From the NCBI GenBank assembly GCA_002102555.1, contig MCFL01000016.1, positions 62,001-126,000 on the forward strand: 64,000 nt of DNA. Direction: 5' to 3'. Shown in pieces: positions 1 to 64,000 of the stretch (position 1 is the first letter of the stretch; each line of letters starts with the position of its first letter). The notes under the pieces were generated by a model. It made no database searches, was not told where the DNA came from, and saw only the letters and a program-made list of their open reading frames with translations. Made by a program: the position numbers and the translations under genes. The DNA is from Catenaria anguillulae PL171. Lineage: Eukaryota; Blastocladiomycota; Blastocladiomycetes; Blastocladiales; Catenariaceae.

Positions 1-2310
1 TCCCTCCATTCGCTCTCTCGAACGCGCGCAGCTCCACCCAATCTCACTCGGCCCGAGAAATCGCACCGTCGAACACCGAGTAGCAGCAGTGGACCATTGT
101 CACCTGGATCTGGCTCGTTTTCATCATCTGGTGTTGGTGGTGGTGCTTCCAACCCGACGTCGCCTTCTACACCAAATGCTACACAACCTCCCCCTACACC
201 AAGCAAATCTCTACAGTCATCCGCGTCTATGAGCGCTCTTGGTGGCTATGGCAAGGGGATTGCAGCCGCATTTTCCTCTACGGGTCCAAACGCGTCACCG
301 GGACGAGGTGGGCCATATGCTGGTACACCACGCTCACCCAATGTGGATCGTCGACCATCCGACCCAACGTGGCAAACTTTTGCTGTCAACGCCAACGGGT
401 CCACTGCGCCTCATTCGACAACAGCAGCCACTGCCACATCACTCTCCACTCCCCCATCATCATCGTCCAAGTCTCGCCGGCCATCCAACCCAAGCCTCAC
501 GATTCGCACAGCATCCCGATCCCCTGGCCCACCTCGCGCTCCTCCAGGGCCATGCCATGTCCAGCAAAGGTCCACCACCAACCACCCCACTGCCCGAACG
601 ACCACCAAATGCAGGTCCTCTCAAGCCCTCGGCCGCTGACGTCTCTGCCAACGGCGTTACCAATCCCCGACCGCGTCGCATGTCGGCCCGCCGCTCCCGC
701 GTCATTTCTATCTCGCCGCGGGGATCCCTCATGTCGACAACATCACTCGTGGCCGCGCTTGCCGCAGCGGTTCAGCGCGAGGAGGCCGAAAAGTCCCAGC
801 AGCAGCCAACCATGAGCTCACGACGGCGCGATCGCGAGCGGAGCGAACGCGGCCCTGTGCCATCAAGCAATGCACCTATCCCTCCTCGGAGTGCAAGTCA
901 ACCAAAGTCGCCTACCACACCGACTTCATCCGGCCAACAAGCCCCACTCGCCTCATCGACTGCCCGAAATGGATCAGTCACCTCGCTTGCCTCTGCTCAA
1001 TCAACGGCAGCCGCCGCCGAATCACTCTCGTACCAAAATGTGCAAATCCACCCCATGTTCCAACGCTTTATTGCTGAAGCCCAGCGTCTCGAACGTGAAC
1101 AACGTGACAACCCACAACTCATCGGCTCCACTTCCTCGCTTTCCGGTACCACAACCACCAATGGGTCTGGTGGCACCGCGTCCACGGCGACAGCCAACTC
1201 GCTCGTCCAACTCCTCAAGGAGGGCGCCCTTGGCGAAGCAGGCCGCGAACTGGCAGAGCTCACATCCATGGAAGTCACTCCGGCCAACTTGGACGTGGCC
1301 ATGGCGGGTCTCATTGAGCCAGGCGTCACCGATCCGCACACGGTCTTCACCGACATTGTACCTTTCGCTGAGGGCATGTCTGGCGATGTCCACATGGCCA
1401 AGGACGCCGTGGTCCACTCGCCCGTGGCCATCAAGATCATCCCCCGCGACCACGTACGATCAAAGGACAAGATCAAGCGGCTGCCCGTTGAAGTGCACCT
1501 GATGCGTGCGAGCAGGCACCCAAACGTGGTTGCATTTATTGGAGCGTACCTGACACCGGATGCTGTGTGGTTGGCCATGGAGTGGATGGATGCAGGAAGC
1601 TTGGCCGACTTTTTGTACGCGGACGAGGAGGAAGAGGACGACGGTGACCGTGACGGGACATCCAGCTCCGACTCGCTCGCCGTTGGCCCATTCACGGCAC
1701 ACGGGATCGCATACGTCACGTCGCAAATTGCGCGCGCGCTCGAGTATCTGCATTCCAACTACCGCTTGCACCGCGACGTCCGCTCTGACAACATTCTGCT
1801 GACGCTTGACGGGCAGTGCAAGCTCGCCGATTTCGGATATGCCATTGAAACACACGCTCCGGTGTGTGAGCCCGTCGGCACGCCGTACTGGATTGCGCCC
1901 GAGGTGGCCAAGGCCGCGGCCAGGGCATTTGCTGTCAAGGCGGATGACCACATTGAGCCGGATATGTTGGACAATGACGACATGGAGTATTACGGATCGG
2001 GCGTGGACGTATGGGCGTTGGGTATACCGTGTACGAGATGGCGGCCAGGATGTATCCCTATGCCGAATTGGACGAGGTGGCTGCGTTGCAGGCGATTGCC
2101 ATGCAAGGTGCGCCACAGCTACCCGATGTCGGGCGGGACCGGTTGGGAACGAGCGGTGTGGGCTTTTTGTCGAGGTTGGTGACACGGGACCCGACTGAGC
2201 GCCCGACAGCGAGTGAGGTCTTGGCGGACTCGTTTGTGCGAATGGCAGACTTGGACGAGGGACGGGCCCAGTTGGTTGCATTGATTGAGCAGGTCAATGG
2301 TCGGGGATAA
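1..2310 (+). CDS. PAK/Ste20-type serine/threonine protein kinase (5' partial, frame breaks)
   Basis: The frame is open from base 1, so the gene starts upstream. The first ~1.3 kb encodes a Ser/Pro/Thr-rich low-complexity linker; the kinase domain follows from about 1330. Visible kinase motifs are VAIK (about 1423), HRDVRSDN (about 1778), DFG (about 1833) and GTPYWIAPEV (about 1876). The SDN after the catalytic loop and the GTPYWIAPE activation segment are typical of p21-activated/Ste20 kinases, which act below Cdc42/Rac in polarity and MAPK signalling. A CRIB domain would lie outside the window. The catalytic-loop Lys of HRDxK is Arg here. The frame changes twice: at about 540-600 in the linker, and at 2021-2023 in subdomain IX, where restoring one G joins VDVWALG to YTVYEMAARMYPY. 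The stop is TAA at 2308. Kinase assignment is certain; the PAK subfamily is likely. Confidence 0.85.
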
Positions 2311-2666
2311 AATCTGCTTGCTGCTTGCTGTTGTTTTGCCCGTTGTGTGTTTTGCACCTTACCCCCTTTTCAATGATCTTGCTTTACGTTTTGACGTTAT
2401 GGTTCCCTATCTGCTTGCCCCACTCGTCAAGTCGGCTCTAAAAGTTTGACATCTGTTCCTAATTTGAATATCTGTTGTGTCCATTCTCTTTCTCGTGTCT
2501 GTGCCTTTATCACCCGTACATCTTGCTTGCCTGCCTCGTCAATACATAAACAATTTGTGTGGTGGGAGGAACGCGGTCGGCAAGTCTGGAATGGGTTTAG
2601 CGACAAAGGACAAAGCTGGATTGGTACACGACACGAAAACAAACATGAAAGCATGAGCGAAATGAA
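2311..2666. other. convergent 3' intergenic gap
   Basis: Shared 3' flank of the kinase (plus) and Vps17 (minus). It is T-rich on the plus strand just after the kinase stop. I see no gene or repeat in it. Confidence 0.5.
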
Positions 2667-4210
2667 TTACACATTGTCAGGTCCACCTTGAATCAAGCTC
2701 TGGCGCAACGGAACCCACACTTCGGCCATCATCCTGCGCTCTGCGTCGTGTTCAGCTTTTGCCCATGCCACGACCATTTCGTGCAAATCCGCCAGCCGCG
2801 CTTCATCCGCCACTGGCCAATCGCGCGACAACAGATCCGACGCTGTACGAAACTGAGTTCTCAACACATTCTCATTTGCCTTGATGACATCCAACTTTGC
2901 CAAGGCTTCGGCCACTTTTGCTTCGCTCGGCCGACCAGCCCTCAACTTGTCCATCTTGCGCTTATGCCTCTCGGTGGCCTTGCAAGCATCGTCGTATGCA
3001 TCCAAAATCGTCAACCTACGGTCCAGCGCCACCTGCGTATTCCCGCACGCCTTCAACGCCAACTGCACTCGCTCGGCCAAGACGGACGCCTCGGTCAACG
3101 ACCGATCGTTAGCGGCATCGGACGCAATCTGCATGCGCCTCCCAAACTTGTGCCAGTTGCCCGCCAGTGTTGCATTTTGCTCGGCCGCGCCCAGGGCGGC
3201 GGCCTTCACAGACACGTCGGCCATGGCCGTGGCAAGTGCACGGTGCGACGCGGCGAGTTTTTCGGCGGACCGGGTTAGGGCCTTGAGGCAAAAGTCGAGC
3301 TCGGCGCATTTCTCTTTGCGCTGCTCAAATGTGGCGTCTACATCCTTGGGTCCGCTGGTGACCATGGCTTTGAGTTTGTCGGACCAGCTCGGGCTCGGGA
3401 CGCGCAGGGAAGAGGCTGGGTCGGTTGCAGAGGTGATTGCGGGCGGGTCAAACTGCAAAGCAAACGGAGAAGCACACGAGTTAGCATGACAAAGGGTGGC
3501 AAATCTCAACGGAGGTTTGGCAATTGCGTACCACGGCAGGCGAAGTGCAAAACATGATGACGGCGTGGTCGGCTGCAAAGACTGGGTGGCGCAGGATTCG
3601 GTAAAGGAAGCGTTCCATGGCAATCAAAAAGCCGCGGTCGAGTGCGCGCGCGGGGGTCGAGGGCAGCGTTGGGAGCGCAGGCACCAAGTTTGTCGGGTAG
3701 GTTTTCAGCAGATTGGAGGCCAGGCGCTCAAAATCTGTCGAGGGCGGGACTGCGTCAACCTCGCAGAAAACTGGCATGGGCGACAAGATGATGATTGTGG
3801 CAAGACGCACCGCGATGTGGGCGCTCATTGGTGAATGGCTCGGCCGGAAACAGCTTTGGAAGCGTTGACGATCCCGAAAACCGCACAAGGAGGTCCTGAC
3901 CCGCCCACCGTGACGAGAGCACGCGCAGGTCCACGTCAAATGTCTGCTCGTACAGCCGCAGCAGCGGGTTGACGGGCGCTTGGGTCACGGAAGGCTCATC
4001 TTGGGTGGGACCTGTTGTGGGCGGAATTGGCGCGGGACTTGCGGATGAGGATCGCGGAGGGATAATCGGCCCACCTCCGTAAGCGTTGGCGGCAGATGGC
4101 GCGGCCGATGGAGGGGTGGCCGAGGAGTCGGCGGTGGCGGTGGCGCCGGCCGTATCAGGCGGTGTGGGCGAAGCTGAGAGCGGGTCGTATGTTGCGGAAG
4201 GTGTGCTCAT
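2667..4210 (-). CDS. VPS17: Vps17-like PX-BAR sorting nexin (retromer)
   Basis: Three exons on the minus strand: 3811-4210, 3532-3770 and 2667-3452, giving 474 aa. The intron at 3453-3531 has a TGCTAAC branch motif and a TTGCAG acceptor; the other, 3771-3810, is only 40 nt. Residues ~1-75 are Ser/Pro/Ala-rich. A degenerate PX domain follows, with the Vps17 hallmarks GQDLLVRFSGSSTLPKLF and LVPALPTLPSTPARALDRGF. The C-terminal ~250 residues are a helical BAR domain. Vps17 pairs with Vps5 in the SNX-BAR coat that tubulates endosomes for retromer recycling to the Golgi. As in the family, the canonical RR(Y/F)SDF lipid-binding motif of PX is not intact (it reads VPPSTDF), suggesting weak PI3P binding. 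The ATG at 4208-4210 starts the only conserved frame. SNX8/Mvp1 is less likely. Confidence 0.85.
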
Positions 4211-4973
4211 GGTTGGTCGGATGAACTTCAGTTGGTCATGGAGGCATCATGTCATTCGAAAACATAACATACACGGCGCGGCGACGTGAATTCGAACAAG
4301 CAGAGAAGGGGAAGAAGGAGAGCACTTTTGTCTTGCGATGGCAACGTGCAAGAACGAACACAAAAAACGTTGAGGATACGGACAACGATCGAAATGGAAA
4401 TAGAACGGTAATGATAATGGGTCAAGTTGCCACCTACCCATCATGGAGGCTGGAAATTATTCATATTGATGTGCCAAGGGCCTAAGAGGCGATTGGTCCA
4501 GAAGCACATTGGAAAAGTAACACGAGGGAGGAAAAGCGGGGATACTTGTCTATGCTATGAGGATCCAGATGCCGGGATGGGATGATTGTACACGGGATTA
4601 ATACATAACAGGAGAGCATACAGATGAGCTGGGGCAACAGAACAAATCAATCCATGGGGTTTACATGGACGGCTCCGCCTCCTTGTCGTCGTGCTTGCCT
4701 TGGTCTTCCATTCCTGCCGCGTCAGCTTCGGCAGCCCCTGGCCAAACGCGTCCTCTGCCATTGAGCTCGCGCTGCTTTTCGATGCGCAATTGCTGAAAGC
4801 CAGACAGTGAAATCACACTTCCGTCACAGAACTCACTGAAAGCCACAATGATGCTTGGTGAAAGGGGACGCATGTGCGGCCGCACATATAGATTGGGACA
4901 GCAGTGCATGAAGGATTGCAACCCGTGCATGGGATGGTGTATTGTGATACCTAGCTTGGACAAACAGCGGTCA
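4211..4973. other. upstream region of Vps17 and 3' flank of Sec10
   Basis: About 760 bp between two minus-strand genes; it must hold the Vps17 promoter. On the minus strand 4661-4798 is an open stretch preceded by an acceptor-like TTTCAG and ending in a stop. It could be an extra last exon of Sec10, but would need an intron of about 200 nt, longer than is usual here. No other feature seen. Confidence 0.35.
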
Positions 4974-7492
4974 TCACCTCAACGACGAAACGGAGGCACT
5001 AACGTCTGAATAAACACCGCTGTTGAGCGTCAGCACACTCGACCCTTCCCGCACTCCGTCTTTTCCAGATGATAATCCTATCCCTGCTCTTCCGCGATCC
5101 TGCAGCATTTCCTCGATGCGTGCTGACTTGTAATCGGCGCGATTGCTCAAGTACGCTTGAAGCGTCACGTTGTCGAGCTGAGCGAGGAGGCCCTCGCTCA
5201 GAATTGAGGGCAAGTTTTCCGGTCGAACGAGGAACAGGTGGCCGAGCTCGCGCAGCAAGTCGAATCGGTTGACGAGTTCGGGCACTTGGAAGGCCGCAAT
5301 GGATTGTTGATACTTGGCCACATCGCTGGACAACAAAAGAAAAAACCGTAAGAAAGCTGGCGTTGCCAACGTGAGCGTAATGAGAATGCATACCGAGACA
5401 AGGTCAATGCGCCTGTGGTTGACACGGCAACTTCTTGAAATGCTCAAGCAGCATGACATGCACCTGCACGCCCAACTCGAGGGCAAACACGCGGAAATTG
5501 GCACCATCCATGTACGACTGTAAATTGCCATGCACCTTGCTCAAGAATTCGCAAATGGCCACGCACGCTGGCGATGACAGCTGATGCGCGACATCCACAG
5601 CATCGTCTCCTCGTGACCGGAAATCCGTCTTCTTTTGCCGACCCAGCAACATTTGCACATGTGCAATGGTGCAAACGAGCAAATGGCTGCAAATCGCGCT
5701 TGCTCGAGCCTCGATGCGGGACACCAGTTCATTCTTTTCGTCGACAACGGATCGATGCACCGTGGGCGACGACGCGAGGACAGGAACCGCGCGCGTTTCG
5801 AAATGAGCCTGCATGAGTTGTACCAACGTGTTGGCCGATTGGACAGAGACGAGCATCTTGAAATCGGGTTCCGCCTTTGACCCGTCCATGGCCGAGGTCT
5901 CCTCCCAGACGGCGTCGAGCGCGAGTTCAATGTATTTGACATAAACCTGATGGCAAATGGCGAGGTGGAGTTTTGCGACAGACGCCGCGGGGTCGCTGTG
6001 CAGCTGCAAGCACCGCTCAATGGATGCACAGTGCGCGGCAAGGATTTCCATGAGGTGATCCATCGACAAGTGATGTTCAAGCGTGGATGGGCCCGACCCC
6101 TTTTGAATGCGAGCAAACATGGACTTCTTTTGCTGCTTGCGATTGCCATAGTACGCCAGAGCATCCTTGAGCACGGATTGAACCAGGTTCGACAAGTGCG
6201 ACAGTTCACGGTCCATGGTCGAGCGGTAAACAGCAAACTGCTCGTCGACAGCCTGCTCTACTACCCGTGAAATGGCTCCGGAACGTTCGAGAACAGTCGT
6301 GTCAAAATGGGACATGTCCTTGATGAGGGCCTTGACGGCGAGGTCGGCGTTGGCGAGGGTTTTGAGGTACTGCGGGTCGGAAACTTGTGACGCCTCGCGG
6401 AGCATGGCTTCCAAATGCGGTTGAACAACTTGCTGAAAGTAGCGCTGGACAAGCTGCGACATGACTGGGATCGGCTGAGAAAACACTTGCGACACCAACT
6501 CCCAATCCTGGTACACGGTGGCACGCAACTGCTCCAATAATCTGCGCAATCCCGGGTCGCCTGGTAAATCGCGTTGCCGGTCCCCTTTGGCCCCCGAAGC
6601 TGTGGTGAAAATTGGGTGGCGGTTGATCCATGCTCGAACCGCCGACTCGCCACCATTGTACTCGGTTAATACCTGCGACACGTGGCGCATGGTTGTCGAA
6701 TCGCGAATCTCGGATGCCTTGTCGAACGACTTGAGCAAGTTTGATTCAAACTGCTCGCAATACCGGTCAATGGTTGTGCGTGCAGTTTCCGTTTGCGGGC
6801 TGCCGTCCATGTCGCGGACCATGAGCTGAAGTCGACGGGCTAGAACAGCAGCACGCAGCTGGCCGGCAGGGGTGGCGCAGAGTGCGTCAAAGCGTTCAGA
6901 GACACCCTTGTTGAGGTCCAGGAAAAAGACGAGGAGCTCGCGGACGTCGGCCGCTTTTGTGCGCTGTTTGTCGATGGTTTCGAGTTGCTCGCCAATGCGC
7001 ACGGCGGTGGTGCCGACTTCGGACACTCGAGATTCCAAAGTGTCAAATGTCGAGTAAACCCTCTATGGTGTGTTGAATCGAGCATCAGAAACGGCAATCG
7101 TGTCACGCTGTGATACAACGTGGGCATACCGAAAACGACTTGCCCAGGTCGGCCAGCTTTGACTTTGACGACGTCTCTTGGGCAGCCAGCTGGTCCTCGA
7201 GATCGTTGATTTCGCGCTGGACACGCTTTCGCAAGCGCACCAAGTCGTCAAGTGTTGACGTAAACAGCTTTGCAAATGGGCGAACGTCAAACGACTGGGA
7301 TTGCTCATTCGAGTGCAGTCGCGACACGGACAGCGGTCGGAAGGTGATGGCGTCAATGATGCGATGGACTTTGAAGGCCGGGTCGGAGAACGCAGCGAGC
7401 TGAATGGTGAACTGCGGGCCGCCGTCCTGGGCCGACTGTGGCGTGCTTGGCGCTGCCCCTTCGTTGCCCGTCGGTGGTCGTACAGAGTTCAT
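4974..7492 (-). CDS. SEC10: exocyst complex subunit Sec10
   Basis: Three exons on the minus strand, 7130-7492, 5394-7062 and 4974-5325. With one restored base they give 795 codons exactly. The N-terminus has FDVRPFAKLFTSTLDDLVRL and a coiled coil, then FDTLESRVSEVG..IGEQLETID, which is diagnostic of Sec10. The middle is the helical-rod repeat region. The C-terminus contains LLEHFKKLP..STTGALTLS and then DVAKYQQSIAAF and RADYKSARIEEML, the conserved end of the family. Sec10 bridges Sec15 and other exocyst subunits that tether secretory vesicles at the plasma membrane. A one-base loss at 5424-5428 (a C missing in LPV) breaks the frame. The start is the ATG at 7490-7492; upstream in-frame codons lack an ATG. 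The 3' end could be further downstream (see 4661-4798). Confidence 0.88.
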
Positions 7493-7870
7493 GACGCACA
7501 AATGGTGTGTAAGTCGCTGGAGGCGCCAAGTTGGCTCGGCGACGCGGGTGTTGTTGGCGGCGAGCTTGAGTCGAAGCGGCAATGAAAGCAAGTCGGTTTC
7601 TCAGGGTACAACTGATGCTGATTGCATTGCCATGAATTGCATGAGTGACGGTTTCGAACGTCGCCTTCATGTCATAACATTCTGCAGAACTGGACAAGCA
7701 GCAGCAGCAGCAGCAGATCGCGTCCTTGTAAAGGCTATACGCTGGCGACCTCCCCGATTCGGGTGCTGTGGTGCTGCGAAACGGAAAGGAATGAATGAAG
7801 GAAACTAATCAAGTGCAAGTGTATTATTATAAGTGAGAAAGAGCTAGAGACTGGTCGCGACCGATCTTTC
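7493..7870. other. intergenic gap upstream of Sec10
   Basis: About 380 bp between two minus-strand genes: Sec10 promoter side and histidine-phosphatase 3' end. A short CAG repeat lies at about 7699-7716. Nothing else is recognisable. Confidence 0.4.
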
Positions 7871-9266
7871 TCAAATCATCATTGACTCCAATCCGGCCAT
7901 GTGCGAACATTCATTCAGCACGGTTCCCACCATGAACCATGCCCCATCGCTGCCTTCCTGCCCATCCAACATTCCGTCTGCGGCCAGCCCATGCCCAGCT
8001 CTCAAACGCTCCACGGCCGCCTTGGGCCATAGCGCCGCAACTTGACCCTTGTCTTCATCCCACACGCGCGAATGACTGGATGCGAAATTGACGTCGGACA
8101 AGGGCACTGGCGCAAGCTGCAGAGCATGCTTTTCGTGGCCTTCTGCGGGCTGCAGTTGGCTGAGGAGATGCCTGTTGGAAAACGCCGCAAGTGTTGCCGC
8201 GTCCAACTGCGTAATGCGAGGAGGAAGCGGAGAGGGCGGCTTGAGGATAACATCCACAACATTGATGTTGCAGTTTTGGTGACCCATGGTGGGCATCATG
8301 AAGAGCGAGCGGTGGAGAAGGGTCGAAAGGATAATGCGGAGAAGACGGCCGTGGACTGTGCGACGAAGGGCGTTGCGCTTGAGTCAGGACCACCAGTTTG
8401 CCTGAATGAAACTGTAAACGGTAGATTTACGTACTCACAATGACAACGGTCACAACCCCGCTCTTGCTTTTCATGTCCTTGGCCGTTTCCAGGATGGAAA
8501 AGAGCTGGCTGGTTGCACGTTGCATGACGAAGTTGGGCGACTCACCATCTTGAGGGGCGTCTAAAAAGTGTCACGAACAGGCTCTTGCCGTGAGTGAAGA
8601 CGCTGCAACCGAATAAGCAATAAAAATGAACGTACAGTCAAAGTTCCCGCTGTTCCAGGCATCGTGAAGAGGCGAAAGGTTCGGCGCGTGCGTTCCTTCA
8701 AGATGACCCCAAGAAATCTCGGCTAGGTCGACGTATGCCTGCGGGTAGATGATCGAGAATTAAGCAGGTGCCTGGTTTCGCAAGTTGACAAGCATGAGAG
8801 AATCTGCCGCGCACGTTACGGGGAACATCCGGATGATGCTTGGCAACTGCGTTGGCCGTATCGACGGCACGCTGATTGACGCCAAGACAAGATAGTCAGC
8901 TCGGAAAATTGGTCGACGCGCATGGAAAAACAACACGGGCAGACCTGGAGCTCGCTGCTAATAATCCAATCCACGGGCGCATCCGCCAACCGATCGGCAA
9001 GTCGTTGAGCTTGTGCTTGGCCGCGCTCGTTCAACGGCGGGTTTACGCCGCGACCTTGAAGAACGTGCTTGGCGTTCAGGGCGGTTTCTGTCGGATGACG
9101 AGTGGCACAACAGCGTTGTTGTCAGCGATGACGGAAAATCCACTTCTGGCAAGCTAGCAACTGAAAGGGGGAATCGAGCGAGATACGGACCACCGTGCCG
9201 GCAAAGAATCAGGCGCACGTTGGTGCCGGTGGGAGGTGCGGGCAGAGCGGCAGCAGATGGAACCAT
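7871..9266 (-). CDS. histidine phosphatase (phosphoglycerate mutase-like) family protein
   Basis: Six exons on the minus strand: 9194-9266, 8945-9087, 8815-8871, 8636-8738, 8435-8560 and 7871-8355, 328 aa. The first intron splits the catalytic motif: LILCRH ends exon 1 and GETALNAK opens exon 2, giving RHGET. It is followed by LNERGQAQAQRLADRL and IISSELQRAVDTA, the family signature with the substrate-arginine context, then EISWGHLEG with the acid residue. The second catalytic His is in VIVxHGRLLRIIL. The final ~110 residues (after GHQNCNINVVDV) are an unassigned C-terminal extension. The enzyme dephosphorylates small phosphate esters or phosphoproteins through a phosphohistidine; the substrate cannot be told from sequence. 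The 8435 donor is the least certain splice site, because it makes the usual Ser before HG an Ile. Confidence 0.8.
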
Positions 9267-9858
9267 TGTTGTGCTGGGTCAAAGGCGGATGCTGTTTTCA
9301 GAGTTCAATGGCGAATGCTCAAAGTAGAACGATGCATAGGTAATGTCGCTTCATTCATGATATAAAGTAGGAAGTCTGAAGATCCGGGTGGTGTCGCTAC
9401 TTTATCTCTCTCTTCCTTGGCTCTCCTCCATCTTGAAGCCTCACCAAGTGCGCAGCCCGCAGAAATTGTATTATCGATCCACGGTGGAGCAAGTCGGGTA
9501 CACTTCTCGAAGGATACATACCTAAACTGAAGTCGCATTTATTTTCGGAACGGATTGGCCCATGCATTGAATATCTTGTCCGGCAGGGATCCAAGATTAT
9601 CGGTATATCTCAGTAACCTTGATCTCGGCCCGCAGTTGCAGAGTAATTCTCGTGACAGAGACTGCATCCCTATATATGTGCATTGTCTGTCAAATTCGAT
9701 TGGAAGGACTGTGAGGCAAAGGAGACGGTGGACAGATGGCTGTCTTGTGAGACATTCGCAGTTTGCAAGGAGATTCACGATCTGCATTTGCGACACTCCT
9801 CTTCTAAATAAATACATCGCCTATGCCTGACTCTCTGCACTTGCTCAACTCTCTGCCC
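9267..9858. other. intergenic region before the inverted repeat
   Basis: About 590 bp, lower in GC than the flanking genes, between the start of the histidine phosphatase (minus) and the left inverted-repeat arm. No conserved ORF seen. Confidence 0.4.
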
Positions 9859-10344
9859 TTGCTTGCCAGCCCATCACACATGCCATTGCTTTCGGCGCCA
9901 CCCGCTATATCACCATTCCCTTTCAATCGACGCACTCGGCCCGATTCGGACATGCTCGTGACAAGATGACAACCGCGGGATCGCGACAGTAAGTGCAGAC
10001 TAAGCTCTTCGGCTCCTCGATGGCAGACAACACGAACACAAGGAAAGTGCACTCAAATACATAGGCGATAACGCCAGTACAAAGGGAGGAAACGAGTCTG
10101 CGTCAGAGCAACAAGTTGTTGGACGAAGACATGGCTTCAAAGCCAAAGTAGCTCTCTTCATTATCATCGCAGCGTGTGTATTGACATATCAAAGCATGGT
10201 GTCAAATGCGATTCAAATAGCCGTTACTTTGAGCTGGCCCCCGTGGTAGACCTGTCACTGCACTCGATTCTAGCCGTGGTCGACGATGGCGATGTCGCGT
10301 GTTCCAGTCTCGCTCGGTTCAAAACAACAACGGCCCATTTTTTT
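9859..10344 (+). repeat. left arm of a large inverted repeat
   Basis: The sequence from TTGCTTGCCAGCCCATC to the T run after CGGCCC recurs as the reverse complement at 10947-11450. The arms are nearly identical apart from a few substitutions and small indels, including a 12-nt and a 6-nt difference that both fall in the coding exons of the small gene they carry. The arms are separated by about 600 bp of unrelated sequence. Confidence 0.9.
9966..10249 (+). CDS. small single-helix membrane protein, left copy (two exons)
   Basis: Exons 9966-9988 and 10027-10249, joined over a 38-nt GTAAGT..GGCAG intron, give 81 aa. The N-terminus is polar (MTTAGSRQQHEHKESALKY), then a Ser/Gln/Lys-rich stretch, then a hydrophobic helix AKVALFIIIAACVLTYQSM and a short tail ending in LSWPPW. 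I do not recognise the family. The spliced model is preferred because the unspliced frame has a stop in this copy but not in the right copy, and because both length differences from the right copy (12 and 6 nt) keep the frame. The topology suggests a tail-anchored or type II protein. It has a divergent twin at 11042-11343. Confidence 0.5.
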
Positions 10345-10357
10345 CTACTTTTTTTTT

Positions 10358-10421
10358 GTTGTAGTTGTTGTTGTTGTTGTTGTTGTTGTTGTAGTTGTTG
10401 TTGTTGTTGTTGTTGTTGTTT
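10358..10421 (+). repeat. (GTT)n microsatellite
   Basis: About 20 GTT/TTG units, interrupted by two TAG triplets, just inside the left arm of the inverted repeat. It would read as poly-Gln on the minus strand but lies in no conserved ORF. Confidence 0.95.
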
Positions 10422-10743
10422 GTGTTGGTCACGCACGCATGGGTGGGGTCCAATCAGCTAGAATCATGTTAATAAAATTGACAGTAGCAGGCAAATGTCG
10501 CGCATTTGCCCTTGCATATGTATGCCATTGTGGCCTCGGCATCCTTTCAGAGACATGGCCGCCCACAGCCCGGCTCACGGTTGACTCGGTACTGTCGAGA
10601 CTGCGACTGCTGACTCCGTCGCGATGGTACCCGTCCGCAGACCCGTCATGGCCTCACGGTTAGGCAGCTCTGCTCTCACCTTGGCTGCGGGCCGCAAGGG
10701 GGACGAGATGTGTGCGCCCCAGGTCCTCTCGGCGCTATGGTGA

Positions 10744-10764
10744 GCCGGCTTGTGGCAAGCCGGT
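10744..10764. other. perfect hairpin in the inverted-repeat spacer
   Basis: CCGGCTTG-TGG-CAAGCCGG: 8-bp perfect stem with a 3-nt loop. A second palindrome, GCAAATG-TCGCG-CATTTGC, sits at about 10491. Function unknown. Confidence 0.5.
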
Positions 10765-10946
10765 GAGGTGAGAGCGTGGGAACGGGATGCGCTGAGTTGC
10801 TCAACTGCCACTGATCAACAAATCTTTCACAAATGTCAGCGGTGAGCTATAGGTCTCACCATGCGTAGGTAATAAGACAGATTTGTCGGCAAATCTTGCC
10901 CGTGGTCTCTCTTGTGGGCGTCACCGACAAACGGAAAAGAAAGACC

Positions 10947-11450
10947 AAAAAAATGGGCCGTTATTGTTTCGAACCGAGCGAGACTGGAACACGCGACATC
11001 GCCATCGTCGACCACGGCTAGAATCGAGTGCAGTGACAGGTCTACCACGGGGGCCAGCTCAAAGTAACGGCTATTTGAATCGCATTTGACACCATGCTTT
11101 GATATGTCAATACACACGCTGCGATGATAATGAAGAGAGCTACTTTGGCTTTGAAGCCATGTCTTCGTCCAACAACTTGTTGCTCTGACGCAGACTCGTT
11201 TCCTCCCTTTGTACTGGCGTTATCGCCTATGTATTTGAGTGCACTTTCCTTGTGTTCGTGTTCAAGTTGTCTGTCATCGAGGAGCCGAAGAGCATAGTCT
11301 GCACTTACTGTCGCGACATGCACTTCGAAGCCGCGGTTGTCATCTTGTCACGAGCATGTCCGAATCGGGCCGAGTGCGTCGATTGAAAGGGAATGGTGAT
11401 ATAGCGGGTGACGCCGAAAGCAATGGCATGTGTGATGGGCTGGCAAGCAA
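10947..11450 (-). repeat. right arm of the large inverted repeat
   Basis: Reverse complement of 9859-10344, about 18 bp longer because of small in-frame insertions relative to the left arm. Identity runs from the A run at 10947 to GGCTGGCAAGCAA at 11450; sequence outside the boundaries is unrelated. Confidence 0.9.
11042..11343 (-). CDS. small single-helix membrane protein, right copy (two exons)
   Basis: Exons 11309-11343 and 11042-11270 on the minus strand, with a 38-nt intron (GTAAGT..GACAG), give 87 aa. It matches the left copy from the polar segment to the LSWPPW end; the N-terminus has four extra residues and there are two extra residues after the splice site. The predicted helix AKVALFIIIAACVLTYQSM is identical. 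An unspliced 93-aa reading from 11323 is also open, so splicing is inferred rather than proven. No known family recognised. Confidence 0.5.
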
Positions 11451-11812
11451 CATTGGCCTGGGAAGTCGGTTGCATCGAGTGCACATTCGCAAGCAGCATT
11501 CAATGTCGACCGTGCCAACGTGTGGCTCTGATATGAGGGGCGGGGCAGAACAGTAACGGGAGACGATCACAATTCTCAGTCCAACTGGTAATGACAGACA
11601 TGTGAAGCAGGAAGTCGTATACATAGCTTGAGGCAAAGAATAAAAAGATATGAAGAGCAGTAATTAACGAGAATTGAACATGTGTGAGTAACGAAGCCAG
11701 CGGAAATCAACCAGGAATGGAATGGGAATGGAAATGGGAACGAAGACAGTCAAATGTACAAAATGCGACACGCCGAAAGCTGTCCAGACCTACGGTCACA
11801 GGTGCGTGCGAC
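11451..11812. other. intergenic region after the inverted repeat
   Basis: About 360 bp with no conserved ORF or repeat that I can see. Confidence 0.35.
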
Positions 11813-12505
11813 TCACGCTGGCGCTATCAAGTATCCGCCTTCCATGCGCTCATGGCCAAGCTCGTCGATAAACACATCATGCATTATTCCTTCCGCCCGC
11901 TGAGCCCTGCGACAACGTGATTTACCGCTCATCTCCTTGGTTTCGCCTCGGCCGGCTTGATTGGCGCAAGGCCGAATGCGAACGCACCCGCTGTCGCCGC
12001 CACCAACCTCCTCGGATAGCACCTCGCCTGCATCGCCAGGAGCCGCGTCAACCACACCAAGCACGTTGTCCTCATGTGCAAGCTGCTTGCGAATCTGGTT
12101 CCCATGCGACGTGTCACGCATTGGCTGACGCGCCGGCTTCGACTTGGTGGCCTCGTCCGCCTTTGACGTGCCAGCCGGCAACTGCCTTGGATCAGCCACC
12201 TTTGTTGCTGCTGCATCCGGACCACAACTAGCGCCTCCATTTGCATTCTTAGGCCTCAGACCCGATCTCTTGGCCGGCCTCGACTTGATCGCGGATCCTG
12301 ACCCAAGCCCCGACCCAGACTTTGCTAGCGACCCTACTTGCTCCGTTTGATCGGGGATGCCACGCACCGTTGCGTTAATCCGGCTTTGATTGGCATTGCT
12401 CGACCTCTTCTGTGCGAGCCAAGCATCCTCCGAGTGCAAAAACAACAATGGATTCGGGCGCGGAATCCAATCTGCCGTTTCCGTTTCCGGACAACTGGTG
12501 AACAT
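11813..12505 (-). CDS. hypothetical protein, low support
   Basis: A 230-codon minus-strand ORF from the first ATG (12503-12505). The frame remains open upstream to about 12726 but without an ATG, so an upstream exon is possible. The N-terminus (MFTSCPETETADW, PLLFLHSEDAW) looks folded; the middle is Lys/Ser/Gly-rich and the end is basic and low complexity. No domain recognised. It may be a real nuclear-type protein or a chance ORF in GC-rich DNA. Confidence 0.3.
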   Translation of the reverse strand: MFTSCPETETADWIPRPNPLLFLHSEDAWLAQKRSSNANQSRINATVRGIPDQTEQVGSLAKSGSGLGSGSAIKSRPAKRSGLRPKNANGGASCGPDAAATKVADPRQLPAGTSKADEATKSKPARQPMRDTSHGNQIRKQLAHEDNVLGVVDAAPGDAGEVLSEEVGGGDSGCVRIRPCANQAGRGETKEMSGKSRCRRAQRAEGIMHDVFIDELGHERMEGGYLIAPA

Positions 12506-13517
12506 CCACTTGGCCGTTGGTTGCTTCCTTTCGGCCTTGTATTTCCCATGATTCCGGGTGCTGTCTGCGGCCGTCTTGCTGCTGTCGGGATTCGCTGTGG
12601 TCAATATGAGTGGTTCGACTTGGGTCGGTGGTGGGTCGGCAATGAAAAGTAGCCTGATTAGGAACTGAGGCCGTTGGCAACTTTGGAAGTGCTGCCTTTG
12701 ACAAATTGGCCGCTTGATTTCAAATCAAGGCTTGTATTTATATCATGCTTCTATCTTGGTTGTGCAACACGTGGTCGATATCCGGCGTAATGGTCAGACG
12801 TTGTTGCAAGGGAGGATTGTAACGTTGGCAAGGCTGCGGACGCTCGGTTGAGGGGTAGGTGGTCAAACCGAGGCAACGGAGGAGGTTTGCTGTGGGAACA
12901 AACGAAGTGCTGATCAGAGCGGACGTGGACTCCTCCGAAACTGGGTTGGTGTATCGCGACCCGTTGAGTTTGAGTTGGCGGCACGAGGGCTTTCGCGTAG
13001 GTACTCGCTGCCTGCCTCGGGCGAAGTGGCGGAGCTGCAGCTGGCGGCGGCAGAGTCGGTCCGTGGTGTGGCCTAGTGTCCTTGCAGGCAAACACGGCAC
13101 GCGCTGGCCAGGTGCAATGGATGCTGGGTACGAATGCGTCGAGTCGTGTGCGCTGGCCGCCGGCGACTGTGTGCAGCGATGCCACCCCGCGGTCTCGGTT
13201 TGTCGTTCTTCTGTTTTCCTGAGCCAACTTAAATGATAATGAATGACTGTGGCCAGTTGCCGCCGGCCGTCGAAGCCACCGCCATCAGCATTGGCGCCAC
13301 CCTCATCCTCAATGCCAGGCCTCAAGCTGTTCTGGCTCTCTCTACGACCGTGATCAGCTCATGTACGACAGATGGTTAGCGAGGCACCCATGGGCGGGAT
13401 ATACATGATGGTGCTGTTAGCTTGCGAAACACTCGCAAGCAGTGTGCAACTTGTATTTCTGTGAGAACAGCACAATAATAACATGACCAAATCGAAGCCA
13501 ACAACACATCGTCCGCC
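12506..13517. other. about 1 kb without a supported gene
   Basis: Overlapping ORFs exist on both strands (12738-13325 minus, 12859-13236 plus) but neither shows a recognisable motif or plausible composition. TTTATATC at about 12738 is a TATA-like stretch. I leave this region unassigned. Confidence 0.35.
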
Positions 13518-15776
13518 TTACATGCGGAACACACCATGGCCATTCCCCCTACCCACGCCACTCTGGCACGCAACATGCAACCCCATGCCCAACACATTCC
13601 TGGTATCGACGGGATCAATGACACCATCGTCCCACAAGCGTGCCGACGAAAAGTACGGGTGGCCCTCGTGCTCATACCGCTCCATGATGGGTGCCTTCAT
13701 CTTTTCCTCCATCTCGGGCGTCCAGGGCTCGCCTCGCTTCTTCTTTGCGTCACCCGTGACTTGTGCAAGCACGCCTGCGGCTTGCTCGCCGCCCATGACC
13801 GAGATGCGCGAGTTGGGCCACATCCAAAGGAAGCGAGGCGAGTAGGCGCGGCCGCACATGCCGTAGTTGCCCGCACTATTTTTGGTTTAGCCGGATAGGT
13901 CACGGGAATGAGAGCGTCAGTTGGTGATACTTGAGTTGCAGAATCGATGTGGCAAAGAAACGTACCCGAACGATCCACCAACAAGCACCGAGAACTTTGG
14001 CACATTGGCCGTTGCCACGGCATTCACCATCTTTGCGCCATTCTTTGCAATGCCGCCGGCCTCGGCCGACGATCCAACCATGAACCCGGAAATGTTGTGC
14101 AAAAACACAAGCGGCACCCCACGCTGCTCGCACAACTGGACGAAATGCGCGCCCTTGAGTGCCGCCTCGGAGAACAAGATACCATTGTTTGCAACAATGC
14201 CCACTGGGTATCCCCAAATGTTTGCAAAGCCAGTCACGAGCGTGTTGCCATACATTTCCTTGAACTCGTGGAACCGCGACCCGTCGACAATCCGGGCAAT
14301 CACTTGGCGCATGTCAAAGCCCTTGCGCAGGTTGTCGCCCACAAGGCCGTACATGTCGCGCGGGTTGTAAAGTGGCGCGGCACCGTCGCCGTTGGGTGTC
14401 CATTGTGATTTGGGCCGGTTGAGGTGCGACACAATGCGGCGCGTGATCGTCAGGGCGTGCGTGTCGTCGAGGGCATAGTGGTCCGTCTAGGGATCCATGG
14501 TGCAACAGTGAGTAACACACATGATAAACAGAAAAAAAAAGTGTGTGTAAATGCCGAAGCGTCATCGTACCACACCCGATGTCTTGCAGTGCAAATCCGC
14601 ACCGCCCAAATCCTCGGCACTCACTTCCTCACCCGTGGCGGCCTTGACCAACGGCGGACCCGCCAAAAAGATGGTTCCTTGCTTCCGCACAATCACCGAC
14701 TCGTCGGCCATGGCAGGCACATAGGCACCACCGGCAGTGCACGAGCCCAACACAACGGCCACCTGGGGAATGCCCTCGCGCGACATGTTGGCCTGGTTGT
14801 AAAAAATGCGCCCGAAATGGCCAACGTCGGGGAACACGTCGGCTTGGCGCGGCAAGTTGGCACCGCCAGAGTCAACCAAGTAGATGCACGGCAATTTGTT
14901 TTGCTGCGCGATTTCTTGCGCGCGCAAGTGCTTCTTCACCGTGATTGGGTAGTAGGTGCCGCCCTTGACGGTGGGATCGTTGGCAACAATGACGCATTGG
15001 GTGCTGTTGGTCAAGTTTGATGCACAATTAGCAGGCATATGGTGCGAGTTGAAAAAAAAAAAACGTGGTGGACGTATACCCAGAGACGGTTCCGATACCA
15101 GTAATGATACCACCGGCGGCGACTTCTTCCTCGTACAGCTGGTAGCCGGCGAATTGCGAAAACTCGAGGAAAGGCGAGCTGTTGGCAATACATCGCGTGC
15201 GGTCAGATCACATGTGGTTGGTAACCTGGAAAAAAGGCCGTACCCCTTGTCGAGAAGAGCGTCAATACTGTTGAATTTAGCAAGGAACGGGAACCAGCTG
15301 TTAGTTTCCATGGAGAGATCACAACAAGCCAGCGCGAGATGATGGTTTTTGGTGACGTACCGTTCACGAGGCAGCAGCTTGCCCCGGGACAAGTGACGCT
15401 TGCGTGCAACCTCGCCACCACCGAGCTTGATGTGGCCGACCTTTGCATTTAGGTCGTCGACGAGTGCTTGCATGCGAGATTCGTTTTCCTGATTGATATC
15501 AAATAAAGTCAGAAACGACCCTCGGTGACGACGAAATGTTTGTTGCCGACGAGCTGACCATGCAGCGATCGAGCGTACCTGGAACTGGGGCGTATCCTTG
15601 TCGACGGTGTCGGGCAGAACACCGTCCTTATACTCGTGTGCCAAATGGTAGGCAGCGCGGCCCGTGGGGAGGGCCACGGGGGTAGCAACACGCGAGACGG
15701 CAGTGGCGGCGGTCGCGGTCGTGGGGGCACGACGGGTCATGGCCGCAGCCAGTGCGGAAGAGGCGAGGCGTAACAT
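13518..15776 (-). CDS. MCCB: methylcrotonoyl-CoA carboxylase beta subunit, mitochondrial
   Basis: Multi-exon (about seven) carboxyltransferase subunit. The N-terminus ([18 protein letters not shown]) is a Ser/Ala/Arg-rich mitochondrial presequence. Successive exons encode [146 protein letters not shown] and [20 protein letters not shown], ending in [20 protein letters not shown] and GVFRM. These are MCC beta rather than propionyl-CoA carboxylase beta features. With a biotinylated alpha subunit it carboxylates 3-methylcrotonyl-CoA in leucine degradation in the matrix. Introns lie at about 13879-13965, 14490-14570, 15000-15080, 15195-15240, 15275-15360 and 15490-15580. The start is the ATG at 15774-15776. 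Confidence 0.93.
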
Positions 15777-17048
15777 GGCTGAAATGAATCCAGGATCAAG
15801 GCTCAAATGCGATAATGATACTTGTGCATTCAACGCAGAGAGATCCAAGCAGAGGACCCAGCTTGCTTTTGTGTGTGTGAGGGCTCGCCTCAGCTTCATC
15901 CAGCACTGGCACTTCCGGATCTGTTGGGGAAACGGGAGAAAGAGGCTCTAGAACGACGCCACATGCACCAGCCACGGCATGCAAACGTCTGGAAGCGGCC
16001 ATCTCGAAGGCGCATTGAACTGCAGCGGTGCCCTGGCAGCTAGCTTGCTCCTTGTGATAGCACGTGAGAAGCGGCGTGACCATAGGCGGCGCGCTCGCAC
16101 CACTCGCGATCATCGGATTGCGCATGGCCAAACGTCATTTTGTGGCAGCCACTTGCCGGTTTGATTGCATTGATTTGGTCATCATCCCGACATCCACTCG
16201 CACTCACTCGCACTTGCAGCCCGCCGATCTGGCCGTGATACCGAGTCTTGGCCAGTCCCAGAAAGGCCCGCCATCGGAACGTCCCGAATAGAAGAACCCT
16301 GCCCAACTTGTTGCGTTTTCGCTCCCGGCCCACAGCGACTGAAAAAAAAAGAGAAACACATGCACGAAACGATAAAAGGCCAAAGCGTCCCCTCCGCTCT
16401 CTCTTGACGACAGCGACAGCCCTGCAATCTTGAACGAAAACCGACCTGATCAACAGCCGGCCCTCCCACCCCGCACCCACGCTTGTCGCCACGCCACCGT
16501 CCGCAACCCTCGCCGCTGCCCTGCCCGCAGCCGCCGCCACTGCTTGCCGACCCGACTGTTTGCCGCGCCTTACACCGGCCTCGCACCCGCGTGCCCGTAC
16601 CCCGACACTACCCCGCATTCGCACCCACCGGGACTTCGTCATCAACACCTTTCTTTTGAAAAGGGTAGGCTCACTTTTCCCTTTTGCACCGTTTGCATGT
16701 TCTGATTCATGTTGGGGAACATGTGGTCTCAATGGGCGCTGTCAAAGCGGGCCAGTACTGGGTCAGTTGACCCAGTGAGCGACCCTTCCGTCATGGTGGC
16801 CTCTTCCGAGTCTATCCGAGGCGACGGATTTGAGCTCCTGTGGCCCGTCGGACCCGAGCAAAACGGAACCCTGACGCCGGGGCACCCCTCCCCTTCCTCG
16901 TTATCAGCCCATATCACAACACGTGCTCTTGCCCCTGCCGCTTTCCGCTCGCTTGCCTTGTGATCACAATGTCTAACCCTTGCGTTCTGTTTTCCGCCAC
17001 TTTGTAGCTTCATTTCATATCCCTACCCACACCACTCAGTCAATCAAC
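15777..17048. other. divergent promoter region, MCCB / LCB2
   Basis: About 1.3 kb between the divergent MCCB (minus) and LCB2a (plus). It is rich in C/T tracts and short direct repeats. Long ORFs here have low-complexity Arg/Ala composition typical of chance ORFs in GC-rich DNA. Confidence 0.4.
16757..16776. promoter_or_regulatory. 9+9 bp perfect palindrome upstream of LCB2a
   Basis: ACTGGGTCA-GT-TGACCCAGT, about 270 bp upstream of the LCB2a ATG. The symmetry suits a dimeric transcription factor site. Role not established. Confidence 0.3.
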
Positions 17049-18665
17049 ATGTCGGAAGCCGAAAACCTCGAGCAGGCGCCGCTCTTCACCTTGGTGACCA
17101 CATACCTGGGCTACCTCATCCTCATTGCCTTTGGTCACGTTCGGGATTTCATGGGTAAGCGTCTGCGGCCAAAGGAGTACTCACACTTGATGTCGTCCAA
17201 TGTACGCGATACCATCTTCCTGTTCAGTCCACGTGGATCACCCAACAGCAAAAGGAAACCTCATCACCATGATGCCGTTTGACTACCTCAGGGATACGCC
17301 CCACTTGTCTCGGACTTTGACTCGTTCTACCAACGCCGCCTCTACTTCCGTATCCGCGACTGCTTCAACCGCCCAATCACCAACGTGCCCGGCCGCCACG
17401 TGACCTTGCTCGAGCGCTACTCGACCGACGGCAACAAGACGTTCCAGTTCACGGGCAAGACCAAAAAGTGCCTCAACTTGTCGTCGTACAACTACTTGGG
17501 TTTTGCGCAAGCCGAGGGGCCGTGTGCCGATGCCGTGGAGCAGGCCGTGCGCAAGTACGGCACGTCCTTTTCGAGTGCCCGCAACGAGGTCGGGACTGCT
17601 GATTTGCATGTGGAGCTGGAGCGCACTGTGGCGCGCTTTTTGGGCACCGAGGATGCCATGTGCATTTCCATGGGGTTTGCCACCAACTCGACCGCGATCC
17701 CGGCACTCGTCAGCAAGGGCTGCCTGATCTTGTCGGACGAGCTCAACCACTCGAGTCTGGTGTTTGGCGCGCGCTTGTCGAATGCCACCATTCGCGTCTT
17801 CAAGCACAATGACCCCGAGAGTCTCGAGTCTGTGTTGCGTGAGGCCATCTCGCAGGGCCAGCCACGCACGCACCGTCCGTGGAAGAAGATTCTTGTGGTC
17901 GTTGAGGGTCTCTACTCGATGGAGGGGTCCATCTACCGGTTGCCCGAGATCATGGCACTCAAGGAGATTTACAAGTTCTACCTGTACGTGGACGAGGCAC
18001 ACTCGATTGGTGCCTTGGGCAAGCGGGGCCGTGGCGTGTGCGACTATCACAATGTGGACCCACGCAAGGTGGACATTCTCATGGGCACATTCACAAAGTC
18101 GTTTGGTGCTGCGGGCGGATACATTGCCGGCTCGCGCGCTCTCATTGCCCACATGCGCACTCGGTGCCATGCGCCCGTGTATGCGGAAACCATTCCAACG
18201 TGTGTGGCCCAGCAAATCATCACGTCGACCAAGATCATGATGGGCGAGGACGGGACAAACGATGGGCAGCGCCGGATTGCCGTGCTGTCGAGCAACTCGC
18301 GCTACTTTTCGCAGCAGCTGCGCAAGCGCGGTTTCATTGTTTACGGTGACCAAGACTCCCCTGTTATTCCGCTCCTTCTGTTCAACCCTGCCAAGATTCC
18401 GGCCTTTTCGCGCGAGTGTTTGGCCCGCGGCATTGCCGTCGTCGTGGTGGGTGCTCCTGCCACGCCCATTGTGTCGTCGCGAGTCCGGTTCTGTATCTCG
18501 GCGGCGCACTCAAAGGAGGATTTGGACTTTGCACTCAAGGTCGTGGACGAGGTAGGTGAGCGGTTGCAGCTGAAGGTGTCGAGGTCTGATTTGACCAAGG
18601 TGCAGTGCATGCCTTATGGGTCGCACTTGGTCGAGTCTGGCATTGTGGCTCCGAGTTCGGCGTAA
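17049..18665 (+). CDS. LCB2: serine palmitoyltransferase subunit 2, copy A
   Basis: Exons 17049-17201 and 17292-18665 give 508 aa. The N-terminus has a membrane helix (TLVTTYLGYLILIAFGHVRD) followed by GKRLRPKEYSHLMSSN, spliced to GYAPLVSDFDSFYQRRLYFR, the conserved LCB2 entry motif. The PLP-fold core contains NLSSYNYLGFAQ, GFATNSTAIPALVSKGC, DELNHSSLVFGARLS, VEGLYSMEGSI, LYVDEAHSIGALGKRGRG and GTFTKSFGAAGGYIAG, in which the TFTKS Lys forms the Schiff base with PLP. The enzyme, with LCB1, condenses serine and palmitoyl-CoA in the ER, the first step of sphingolipid synthesis. Residues encoded by 17433-18331 are almost identical in DNA to copy B, while the ends differ (gene conversion). Confidence 0.96.
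17433..18331 (+). repeat. gene-conversion tract, LCB2 copy A
   Basis: This 899-bp segment matches 20710-21608 with only about a dozen substitutions and no gaps. Immediately outside it the two genes differ at most third positions and many first and second positions. Confidence 0.9.
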
Positions 18666-19100
18666 ACGTGTTTTGGTCCGATGCATTCGCGTTGCTGCGA
18701 TCGGTTCATATCCTGCATATTCTACTCCTTCTTTGTTAACTATTCCTCGTCTTTCAGATGCCTTGCCCTCCTCCCACCTCTTTTGTCCTTGATCCTTCTT
18801 CGTGTTTCATGTCATTCATCGACGACCCCCACGTCCCGAATTTAGTCGATTCCTCCGAGTAAACTTTTTTATTTTGATCCTTCGCCGTTTTGTGTTCCGT
18901 TTTGGTTTGGTCTTGTGTTCCATTCAAGCACTTTCGACTTGCCCTCGGCACTGAATGCACATTTCCCGACTCGCCTTGAAAGCCCTACTCCTGTTTGGAC
19001 TCTTACCCAAAGTATAACATTTAGACTTGAATACTATGTTGCACTTTTGTATACGTTTACATTTGTACTCGTTTAAGGGCGACCCAGTGAAAGCGCTCGA
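18666..19100. other. convergent 3' gap between LCB2a and EF-hand gene A
   Basis: About 435 bp, T-rich after the LCB2a stop. No gene seen. Confidence 0.4.
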
Positions 19101-19722
19101 TTACTCGTCCTTGCTCTTGGCCTCTTGCTCAACCAGCTTGAGATCCGGGCCGTACCCCAACCTCGTCAAATCCTTCCACGTCTCATCTTCGTCGTTCTGC
19201 GACTGCAAGTGATACATGTCGAGGAACCCTTCGACGGCCATCATGAGCTCGGGCTGCTTGGACTCGTCGGCAAAGTAGGTGCCGATTTCCTCGAGCGTAT
19301 CCTCATCAAACTGGACGAGAGTGGTGGAATTGGTCGGTCAACGGGCCTGAAGAAGATGGGGAATAGTCAAAAGCGAGCAGATGATGTATACCTCCTTGTC
19401 GTTGGTAGCAACGGCAAATGCCTGCAACTCGGCCTTGGATAGGTAGCCGTCCTTGTCCTTGTCGAACCGGGCAAAGATGGATTTCTATGTACATATGTTG
19501 TGGTCCAGGATCAAACACTCATTGTCGTCAATTCTGGCCCGCTTGCGCAATTGGACATTCCTGACATGGTCGACTGGACCCGGTCCAATGTCAAACTAGC
19601 CGGAAGGGATGCACAATACACACCAAAGCAGCTTCAAAGTCCGGGTTGAACATGTCGTCGTCATCGAGCAGCACAGCACGCTTTGGTGCGATTTCCGTGG
19701 ACTGTGTGGCTGAGGCGGTCAT
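19101..19722 (-). CDS. small EF-hand protein A
   Basis: Three exons on the minus strand, 19624-19722, 19392-19484 and 19101-19310, 133 aa. The acidic N-terminus is RAVLLDDDDMFNPDFEAAL. Exon 2 encodes one canonical EF-hand: helix KSIFARF, loop DKDKDGYLSKAE, helix LQAFAVAT. The third exon (FDEDTLEEIGTYFADES..) is a helical region without an intact second loop, ending in an acidic/basic tail. The protein is cytosolic with no signal peptide. It should bind one calcium ion; its target is unknown. Exon lengths and the EF-hand exon (93 nt) match the paralogue at 23757-24411, and both sit downstream of and convergent with an LCB2 gene. Confidence 0.82.
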
Positions 19723-20334
19723 GGTGGCGGGACTTGAGTGAGCGACAAAGGAACGTGGGATTGCTGGCAGTCAACGACTTTAACGGCAGATATGCATAGC
19801 AAGCATTGATATCCTGTGTTGCATTATGCAAGATTCGGCTCTGGTTTGGCAGCTGGCCGTACGTTGGTGGAACTTTGGCAAAGACAGAGGAACGATGATG
19901 GAGCAACGGCTGTGGCTTTCTTGACTCCAAATCGATCAGAGGGCAGGTCTGCAGACAACGAACGCTGCCAAACGCGTCCCTTCCCGAAATCGATAAATTG
20001 TCCCATTCCGGCTCACCCTCGAGGTGCCTGCCCAGAGTTACAGTCTTGGCAAATCAACGCATGCATTCATAGCGATTCGAAAGGGGGCCCTTTTCGAGCA
20101 TGTGCTCATCAGATCAAGGCGGCAACCTTGTCCTCATTTGTGACACGCCTCCACCAATGACCACAGTATCTCTCGATGGGATCACCTTTCCAGTCCCCCA
20201 TAGGGGGCAGTTGGGCAAGCTACAGCTGCAGCATGCCGGTGATCCTCAAAAGAAGTGTGCCTCCGCCAAGATAATGAGCCCACCACGCTAGTTCCCACAG
20301 TTTTCCAGCATACGTCCCCGTTTCCAACTCCATC
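19723..20334. other. divergent promoter region, EF-hand A / LCB2b
   Basis: About 610 bp upstream of both EF-hand gene A (minus) and LCB2b (plus). No ORF or repeat of note. Confidence 0.4.
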
Positions 20335-21948
20335 ATGTCCAAAGCCTACATTGCAGAGGAGCCGCCGTATTGGGTTGTCGTCACAACCTACCTTTCCTAC
20401 CTTGTCATATTTTCATTTGGGCACTTGCGTGATTTCATCGACAAATGGATCCACGGTATCGACCAAGAAAAGGCGTCTTGTGTGGACGTATGTGTACACA
20501 TCACAATGATCTTATGTATGAGCACCCAAAGAATCTAAGTAACTCACAGGTTCTCAACCGCAACCCAGGGCTACCCACCGCTACTCGCCGGGTTCGAAGC
20601 CTTCTACTTTCGCCACGTTTTTGTTCCTCTGCGCGACTGTGCTGCCCGCCCCGTGGCCGGCGTTCCCTCGCGCGAAATCACACTGTTTGAACGTTACTCA
20701 ACCGACGGTAACAAGACGTTCCAGTTCACGGGCAAGACCAAAAAGTGCCTCAACTTGTCGTCGTACAACTACTTGGGTTTTGCGCAAGCTGAGGGGCCGT
20801 GTGCCGATGCCGTGGAGCAGGCCGTGCGCAAGTACGGCACGTCCTTTTCGAGTGCCCGCAACGAGGTCGGGACGGCGGATTTGCATGTGGAGCTGGAGCG
20901 CACTGTGGCGCGCTTTTTGGGCACCGAGGATGCCATGTGCATTTCCATGGGGTTTGCCACCAACTCGACCGCGATCCCGGCACTCGTCAGCAAGGGCTGC
21001 CTGATCTTGTCGGACGAGCTCAACCACTCGAGTCTGGTGTTTGGCGCGCGCTTGTCGAATGCCACCATTCGCGTCTTCAAGCACAATGACCCCGAGAGTC
21101 TCGAGTCTGTGTTGCGTGAGGCCATCTCGCAGGGCCAGCCACGCACGCACCGTCCGTGGAAGAAGATTCTTGTGGTCGTTGAGGGTCTCTACTCGATGGA
21201 AGGGTCCATCTACCGGTTGCCCGAGATCATGGCGCTCAAGGAGATTTACAAGTTCTACCTGTACGTGGACGAGGCACACTCGATTGGTGCCTTGGGCAAG
21301 CGAGGCCGTGGCGTGTGTGACTACCACAACGTGGACCCGCGCAAGGTGGACATTCTCATGGGCACATTCACAAAGTCGTTTGGTGCTGCGGGCGGATACA
21401 TTGCCGGCTCGCGCGCTCTCATTGCCCACATGCGCACTCGGTGCCATGCGCCCGTGTATGCGGAAACCATCCCAACGTGTGTGGCCCAGCAAATCATCAC
21501 GTCGACCAAGATCATGATGGGCGAGGACGGGACAAACGATGGGCAGCGCCGGATTGCCGTGCTGTCGAGCAACTCGCGCTACTTTTCGCAGCAGCTGCGC
21601 AAGCGCGGGTTTATCATCTATGGCGATGAGGACTCGCCCGTGATCCCGTTGATGCTTTTCCATCCGGGCAAGATTGGGCCGTTCTCCAGGATATGTCTTG
21701 CACGAGGGATCGCAGTGGTGGTGGTGAGTGCACCAGCGACGCCCATGCTGTTGCCACGGGTGCGGTTTTGCATATCGGCGGCACATACCAAGGCAGACTT
21801 GGATTATGCGCTCAAGGTTGTGGACGAGATTGGCGACGAGTTGCAGCTCAAGTTGTCGAGTCAGGATTTGGAACTGGTCAAGTGTATGCCTTATGGGTCG
21901 CATTTGGCCGAGGATCGATTGAAACAGTTGTTTGGGATTGGTTGTTAG
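20335..21948 (+). CDS. LCB2: serine palmitoyltransferase subunit 2, copy B
   Basis: Exons 20335-20487 and 20569-21948 give 510 aa. The first exon has the same length (51 codons) and splice phase as copy A, but its product is strongly diverged: the membrane helix YWVVVTTYLSYLVIFSFGHL is kept, while the GK..P..Y.HL motif is replaced by DKWIHGIDQEKASCVD. Exon 2 begins GYPPLLAGFEAFYFRHVFVP, also diverged. The PLP core, including GTFTKSFGAAGGYIAG and its Lys, equals copy A because of the conversion tract 20710-21608; beyond it the C-terminus diverges again (FHPGKIGPFSRICLARGIA). It is probably catalytically competent. The changed N-terminus may alter membrane or LCB1 contact, by inference. Confidence 0.93.
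20710..21608 (+). repeat. gene-conversion tract, LCB2 copy B
   Basis: Partner of 17433-18331 at about 98-99% identity over 899 bp without indels. Confidence 0.9.
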
Positions 21949-22033
21949 GATGAGTTGGCAAAAACCTCGTTGATATCGTGTATTTGTATACCAATGTAAT
22001 TGACTTGACTCAAGCCGTGATAAGCGGTTCGAA

Positions 22034-23470
22034 TCATTGCGACTGCTGCATCCACTCGACGATTCTCGCCACAGGATCCTCCTTGCTTCTCATCGACTCG
22101 GCGACCTCCCTGCACTGTTTCCGGAACACATCCATCCCTCGAATCGCCTTGTTCACGGCACTCACTACACTCTCACTTGTCGCCCGTGAAGCCCAACCTC
22201 CGTTGACGCCCAACCCACGTTTCTCAACCACGCCTGCCCAAAACGACTGGTCCACGCCAACCATGCATGGGAACACAATCGGAATGCATCCATGGAGAAT
22301 GCTTGCCTGCAATGTCCCCACGCCGCCGTGCTGAATCGAAAAGTCGACTTGCGGCAGCAAAAGCGAATGTGAAATCGAGTGTGCCAAAACGAAAAACGAG
22401 CTGGGCAAAGACCCAAAGTCGGGCAAAAAAGGCTTGTCGGTTTGGCTGTTGGCCGATGGTGGCCAGAAAGTATGAACAACGAATCGAAGTGGTCGACCAA
22501 GGCATGTCGATGCCTGCGACAGCCCGTTGCACATGGTTTGAAGGACCTCTGCTGCATGTTCGTCAGACGTAAATGCTGTTGGAATCATGGACCCGAAATT
22601 GAGGTAGATGACGAGTGCTTGCTGTGCTTGCGCATCAGTCAGAAACGACTGGAGGTCGGCTGGCAAATGATCGCCCAAGTGTTGGTCGGGCACTAACAGA
22701 TCCTTGGACAAGAAACCGATGGCCGAGTGTTGCTGGGGCCAATCCAAAGGCTGCGGCAAAAGCGCAGGTGAAAATACATGGAATACAGCCCAGTGAGGGA
22801 CATCAGCAATCGCAGACTTGATCGATCCATGCTCTGGCCAGAATGGAACGCCATGGTGCTGGCACAATCGCTTCATGAGCGGGACATCAAAGGATTCGTA
22901 CTTGATCCAGCTTTCGACGGTCCATGAAACCCGATTGAGCCATGCGAACGGCAAGGACACGGGAAGCCCAGATGTGGGGCTCGTAAACTCGCCTGTTGGA
23001 ACCACAGGAAAAGTATTGAGGACGCAGAGCCGAGGTTGACGGTCGGTCGGTAACGACTTGATGTAAGCGGGAAACCCGGAGAGGCAGCCCAAGAGCCCAA
23101 GGAAAACGATATCGAACGGTCCATGGGAATCGCTGGCATTGCGAAGCGACGCAAACCAACCGTCGTTTTGCGTTTGCATGAAGTCACGGATCGCCGACAG
23201 GTCCATGGACAGCAGCGAGTTGGTGGCCGCCCTGACTCTTTGGCCGAGGGCCGACTCGGAGGCCGATTTGAGCGACGGCTCAATGGCGAGAAACTGAGTG
23301 ATGGCTGAATTGCCGAAAACCAACTGCTTGAATTCGTCATGCGTGGCTATGGTGATGTCGTATCGGTTGGGGCATGCCCCTACGATGGCGGAGGCGAGAG
23401 CGAGACATGGCTCAACATCACCTCGAGTCCCGATACATGTGAATAGCAGCCGTTTCTGTTGCATGGTCAT
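22034..23470 (-). CDS. GT1-family UDP-glycosyltransferase (sterol/lipid glucosyltransferase-like)
   Basis: Single-exon 478-aa protein starting MTMQQKRLLF at 23468-23470. The N-terminal GTRGDVEPCLALA motif and the C-terminal QVDFSIQHGGVGTLQASILH with GCIPIVFPCMVGVDQSFWA match GT1 enzymes of the sterol 3-beta-glucosyltransferase/macrolide glycosyltransferase type: an N-terminal acceptor domain and a C-terminal UDP-sugar domain with the HGGxGT nucleotide-sugar motif. It lacks the PH/GRAM N-terminus of fungal Atg26, so it is the short soluble form. The absence of introns in an intron-rich neighbourhood is compatible with acquisition by transfer, though not proof. It lies between LCB2b and EF-hand gene B, suggesting, by inference only, a lipid acceptor. 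Confidence 0.85.
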   Translation of the reverse strand: MTMQQKRLLFTCIGTRGDVEPCLALASAIVGACPNRYDITIATHDEFKQLVFGNSAITQFLAIEPSLKSASESALGQRVRAATNSLLSMDLSAIRDFMQTQNDGWFASLRNASDSHGPFDIVFLGLLGCLSGFPAYIKSLPTDRQPRLCVLNTFPVVPTGEFTSPTSGLPVSLPFAWLNRVSWTVESWIKYESFDVPLMKRLCQHHGVPFWPEHGSIKSAIADVPHWAVFHVFSPALLPQPLDWPQQHSAIGFLSKDLLVPDQHLGDHLPADLQSFLTDAQAQQALVIYLNFGSMIPTAFTSDEHAAEVLQTMCNGLSQASTCLGRPLRFVVHTFWPPSANSQTDKPFLPDFGSLPSSFFVLAHSISHSLLLPQVDFSIQHGGVGTLQASILHGCIPIVFPCMVGVDQSFWAGVVEKRGLGVNGGWASRATSESVVSAVNKAIRGMDVFRKQCREVAESMRSKEDPVARIVEWMQQSQ

Positions 23471-23756
23471 TCATTTGCTGGTGACGAACGAGGTACATGA
23501 CCAGAGGTGGGTGTTCTTCCCTTTTCAAGCGAATCTCGCCGCAGTCCATCGAGCCCAGATCAATCCCTGGTTCAAAACGACGACTTTTAGCTCGTGTGCG
23601 GTGGACCGGAATCCATCAATATTGCTACATAGCAAACTGGATGCAAGTGGTACTTGCGATTTCTTCATTAGGACGGTCAATCGTGACTGGGAAAAGTGGA
23701 GGACTAAATAAAATTGGGAGAATTTGAGCGAGTTTGGCAATAGAAGAAAACATGCT

Positions 23757-24411
23757 TCAGCTTTCCAATGGGAACAGTTCCGCCACTTCAATCGCTTCCA
23801 GTTTGTGGTCGTATCCAAGACGCTCAAGATCCGACCATACTTCGTGCTCATTAATCTTGACTTGCAGAAGGTGCATGCCTTGGAAGCCCTTGAATGGGAG
23901 CTGCAAAACGGGGAGGAACTTTTTGTCGGCAAACAATTTGCCAATGACGACCAGAGTGTCTTCGGGATACTGTGAAAGCAAACCAGATGGATACAGTTAG
24001 TTTCATGTGTAGCTCGTTGGGACATTGAGCTCACACGGCCGCAACAAACGGACATCGGATCCGGTGCTTGCCCGGGCAAATGCCTGAAGCTCGGCAAGAT
24101 TGAGAAATCCATCCTTGTTGACATCAAAGCGCTCAAAGATGGTATTCTATGTGAATATGGAGAGATTTGAAGGGGGCAACCGAGTCAACTAATGTGAGTT
24201 GCATGAACGGCCGAGTCTGTGCAGACTCATGAGATGTGGCGGAACAAACCAGGACGTCAGTAAACTGGGACGAAAGGAGGTCGTCCTCGGTCACAAGGAC
24301 TGCTCGGTCGGCTGGGAGCTCGAGCTCGCTATGGGCAATTGATGGCCGAGAAGTGGTCGTCGTTGGCTCCACTTCGATGGCATGCGGGGCGGGGGATGAT
24401 GACGAGTCCAT
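23757..24411 (-). CDS. small EF-hand protein B
   Basis: Three exons on the minus strand, 24250-24411, 24054-24146 and 23757-23969, 155 aa. It parallels EF-hand protein A: RAVLVTEDDLLSSQFTDVL ends exon 1, the 93-nt exon 2 carries NTIFERF with loop DVNKDGFLNLAE and LQAFARAST, and exon 3 starts YPEDTLVVIGKLFADK. The N-terminus has a 19-residue Ser/Pro/Thr-rich extension absent from A. The exon 2 donor must be GTCCGT to keep the frame and match A, an unusual donor. One calcium-binding loop is intact; the partner is unknown. It is a product of the same duplication that gave LCB2b. Confidence 0.78.
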
Positions 24412-24813
24412 AGTTAAGGATGAGTGGCGAGCCTTAGAGTAGCTTCGAGTGGAATTGCATAGGGTTTCCTTGCTATGTTTGCAAGGACAGTCGTTTGTCG
24501 TCGTATGAACAGTCCAAGCTTAAGTTCCTTCATTTTCGCTCATCGTCAAAGGACAACCAACTGAATGAGGATCGGCTTGCTGGTGAGTTCGCCGATGAGT
24601 GGTCGTGAGACATCCTCTGCAGTGTCTGCACCGACTGAAATCATGCAACCACAAAAACAAGTACATAAAGCTACCTATGAATACATGTCATACTGTGCAA
24701 AGTGCAGAGAAACATTACACGCGCTAGTTTTGCACACCCAATACAATCAAGTCTTCAGTCAACACAAGTGTACAAGTGTCGTCGTCATTAGCTCAATCCA
24801 ACTCAATGCTCAT
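24412..24813. other. intergenic gap, EF-hand B / protease
   Basis: About 400 bp: promoter side of EF-hand gene B and 3' flank of the protease gene (both minus). Nothing recognisable. Confidence 0.4.
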
Positions 24814-26288
24814 CTATGCCTTCTTGGCTGGGCCGCACACACCCTTGGGACTGGCCAGCGCCTGCTGCAATCCACGCATAGCCATGGTCGCACCCCAGTT
24901 ACTGGATCCACGGAAATGCGTTTGGCACCCTCCGTTCGTGTGGACGCCCACCGCAACACCAGTCGACTCGAGAATGATGGGTGACCCCGAGTTGCCAGGC
25001 TCGGAATCGACACGGTGGCTCATGTGGTAATCATCAATGAGCTCGTGAATCGGGCCAACATGCGTTTGCTGCGTGTAGGTCAAGTTGAACCGCTCGGGCG
25101 CCGCAAACCGCACATAGCCAAACCCAGTGACACGGGCCATGTCGCCCTTCTTGATGAGGCCCACGGGCAACTTGCCGGTGGTCTTGTCAACTTGCGCCAG
25201 CGTAAACACTTGACCCTTGGTGTACTCGCGAGCAGTCAAACCCGTGTTGGGATTGCGGTGCGTGCCAAAGTAGGCCCAGTCCTCGTCGTCAACAAAGTTG
25301 ACGCCGCCGAGCGCAATCAGCTTGTGCTGCACGGATTCCACGTCAATGGCAAACTGCGAGTCGGCGTGCGGGTGGCGCACGTTGGCAACGGGGATATCCA
25401 AATCGGTTTGGTTGTCCTTGCGCCAAAAGATGGTCGACGCGGGCACGTTGAATTGCAAGACTTGTTCGCCGGCGTCGTGGCCGTCAAAGCAATGGCCTGC
25501 GGTTAACAGGCACCCGTTGGTGTCATTGATGGTCCAGCCCGTGCAGGCAACAGGCCACACGCGGCCCAGGCGGGGATCCGAGCTCGGTTGGCGCAAATCG
25601 CCGCGGTTGCAGAGCGAGCGCTGGCGCGGAGGGATGGGCAGGTCGTCGGGTTGGGAACCCTCCTCGCCGTTCACGCGGAAGTTTTCAATGACGAGCGAAG
25701 GCTTACCGGACTTGATGGACGGGTCGGCTAGGAGCTCGATCTTGATTTTGGCGCCGTTAAAGAAGGCAGAGTTGTACGACCATTGCTTGAGAGTTTCGGC
25801 GTTGTGGAACTGCCAGATAGTGAGAATGGGTGGGTGAACAGGTGAGCACACATTAAAGTGAAGGAAGACACACACTGAAATGAACGAACCTGGACGGAGT
25901 TGTCCAACAAGGACGTAATCTTGACGACATCGCCCGCCAAATTCTCGCCCCAACCCGCCTTTGACGGCTTTGATGCAGGCATTCGCAGCGAAGTCTTGTT
26001 GGACGAAAAGCGGATGCGCGACCACACAACGTTTTTGCGGCCGGGACGGAGCTGGTCAATGTCGAGCGTTTGCGACCACACAACGGGACGCTTGGCAGGC
26101 TTGCCCGATCCAAAGGACGGCAGCGGAATGAACATGCGGCCGGCCGAGACGGGGATGGCCACAGATGTGTCCTTGGTCCGCTGGATGAGGGGCGAGACGG
26201 TATTGGAAGCTTGCTGCGTCGGAGCGGAAAGGACTGGCGTCCAGACCAGAGCCATGGCGGCGAGGAAGAAAATGAAGGGTTTGGTCAT
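24814..26288 (-). CDS. secreted trypsin-fold serine protease
   Basis: Exons 25890-26288 and 24814-25809 with an 80-nt intron, 464 aa. A signal peptide is evident (MTKPFIFFLAAMALVWTPVL, cleavage near LSA). About 170 residues of N-terminal domain follow, then the S1 core: WTINDTNGCLLTAGHCFDGH with the catalytic His, and DSEPGNSGSPIILE with the catalytic Ser. The Asp is probably in the DWAYFGTH or DSQFAIDVES segment. GNSGSP (rather than GDSGGP) and the overall layout resemble glutamyl/lysyl endopeptidase-type S1 enzymes more than digestive trypsin. It has many paired Cys and two or three N-glycosylation sites (NDT, NQT, NLT). Likely an extracellular protease for nutrient release or host/substrate degradation; specificity unknown. 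Confidence 0.85.
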
Positions 26289-27144
26289 GATGGTTGTGGG
26301 ATAGGACAGATCACGTCTACGAATGTATGTCTGTGTGCGAAGGAAGGAGACAGGAGAGGATGGGGACAGTCACTTGCGGGGCAGGAATGTGACGAGGGCA
26401 CGGTCAGCATTTATACCTTGCCACCCGCCGGCCTACTCATCGAAAGGTCCAGCGGGGGGGAGGTCTCTCCCGTGCACGAGTGCGATACAGTACTTGGGCA
26501 ACGCGCGACAGTGCGAGACATATTGCGTGCAACAGCAAACGTCATCAAACGCTCGATTGGGGTACGGAAACTCGGGAGCATCCAACCACGGGCGCGCTGG
26601 TGCGGCTAGACAGGCCGCTTGCGTTCTTGCGGGCATTTGCCTTCATCGATGATGTTGGTCTCTAGCATACATTACAGTATGCGCTGTTGCATCGCAAACC
26701 GGGGAGCGCTTGAGCGACGATTCCAGGGATCTCGAAGGGCTCGAACCCAGGTTGCGACGGACCGGAAAAATGGAAACCGAGAGCAAACAGTTGATGTCAT
26801 CGTTGTCAGTTACATCCATGCATCCCGCAACCTTAAATGAGAGCGCTAGCGCTCGCGCAGCCGAGAACTACCGTCGCTGCTGTAGCGAGCTGGCATGTAT
26901 TTTTAGCACTGAGGCCGGCTTGTTCGCATCTGGCAACATGAATACATTACTGCATTGCACGGGCCTCCGATCCAGCTGCAGTTTGACTCCCGATTCGGAG
27001 TCTCTTTTTGCTAAAAATCGAATCCGCAGGAGTTTTCCGTTCAGCAGCCCAATGATATTGATCCCATGCATACAGCGACTCCTGTGAGCAATGTATTAAT
27101 CAAGGGATGAATGATGCAATCGATGGCACGATTCAGGGCGGCCA
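26289..27144. other. about 850 bp without a supported gene
   Basis: Promoter side of the protease gene. ORFs on both strands are short and uncharacteristic. The T-loop-like GGCTCGAACCC at about 26740 does not fold into a tRNA. Confidence 0.4.
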
Positions 27145-28640
27145 ATGTGCCCGCAGCCTCCATTCCAACCCTTTCGCCGTCACCAACTTGCCCACCATTC
27201 CCACGAGCTCGTCCAGCACATTCTCATCCTCGCTGCCCATCAGCATGTGGTCAAGACCAACATCAACCATCCGTGCCCATACTTTTTGACGTCATTGGCA
27301 CTCACTCCCCCTGACAACTACACGGCGCTCCAACAATTTGTCTACCTCACGTTACCTGGTGTTCGTTTTCCGCCGCAGCCGCAAGCAGCAACTGCCGCCT
27401 TCTGGACTGGTGGTTGGTTCAATCTGGATTGCCTGCACTTCCGTCGGCCAAGTCACGGATGCATTGCTCGAGGCGTCCAAACATGAGCAAATGCAGGCAC
27501 TTCAGTGGTTCAAGCAATCAGCTTGTTCCGCCGCACGTTCAATTCAACCAGCGCCATCTGGGCTACATTCTGTCGATATCCTGCGGCTGGATAACGTCCA
27601 GTAAGGTGCTTGATTGGTGGTTCAGTGACGGCGGGCTGTATGTTCAAGACTTTGATTGCCACGAACGGTTTTCTTTTTTGCAATCGTCTTCATGAATCCC
27701 CGCATTTCTTCGCCTGCAGGTCTGATTGATTTGGTTCACTGGTGGAGACAAAGGGCGGTATTGGTGTCGACCAATGCGCGATGGTTGCTGTGCGAGGAGC
27801 GGTCGCTCGCCACCAAATGCGAGCATTTCCTGGATGTCATTCGGTGGTTTGGCGGATTGCGTCCAATCGATTTGGAGGCGGACGTGCGTTTATATTGGAT
27901 GCCAGCAGAATGATGTCTGGTCGTTGGCGGAGCGCGGTTGCGTCCAAATGCTTGATTTTGTGTTGAGGAAGCTCCGGGCGCAGCCTTCAGAGGTGTCTCT
28001 GTTGGATGTTTTCAAGCCCGAGCTTGTTCAAGCTGCTTTGGACTGTGGGCAAGTTGACGTGCTGGATTGGTGGCAAGCAAACCTTGGGTTAGTCAACGAG
28101 CAAGGCGATTCAGAGGCTAGAATACAGTATTCGCTGGACAGTGTCCGACCTTTGGATGCACTGGCTGGTGCAAGAAGCATGACTTGTCCTTCACATACAC
28201 AAGTTGTGCCATGGACTGCGCCGACTCTACTGACGTTCTCGACCTGGTGGCTCAAGGAAAGCGGCGTAACCGAGCTCAAGTACACGGATTTGGCCATGGA
28301 TCGAGCAAGCGCAATGGGCAATATTCCGGTGCTTGACTGGTGGTTGAACGAGTCTGGCGTGTCGCTGCTTCCTTACTCGTACTTGTCGATTGATTTTGCA
28401 GCAGCCGAGGGTCCCATTCACGTTCTGGAGTGGTTTGACAAATCGGACCTGGAGGTCGAGTCGTGTCTTGCGCTCGTCAATGCAGTGCGTGGTCGGCACA
28501 TCAACGTGATGGACGGGCTACATATACTCGAAAACGACATGATCAACGACGGCCAAGAGGAAGAGCTTGCCTGGTGTGAAGCGTTTGGAGCATTGCGGAA
28601 TGGAGGAGGCTCTGGGCCAATGCCGGGGACATCGTCAAGT
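27145..28640 (+). pseudogene. decayed ankyrin-like repeat protein ('LDWW' type)
   Basis: The similarity hops through all three plus frames: LVQHILILAAHQHVV (27145 frame), then TDALLEASKHEQMQALQWF, SKVLDWWFSDGG, GLIDLVHWWRQR, and the longest stretch from about 27950 with GQVDVLDWWQANLGL, GNIPVLDWWLNESGVSLLPY and EGPIHVLEWFDKSD. The roughly 35-residue period with G-x-(I/V)-x-VLDWW is an ankyrin-like repeat class. At least four frame changes without good splice sites, and a terminal 36-A run, indicate a pseudogene, though some breaks may be consensus errors. Function unknown. Confidence 0.6.
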
Positions 28641-28641
28641 G

Positions 28642-28677
<36 letters not shown>
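28642..28677 (+). repeat. 36-nt poly(A) tract
   Basis: Uninterrupted A run directly after the ankyrin-like ORF. It could be a slipped homopolymer or the scar of a retroposed end. No flanking target-site duplication could be confirmed by eye. Confidence 0.95.
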
Positions 28678-28680
<3 letters not shown>

Positions 28681-29048
28681 TTGCAGGTTTCGAATCAACT
28701 GGTGGTCAGTTGACTCTGATGAGGAGGTCGCTCTGGTCCGGATTCGGACAGCGACCGAGCAAGCGATGCAGAGGACGAGGAAAGTTGCACTTATGGTGAC
28801 TGGTGGGCCGTGGCGGTTGAGAAGAATTGGAACTCGCAGCATTCAGGTTGCTTGCCGAGCAAGAAGGAATTTCAGAGTAATTCTCGATGTTCATAGTGGA
28901 GACGTTGTGTCGTGCTGTTGTTTGTGTTTCGATCTTGCCTTCACGTACGTACGCCATCGTGGAGCATATGATTGAGCAGCATACAGTGTTGAAACATGCA
29001 TTTCCTATATGTGTCATCGCACACTCCCTGAAATACGTATCGCCTACC

Positions 29049-31135
29049 ATGCTCTCGTCCCCGCCGCCAAGTGGCTCCATGACGGCCTACTCGCTCGCGC
29101 AGTGGTCGCGCGCACGTGCCCTCAACGACCCTGATCTCTCACCAACCCGGCCCACGTCCGGGCAAAGTCCACGCCCGTGGCCGCAACGACCACGCACGCA
29201 CAGTCCATTCGCGCTGCGCTCCGTCGTGCCGACGACATCTACTTTGCCGCTTGCCAGCGCGACTGGGAACTATACGCCGTCGGTGCGTCGCTGGCACGGT
29301 TTCTGGATTCAACGCGTGATCAAACCGATTGGTTCCAGCTTGGCGCTCGCTCCCAGTTTGACAAGTGTTTGGCAAAGGGCAAGGCCATGTCGAGGGACCA
29401 GCTGATGCGTGGGCTGGCGTTGCCGTACGATCCGTGTGATGCGCTGGTGGGGTTTGCGTGCCAGAGCGGTCGCACTTTCACAGCCGGTGGGTATTCTGGC
29501 ATTGGCTTACAGAATGCGGATTTTTCATTTTCGGCACACAGTACTGAATATTTTCCAATGTGTTTCAAACAGATCCATCAATGCGGAATCACGATTTCTT
29601 CGGCTTTCGTGCCCCGCCTTACGCCGTCCTGCAGGACGGTCATCACACGCCCAGCTCTGCAAGCTCGGAAAACCGTCCCGAGTTCCCATTCTCCCGCGTC
29701 GAGGCCGGTCAAATATTCAGCGTTCACGCCGGGCCCGGGGCCTTTCAGACGCTTCAAGCCGACTTCCCTGGTCACATCCACCTGTCGCTTTCCCGTATGA
29801 ATGTGAGCCCGCATGCAGCAACGGGATCGGACTGCATTGACTTGGACGCCGGTCATGTCTTTGAGCCCAACCAAATAGCCTGGATCTTGTGTGGATCGAC
29901 CCGCAGCATTTCCTCGGTGTGATGGGTGACCCCGACTCGCCAGATGATGATGGACAACCATGTACAGAGAGCACGTGGTCAGAGCGTCTGTCGCAATTCA
30001 CAACGCAGTTGGAGTCATCCTTCTATTCCCACCCGCAAATCAAACGTCTGGCCCAGCTCGCATCGACTTCCAGCACCACTGACTCTGGCAACGCCGACCA
30101 AACTCTTCCTCCTCGCACCGACTCTGCGCTTCTCACCGACCATCCACAATCCGATGACCCAACCTTGGACCCAGCGACCCATGCAGCGCTGCGCACGCGC
30201 TGCGCCCAATACCTGACTGTGCTCACCGCGCCACGAGCGCGCCTGCGTGTACCACTATCTTTGCTGGCCAAAGTCTCGCTCGTCAACGATGGCGCAAGCA
30301 CGCGCCTGGGTCGCGGTGTGCTCATTCTCGAGCTTTCGCATCCGGTCGAGCTCGTCAGCCAAGAAACGGGCGGCTCAGAGTGGCCCGATGCGCAAGAGTG
30401 GTCCGCAAGTCCGCGGGTGTACATTTATGGCTACTTTTCGGAACTGTACGCCGTGCTCCGCCGGCTCGTGTTCCTCGTACCTGCCATGGAGGGCGTCGTG
30501 TATCGAGGCGACGTGGAAGAGCTGCGCAATACTGAGTACCACGTCCAGTTCCCCAATGAGGTGACATTTGAAGACACGGGTGTAAGCGAGTGGACCATGG
30601 AATCCCTGGAAGCCATGAGCGTGAGCGAGTTGTGGGCGTTGGCTGAGGTGTGCGGGATCCGCAAGCTTGTGCCGCGGGATGCGGATGCGTTTACGATTGC
30701 TGAGCACTTGATTGTGTATGCTCGAGTGATTGAAGGAGCGAATGGGCAGAATGCGGCAGGCGTCAGCAAGGACGACTATGCAGGCAATAGAGAGCTGGAG
30801 TGGACACAAGCTGGCGAGAAGGAGCATGTCGGTGGCGTTATTCGCAAGCGGTTGCCGGCCCGCGGCAGTAGCGATGGCGGCGGCCTTTTGGACGCTCAGG
30901 CCGCTCTGCGCGGTGAGCGGGATACGATGGACTGATTCCAGCAGCTGTTCCCGCCGGCATCATGGAGGCGGCTGTCGCAACGCAGGAGCAAGCTCAAGGA
31001 ACAGACGTGGCGGCCAGGGAGTCACAGAAGCCGTGGAGCCCGACAAAGACCATGATGTTTATTGTTGCGATGGCGCTGCTGTTTCGTCAATTTGTGTCGT
31101 TCCTCATTGCTTCGACCGTGCGCAAAGCAAATTGA
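29049..31135 (+). CDS. hypothetical protein with C-terminal membrane anchor
   Basis: Exons 29049-29486, 29573-30912 and 30942-31135. With one base restored at about 29140 and one at about 29888 (G in ILVW) the model closes at 658 codons. The N-terminal part is helical (SIRAALRRADDIYFAACQRD, ASLARFLDSTRDQTDWFQLG). The middle is predicted beta-rich (FPGHIHLSLSRMNVSP, DLDAGHVFEPNQIAW). The C-terminal third has RVYIYGYFSELYAVLRRLVF and ends in a single hydrophobic helix (TMMFIVAMALLFRQFVSFLI), a tail-anchor pattern. The last intron would be only 29 nt, so a frameshift is an alternative. No known family recognised. Confidence 0.55.
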
Positions 31136-31197
31136 GCAGGCGATGAGTGATGAACGATACACATCTGCAATCACTTCAAACATGACCTTGACATGAC

Positions 31198-32071
31198 TCA
31201 GTCCCAATCGCTGTCGTCGCTATCGTCACTCTGTGACCGCTTGCTTGCAAAGTTGATGACCCGCCCCGGCCCCTTGCCATCATCCTCGTCATCCACGTCC
31301 TCGTCCTTGGCGGCTTTGGTGATCGCTCCGATGGAAATCAGCAAGCGCTCCATGTCGGCCAATGTGCAGGACATGCCGCCAGGGAAGCTCTGAATGCCGA
31401 CAATTTGACGCTTCATGTCGCCGCCATGGTAGATGACGAGGGTCGGCATGTTGCGATCAGGGTATCCATGGATGCAATGGTCACCAACAATCTTGACGAA
31501 CTTGGTTTCGCGATACTGGGCAGCAATGCGGGTAAGGAGGGCGTTGACGAGTTTGCAAGCGGGAATACTGTGGCGGGAGCCATTCATCATCAGTCGAGAT
31601 TGGTGACCAGCTCGGAAAAGAAATCAGAAAACGTATACCTGTCCTTGAACAAGTGGCACACGACCCAGTTTTGCTTGCTGGCGTCGCTCACCTCGCGCAC
31701 GAAATCGGGCTCGGAGATTTGCCGAAGCTCGCCAAAGAGACGGCGGGCGGCGACATTCTTCATCTCCTGCAATCGGCGCTGGCTGTAAAGCAGAGGGTAA
31801 CGTCAGTTTAGTGACGTCGTTTGCATATAATCTGTGCTCTACCACCCAGTGGCCACACGTACCGGTACATTTCCAAAACTCGATCGTCCTCCTCGTCCTC
31901 GAGCTCATCCAGCTCGTCCAAGGTCGCACGCTCAAGCTTGTATTCCTTGGAATTGAAGCGGGCGACCGCCTCGTCGGCAAGCTCGTTGAGTTCCTCTTCG
32001 GTGATCTCGACCTCCTTTTGTGGAATGATGCCGCGGGCCCGAAGGACGTCGTTCCATTCTGTGTCTTCCAT
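31198..32071 (-). CDS. PLP2: phosducin-like protein 2/3 (Plp2/PDCL3-type)
   Basis: Exons 31863-32071, 31639-31782 and 31198-31567 on the minus strand, 240 aa. MEDTEWNDVLRARGIIPQK and the acidic helix EITEEELNELADEAV are the Plp2 N-terminus; RRLFGELRQISEPDFVREVS leads into a thioredoxin fold (WVVCHLFKDSIPACKLVNAL, NMPTLVIYHGGDMKRQIVGI) without a CxxC redox pair. The C-terminus is acidic (DDEDDGKG, SDDSDDSDWD). These proteins bind the CCT/TRiC chaperonin and assist folding of actin, tubulin and G-protein beta subunits. The split codon at the second intron restores KDSIPACKL, matching the family. The start is the ATG at 32069-32071. Confidence 0.9.
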
Positions 32072-32511
32072 GGTTTTCGTTGGATCTGGTAGGCGGTTGT
32101 CGGCCGAGCGGCGCGTTGGATCTAAACAGTGGCGGCGAGACGCCGTAAAGTGGGTGGGCGGGCAGGACAAGTGCAATCCGGTCAAGTGAGTTTGATGGGC
32201 ATTGCAATGCGTCTTGTGCCATTTACTGAACGTACTTTGCTTACATTGATTGTTCTTCCCAATGCTTTGCATATTTCCGTTGTGCCTCGTTGCTGTTGCT
32301 CAGCAGATCGTCATTGGACACCGACAATTGAACCATCCTGAACTGACAGGTGTTCGGCGTTGGGCGCAGCAAACAGCGCTCACGTCTTGATGGTTCAAGA
32401 TGTTTTATATCTTATTCATACACAAGCAACAAGACAAATGAGAAGGCTCTGTTCATGGGTATACATGCGCATATGTACAGAAAAGACTCAATTGGCAACT
32501 ATCGGCCCTGC
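32072..32511. other. intergenic gap, PLP2 / SET protein
   Basis: About 440 bp: PLP2 promoter side and 3' flank of the SET-domain gene. No feature seen. Confidence 0.4.
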
Positions 32512-33231
32512 TCACCCGCCGCCTTCTTCGGCTCCTTCCTCACCGACGGCCATGTCGCTCAAAAGTCCCCGTTCCTTCCAAAATCCTTTGCCGTACGACA
32601 CTGTGATCTCAGCGCCCTTGGGAATGGTGTGATTCTTCCTCACAAACACCCCCATCCTCTGCACGCCCTTTTCGTCAACGAAATCGCGAAACTCGGCATT
32701 TGGTCCCAATCCTTGCCGCTCTGGAATTCCACGATAATCGTTGAAGAAGCGCGCCTCGTTGCCTGCAAACTCGGCGTCGACGCACACATTGCTGTTGAGT
32801 GTCAAGACGTAATCCGATGTGGAGCTGAACTGTTGGTTTGAGTACACGATGCCAATGTAGTTGACAATGTGCTGGCCCGAGGTGAGCTTCTTGGCCGCAA
32901 ACAACCCACGGTAAGGGTATGCTGGATGGTTCGGGTCATCAATGAAGCGGATCGTGACAAGAGGAGAAACTGGCATCTTGCCCTGGGCTGTTGCCGGGCG
33001 GGTGCCGTGACGGGATCGTTGATGCTCGCGAATAGGCAATGGCGCAGGGACAAGCGCACGCCGCTGATCCATTGGGACCGAGGCATCAAACTCGTATTCA
33101 GCGAGGTAAGCCACATTTTCGGGCCACACAGGACCTCGATTTGGCGGGGGTGGCCGGAGCGACCGAGTGGGCGCTGGTGTGGCGACCTTGGCTACTTTTT
33201 TGTCATTCTTTGCATTGCTTTTCTTTGGCAT
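32512..33231 (-). CDS. small SET-domain protein (putative lysine methyltransferase)
   Basis: Single-exon 239-aa protein starting MPKKSNAKNDKK with a basic N-terminus of about 40 residues. The SET core runs from GLFAAKKLTSGQHIVNYIG through SDYVLTLNSNVCVDAEFAGN, EARFFNDYRG (equivalent of the NHxC region, with NDYR instead of NHSC) and VRKNHTIPKGAEITVSYGKG, containing the (E)ITxSYG catalytic Tyr. The post-SET Cys cluster is missing. The mode resembles minimal SET proteins of protists and fungi acting on histones or other proteins. The substrate is unknown, and the NDYR variant is also found in other short SET proteins. Confidence 0.75.
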   Translation of the reverse strand: MPKKSNAKNDKKVAKVATPAPTRSLRPPPPNRGPVWPENVAYLAEYEFDASVPMDQRRALVPAPLPIREHQRSRHGTRPATAQGKMPVSPLVTIRFIDDPNHPAYPYRGLFAAKKLTSGQHIVNYIGIVYSNQQFSSTSDYVLTLNSNVCVDAEFAGNEARFFNDYRGIPERQGLGPNAEFRDFVDEKGVQRMGVFVRKNHTIPKGAEITVSYGKGFWKERGLLSDMAVGEEGAEEGGG

Positions 33232-34006
33232 GGTGGCTGCAAGTAATGTCGATTTGTGAGAACCATCGTCGGTACATGAATGTCGTTGTGATGGGTCACA
33301 AGCAATACCGCTTCCTGTGAGTGCGGCTCTTGACGTCGTTCTGCTCACACGTGATTGGTTTCCTTGCCTGACCTGATGGACATGCCGCAACAAGGAGATC
33401 AAGGCCGGCAACTCCGTTTCCCAACTCCTGGTCCTGAAAGCAAAAAGTCTTGTTGTGAAAGGGCGGGCGCAGTTCCTGGCTGCCTGCATATGACATACTC
33501 GAAACTTGGAAGCGCTGCCTTGATTGATGTCTTTGACAACCAACAGCTCGACGCGTTGAGTGCTTGGTGACGCTTCTTCCACAAGTGATATACAGATGCG
33601 AACAATTACCATGAACAAATAATCACATGAAGGAACCTCGAGCAATACATGGAATGCTATAGTATCCTCACTTTCAAGCGACATTAATTCCATAACCTCA
33701 ATCTGGATCCAACCACAAGCGTCTCCCGCGTTCAGTTACGCGAAACGACCAGCGAGAATCATTTGAGCACGGACTCACTTTCAATCCGAGCGTCCGAATA
33801 GACAATTACTCAACAAGAGTGATGGCGACACTTGGTATTCCACCACCTGTAACGGCCTCCAAAGGTTTGCCATGCTCATGTCAATGACTGAGTCGCAAGA
33901 TGTTTGTCGCTCATTTAACAGTCCCTCGGACTGCTGTGCCATCCTAGGTCATGCATCCAACCGTGACATTTCTGGCCTCAAGCATTATGAACAGACAACA
34001 CAAGCC
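33232..34006. other. divergent promoter region, SET protein / coiled-coil protein
   Basis: About 775 bp between divergent genes. No ORF with plausible composition. Nothing else recognisable. Confidence 0.4.
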
Positions 34007-35596
34007 ATGGCCATGAAGGACCGGCGGAGGCCAGCAAAGAAGAAGGCTCAGCGGGGTGTCAATCCAAACGAAGTTGCCATTCCTGACGGGCTGAAAGCGG
34101 ACGAGAAAGACAAGCTCCTCCAAGAGATCAAGGTTTGTGAGCTTCCTGTGATGACTTGTACTCTTTGGCGCAAACTCTCACATCGTGCACGCGATCCATC
34201 TCCATCAAATCGTACATGCAGAAAAAATGGCAAGCCGATTTCGGTCAGCGCATTCGATACGAGGAAGCCAACCGCGCACTCCGCGATCAAGTCACCAAAC
34301 TCACCGCCCGCGTCTCTGAGCTCGAATCTGGACCCTCCGCGAGCGGAGGACCATCTGCCGCCACGGATCCTAATGCTCCACCATCCAATCCCAAATCCAC
34401 TGCACTCGCCAACGCCCGTCAACGCAGAACAGACGCACAACTAAAGCGCGCGCTCGCTGCCGCCGGCAAACAGCTTCCGCCTGGTGCCCCAGTGCCATCC
34501 GGCATTGGTCCGCCAATGCTTGTTGGACAAGAAGACAATATTTTGCGCCAAACCAATGTGATTGTTGTCCTGACGAAACGCAACAAGGAGCTCGTTGCCG
34601 AGCGCAAAAAGCTCGAGGAGCTGGTGCATGCAAAGACACTTGTGGCCGAGGCGGAGGTGAAACGAGCCGAAAAGCTGCAGCACCAACTGGATCTCGAGCG
34701 CAACAAGGCGGTGCGTGATCGCACAAAGATCGATGGCCAGATGGTCGAGTTGCAAAAGCAAAAGGCGCAAGTGGATGAGAATGTGCGCGAGTTGCAGCGC
34801 AAGTTGGAGTACATGAGTCGAGTACGACTGGCGCTGGAGCATCAGGTGAGTGGATTAAGGGAAAAATTGGATTCGCTCATGGTGGATTACAGTGATGTGG
34901 TTACGGCAATGTGCGTTTGTCTGCATGTATGCCTGTGTGCAGGGGCGGATGAACCCGAACTAACGACGTCGCCAAACGGTGTCCATTCATGCTGACAGAC
35001 CTGACGAGGACGAGATTGGATCCCCTGGGCAGACTAGAAAGAAAATCAAAGACCCGAATGCTCCGGAATCGGATGATGGTACGCAAAACGAGCTTTTCTT
35101 AGTGGTGCCCTTCGCTGTCAAGATCCAGGCGCTTATTCCTAGTACTGCTTTTGAACTGCACACAGACAAGGTCAAGCAAGCGCGTTTGACGCTTGAATAC
35201 GAAACATGGGTAACAAAAAAGAAGGAAGAAGCCAACCACATGTATCCCGGCATGGCAGGCGCCGCCCGCAGCCGAAAGGGAACCAAAGATCCGCATCATG
35301 CAGCAGACAAGGACGCCAAGGGAGCCGCAGCCGCCGAGGAAAAGAAGCAGGCGGCCGAGGCTGCAGCCGAGCGGAAACGGCGAGAGGCAGAAGAAGAAGA
35401 AGCCCGGCAAAAGAAGGAAGCCGAGGAGCTGGCCCGATTACAAAAGGAAGCCGAGGAGCGGGAAAAGGAGCGACAACGGCTTGCCGAGGAAGAGTTGGCC
35501 AAGCAGCAAGCGGAGGAGGAGGCAAGGGCTGCGCAGGAAGCTGCCGAACGGGAGGCGGCAGAGAAAGCAAAGGGGGGAAAGAAGAAGAAGAAGTGA
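34007..35596 (+). CDS. long coiled-coil protein
   Basis: Exons 34007-34132, 34222-34910 and 34999-35596 give 470 aa. The start MAMKDRRRPAKKKAQRG is basic. KKWQADFGQRIRYEEANRAL leads into a coiled coil that is interrupted by a Pro-rich linker and resumes at VIVVLTKRNKELVAERKKLE through about residue 270. The C-terminal third is a charged single alpha-helix of Lys/Glu/Ala/Arg repeats ending in KGGKKKKK. Introns of 89 and 88 nt keep the frame. No family could be named. Composition suits a cytoskeletal, basal-body or nucleolar scaffold. Confidence 0.7.
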
Positions 35597-36239
35597 GCTG
35601 AGAGGTTGGCGGGGTTCATGGCTGATTTGTGCTGTGTTGACGTGCGCTGAGGGTCGGACGCTTGCCAGCGTCAGCCAGCCGAATGTGGAACGGCTGCTTC
35701 ACTCTCGCCTACATAGCACGAGATAGAATTAGTGTCTCCTTCATGCGCCATCACACCTGTAAATGCTGCTAGCGTCTCACCGCTTCCTCGCTTGTTGGTT
35801 CGTCTTATGTTTTGTTCTCGCATTGGGTCTATCTATACGCATCCAAAGTTATTCATTCGAAGAATGGGTTAGGATAGCGATAGGCACTGCAGTGTTTCCG
35901 GCCGTGTTGCTGTTCTCACTGGTCCTGGGCCACCAAAGGTACACTGAAACGCGTTCCGTTGAATTGAGGTTGTGCTTCATCGATGAGCAGGCATGTAAAC
36001 ATTAACATGTAGACACATCTATGCATGCTCTGCACCGGGCAGCCACATCAGCGTTCGCTTAAAACTCTGTGCAATTCGGTGCCCGAGACGTCCAGTGTTG
36101 AATCCTTCGCGAATACATTGACCGATTCGAATCCATTATCCGTCTCGTGTTGTCGTCGTGTCGTCCTGAGTACGACTCCTCCAACCCCTGGCGCCAGCAC
36201 CATTTGACTGAGGGCGGGCCGATCGGCACACAAGCAGAC
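35597..36239. other. intergenic region, coiled-coil protein / VASP
   Basis: About 640 bp. It contains one short hydrophobic ORF at 35763-36005 (listed separately); otherwise featureless. Confidence 0.35.
35763..36005 (+). CDS. possible small two-helix membrane protein
   Basis: An 80-aa ORF from ATG with two hydrophobic segments (FLACWFVLCFVLALGLSI and IAIGTAVFPAVLLFSLVLG) and a polar tail. The hydrophobic hairpin is unusual for a chance ORF, but there is no recognised family. It could also be read as the first exon of a longer gene, with a possible donor at AAG|GTACAC (about 35938). Confidence 0.3.
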   Translation: MLLASHRFLACWFVLCFVLALGLSIRIQSYSFEEWVRIAIGTAVFPAVLLFSLVLGHQRYTETRSVELRLCFIDEQACKH

Positions 36240-38064
36240 ATGGCCGAAGTGAGTGTTGCTCGCGCTCGGGCGCAGGTGCTGCGCGTCGACAATGGCCAGT
36301 GGGCTCCCATGGTCCCCGGCGCCGTGTTCGTGGACGTGTACCAAACCCAAGCACCAACACTTTCCGCTTCATCGCGTACGATCCAAGCCGCCAGTGTATC
36401 TTGAACGCGGCCATCCCGGGAACGGGTACATCCAACGCTTCATTCAAGCCCGTGTCTGCGAGTTTCTACAATTACCAAGACCCTGCGTCGAGGTTGGCAT
36501 TGGGCTTCAACTTTCCCGATGCGAATGAGGCAAGCGTGTTTGCCGACAAGCTGAGCAAGGTCTTGGATGGATCGTTCGTCAAGGGCAATGCTGCCGGTGC
36601 TCCAGTGCCCCCGCCAGCAAGTCCGATTCCGCCCACACCGCCGCAAGCCGTACGCACTTTCTTGCGCGATCAGACGTTGTTGGAACAATCTCACTCACAA
36701 ATACACTTCATTTGACACAATGCTCAGAAAGCTGCTCCTGCACCACCTCCGGTTCCACAGGCGCCACAAGCACCACAAGCACCCCCGGCGCCCCCGGCAC
36801 CACCTCAACCCGTGCGTCATTCTTTCAACAGTGCCTCAAGCATCATGGCCAACTCACATTCGGAGCCTCTATCGTACCAGAAAACTGCACCTGCTCCGCC
36901 GCCTGCACCTCCCGCGCCTCCGACAGTCAATTCTGCTCCCGCTCCGCCAGCACCGGTGCGAAAATGTTCATCCAATCCCTTTGGAAAACCTGGTTTGCTC
37001 ATAAACATGACCCCGCGTGCTGTGTAGCCGGCGCCTCCTGCGCCGCCCGCCGCACCACCCAAGACCGCGTCTGGTCCTCCGCCCCCTCCAGTACGCGTTT
37101 GCTTTGCTCCTATGCCAGGTTGCTCTTTGGCTGTAAGGTGCTGATGCTTCGTGTGACGCCTTGAATCAGCCTGCACCGCCTGTTGCTTCAAGTGGGCCAC
37201 CGGCACCACCCGCACCACCCGCCCCACCGGCGCCACCTGCTGCACCCGTACGGACTTGAATTGACTGTTGTGTGGTTGCCTGCCTTTGTTTCGAGACTGA
37301 ACATGGAATGATTGCTCTTGCAGCCTGCGCCAAAGCCTCCTACATCTGCAGGCGGCCCGCCTCCACCCCCGCCTCCGCCCCCGCCCCCCGCACCGTCGAC
37401 TGACGCGTCCAGCGAATCCACCGACAATGCGACCAATCCAATCGCAGCCCAACTTGGCCAAGTCAAGTTGCGCAAACGCGAATCCAATTCGGACTCTGCT
37501 TCTCCCTCTGCGCCAAGTCCACCGCCTGTGCCGTCACCAACCTCACCAGCTGCGCCACCCGCAGCGCCGCCCGCAAAGAAGGCATCCATGTCGGGCATGT
37601 CCATGATGGACGAGCTTGCAATGAAGGCAAAGAATCGCGCGGCCGCAGCGGCCGCAGCTGCGGCCAGCAAATCAGACGTGACGAGTGCAGACCCGGCGCC
37701 GTCGCCGAGCCCTTCGCCCACAAAGTCTTCGGCCAGCGGCGTCAATGTGCACCGGTCCATGTCGACGACGCAGCAGCAGAGAGGCAGTGTCAACAATTTG
37801 ACGCGTGCTGGAAGTGGGTCAGTCGGGCCAGGCGCTGGAGGCGATTCGCCCTCATCAGCGGGTGGAGTTAACAAGACTGGCGGAAATGCGGCGAACGTGT
37901 CGGCGGCGCAGTTGGAGGCATGGAAGAATGAGATTGTGCAGGCTGTCAAGGATGAGTTACAGGCATTCAAAGACGAGTTGTTCAAGGATTTGACTGAGCT
38001 GGTTAGAAGCCAGGGCGGCAAGGAGGCTGGAGGGAAAGGTGGACCGACCGGAATGAAAGCATGA
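36240..38064 (+). CDS. Ena/VASP-like actin regulator (EVH1, Pro-rich, EVH2-type tail)
   Basis: Exons 36240-36649, 36728-36811, 36881-36955, 37028-37090, 37170-37247 and 37324-38064. With one A restored at 36343-36346 they give 483 aa. The N-terminal EVH1 domain reads VLRVDNGQWAPMVPG, AVFVDVY, NPSTNTFRFIAYD, FYNYQDPASRLALGFNF and VFADKLSKVL. A proline-rich region spread over exons 2-6 (profilin/SH3 ligands) follows. The segment AAQLGQVKLRKRES resembles the G-actin-binding block of VASP. The last 40 residues (WKNEIVQAVKDELQAFKDEL) look like the tetramerisation coiled coil. Ena/VASP proteins elongate actin barbed ends in protrusions. Exons 2-5 are all 63-84 nt, phase 0 and Pro-rich, suggesting exon duplication. 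The last exon also has an Ala run. Confidence 0.85.
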
Positions 38065-38373
38065 GACGCTTGTGCAAAGTCGAAATGAGGTTGGGCGGCT
38101 GTTGGCCTTGCGCTGTTGTCTTGTTTTAAATCGTCCTTTTGGGCGAGATCCTCTCCTGCCATGTTCTGTCATTCTTTCCGATATCGTTTCTATGCAATCT
38201 ACTGTCTGGCCGCGGCAATCATTGGAACGGAAGCGAATCGAGCGTTCCCACACTTTAGTAAACCCTTCAGACATTGGATCGATTGTTACATTGGTCAAAA
38301 ACAATTCTACATTACAAAGATGCGTCTAGATTTCCCTTGCGTCACCAACCACCATGTCTATCCAAGGCGCAAG
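38065..38373. other. convergent 3' gap, VASP / ABC transporter
   Basis: About 310 bp between convergent stops. No feature seen. Confidence 0.4.
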
Positions 38374-41300
38374 CTACCTTCTCGGAGTCGTAACCCACTC
38401 CTCGGCATCTCTCACCTTGGCCTCATGTCTCTCCCAACTCTTTCTCGCAACCACCCACAACTGCGCGCTGACCTCGGGTCCCATCTCCTCCACCATGGAC
38501 TTGAACACGCCGACCGCGCCTCCGCCTCTGGCCAAAGTCGCCCCGCCCAACATGAGCAGCTGATACGGATGCCCAAACTCGACTACTTGCCCCTTGTCCA
38601 CGACCAGCACCTTATCATACGTCATGATGCTGGCCAGCCGGTGCGCAATAGTGATGACAAGCGTGTCATGCGGGACCTGCGTGTGCAGCGTGTGCTGGAT
38701 GAGTTCATCTGAAGCATGGTCGACATTTGCGGCTGCTTCATCGCAAATGAGGATTCGGGCGTTACGGAGGAGAGCGCGGGCAAGGCACAGCAGCTGGCGC
38801 GAGCCGACTGACCAATTGGATCCGCCGTCGTCAACCGGCGCATCGAGTTGCCCGTCAAGTGCCGTCACCATGGGTTTGAGACCGACGCGGTCGAGCGAGT
38901 CCCACAGGGCATGGTCAGAGTACGTGTTCCACGGATCGAGATTCTACAAAATCGTGTCATCAGCAAGGGACAGCAAGTCGTATCGAACGAGGGTCGAAGA
39001 AAAAGGGATTGGCACGAACCGAGCGAACAGTGCCATGGAACAAGAATGGGCTTTGCGGGATGATGGCAAGTTGCTTTCGGTACTCGATGATGTCGAGTGA
39101 AGAAGAGGCCACGCCATCGAGGTAAATCTCACCTTGGATCGGGTACATTTTGAAGAGGGCTTGCACAAACGACGATTTGCCGGCGCCCGTACGTCTATGT
39201 CACATGGTCAAGTAGGTGTCAACAAAGAACCGCAAGAAGGTTAAACAGAAAACAAGGAAGCCGTATGTACCCAACAATACCAATCCGCTCACCCGACTTG
39301 AACTCGAGATTCCACCCCTTGAGTACGGGTGGCAAAGTGGGCTTGTAGCGCATCGACATGTCCTGCACCAGAACATTGCTCGTCTGCGGCCACCCCTTTG
39401 GCGGCTGCTTGTTGGTGCTGCCCACCGCCGCCAAATCGCTCGTTGCGGCAGCTGCAAATGCAGTTGGCATCTCGATTCCGTCGACTTGCTTGGTGTACTT
39501 GCTCGGTGGCACCGCCTCGCCCGGCAAATCACAATACTGATGCATGCGCTCGACACACACCATGAGCACCTCTGCCTCGACCGACTGCCTTGTTGCAAAC
39601 TGTAGGACACGATTCATTTGCAATGCATACGTGAGCGCCAAACCAACCAAACTGGGCGCCAGCTCGGAAAATTCGGCAACGGCAACGGCTACCAGACCAG
39701 CAATCAAAATGAACCCGGCCAGCAACAAATCGAGCCGCACGGCAATCCACCGGGTTACACCCTGCAAATCTAACACGGCACGCGAGTTGCCGTCAATCAG
39801 CGCCAAAAACTTTCTGGTGAACGCCTCACGGGCATTCATGGCCCGAAGCACTGGCAATGCATCGAGCGACTCGCTCAAGTGTGCGTAAATGGGCGACCGC
39901 GTTGTCGATTCGAGCCGCTTGAGGCGGCGGTTGGTCGCAATGTACGACGAGCGGATGCGCCAAAAGATGAACACGAGCACGGGAAGCGACAGTGCAACCC
40001 AGGGGAGCACCATGAGCACAACGGCAATGGAGCCAAGAATCAAAAACATGAGTTGGACGAGGTTGAAAAACAGCGAAGGCAATGTCTCGTCCACTTGCGA
40101 CTGGTCCTTGGCAAATCGGTTGAGAATCTGACCAGTTGGCCGGTCGACAAACCACGCCAGGGGGGCATCGAGGACACGCTGCAGCATTTCGACGCTGGCC
40201 ACTCGACTTGCATTGAGCAGCATGGAGAATGCCACCACGGCGCGTAGCATACCAACGGCGACAGCGGCAACGACCAGCCCGGCAAACCATGACATGTGGA
40301 ACGTATCGGAAGATTGCAACTGGGTGGGGCCTCGCACCCATTGCGCGAGGAACCAGTCGGCGCCAATAGCGAGTGCTTGGCCGAGAATCATAAGGAAAAG
40401 GCACATGACCAAGGTTGCGAGCGGCGTGGGCGAGATGAAGAAGCGAATGTACGTGGACCAGGGTACTGAGCCAATTGCTGATTGTTCGTCTTGAGCTTGC
40501 GATGTTGGAGAATGCGAAAGGAACTTGGCCGTTTCCGGGGTTGCTGCCGTGGTCGGACTCGCCGCCGTTCCTGTCGTCACGGCCGTCGCAATGGTGCCCG
40601 TCCTCGTTGATGGCGCCAGACTCCTGACCGAAGCTGCATCGGATCTGGCTGCCGCCAGAGACGACATGAAGGACGCCGTTCCAGCCACGGACCGAATCGA
40701 AACATACTTGTCGGCGCCTTGCTGCTGCTGTTGCTGTTGGACCCGATGCTTGTCCTCCCACTCGGCCACCGTCGGCAACCACCCGCCCCTGCCCGGCTTC
40801 GCCGCCCTTGCCACTACCTCGTCCCACGTTCCCTGCAACTGACTTCACCCTGCACTTCAACCACAACCACTTGATCACATTGCCTGGCCAGCGCCAACGA
40901 ATGCGTGACAATGACCTTTGTCGCCCCCGACCACCCTCCTTGCACCACCTTGTCAAACACCTTGCGCGCCACCTTTGCATCCAGCGCCGCAAACACATCG
41001 TCCGTGACGAGCACCTGCGGCCGCGCATACACGGCCCTGGCCAGCCCGATGCGTGCGCGTTGCCCACCAGACAATTGCACGCCGCGCTCGCCAACCCTCG
41101 TATCCAACCCGTTGGGCCACATTTGCAGATCCGGCCCAAGGTCGCACATGTCAATGACACGATCGAGCCACGGGCCATCGAGCGGCAAACCAAACAGGAT
41201 GTTTTCTTGCACTGTGCCCGACATGAGCCAGGGGGTTTGTGGCGCGTACCCAATTGACAAGCCCGCCAGCATGTGCGGTGCTTTGGCATGCGTCAGCGAC

Positions 41301-43099
41301 GGCATTTCGCCCAGCAGGGCGCTCAGCAGCGACGACTTGCCGGACCCGACGGGGCCAATGATGGCCATGGACGTGCCCGGTGCAGCAAAAGGCGCGATAC
41401 GTCTAGGACAAAGTCGGTCGATGGTGTTGGAATTGCTGTGGAGGCCATGGTCGACGACGACGTCGTGGGCCAAGTGAATCGCGCATTCTCGAGCACGAGC
41501 GGCTGATCCAAGACCTTTGACCCGGATCCCGATTCGACAACATCGCGTTCGTCCTGTGCCAAAAACGCGGCAATTCGCCCGAGCGACACGCGGCCCTCGG
41601 AAACGGCCTTGAATCCCTTGGGTAAGAAAGTGGCGAGTGTCAAGCGCAGGATGGCAAACAGGGACAGCGAAACAAACAGTTGCGAGGGCAAGAGCGGAAT
41701 GTTGGCGAGGAAACAAGTGCCGTACGTGACGAGCGAAATGACCATCATGAAGCTAAAGAAGGACGCCTCGAGAATGGCATCGAGCGTGGCGGCGCGTGAC
41801 AGGCCATGCAGTTCGTGTGTGCGGAGATCCGTGACTTGTGCCGTGAAGGGCTGTTGCCACGAGTTGCTGTGTCATGAATAAAGTCAGATATTTCTGTTGC
41901 GAATTGCAAACACAGTATGCGGAACGTACAATTTTACGACGGCGATTCCTTGCACCAGATCCGTCATCAGCCGAACCCGCGCGTCCCTCCACTTGACCGT
42001 CTTGCTCCGCGCCTGCTGGTACATGCGCCCAAACCACTGCTGCTGAACAACCATGAGGGCAATCACAGCTAAACCGACGAGCCCAGGCCACCCGAGTTCG
42101 CGATACAACCAATACGCGCACACGAGCGTCTCGAAAGGCGCCAAATACAACTGATGGCCGTGGACATTCAATGCATCGAGAATGGCAGTATCATTTGAAA
42201 GCAAGTTGACGACAACGCCCGGCGAAATGGAATGCGACGGCATGCGAAGGGATTTGGCAAACACGGCCGCCATGAGCGACGTGCGCATTTTGGCGGCGGT
42301 GAATTGGGTGAGGAAACCATAATTGTGGCGGAAGAGCGCATGGATCCCCGTGGCACCTGCGAGCAAGAGGACCCACAAGATGCCCATACCCAGGGGCGAG
42401 TAAGGAATCGGTGTTGCGGGGGAGGCAAGTTCGGCGGCTTGATTTGTTTGAAAGTGCTGGACAACCAACCCGAGCGTTACGGCTTCGGCAAGCTTGATGC
42501 CAATCTCCAAAAAGCCAACCAGGCCGGCAATTGCAAGCTCGGTCGAATGCACGCGGACCAGCGTCCACATGATCCTGGCCTTTTGTGGCCCAAGGGTTGC
42601 CAATTCGGTGGCCCACGCTGAGTCGAATGCGGTAGCGGTTGCCTGCGCCGTCGCTGTGCGTGGCACGGCGTGCATATTGGACGGATCAATGGCGTCGCCG
42701 AGAGCAATGAGCGGGTTGACCCACGAGAACATGAGGCGATTGTACGAGTACCAGGGTTGCGTATCGAGCGGGGACGGAGCAAGTGCGAAAGCTGCGTCAT
42801 CTTGAGCCGGAGAGGGAGCGATCTAATGGGCGGCCAGATTGCTTGGCATCGGACAAGTGTGTTGCCGAGGAGGTGGTTGCAAGGACGGCTGAGGATGACG
42901 ACGATGACGGCGGGCCGTCGTGGTCCTGATCTTGATACAGCGGCTGGAAATCTTGGCGAGGAGTGAAGCGGCCGAGGGCGAGGGCCTCGTAGGGACTGCC
43001 ATCGCCGGCTCCAGTCCCTGACCCGGAACCGGTGCTGGAGGCTGGGGCCAAGGCCAAGGCTGCAGCCGCGGGGGAAGCTGACTGCGAGGGCGACGGCAT
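38374..43099 (-). CDS. ABCC (MRP)-type full ABC transporter
   Basis: Order: Ser/Gly-rich N-terminus (ATG 43097-43099), TMD1 from MFSWVNPLIALGDAI, NBD1 (IIGPVGSGKSSLLSALLGEM; ERGVQLSGGQRARIGLARA; VLVTDDVFAALD), linker with QQQQQQQ, TMD2 (GADWFLAQWVRG; RPTGQILNRFAKDQSQVDE), NBD2 (RTGAGKSSFVQALFKM; SVGSRQLLCLARALL; ILICDEAAANVDHASDELIQ). No TMD0 is seen. The first NBD has Asp after the Walker B Asp, and the second has the normal Glu, the asymmetric ABCC pattern. NBD2's signature has Ser in place of the usual Gln (SVGxRQ). Such pumps export glutathione conjugates, bile-salt-like anions or metals, at vacuole or plasma membrane. Introns are near 38945-39020, 39198-39290 and 41870-41935. Apparent one-base losses lie near 40840 and 41392, and the frame also changes near 42823-42890. 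Confidence 0.9.
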
Positions 43100-43514
43100 G
43101 GCGGGGTGTAGCGTTGCGTGAATTGGGTTGAATAGGCAGGCAAAAGGAGAAGAAATTGCTCATAGACACTTGCACATGCTCATTATGAATACTGCATTTC
43201 ATCGATAAATATCGGCAAGCAGCAGCAGCGGCAACAGCGGCGGTCTGGAAAGTGTGGATTGTGCACGAGACAAGATCCGCGGATCAGTGCCACTCTCGAC
43301 CAGACCCAGAGACGGGTCACGTGACTGTGAGTGAGCGAGCACGCGTTCGCACTGCCTTGCATTTCCCATCTCGCCTTGCATCTGCCGCTTGCCATTGCAA
43401 TCCTGATCCCGCTCGACCGTATGTATTGCTGACCACGTCCACCTCGCATGTATACATGTACACAAACCGGAACGCAATCCGCTCACTCCATCCCAAATCC
43501 ATCACACTGCCACC
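43100..43514. other. divergent promoter, ABC transporter / MRT4
   Basis: About 415 bp between divergent starts. No feature seen besides a short CAG run at about 43216. Confidence 0.4.
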
Positions 43515-44377
43515 ATGCCAAAGTCCAAGCGCCAACGTGTCGTCCACCTGACCCAAACCTCCAAAGTGGGCCGCCCCGCCAAGTCGGCGCTCGTCGACAA
43601 GGTGCGCGCCGCGTGCGACGCCTACTCGTCCATCTACGTCTTCTCGGTCACCAACATGCGCAACTCGTCGCTCAAGACGTTGCGCGACGAGTTTGCCGAC
43701 GACTCGCGCTTCCTCATGGGCAAGGTCAAGGTCCTTGCAAAGGCTCTGGGCGAGGATGCTGCCGAAGAGTACCTCGACTCGCTCCACTTGCTCACGCAGC
43801 GCGTCAAGGGCCAAGTCGGCCTCTTGTTCACCAACCGCGACAACAAGGCCATGGTGGAGCACTTTAAGAAGTACTCTGTCCCGGATTACGCCCGCGCAGG
43901 CAATGTCGCCACAGAGACCATTGTGTTGCCCGAGGGCCCGTGACCAGGGGACATGACAATGAAAAGTTCCCGCACAACATGGAGCCGCAGTTGCGCAAGT
44001 TGGGCTTGCCCACAAAGTTGGACAAGGGTGTTGTGACGCTGTTGCGCGAGTACACCGTGTGCGAGCAGGGTAAGGTGTTGAACGCGGATCAGGCTCAGCT
44101 TCTCGTACGTCCTTACATTCACGGTGTTTTTTCTTTTTCTCGAGTTCTCCGTTACTCACTTGATCGATCGATCCTTGACTCCCCCCAACAGAAACTCTTT
44201 TACCACCAACAAGCGCACTTCCGGCTCTTTTTCCTCGCATACTACGACAAGGCCGCCGCAAAGGTGCACGACCTCACGGCAGAGTTCCCACAGGCCGTGG
44301 ATGCGGCTGAGAATGGCGGCATTGTCAATGGCAATGCAAGCGACGACGACGAGGATGTGGACACGATGGACGAGTAA
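43515..44377 (+). CDS. MRT4: ribosome assembly factor Mrt4
   Basis: Exons 43515-44104 and 44192-44377. With one G restored at 43938-43941 they give 258 aa. MPKSKRQRVVHLTQTSKVGR, IYVFSVTNMRNSSLKTLRDE, FLMGKVKVLAKALGED and LFTNRDNKAMVEHFKKY, then FPHNMEPQLRKLGLPTKLDK and GVVTLLREYTVCEQGKVLNA, are the L10/P0-like domain of Mrt4. The C-terminus is acidic (DDDEDVDTMDE). Mrt4 occupies the P0 site on nuclear pre-60S particles and is exchanged for P0 before translation. The break after PEGP must be joined to VTRGHDNEKFPHN. Confidence 0.92.
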
Positions 44378-44524
44378 ATTTAACAGCAATGGCGTGTGTG
44401 GCTTTTGTGTATAGCTTTTCTTGACCTTGTTTCTCTCTTTCCTCCCCCGTTTTCCATTTTTCTTTCTTGTTATGTACACATAAATCCACTTGCAAATCCA
44501 TTCTTGAAGCGTCCTTCCTCTCCA

Positions 44525-45149
44525 TCAAACCAACTGCATGCCCGCCACGGCCACGGCCACGCCGCTCGCGACCCAACGCGCAAGCGCCCATTGTTGCTCT
44601 CTGCACCCGCGTTCTGCTGTGACAAGGCTTGCATTTGCCCATTGGGCTCAATCACAATTGCTGTCGTCACGGCAGGCTGATCTGCGGCCGTCCCAGCCGT
44701 CGGTTGAGCGCCCGCGTTGGTCAAGATAACGCTGGGCTGTGGCGTCGTGGAGGAAGAGGTCGAAGTACGCGCTGATGTGGTTGATGATGATGACGAGGTG
44801 GTTGTGCGTGACGTGGTTGTGGACAATGTCGTTGAGCGTGAGGTGGTGGAGGATGTCGTGGAGGAGGAAGAGCGGGAGGTGCTTAATGTTGATGTTGTGC
44901 TGGAGGGTGCGGGTGGCTATCATGGCAGAGTCCGGAAATGGGAAACAGGTCAGATCTACTTGCATGATTGCCGGATTAAGGATGGGAACGGACGGCAGGA
45001 GGCGGCGCAGGGTCGGACCCACCACCACTATTGTCGCTTCCTTGCGCGTTCACAAAGGTCGAAGTCGCGGCAAGATTCACAAGAAGCACAACACCAAGGA
45101 CGAGCCTGAACAGGTTGTCGCTGTGGCCGAACTTGCTTGAGAGTTTCAT
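44525..45149 (-). CDS. secreted Ser/Thr-rich, probably GPI-anchored protein
   Basis: The N-terminus MKLSSKFGHSDNLFRLVLGV followed by a hydrophobic VLLVNLAATSTFVNA is a signal peptide with cleavage near NAQG. A Ser/Thr-rich segment (STTTSRTTTSSSSSTTSART and neighbours) provides O-glycosylation sites. The C-terminus, after restoring one base at about 44575, is ARWVASGVAVAVAGMQLV and stop, a short hydrophobic tail typical of GPI signal sequences. There is one intron near 44935-44990. Likely a cell-wall or surface mucin-like protein; no catalytic domain. Start ATG 45147-45149. Confidence 0.55.
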
Positions 45150-45481
45150 GGTGGTGTGTATTGCATTCAGGTTCAAGTATGCAGTATTTCACGAGATCTT
45201 TTTTCGTAGCTGGTGTCAATGTTGGTCGCGGTTATACTCTCAGGCTGGCAGATTCAGAGATTCACGCGCTGTTCTGTTCGCAGCACACATAACGATGTCG
45301 TAAGTATTTGCCACTGCTCGAGACGCGTCGGTCTGGTGCGGGCAACGTCACTCAAAGGACAAGAATAGCGGGACGATGTTCTGCTCCAGAACATCATTTA
45401 CCTTTATTGAATGATTTCATGCCAAAATACCCCATGCATTGAAGTATCCAAAAGCTCGCCCGCCACCTGAATTGAATCGTA
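45150..45481. other. divergent promoter, GPI-type protein / TOGARAM
   Basis: About 330 bp between divergent starts. No feature seen. Confidence 0.4.
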
Positions 45482-48400
45482 ATGGACGCCCAATTAACCT
45501 CTCGCCATCCCTCGCATGCAACCATGTCTTCGTCGTCGTCGGACCCTCTTCAGTTTGGAATTCTACCCTCGACCGCGGTCGCCAACCTCACACCAAACAC
45601 AGACTGGCGTGACCGGTCCGCGGCTATCGACACTGTCCACGCGTCCATTCTGCGCACCACCGACGCCGCACTATTCCTGCCATACCTGGGACCGCTCATC
45701 ACATTTCTCACGGCTCTGATCCTCACGGACCCAAACTTTAAAGTCGTGCTCATCACCTTGCGTGCGCTGGACGACCTGATTGCTAAAGCAGGCCTTGCCA
45801 TCAAACCGCAGCTCAGCACCTTGGTTCCAACGCTGCTCGAAAAGCTGGCTGATGGCAAAGTGATTCTCCGACAAGCCATCTTCAAAGTGCTTGCAAACAC
45901 CATGCACATACTCGGTCCTCGGCCCGTCTTGGGCCTTGCCACACATTTTCTTTCCCACGATCATCCCAAGATTCGTGAAGATACAGTCAATGTCGTCATT
46001 CTCGCGCTACTCACTTTTCCCATCACGGAAATGGATCCGTCGGCGCTGACGGCAGACTTGATGATGGTGCTCGCCGACGCAAAGCCAAAGGTAAAATATG
46101 TGGCCGTTGAGGCGTATGCGGTGCTTGCGGCAAAGACGGGCACACCGGACAAGGTGCTGGCCATGGTGCAGAGTTTGGGTGTTGATGAGGAGACGCTGGG
46201 AATACTCCGGGCAAGGTTCACGAGTCCCATGTATCCGGTTGTGGGTGCAGATGGAATGGTGGATCACATTTTGAGCCAGCAGTATCAAGGTGGCGGCGGG
46301 AACGGGTATCAGAATGGAGGAGCCGGAGCAGCGCAGCCAGTGGCCATGTATTTGCCTCCACCGTCGGCACTTCCGCGCATGAACATGAAAGCCTCCGCAT
46401 TGTTTGGCATGGAAGCCGCCTCGAGTCCAGTGAAGGCAACAACGACCGTACGCGGCGGGCATGCAGCAATCATGTCCGCACCCACTCCACTCGTATCTTT
46501 ATCGACGGAGCCGGCTGACGACTCTCCAGCCCCACCTACCCATCCAGCACCCACACTCAAAACACCAAGGACAATTCGCGTGCGTCAATCAGCGCTCGTG
46601 GAACCATCACCGATCCCTTCGTCTGCCTCACCAACCTCACCGACCCGCTCATCTCGTCAACACCCACTCCCGCCACTCACATCTTCAACGCCTCCACAAC
46701 ACACTCGAGATCGCCCCCAGCCGCCGCCCCGCCCATCTCCTCCATTGACCGTATCCAATCACTCGTCTCCTCGCTCCACGTCCCCGACGACCAATGGGAC
46801 CTGCAATCCAAAACCCTTTCAACGCTCTCCACCCTCCCACCACCCACCTCTGCCCTCCCTCCACCTCTCATCTCTGACCTATACCACACAGTCGCCACCC
46901 ACGTCCTCAACCTACGCTCGGCCGTGTCACGTTCTGCCATCCACACCCTGGGCCACCTCGCCACGTGGACACCCAGCTCTCTGACGGAAGCCGAGCTCAT
47001 ATACGCAACACTCATGCGCAAGCTCGCGGGCACATCTGCAGACTTTGTGGTGGATGCCGTGGACGCAGCGCTAGGAAAGGCCGCGCTGAGCATTCCGTTT
47101 GCGACGCGCGGGGTTGCCTCGGCGCTTGTGGGCGCTGCCGAGAGCAAGAGCCATGCGGTAAGGGCAAAAGCCGCGGCCGTGCTCGAGTGGTACCTAAGGC
47201 CTGCGGCGGGAGGATGGTGGGCGGAGGAGCCGTGGATAAGGTGATGGTTGGGCTGTTGAAGGATCCGATTCCGGCAACACGCGCACGGGCACGGCGAATG
47301 ATTGCGCGATTGGCGAGGGCGGGGGCGGGTGGGCCAGAGTGGGTGGTTGGGTTGAAAAAAGTCTATGGGGACACGGCGGTGTGGGAGGATATTCAGCGGG
47401 CGTTGGCGTTGGTCAATGTGGGCGACGAGGAGGGAGTGGCAAGAAGGCCAGACGGATTGCCGGATTTCACAACTGTGCTGGGAAGTGTATCAGGTGGAGT
47501 GGGAATGGCGACCAGTCCAATCAAGGGCGCACAGCGCCCGAGTTCTGCACCAAAAGCGGCAGGCAGGGGTGGTGCGGGCGGGATTCTGGGTGGGATCGGG
47601 AGCCTGGGAGGTGCTAGTGGAAGTGATGCGAGTATGGTTTCACCTGAGGAGGTGTTGGATCGAATGGGGAGTAAAGGTTTGTCATCAGTCGCTCTACCCA
47701 TCTGTTGGTTTCCCACTCTCACAATCGCCATACAGATTGGAAAACCCGACTGGACGGAATCCACGACCTCCACCAATTGCTCTCATCGACCCCAACCTCA
47801 CTCTTTTCCACACCCGGCCTCATCTCGCGTCTCATGGACGTCGTCTCTGACCGGCTTCGTGACGGAAACCATCGCGTTTCCACTGCCGCACTTCAAGCCC
47901 TTGGCCAAGCCCTTGTTCCCGCCATGGGCACCCGCCGTCTCGAAGCATACATATTCACCTTGTTCCCGAGCGTCGTCGCAAGCACGATTGCCTCGCAAAC
48001 CAGCGTCCGACAGGCTGCACTGGGAACCGCCGACGTCCTCATTGCCAAAATGGACGCCATGTGCATGATTCAAGCGCTCGGCAACGTTCTCACCAACGGA
48101 AGCACTGGCGGCGGCGGAGGCGGCGGCGGAAATAGCAGCAATGCGGCCGGCCCGTTACCAAAAGCCCGCGCTTGGGTCCTGGATCGAGCAAGGGGCGTGA
48201 TTGAGCGCACAACCAATCCACCGCTTCGGCTGCAGTCGGTGCTCAAGTGCATGTTGCCGCCCGTGATGAGGATCTTGACCAATGATCGAGATCGAGGGTC
48301 CGATGCAGAGGCGAGTGCAAGTGCCCTGGTTCAGTCACTGGCTAGCATGTATGGAAACAAGGCGTTGGCCGAGGCGGTGGTGACTGCGCCGGGCGTCACG

Positions 48401-48517
48401 TCGGCGGCGGAGGTGATGAATGTGCTGAGCAAGTGTTTACCTGGTGGTGGATCCGGTGGTGGTGTAGGTGGCGCAAGTGGGAAAAGGGCGTTGGTGGGAC
48501 GGACAGGTGGCCATTGA
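45482..48517 (+). CDS. TOGARAM/crescerin-like TOG-domain protein
   Basis: Exons 45482-47676 and 47736-48517. With two restored bases (about 46700-46745 and about 47230) they give 993 codons including stop. The N-terminal LQFGILPSTAVANLTPNTDW plus WRDRSAAIDTVH opens the first TOG/HEAT domain (to about residue 260); FKVVLITLRALDDLIAKAG and HPKIREDTVNVVILALL are HEAT helices. A Ser/Pro-rich linker follows, then a second TOG-like array (LRSAVSRSAIHTLGHLATW, MVGLLKDPIPATRARARRMI), then a third (DWKTRLDGIHDLHQLLSS, HRVSTAALQALGQALVPAMG). Crescerin proteins use TOG domains to promote microtubule growth inside cilia. Their presence fits a fungus with flagellated zoospores. CLASP is the alternative, but the (F)GI(L/I)P start favours TOGARAM. 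Confidence 0.75.
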
Positions 48518-49673
48518 GCGCTGGTGAGGACGAGGGTCGAGTTGGGGCAGGTGGGAAGCAACAGCGAGTGGGAGGAAAGGCGAGTAGGAAAAGCGAGTAC
48601 AGATCGAGTATAGCTATGGCGAATCCGGCGCCTTGACTAGAATTTGGCGTTAGCAGTGTATAACTGTTTTGATTCTCATGACCCGATACCATATTCTGAA
48701 TTTGTCGATTTATTTGGAACGAAAGAGGACTCGTTGACTTGCAACATGTTGGAATCAAAGCAGAAGCAGGAATGTCAACGAGAAAATATAGCAGGTCCGA
48801 GGAGAGCAGCTGTCGAAGTCTGGTTCATACCCAATGGCAAATGACGACTGAACGTAACTTATAGTAACACTCCCTTGCTCTCCAATCCGACCCTGCAAAA
48901 AAAGGCAAACGACGTGAAATACAGGAGCCCGCAGTGCCTCAAAGTATGTGGCACGCTCGCCCAGGCACCGAAAGTCGACGTCTTGTCTCACCAACATCGC
49001 GCTCGTTTCCTTCAGCTCCCTTGTAACGGTGTACCATGGCTGATCGATGCAGTTTGGGAAGCAGATGGCGAGTGGGTACCTGCCCTCCAAGATGGTTGAT
49101 GCAGTATTTCCTGGCCTTGATTCGAATACGCACGAGGTGACGTGTGGAACCATCATAATGAGGTTGCAAGAGGTGGTCCGCCTGCTTGAGTCCCTGGGCG
49201 ACCCGCCACGACAACAGCAGGTGAAAAATGGTCCAGCCAGTCAACGTGGGGATTCAGGAGGTTGATGCAAGAGTGCGGTGCCGGGCCGCGGCGCCGGGTG
49301 AGTGTATGCATCGGTTTTGGCCGCGGCCCAGATTCAAAGAGCAATGCACGATGCACATCACGGGTGAGAGAATGGTGTATGAATGATCTAAGAAGTATAT
49401 AATGTGGCCAACAGAAACACAGTGCGAGTAGAAGAGAAAAGCAATAAACACGATACTTGGGAAGACTAGGGAGAAACGGTTGTGGCGGCTTGCCCCAAGC
49501 CAACGAGAGGCAAAAGGAGGTAGAAGAACCCATGAAAACGGACATAACACATACAGCGAAGGAACAAGGGTATGTCACGCATGGGCGAAAAAGAAAGGAA
49601 GATACGAAAATGCCAAAAAATGAGAGAACTTAAGGAAGGAAAAGAATTGAAAAAATTGGTAGGTCGGCAAATC
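48518..49673. other. about 1.15 kb convergent 3' region without a supported gene
   Basis: Between the TOGARAM stop and the CCH1 stop. A/G-rich on the plus strand from about 49400. ORFs here are short and uncharacteristic. Confidence 0.4.
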
Positions 49674-52600
49674 TCAATTCGGCGGCGTGCTTGAGCTTGC
49701 CGCACTGCTATTGCTTGCAACACTGTTCACGTTCAGCCTCGACTGCTGGATTGCCTCCTGCACGACCTGGCGGAACCGGCGCATGAACCGGCGGCGCGCC
49801 ACAGCCATGAGGAACAAGCCCTCGAGCCGCTCGCGTGCAATGTGCTGGCTGAGACGCCGCAAATACTCTACGCGGTACTTGTACTGATCGTAGGTCAAGC
49901 ACTCTTGCAGCGGGATGACGTGCAGACACAGGGTCATGAGCGCCGTTTGGAAGTTGAGGTGGCCGTCCTTGCATTGAGCGAGCAGGTCCTGGAGGAGAAA
50001 AAAAAAAGAGGACACCGAAATGAGAAACGTTAGCATCGATATCCGCGTGAAAGATAAGGCAATGAACGGCATACATAGAACAAAATGTTGGACCGCCAGC
50101 GCCGATCTTGAGCAAGTTGATAATCCACCTTTTGCAGTGTGCTGCGAGCGAGCAAGGTTGTAATCTGTGCTCGGCGAATCTTGCCTGTGCCGCGGGGATC
50201 GAGCGTGGACCAAGCAAGTTGGAAGCTGCGCAACCCGTCATCCGAGATGATGGTGTGGTTGGTCGAGAAGCAATAGTCAAAGTTGTTGACGAGCAAGGCG
50301 ATAATCAAGTTGAGCAGCACGTAGGTGCAGACAATGAAGAAGGACACAAAGAAAATGTAGCTAGGGAAAGAAAAACAAGAGAAAGAGTCAGTCGAGCCCA
50401 GCGAGCTGATCAATTCACAGGTCCAAACGTACGCGGCAATCGGCGACCCACAATCTGACTGCAGGTATCCGTTCCCCTTGACACACAATGGCCCGTCAAC
50501 CAACAAGTCTTGCATGATGTTTGGCCAATCATCGCCCGTGAGCAGACGGAACTGCAACAGCAGCGAAATCCACGTGTTGCGGACCGAGCCGTTATCAACA
50601 AAGGCGTTGCCGAAACGGGTCAAGCCAAACAGCTCGGTGCCAACGAGCGAGAAAAAGAGGAGAATGATGGCCAGGACAAAGAAGACGCGCAGCAAGTCCG
50701 AGGCCGAGGCCCGCATGGTCTTGAAGAGCGTGTGCAGACCGTTGACGCGACGGGCGAGACGCAGGGCATATGCGACAAGGAGCAGTTTCTGCAAAACGGG
50801 AATGCGGTCAGCACCCGGAGCAGGACGAGTCGGTCGCAAAAGAATTGCGGCGTACCTGGAGCTGGGTAAACGTGTCGTCATCCACAAACAGCTGCACAAT
50901 GACAAAGATGAAACCGAGCGAATTGACCAAAAACTCGTACAAGTTCCAGATCGACTTTCGGAAAAAGTAAATCGGGCCCTTGGATGTCATGAGCAACATG
51001 GTCTGCACAAAGAAGAGCACGACAAACACTTGGAAGGCGATATCGCGGCCGCGCGTGAAGGAGAGCGGCTGCCCAGCGTGCTCGACACACATGAGTGCAA
51101 CGTGCATCACCATGGTCGCCGTGACAAACAAGTTGAAGGGCTTGCCGTAGCTCTCAAGGAATCGGTTCACAAGGTCGGCAAGCGCAGAGCGTCTTTTCGC
51201 CGGACGGTACAGAGCCCTCGGGCGCAAACCGGCAATACGCTTGCAGGCAGTGTTCCAGGCCTTTTGTGCCGGCGTCAAGAATGCGTCCCCACTGGTCTCG
51301 TCAAAGGAGCGAATCACTGGAAAAAGTAGAGTCGTAAGAAATCAGGTAGTCGTGACGATGGAACAAGGAGGAAAGAAAAAAAAAAAAAAAGAATCTGCGA
51401 TACGTACCAATACCAATGAACAAGTTGAGCGTAAACACGGACGCAACAAACATGAACGAAACAGAATACAGACAGTGCCACCACGATAAAGTCGGCGCCT
51501 CGGCTGGAGTGGGTGCCGGCTGCAAATCTTCGCCGCGAATCGCCATCGTCAGCTTCATCATGTCGGTCCATCCCTCTGAACTGGCCATGGTAAAAAGCAT
51601 GGTCAAAGCGTTGCCAATCGAGTCAAAGTTGTACGCCCGATACCCATTGTCCCACACACGCGGCAACAACAGGCCCTGCTCGGTCAAGTACACGCCCGTG
51701 CACTCTTCGAGCGAGTTGACGCTCGTGTCGTTGCATCGCTTGAGGTCGCCCGAGAACAAAAACATGCCATAGAGCGAGTACGGAAACAGGATGAGCATTG
51801 AAAACGCCACGGCGGACACGATACGCGGCAAACCGACGACGAGCGCGGCAAACACGGACTGGACACCGGGCAGGTACACAATGGTCTTGAGCGGCCGCAG
51901 GGCCCTCGACATGCGCATGACGCTGGCCGTGGCCTCGTCGGCGGCATAACTGAAGACCATGGTGAGCAAGACGAGCAAGTCGAGCAAGTTCCAGCCGTCG
52001 CGGAAGAAGTCGAGGCGATATGCACCAATCTTGCACAGAAACTCAAACCCAAAGATGACGCAAGCGACCAAGTCGAAAATCACAAACGGGTCGGCAAAGT
52101 TTGTTCCTTTGGACACACCACCAAGCTCGCGGAGCCGTTGGAGGCGGTACACAGGCGTGTCAAGCAGGGCCGTGACGATGGAGAACAAAACGGTCAAAAA
52201 GATGCCAAGCGTGAACCAGCGCGACTCGACCAGCCTGCGCAACGTGCTTTTGGACTGGTGCCCTTGCTCGGCCTTGCGCTTCTTTCTCTTGTCGCTCGTG
52301 GCCTCGTCGTCCTGCTCGAAATCCGCCGACAAGCCATCGATACGCCTCGGCATGAGCTGCGTCAACGAAAAGGACGGCGAGTCCTTGACAGCTTTGGGTG
52401 CCGCCACCACCTCTGCCAGCGACGTAAACTTGGGTTCTTGGCGGCGCAAGTACAGCTCGGACGCGGACGATTCGGTTTTGACCGATGTTTGCGACTGCAT
52501 GATGCGCTGTGACTGCGACTCGACCGTGCCGAGCAGCGGCCGGTCATCGTTGTTCCACGACCTGGACGCAGCCATGGTCCCCAAATCACCATTGGAGTCG

Positions 52601-55600
52601 GCGGTGTTGTCAGCACCAGCAGCCGTATCGGAACGATTTGCCCGGCGCCGCATGGTACCCTCGCGACTGGCTGGTGGCGTTGAGTCATTCTCGGCATCTT
52701 GAGCGAGCCGATCCAGGGCACCCTTGCTCTTTGTGGATGCCCACGACTGCAACCTGCCCCACCACTTATCGACAACCTGCTGCTTGCCCGGACCCCTCCC
52801 GCCCTCCTCTTCTTCCTTTGCCCACTTTTCCACCAACTCGACTTGCTTTGCGCGCTTCTCCTCGTCGTCCTCGTCAAAGACATCGAGCACAACGACAATC
52901 AAGAGATTGAGCACGATAAAGTTGAGCGCCGAATAAACGATGACGACGTAGGCCGCACCAACAATTGGCCCGAGCACCGGCAGAGAGTCAGAGTGTGCCT
53001 TCATGCACGCCCACAAGTACTCTGTCCAGTTGTCGCCAATGAGCATCCCGGCAAACATGGTGAGCCAGGCCGAACCAAAGTTGTTGAAGGTGACCCAGTT
53101 GTTGGATGGCGATTCGTAGACGCCGCCAAACATTTGCATGCCATAGGTTGCGGCGGCAGCCATTGCCTACATACCAAAGTCAAATCATGAGTGGTCAGGA
53201 ACAATGCCAAATGGACGGCCACAACACAAGCGCGGAGGGACGAACCAATGTCATAAACAAGACGACAGACACCATATCCGTGACGCCCTTTGTTGCCACA
53301 ACGAGCTCCTTGACGGGCGGAATGTACGTGACAAGTTTGTACGTCCGAAACACCTGGAACGCCGTCATGTACTTGTTGAACGGGACAACGAGCAGCACCA
53401 GCGTGACAGCGGTCATGACCGAATCACTAGGATGCTCCTTGAGCGTCTTTTTCCACCCGGTCGTGACCACACGCAGGCCCCACTCGACCGCAAACACAAG
53501 TGTAAACACGACCTCGACCCAGAACCACTTGTTGAGCTCGACCTCGCGTGTCGCCGCAGTTTCCATGGATGCGACTTGCGACACGATCCATGTGTACACG
53601 GCCAAGCACACGAAAAACGCGGCTTTCCACACAATCGAGTCTTGCACTTTGCTCGCAATGTCGACGGCACGCCGCATCGCGGGCGACATGCCCGTTTGCC
53701 GGCTAAGCATGCTTTCCCTTTCTGCGCGTTCCCTTGCGCGCTCTTCGCGCTTTCTGCGCTTCTTTTCTTCGCGCGCAATGGCCTTTGCGTCCAAGTAGGC
53801 ACCGCGAACCGAGCTGAACGACTCACACATGACGGCAATAAAGAGCTGGAGCACCAGGAACCCGAGAACAATGACGGTGAGAACAAAGTAAAACGCAGCC
53901 GCGGGCGATTCGGCGTCCATTGCGCCGTGCAAGATGGGACCCCAGTTTTCGCCCGTCATGACCGAGTATTGAACGAGCGCGGCAGACGGAAGGTGGTCGA
54001 ACGAGGCAAAGTTGAACCAGGGGTTGGTTTGCGATGTCATGCATATTTGTGGAAATGGACTGTCAACGAGGAGCGTCAGCATATGGATTCAACACGACGA
54101 CAGTGGGACTGCTTGCATACCATTGATATCCCGTCACCCGTTCGGCCTGCGTCGCATTCGGCAAAGTCTCTCCCTGCGCCCACGGATCCATGGGCAGCGC
54201 ATTCCACCCATCTTTCGTCACCCACCCGCCGCAATGCCGCACCGTCACGGGACTCGCCACCGACTTTGCGTCCTCGCTCAGCACCATGCACTGGCGCTGG
54301 AACGCGCCCTTGAACGAAAACACACCAGCAATCACAAGCAGCAAAAAGAAAAACCCCGTGAACACGGCAACGTTGCGCAACAGGCGCCGCGACGCGCGGA
54401 AACTCGCCATGATCATGCGCGTGCCGCGCGTGAGGCCCAGGAGGCGGAATGGCCGCGAGGCAGTGAGCCCGCGCAGGATCCAGAGGGGCGTCAGGATGGA
54501 TGACAGACCCAGGATCACGTACAGCCAAAAGGCAAGGACGGCGACCAGATCGTATTGGTTTGCGGTCGTGTGCAAAAACGGTTTTGGGATCAGGTATGGG
54601 TCGAGCGTTGGGGTGGACGCCGAGGATGCCGACGAGGTTGCTGATGCATTTGAATCACGGCGGGCATGCGTGTGCGAGTGAGAGTGCGCAGGTGAATGCG
54701 GATGCCCACCCATGACGTCGGCGTCCGTCAGCGGCACATGCAACAACCCAGGACTGCGTGCCGGCGAGCGTGACCGCGATCGAGCACGAATCACGTCGTT
54801 GGCCACTTGCAACGCGTCCTTGACCGATTTGGACTCTGCAGCCTCCTCATCAACATCCTCGTCTTTCTCGTTGAGTCTCTCGAGCGACACTACTTCCTCC
54901 TTGCCGTACGGCTCAATGTGCATGGCCTTGGCGACCGTTTCCAAGGCCTCGTCAGCACGCTCCGAGTCGTCAGCATCGTCATCGACGCGCCGCGAATCGT
55001 CAATCACTTCGGCCTCGTCAGTATCAACAAAGAGGGATTTTTTCCGGAATGCGGGTGGAAGAAAGAGCGCGCCGTATGCAATGAGCTTGAGGATGATTTC
55101 GAGGTTGTAGATGGCAAAGATGGGGAGCAGGGCGAGCTCGAGCGGGACGGAAAGCAGCGTAAACTCGTTGGCTTCGCCCTTTGACCAGGGACGGAGGGCG
55201 AGCAGCAGCCAATGGAGGGCCGTGAGTGTGACCATGACGAGTTTCCAGTGTCTGCCAAGTGCGCGACCGGTGCGTGCTCAATGTGAGCAAAACATATACA
55301 AGAGCGAGTTGATGACCAACAGACAAAGAAAAAACATACCGGGAAGCAACAATGCGAACTGCGGCCTGCCTGATGGGGTTTCCGGGCGCAAAGATACCGA
55401 GAGCATTACCTACGAGCGCCAATCTATTGACCACCACGACTGGTCCATCGTAATCTGCAAACGCTGCAACACCGGTATGCTGGCCCTGCCCCTGTGCGGG
55501 AACTGTAGGCGACGGCGGCGCATTGTTTCCCTGCACAATGTACTGCTGGGCAACAGTAATGGCGGGCTCACCGCCGGGGGCAACCGCCACGGCCACGTCG

Positions 55601-56220
55601 CGGTGTTGATCATCAGGCACAGTTTCGGAAGCAAGCAAGTCGGACCGTGGGCGGAGCACATGGTCGTGCTCATCGCCCAGGACACGGGTAGCGAGGTCGC
55701 CGGCTCGATCGAGCAGGCGCCATGCCCAGCTGGAAGCGGTCGAGATTGGCGGAGGCGGTGACGGGTGCATGCTGGACGCTGGCAAGGGGCGAACGGTGGA
55801 AACGGACGAAATGGGCGGCGAGACGGGCGGCGTGGATGTGGAAGCCGGGGAGTTGGGTCTCGGCGTCGGGGCAGTTGCGGCCGTGTGGTAGGAGAGGGCG
55901 GCCGAGCGGGCAGACGGGGAAGTAGCAGGCTTAAGTTGCGTGTTGATTGGATCGCATGCAGGAGAAGAGGAAGAGGGCGACGACGGAGAAGCAGCGGTGC
56001 TAAATCCTGGTCCTTGCGAGTCAGACGGCGCCGGATCTGACTCGAATTGAGCAGTGCCAGTGTCGAGTAAGGTTGGCGTTGGGTTGCTGTTGGCTTGTGC
56101 CGAGTGGGAAGACGACGGCAGCGGTGGCAAGGCAAGGCCACGACTTGGTGACTGCTGCTGCGCTTGCTCTTGCTTGCTCTGGCTCTGGCTGCGCTCGAGC
56201 TCCTTGCGGGACGTGTCCAT
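49674..56220 (-). CDS. CCH1: CCH1-type voltage-gated calcium channel alpha subunit
   Basis: Multi-exon gene (about 8 exons), about 2,000 aa, starting MDTSRKELERSQSQSKQ (ATG 56218-56220) with a long Ser/Pro-rich cytosolic N-terminus. Four 6-TM repeats follow. Pores: repeat I MTGENWGPIL, repeat II IGDNWTEYLW, repeat III SSEGWTDMM, repeat IV TGDDWPNIM, giving filter residues E/D/E/D. S4 segments include RGTRMIMASFRASRRLLRNV (I), MRMSRALRPLKTIVYLPG (III) and LRLARRVNGLHTLFKTM (IV); repeat II has fewer basic residues. The I-II loop has a long Lys/Arg/Glu helix, and the II-III loop is long and acidic. The C-terminus has an EF-like/IQ-like helical region and ends SSAASSSTPPN. With Mid1 such channels mediate high-affinity plasma-membrane calcium entry. 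Confidence 0.92.
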
Positions 56221-57162
56221 GGCGGCGATTGGGGGATTGCATGTGGGCGCTGTGGGCTTTGGGCTTGGCTCTGGCAGAGAGCAAATGGCAAACGCATGGC
56301 GACAATGCAAACAGCCAACACAGGGCTTGCAATCAAATGACATTCGTGGCTGCCTTTGATCAATGATGCACCTGATCACTGCACTCTGATCAGTGCCCAT
56401 GCGGACCCGGTTTTGGTTTGCGGTTTGCACAGCAATCCCACAGTGATTGACCGCCAGAAGAGTGAGCTTTTGGTCATGTTGCTCTCACGGGTCCATCCAT
56501 CATCCACACATCCATGGCGCGGCCATGCCTACCGTGATATCCATTAAATGTCCCGGCAGCTTCAATGCTTCATGAGTGCCCTCACCCCCCTCGGTCTGCC
56601 CCGTCCTCACCTTCTTTCAGTTGGGGCAAGTACATCTCTGGAAATGGAAGTGGCCTGGCCGCTGTCTCACGACCGCGTTTCGAATCAGTTGCACCATAAT
56701 GACTGAATCTGGGGGTTCAAGACCGTAAGCGTCATGATTCGAAACATGCGATGCGAACATGGAAAGCAATGAGAGCCCATGCTTTTGCTCTCAGGGATTC
56801 GTCCGATTCAAGCGTGGCCGCCATTCTCTGACGTCTGACCGACCTGTGTCGTGTCCGTTGGAGTCTGGCTGCTGGCAAACAGGAGCCATTTTGGAATTTC
56901 GAAACCATGAAGCCAACACTTCAAAACGCTGTCACCACCCCTCTCGTCAGACTCGGATCACATTCTCAAGCTCTCAAGCGCCGTGTCCGAATTGCGACCG
57001 ACTTCTCTTCTCATCCGACATACTCATTCACTCACGCTCGTTTTCTTTGATTCCCGCTGCTGGCCAGCCTTACTTCCTATCCTTGTCGCCTGGCCAACTT
57101 GACTCACCACTGTACAACTGATCCCCATCCTGCCACCATTCATTCATCCACTCAAACCAACC
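56221..57162. other. divergent promoter region, CCH1 / secreted protein
   Basis: About 940 bp. It contains a 10-bp inverted repeat, TTTCGAATCA (56678) and TGATTCGAAA (56735), separated by 47 bp, and C/T-rich tracts before 57163. No tRNA fold could be formed around the GGTTCAAGACC at 56714. Confidence 0.4.
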
Positions 57163-58555
57163 ATGATTCGCCGCCTCTCACTCATCGCCATCCTGCTGCT
57201 GGCAGCACTCTCCCCATTCCCTTCGCACTCTTCCCCAGTTCCTTTCCTTCCCAACCAACCAATTCAAACCGTCCACCGTCAAGCTCTGCCCGCGAGCCGT
57301 CTCGCTCGGCGCCATGATCACGATTCCGCGAGCAGCATTCAAGCTCTTGCCATTGACGATGCTCAGGAAGCAGAAGAAATCGATCCCGAGGAGCTCCCTC
57401 CGTTCAAGGTCAAGCTCTTGAAGAAGCGCCAGGCCGACGATGACGAGAACGAGATTGATCCTGAGGAGCTGCCGCCCTTCCGCCGTCGCTTGGCCCGTCG
57501 TGGAGGAGCACCTGCCCAAGCTCAACCAAAGCCCCAGCCGCAACCTGCTCAACCTCAACAGCCAGCGCCGCCAGCAACAAGGGCAATGACGACGACGATG
57601 ACGAACAAGCTCGACCACCCGCTGCCGCCTCGTCAACCACAAGCACCACATCCACAAGTGCCAGTACCAGTGCCAGTACCAGTGCCAGTACCAGTGCCAC
57701 GACTTCAACGTCTGCGGGAACGACAACTACTTCACCTCGACCTCAACGACCTCAACCTCAACGGCCAATTCGCAGACTCCACCGCCGGCCCAGCAAACGC
57801 CGCCGCCCAAGAAAAACAACAACAAGAACAACAAGAAGCAACAGCCGCCTGCCGCCACGTCGTCTGCACCGCCCAACACGGCCGCTCCCACACAGCCGGC
57901 GGCGGACGCACAACCAACGCAGCCGCCTGCCAACAACAAGAACAACAAGAACCGTGGCAATGCAAACAAAACCAAGAATCAGGGCGGCGCCGCTTCCACC
58001 ACCACGTCAACGACAACCACCTCATCGACAACCACGTCCACGACCAGTGGCGCCGGTGCCCAACCCACGCGTCCACCACAACGCGGCAATCAAGGTCGAG
58101 GCCAAGGCCAAGGTCGCGGCGGCAACGATTCCGACGATGACCGATGACAACAACAACAACAACAACAACGGTGGCAATCGCCGCCAACGTGCAACGCGCA
58201 CCTCATCAAGCACAACGACCACGGGCACGGGGGCGCGGCCACGAGCACCAGTTCTGGAAATGGCGCGGCTCAACCCACGCGTCCGCCGCGTGCTGACCGC
58301 GGGCGGAACAACAACCAGGCTCAGCATCCGCCGCCGGCAAGCCAAACGACGTCGGCATCGACCACGAGTACGACAAGCGCCAGCACAAGCGCCAGCACAA
58401 GCGCCAGCACAAGCGCCAGCACAAGCGCCAGCACAAACGCGAGCACAAGCACGACTTCACCCGCGGCAACGAGCACGCGCGCAAACAACGGAAACAAGAA
58501 TCGGCCGGCAAAGACGGTGGTTGTCGTGCGAATGAATCGAAACCGTGACGATTGA
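57163..58555 (+). CDS. secreted low-complexity protein with dibasic-flanked repeats
   Basis: Signal peptide MIRRLSLIAILLLAALSPFP (residues 1-24). Residues 73-81 and 98-106 are both IDPEELPPF, bounded by LARR (47-50), KKR (87-89) and RRRLARR (107-113), which resemble kexin sites. A Pro/Gln-rich stretch follows, then, after a one-base loss near 57580, an acidic run and long Ser/Thr/Ala and Asn/Gly repeats encoded by minisatellites, ending KTVVVVRMNRNRDD at 58553-58555. The downstream frame is uncertain because of the repeats. It may be a cell-wall or mucin-like precursor with a processed pro-region. No family recognised. Confidence 0.5.
57657..57698 (+). repeat. 12-bp minisatellite AGTGCCAGTACC (x3.5)
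   Basis: Tandem 12-mer within the secreted protein gene. In the favoured frame it encodes alternating Ser/Thr/Ala. Confidence 0.9.
58146..58169 (+). repeat. (CAA)n microsatellite
   Basis: Eight CAA/ACA triplets in the secreted-protein gene, encoding an Asn or Gln run depending on frame. Confidence 0.85.
58373..58436 (+). repeat. 12-bp minisatellite ACAAGCGCCAGC (x5.3)
   Basis: Perfect tandem 12-mers encoding TSAS repeats in the favoured frame. Related in sense to the repeat at 57657 but different in codons. Confidence 0.9.
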
Positions 58556-59049
58556 GGCGTGTGACAGAGTGGAGCGGCGTGCTTTGTTTTGTTTGACGTG
58601 GTGAGCCGTGATAGTGATGATTCGCAGCAGGCTGGTCCTGATGCATTGTGTTTATTAAATAGTTTGGCTGGTTCCGTTCACACACACCAATGTCATGTTG
58701 TATTATTCAAGCAATGCATTGCTCTGCACATGTGTCATCTTTGCTGACGGTCAATACAGTAACGAACGCGACAATGAGCGAGTGTACTAGTTGAGTCTGA
58801 TCGAGCAGTCCCACGCCATACATCACTTTTGACGTCCAGTACCTCCAGCAATCCGATTGGCTTGACACAGCGCCCTTACCCTGCATGCAAGCAGTTAATG
58901 TTCCATCTTGAGGTTGCTAAAGGCCAGGTCCTCGCGTTTCGCCGAGTGCCGACCGTGACGTGCACAAAAGCAGTTCAATCTCGAAAGTGAACAGAATCCC
59001 ATACTGATCCAGCAGAACCAGCGGAAAAAAAAAACACAACAGAATCAAC
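58556..59049. other. intergenic region before receptor 1
   Basis: About 490 bp downstream of the secreted-protein gene and upstream of receptor 1. No feature seen. Confidence 0.4.
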
Positions 59050-62000
59050 ATGAACCCGACTTCTATTATCTTGCTCGCGCTGATCGTTGCATGTGCGATT
59101 GGTTTCGCGGCCGCCAGTACTACAACTGTCCGCGTTTTCGTGCCAGCTGCAGGTATATAGTGATTTTGCGGCTTGTCGCACATGCAGGACCAACGGTATT
59201 AACCCTGACCGTTGGCAAAATGTGACAGCGTTTGGCAAAGACCCATGGGCGTCAACGGCACTTCTTCGTCAGGCATTTACGGCCCGAACTGGCATCGCAA
59301 TTGAGTTTGTTCCTTTGGTACGCACATCTGCACGTCACTTTCTGGCACTTCTCGTCTCATGTTCAAAGCAACTAACTGACCAGGGCTGCTGTTTAGGGCG
59401 CCGTCTCCACAACTTGTGCGTATCTTGCCGTTGTGGCTCATGGCGACAGCGGCCGGGTCGGAATCGTGTCATTCACTCTCAGCGCCGCGATGACTAGATG
59501 TATCATCAGCCATTCAAACGCTGCTGGCGACTCAGAGCTCGTACATTGATGTGATTCTCATGGATGGTATGCCACACTCCCCATAACAAGTACCCTCTGG
59601 GATCATCAATTGACAACTGCCGTGCTTATCCGATTCGGCATGTAGTGGTGTGGGTCGGTATGTCGGCTATTCCGTGCCGTCAAGAGAAGTGTGCGTCTAG
59701 AGGGGTTGCCTGACCATCGACTGGGCTCTGGTAAGGAAATTATGGCGACCATCTCCTCCCATTGGATGATGATAGCGGAATAGCTGCAGCTTTGCAGCCC
59801 CACAACCCACAGAACATCGCTGCAGGCGTGTATCACAACAAACTGTACGTCGTACGCGTTCCCTGTGAAGGAAAGTGTTGTCGTTGCCGTGACTGGCTGA
59901 TGGTATAACAGGCGGACGTGTACAGAGTTGCCATTCCACAACGAGCAGATTGTATGATGCAAGCGTTATTTTGCACTCGAGAACGGTTCAGAGGACCGCC
60001 AATTCTCAATCGTTCCTGATTGTCCCACTAGACGGCGTGCTGTATTCACGAATGGACATGCTCAATCGCTCCGGATTCACCAATCCTCCCACGACGGTAC
60101 GCACATCTGCACTTTCGCACTCATTAGCATTCACACTTAAATTCATTCTTCCGCTTGTCGCTACGATATCATCATAGTGGGACAAATGGAATCCATGATC
60201 TCAGCAATTCTGCCAGGCGTCCGCCAATCCAAACCTACGTTCCTCGGCATCTCCAACCACATCAACCCAGAAGAAGGCTTCACGTGCAACATTCTCGAAT
60301 GGCTCGCGTCTGAATCTGCAGGCACCGTGCTCGAACCCGACGGCACATTGTCGTCATTCGACCTATCGTCGCCCATTGGTCAGCGTGTGCTCAACGTTGC
60401 ACATCGCTGGCGCCGCTGGAACCAGAACGGATGGCTGCAAGTCGGCATGAGCCAAGCCGCTACCGCAAACCAGTGGGTCAAGGGCAACACGCTGTTCTTG
60501 CGGCACTGGCCGTATGTGAGTTCGACTACCAGGGACGCAAATGTGACGTGGCCGTGGCGCATGAGCATGTTGCCGGGCAATGTGGCGACCTTGGGCGGGT
60601 GGATGTGGGGCGTGAGCAAGTATTCCACGCAGCAAGTCGCGGCAAAGAAGGTCTTGGAGCTGTTTGCTGGGATCGAGTGGCAGAAGGTCAGAGCGGTTGC
60701 TGAGGGGAATGCACCAACGATTACGGCGCTGTACAACGGTACGAACAGACAACCACCGCTTTCTTTGGATCTTGCGTGGCCAGCGTGGTGCTGATATTTT
60801 CCGGCCCACAGACTCTGATGTGTGTGCGGTTCTGCCGATTTGTGACCTGGCTCCCCGCTTTAAGGTACGTTTGCCAAGAATATGACTCTTGGTGCAATTG
60901 CTTTTTCGTTTGCCCACACGCTACACTCCACCTGTTCAGGTCGTTCGCCGCCCGTCAAGTGCTGCTGGAATGCAGTACACGCAAGTCTCAGCCGCTATCT
61001 ACAATCACTTCTTTGACATTGTCCGCGGCTATGCCGGATCCATTGCTGCTACCCTTGACGGCATGAACCGAGATATCGCTCGAATCTTAAGCATTGACGT
61101 GCTTGGGCGGCCGACAAATGTTCAATTGCATAATTTTTCCGTTGTTGCATTTGGAATCGTGGCCATCATCATGGCCCTAGCATTGATGGCATCGCTCGCC
61201 TTGTTTGCTGTCACCCGCACTACGTCGGTTGTTGGGAACCTTGGCCTGCCGAGCTTCTTGGCTCCATCAACCATCGGTCTGATTATGCAGCTGACACTCA
61301 TCATTACGACGGCCGGTGTGCCCAACTCGGCAACTTGCTATGCGCGGTATTGGATCCACGGAATCGGATACACACTGGCCATCATGTCCGTTGCGATGCG
61401 CAACCATCACATTTGGTCCACTTCTCGTACGCATGCACTTTTCTGTATTCGAAATCACCCAAACCTACTTCATTTCTGACTCGGCTGCACACATTTTGTA
61501 GTCAATCCATTCCTCAAGAAGCGCAACCCGTCGTCGCGAGTCGTCTTGACCACCGTTGTCGCTCCGCTCGTCGTGACTTTTGCCATTCTCATTGGATTCA
61601 CTGCCTCGGGTGCCATTGACGCCAACGACATCAAGCTATCGAAATCGCGCTACTATGAATGCAAGTCGCTTGATCCCAATATCGACTCGGCAGCGCACAT
61701 TGTCTGGTACATTTGGCTTGGCGTGCAAATGCTGACCGCTCTGTGGACTGGCCTCAAGGCATCTAAGCTGGCCACGGCACCACAAGAGCCCAAAGCCACG
61801 ATGATTTGTCTTGCTAATGCAGCCATGCTCGCCATTGTGATATTGCCCTTTATCGACCTTGGATTGGTCGACCAGTCAACCAGCTACATCTTGCGCTCCA
61901 TCCTGATCGAGGTACCAATTGCGACCTTCATCTTGGTCTTTTTGGCTCCTCGCTTGTTGCTCGCTTGGCAACACTGGCGACATCCTACCTCTCTTGGTGC

Positions 62001-62652
62001 CGCGAGCGAGCAACACTTTGCTCAAGCAGATATGAGCGCCGGATTGGAAACCATGCACCTGTCATCGTCCACGCCACATTACAACATTCCAAACCCAAAT
62101 GCAGTGTCCCACACCGCTGTCGCTACACCGGCTCCAACACATGGTGTGTCGTCACCAATCAAGCCTGCCGCAGCTTCTAGGGCCGTGAATGTACATGCGA
62201 TTGCACAAGCGAGCCGGTTCGCGGCCCGCAACGGGATTGGCTACGATGGCCTTGTTTCCCTTCGTTCTTTTTGTCACACTAGTCATTTCGTGCCGCGGCT
62301 ACTGGGCTTTATGCGGCCATGGAAGCTAATGCGCTTGTACCTGCTGCAATCCGAGGGATTGCTTGTGCTTCACGACCTGTCCAAGCCCGTGCGTTGACCT
62401 TCTTCCCTACTATCGCTGAAGGGACGTCACTAACGAACCGCGCTTTACTTGTGCCGGTATCTTCAGCTGTCAGCCATACATGGGGTAGCGGTCCCAGTCG
62501 ACCTTGTCGATCGAGTACGACCGCACTCACAGACAGACAATCAGTTTGTCATATTGCTCAAGGACGGACTCACCTGTGAGGTCATGGTCGCAAGCAGTGA
62601 CGAAAGCCAGCGTTGGGTCGCTGCAATAGCAGGCGCTGTTTCGGGAAAGTGA
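59050..62652 (+). CDS. receptor: solute-binding domain + class-C 7TM + PH domain
   Basis: Eleven exons: 59050-59152, 59229-59317, 59397-59566, 59646-59657 (12 nt), 59784-59864, 60032-60096, 60178-60738, 60812-60864, 60940-61426, 61502-62388, 62467-62652; about 898 aa. Signal peptide MNPTSIILLALIVACAIGFA. Residues ~25-375 resemble bacterial ABC type-1 extracellular solute-binding proteins: KLYVVRVPYGVLYSRMDMLN, RSGFTNPPTTW, GFTCNILEWLAS, MLPGNVATLGGWMWGVSKYS. Seven helices follow, from VVAFGIVAIIMALALMASLA to IATFILVFLAPRLLL; CYARYWIHGIGYTLAIMSVA matches the TM3 of GABA-B-like class-C receptors, with a partner Cys in YYECKS. The C-terminus is a PH domain (RPWKLMRLYLLQSEGLLVLH to ESQRWVAAIAGAV). 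Two frame breaks (about 59495 and 60183). Presumed surface nutrient or amino-acid/sugar sensor coupled to G proteins. Confidence 0.8.
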
Positions 62653-63335
62653 TTTGGGATCAATGAACTTGAGGAATGTTTGCATATAGACTTTGTTCCT
62701 GCGTTGAGTGGTATGTACGGTATACACTCGATGTGGGAGTAACTGAGAATGGCGGGGCATTATGCAGGGCTGGCTAGATCCGTCTTTACTTTGCCATGGG
62801 TGTCAATGGCGGAGTGTTATTCTGTCAAGGATTGCCCATTGGTATCCATTGTGCATTGAAATTGAGTAGAACAACACTGTGATCTTTAAACCGGACGGCT
62901 GGAATCGTCATGTTGCGACGACCGATCGATAAACAACTCGTGCTTGCACGAGTTGGGGAATTTGAAGCAGACGCGTCAATGCCTGATCAAGACCGACGGC
63001 GAGGCTCGCAAAAAAAGGGACGTAATCATCCGCCTTGGTCCCACGCCATTCATCATGCGGAAGAATGTACACATCGATTGGAGCAAGAGAGTATATGTAT
63101 GCAACTTACGCAGCAACACTCGGCACAAGTATCACATTGCCTCGCCGTCCCAGTCAACAAATGATCCAGGCTTCTAGTAGATTGTGCCAGGGGCATCGGC
63201 ACATCGCCAGCAGTCGCCTTCTTCCCGTGCGGTCCGGCTGCCTCGGATGCTTTGTGCGGACAAGCCCATCTTTTAACAGATACCTGACTCCCAGTATTCA
63301 CTTTTGTTTGGCCGGCGTTTGCCCCCCGTCGACGC
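62653..63335. other. intergenic region between the tandem receptors
   Basis: About 680 bp. A 77-codon ORF (62944-63177) has no recognisable motif. It contains the promoter of receptor 2. Otherwise nothing seen. Confidence 0.4.
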
Positions 63336-64000
63336 ATGTAGCAACGTTGCTGTTTACGATCACGATCCTTCTGAGCGTCCTACATTCTGTTGCTGCCAAT
63401 AACCCGATCGTGCGCATCTTGGTTCCCGCCTCCGGTTCGTCACATTCATTCTCCTCTGTGTGTGATACATACCGTCTGAGCCATTTGATTGCTGCCTATT
63501 ACCGCCAAGGTTGTCACTGACAGTATCGCTCAATCTTAGCATTTGGAAAAGATCAATGGGCATCAACCGCGTCCCTTCGACAGTCGTTTACGGCGCAAAC
63601 GGGGATCACGATTGAGTTTGTTCCCTTGGTACGTCCCTCGACATTTCTCACATGCCTCAAAGTATGCCATGTAATTGATTGTCATTTGTCTTCAGGGAAC
63701 CTCATCTTCCGTTTGTACGCTTGATTCGTCTCCTCTGACGAGATTCAGACAGCAGCGAACCGACATGATGGACAATTCAGATGTTTCGAGCGCAATCAAG
63801 ACTGTGTTGGCCGCCGAGAGCTCATACATTGATGTGATTCTCATGGATGGTATGTGCTTTCTCACCATCATGTGTTGATTTGAACTGGGAATGTGTCTCA
63901 CCGTCATACATGTATCCTGAGCAGTGGTCTGGATTGGTACGTTCTTTTGATTTCCATTGTCACTGATGGCGTGAGAGCGTCACGATGGCAACTATGGTGT
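63336..64000 (+). CDS. receptor 2, tandem paralogue of receptor 1 (3' truncated by window)
   Basis: Visible exons 63336-63434, 63540-63628, 63696-63849 and 63925-63936 (12 nt), then the window ends in the following intron or exon. The exon plan and phases equal those of receptor 1: signal-like ATLLFTITILLSVLHSVAA, IVRILVPAS, then FGKDQWASTASLRQSFTAQT, GITIEFVPL, then SSAIKTVLAAESSYIDVILM, spliced to the 12-nt micro-exon giving DVVWI. The start ATG at 63336 is out of frame by one base with the signal peptide (ATGTAG); restoring a G gives MVATLLF. Only the start of the solute-binding domain is in the window; a 7TM core is expected downstream. Confidence 0.75.

Follow-up and report, generated by a model that had tools for sequence, protein, structure and literature searches.

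Near the end of the 64,000-nucleotide window analyzed here, a stretch of the 41 Mb genome of Catenaria anguillulae (Blastocladiomycota), two adjacent genes raise the question of whether a bacterial-type solute-binding protein (SBP), a class-C seven-transmembrane (7TM) core, and a PH domain can be parts of one receptor, and what such a receptor would bind. Receptor 1 (59050-62652) corresponds to the public model P0001 (BCR44DRAFT_1512352, 857 aa). Its neighbor, copy 2, begins at about 63341, confirming the spacing of about 0.7 kb given in the initial annotation, and corresponds to P0002 (BCR44DRAFT_1460279, 810 aa). The two are labeled c1 and c2 and together form the window pair. Each encodes, in order: a signal peptide; an ABC-type sugar-binding domain; a class-C 7TM core; and a PH domain. 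In receptor 1, the signal peptide (recognized by eye) starts at 59050, the sugar-binding domain extends to about 61100, the membrane helices lie at about 61130-61960, and the PH region occupies 62239-62649 (Table 1). No start codon was seen beside the signal peptide of copy 2.

Table 1. Exons of receptor 1 and copy 2, in window coordinates unless a contig is named.
Feature	Position	Strand	Remarks
Receptor 1, exon 1: start codon, signal peptide, first SBP strand	59050-59152	+	Same N-terminus in public model P0001
SBP exons, full span	59229-60096	+	Hand reading, public protein, spliced alignment to copy 2; GT..AG borders
SBP exons	59229-59317, 59397-59415, 59498-59566, 59646-59657	+	
SBP exons (continued)	59736-59844, 59926-59951, 60032-60096	+	The 26-nt exon 59926-59951 holds part of the conserved motif VAIPQRADYG
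Large SBP exon, one frame break near 60185	60178-60738	+	Pocket residues in LFLRHWP (60492-60512) and LGGW (60591-60602); conserved pocket Glu is Gln (GMSQ, 60444-60455)
Short exon close to the SBP C-terminus	60812-60864	+	
Exon linking the SBP C-terminus to TM1-TM3, one frame	60940-61426	+	SBP C-terminus RRPSSAAG (60946-60969); TM3 Cys in SATCYARYW (61327-61353)
TM4-TM7, cytoplasmic linker, first half of PH domain (62239-62388)	61502-62388	+	ECL2 Cys in RYYECKS (61648-61668); FLAPR motif from 61939
Second half of PH domain and stop codon	62467-62652	+	QRWVAAI (62608-62628)
Copy 2 (P0002), exons in window	63341-63434, 63540-63628, 63696-63849, 63925-63936	+	Public protein, spliced alignment
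Copy 2, remainder beyond window	to about C68:128897	+	

Receptor 1 had been assigned eleven exons; the multi-exon structure holds, but the number found is 12-13. The spliced alignment to copy 2 picked a different border for the second exon, and the resulting exon (59229-59390) is regarded as an artefact, with the public protein preferred; a last 'exon' placed past the end of receptor 1 was likewise set aside in favor of the stop codon. The segments 59397-59415 and 59498-59566 are kept split, as the public protein implies, because leaving them unsplit gives a frame change. A reading with an exon at 59992-60096 and two frame breaks in the gene was rejected, as the spliced alignment gives the 26-nt exon and a single break.

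That break, near 60185 in the assembly, means that receptor 1 may be damaged or mis-sequenced. It is conceivable, if doubtful, that receptor 1 is a decaying pseudogene and that only copy 2 and the other paralogs are functional; in addition to the break, P0001 is open only via one exon read in a different frame, a shift that costs a pocket residue. Against decay, the splice sites and downstream frames of receptor 1 are intact, a single-base assembly error would give the same picture, and a second haplotype of the receptor 1 stretch was not found, with C339 starting at window position 62849. Frame breaks are absent from the nearly end-to-end alignments of copy 2, of C339 (its second haplotype), and of the copy at C436:147 kb.

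The first step in establishing a fused receptor is to ask whether the SBP and 7TM segments belong to the same gene. If they were an SBP gene and a separate 7TM gene merged only by gene prediction, the introns inside the gene and the public SBP-only Catenaria models (P0003 and P0004, possibly partial) would fit, yet this arrangement is extremely improbable. The exon at 60940-61426 is continuous from the SBP domain into TM3, and SBP and transmembrane helices share single open frames at L011:3427-4659 (SBP_bac_8, 45.5 bits) and L002:1084-3165 (26.7 bits; cut-off 27). Single predicted proteins with the fusion also occur in two other genera. A profile of five paralogs matches the Thermus alpha-glycoside-binding protein (1e-58; profile 91-434) and GABA-B2 (3.4e-12; profile 464-736) in separate stretches. 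On the strength of the single open frames and the relatives with the same fusion, two adjacent genes were rejected, and the SBP-7TM fusion is taken as genuine. A protein search with receptor 1 alone returned 2 proteins, and an alignment query reached two further genera; the search across fungi for the same architecture that had been proposed at the outset found SBP-7TM relatives in Blastocladiella and Allomyces, placing the fusion in three genera. Taken with the homology of each domain and the paralogs with open frames, these relatives support the SBP-7TM-PH architecture of the initial annotation.

The ectodomain is of the ABC type, as first described, and not of the animal ANF type. P0002 matches SBP_bac_8 (2.8e-15, 57.3 bits) and SBP_bac_1 (1.8e-13, 51.6 bits), both over cut-off, P0001 matches SBP_bac_1 at 25.7 bits, just under the cut-off of 26, and ANF_receptor has no Pfam match at E<=1 in either protein. 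The ectodomain of copy 2 matches the Thermus alpha-glycoside-binding protein with an E value of 1e-43. Once related fungal receptors are set aside, the closest ectodomains come from bacteria (36-38% identity at best), and many of these are named trehalose/maltose substrate-binding. In the models of copy 2 and of the Blastocladiella relative, the two-lobed SBP fold has pLDDT above 90 over most of the domain. The best fold matches of the Blastocladiella model are the Thermus protein in trehalose, maltose or glucose complexes, with titles that include the mutants D118A, W287A/F, R356A, and R49A; the best 50 of 1341 matches are solute-binding chains only and are uninformative on the 7TM core and tail. 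By its sequence and fold matches, the ectodomain groups with trehalose/maltose-type sugar binders. Of the sugar or peptide binder originally suggested, the sugar part stands; a peptide-binding SBP was rejected, with none among the matches listed and sugar binders as the leading named ones.

Six pocket residues (Thermus numbering: D70, D118, E230, W248, W287, and R356) were compared. All six are present in Blastocladiella P0090 and in five Catenaria copies. Across the PH-group Catenaria copies, W248, W287, and R356 are each conserved in 9/9, D70 and D118 each in 8/9, and E230 in 7/9, and only 2/6 are kept in Allomyces P0094. Thermus R49 is Val in copy 2. The window pair retains 5/6, the glutamate being replaced by Gln in c1 and by Ser in c2. 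In the LpqY study, changing the corresponding Glu, Trp or Arg to Ala is reported to have abolished trehalose binding (PMC7949145). With the pocket glutamate lost, c1 and c2 may therefore bind a different ligand or none. A pair of the same architecture with a ligand other than trehalose/maltose (for example, another glycoside, a sulfosugar, or a cell-wall fragment) is nonetheless rather unlikely. Such a ligand would be consistent with the loss of the glutamate in both copies, with the lack of two other pocket residues in 3/3 models of a subgroup at C68:446-485 kb, and with the sulfoquinovosyl-binding SmoF, which is among the best matches and, for copy 2, outranks the trehalose/maltose protein 1EU8. 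However, the remaining five tested residues are present in c1 and c2, and the Thermus disaccharide binder is ahead by a wide margin.

The membrane core is recognized by the Pfam 7tm_3 model in P0001 (4.6e-15, 56.4 bits) and P0002 (3e-16, 60.3 bits; cut-off 33.5), and the model of copy 2 contains seven helices with an ECL2 hairpin. Its proposed resemblance to GABA-B is upheld by the best match of the Blastocladiella 7TM, GABA-B2 (8.4e-22), and the predicted class-C TM3/ECL2 cysteine pair is invariant in 5/5 aligned copies. The GABA-B-type basic motif at the end of TM3 is degenerate in c1/c2 (MRNHHIW). The cysteine-rich NCD3G domain, which is also absent from GABA-B, has no Pfam match at E<=1.

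The final element is the C-terminal tail. Scanned alone, the tail of copy 2 scores 28.0 bits against PH, over the Pfam cut-off of 25.1, supporting the C-terminal PH similarity noted at first; the whole protein scores 22.6 bits, under this cut-off. Receptor 1 gives a PH match with an E value of 0.069 in P0001, and 19.2 bits, below cut-off, for its own spliced tail alone. The Blastocladiella tail scanned alone gives a PH E value of 0.2. A tail profile searched against the PDB retrieved 31 sequences at E<=10, 31/31 of them PH proteins by name, though only 3/31 are under E 0.001; Myosin X, the top match, has two weak stretches in addition. The tail might serve protein-protein contacts through its PH fold and play no part in lipid binding, or the fold might be lost in some members, a possibility that we regard as the lesser one. 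Many PH folds bind proteins, only 1/8 tails scanned alone exceeds the PH cut-off, and 2/8 (P0005 and Allomyces) have no PH match at all. Loss of the fold, as distinct from loss of lipid binding, is countered by the models: copy 2 has seven strands between 698 and 787 and a C-terminal helix at 791-809 (pLDDT 77-94), and the P0090 tail has strands and a C-terminal helix (pLDDT 73-92 for 751-820 and 61-89 for 841-880). Because few tails match Pfam PH alone, tail conservation outside Catenaria rests on the alignment and the P0090 model.

Comparison with known systems separates what is familiar from what is new. The SBP-GPCR fusion is not new: among 78 Glutamate-family GPCRs reported in Allomyces macrogynus, 8 carry SBP_bac_1 and 6 carry OpuAC (Krishnan et al. 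2012, PMC3251606). Those SBP_bac_1 receptors, also blastocladiomycete, likewise place a bacterial SBP ahead of a 7tm_3 core, but the main text of the 2012 account contains none of the terms pleckstrin, PF00169, C-terminal or tandem, and a sugar-family assignment was not found in the available part of it (PMC3251606). Oomycete GPCR-bigrams similarly join a 7TM receptor to a C-terminal signaling domain, often lipid-linked, but the domains described are PIPK, INPP, TKL, and others, and 'PH domain', 'class C', and 'glutamate' are absent from the main text (PMC5784254). No publication describing the PH tail turned up, although de Mendoza et al. 2014, on GPCR evolution, may mention such tails, and none turned up for the trehalose/maltose assignment of these receptors. 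The UniRef name of copy 2 is already 'PH domain-containing'. GABA-B subunits offer the closest solved 7TM core and share the two-lobed binding domain over the helices and the TM3-ECL2 cysteine pair; the Catenaria receptors differ in having SBP_bac_1/8 (Pfam clan PBP) in place of ANF_receptor, and a PH tail. The Thermus alpha-glycoside-binding protein (6J9W), TMBP (1EU8), and MalE3 (6DTQ) share the ectodomain fold and most pocket residues but, as soluble partners of ABC importers, lack a membrane receptor core.

On balance, we favor the view that these genes encode class-C GPCRs for small extracellular sugars, probably trehalose/maltose-type alpha-linked disaccharides, with a membrane- or partner-binding tail. 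If so, signaling would involve: closure of the two-lobed SBP domain around the sugar; a resulting shift of the short linker above TM1 that switches the GABA-B-like core; and action of the switched core on heterotrimeric G proteins of the fungus, for which a G-alpha search gave 62 match rows. The PH tail could attach to the inner leaflet of the membrane or to a partner, with phosphoinositides and G-beta-gamma as candidates, and thereby position or gate the receptor. The receptors may also dimerize and may serve in nutrient sensing. Such receptors would suggest that a class-C core can be driven by a two-lobed binding family other than the animal one, bearing on how flytrap closure is transmitted to the helices. 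They would also point to specific ligands to consider for a family of fungal orphan receptors, and bacterial binding proteins could be turned into sugar-sensing GPCR biosensors on a design taken from nature.

Tentatively, an ancestor of the Blastocladiomycota may have acquired a bacterial trehalose/maltose-binding protein and joined it to a GABA-B-like core and PH tail, giving rise to a disaccharide GPCR family; the PH tail may be common to a sizeable share of this lineage's much-expanded class-C repertoire, with several interchangeable binding domains, so that a single chain would read both ligand and membrane-lipid state. The suspected tandem array is real: extension of the contig shows that it runs on beyond the window, with four copies within C68:121.0-147.0 kb (about 26 kb).

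The architecture proposed in the initial annotation, an ABC-type solute-binding domain (SBP) joined to a class-C 7TM core and a PH tail, is secure, and a role as receptors is a supported hypothesis. The genes belong to Catenaria anguillulae PL171, a blastocladiomycete fungus and nematode parasite (genome 41.07 Mb, 457 contigs), in which the window spans G000:C68:62001-126000; protein searches identify receptor 1 (c1) in the public set and its neighbour, copy 2 (c2), as BCR44DRAFT_1460279, whose UniRef name begins 'PH domain-containi...'. In copy 2, SBP_bac_1, SBP_bac_8 and 7tm_3 each exceed the Pfam cut-off; in receptor 1, SBP_bac_1 scores 25.7 bits against a cut-off of 26. A five-paralog profile (A1) matches the Thermus alpha-glycoside-binding protein (1e-58) and GABA-B2 (3.4e-12) over non-overlapping stretches. 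Taken alone, the 7TM part of the Blastocladiella receptor P0090 reaches 8.4e-22 against GABA-B2, and the best 60 of the 79 matches in that search are GABA-B or mGlu receptors or their constructs.

Receptor 1 was read by hand and then by script-based spliced alignment with copy 2 as query; it comprises 12 or 13 exons, and its introns, 73-82 nt long, have GT..AG borders. In the public model (857 aa), an implied intron follows GAVSTT. Copy 2, its C339 haplotype and the locus at C436:147 kb align nearly full length without frame breaks, which makes the fusion independent of receptor 1; for copy 2, itself the query, this result shows open frames only.

Positions of the loci, gene features and modelled elements
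Feature	Position	Description
Open frames upstream of receptor 1	window 57103-58555	overlapping; rich in Ser/Thr/Ala/Gln/Asn repeats; may encode a single secreted protein of low complexity
Receptor 1	window 59050-62652	BCR44DRAFT_1512352
26-nt exon, receptor 1	window 59926-59951	from spliced alignment; brings back conserved VAIPQRADYG motif
Exon, receptor 1	window 60032	public model uses a different frame
Frame break, receptor 1	near window 60185	retained in spliced alignment with the 26-nt exon included
Contig C339 (17.3 kb)	window 62849-64000	second haplotype of copy 2, 94% identity; appears to be a second array haplotype, starting at 62849
Membrane helices, copy 2	residues 366-391, 403-423, 430-461, 474-498, 521-550, 557-581, 587-622	seven
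Strand pair, copy 2	residues 503-516	TM4-TM5 interval
Tail strands, copy 2	residues 698-787	seven
Tail helix, copy 2	residues 791-809	C-terminal, after the strands
Part of array	G000:C68:121.0-147.0 kb	four SBP-7TM loci
SBP-7TM subgroup	G000:C68:446000-486000	three models
L007	G000:C101:295605-299339	OpuAC and 7tm_3, one open frame; weak PH match downstream
L006	G000:C1:293454-297242	two overlapping open frames, one with an ANF_receptor-type domain, the other with 7tm_3 and a weak PH match (E 0.24) at the C-terminus
L001	G000:C403:531838-535599	weak EGF-like and Chlamydia-PMP-type repeat matches precede 7tm_3, one open frame

The AlphaFold model of copy 2, which lacks the N-terminal part, has a mean pLDDT of 87.6, with the SBP fold mostly above 90 and the tail, over the blocks spanning 701-810, at 77-94. 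The Blastocladiella model contains a good SBP domain, a PH-like tail and seven membrane helices of low confidence (blocks 44-76).

The tail is the part least visible to whole-protein Pfam scans: PH falls under the cut-off in receptor 1 and copy 2, and P0090 and the Allomyces receptor P0094 give no PH match at E<=1. Scanned alone against a cut-off of 25.1 bits, the tails score 28.0 (copy 2), 19.2 (receptor 1), 21.8, 18.1 and 13.6 (three further Catenaria proteins) and 12.6 (Blastocladiella, E 0.2), with no Pfam PH match for those of Allomyces and the Catenaria protein P0005. The P0090 and P0094 tails can nonetheless be aligned to the PH region, and a profile of eight tails (six Catenaria, one Blastocladiella, one Allomyces) picks out 31 distinct PDB sequences (E<=10), three of them below 0.001; its top match adds two weak stretches. 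All 31 are proteins known for PH domains. The scan of isolated tails strengthens the PH fold, and leaves lipid binding where it stood.

Searching with an alignment as query yielded 48 proteins: five receptors from Catenaria, one from Blastocladiella emersonii (P0090), one from Allomyces macrogynus (P0094, AMAG_14408), and 41 others. In that last group, 40 have an SBP domain or a name indicating substrate binding; P0121 has neither. An ectodomain-only search, whose length limit excludes full receptors, gave 85 proteins, three from Catenaria; all others with a stated organism are bacterial, and trehalose/maltose transport system substrate-binding protein is a frequent name among the matches. A branch with 100/100 support separates the 14 fungal sequences from the rest of a 47-member SBP-domain tree, which fits a single acquisition before the genera split. 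As the tree is midpoint-rooted and contains several flagged long branches, the direction of transfer is one that we infer.

The best PDB matches of copy 2 are, in order, the Thermus protein (lowest E 1.1e-43), MalE3 6DTQ, SmoF and TMBP 1EU8; among the best 50 of 1341 fold matches to the Blastocladiella model, the Thermus protein again ranks first. Structure titles describe SmoF as a sulfoquinovosyl sugar binder and the Thermus protein in trehalose, maltose and glucose complexes, with mutants D118A, W287A/F, R356A and R49A. The available text of a 2025 paper groups 6J9W (the Thermus protein), 6DTQ and 1EU8 with bound maltose or trehalose (PMC12096829). Thermus D70, D118, E230, W248, W287 and R356 align with P0090 D103, D151, E268, W286, W322 and R389. 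When 14 fungal and 24 bacterial sequences are aligned jointly, all six residues are present throughout the bacterial set, except in one partial row that lacks the arginine column. Among the fungal rows all six are intact in P0090, c3, c4, C68:408, C436:147 and C55; five in C436:163, C79, c1 and c2 (glutamate replaced by Gln in c1 and Ser in c2); four in the three C68:446-485 kb models; and two in P0094. Where Thermus has R49, copy 2 has Val. Alanine substitution of Glu241, Trp259 or Arg404 in mycobacterial LpqY abolishes trehalose binding, according to the available text of PMC7949145; Glu241 and Trp259 would correspond to P0090 E268 and W286, judging by their equal 18-residue spacing. Pocket retention, the LpqY analogy and the PDB and fold matches therefore favour a trehalose/maltose-type disaccharide as the best guess at the family's ligand; for c1 and c2 themselves we are less sure. 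The subgroup on C68 has lost the equivalents of Thermus D118 and W287 and kept the other four, and no PH tail is recognised in its three models, whose C-terminal parts are of poor quality.

The SBP-7TM fusion itself is already known: the available text of Krishnan et al. (2012, PMC3251606) reports 78 Glutamate-family GPCRs in Allomyces, with N-termini including 8 SBP_bac_1 and 6 OpuAC. The terms pleckstrin, PF00169 and C-terminal are absent from that paper's main text as available, and a literature search, with de Mendoza et al. 2014 outside its coverage, found no PH tails on such receptors among the results listed. The tail is thus flagged in a database name and in no paper that this search brought up. 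Beyond the known fusion are the PH tail, a sharper ligand class and the array.

Matches to copy 2 and 7tm_3 indicate some 15 non-allelic SBP-7TM loci, of which contig C68 holds 11, with alleles called by eye except for C339. For 7tm_3, 150 exon-level matches were scored, falling into 121 clusters, haplotype copies included. A same-strand Pfam PH match (E<=1) lies within 2 kb downstream of 15 of the 121, four exceeding the cut-off (C2:463638, C434, C1:723984, and C146 together with its neighbours); within 2 kb upstream, on either strand, there is none. A PH profile scan of 40 clusters gave ten sense-strand matches below E 0.5, in nine clusters, and no antisense ones; below E 1 the counts were 14 sense versus 1 antisense. 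Both scans combined mark 11 of the 40. At this loose threshold, and across these 40 of 121 clusters, the PH tail seems to occur with other ectodomains too, given the weak PH matches within or downstream of the OpuAC receptor L007 and the ANF_receptor one L006. For G-alpha there are 62 match rows in the genome, the weak ones of which may be other GTPases. At L007, the core of the SBP receptors is paired with another bacterial binding domain, OpuAC, of glycine-betaine type, and the ectodomain at L001 is unusual.
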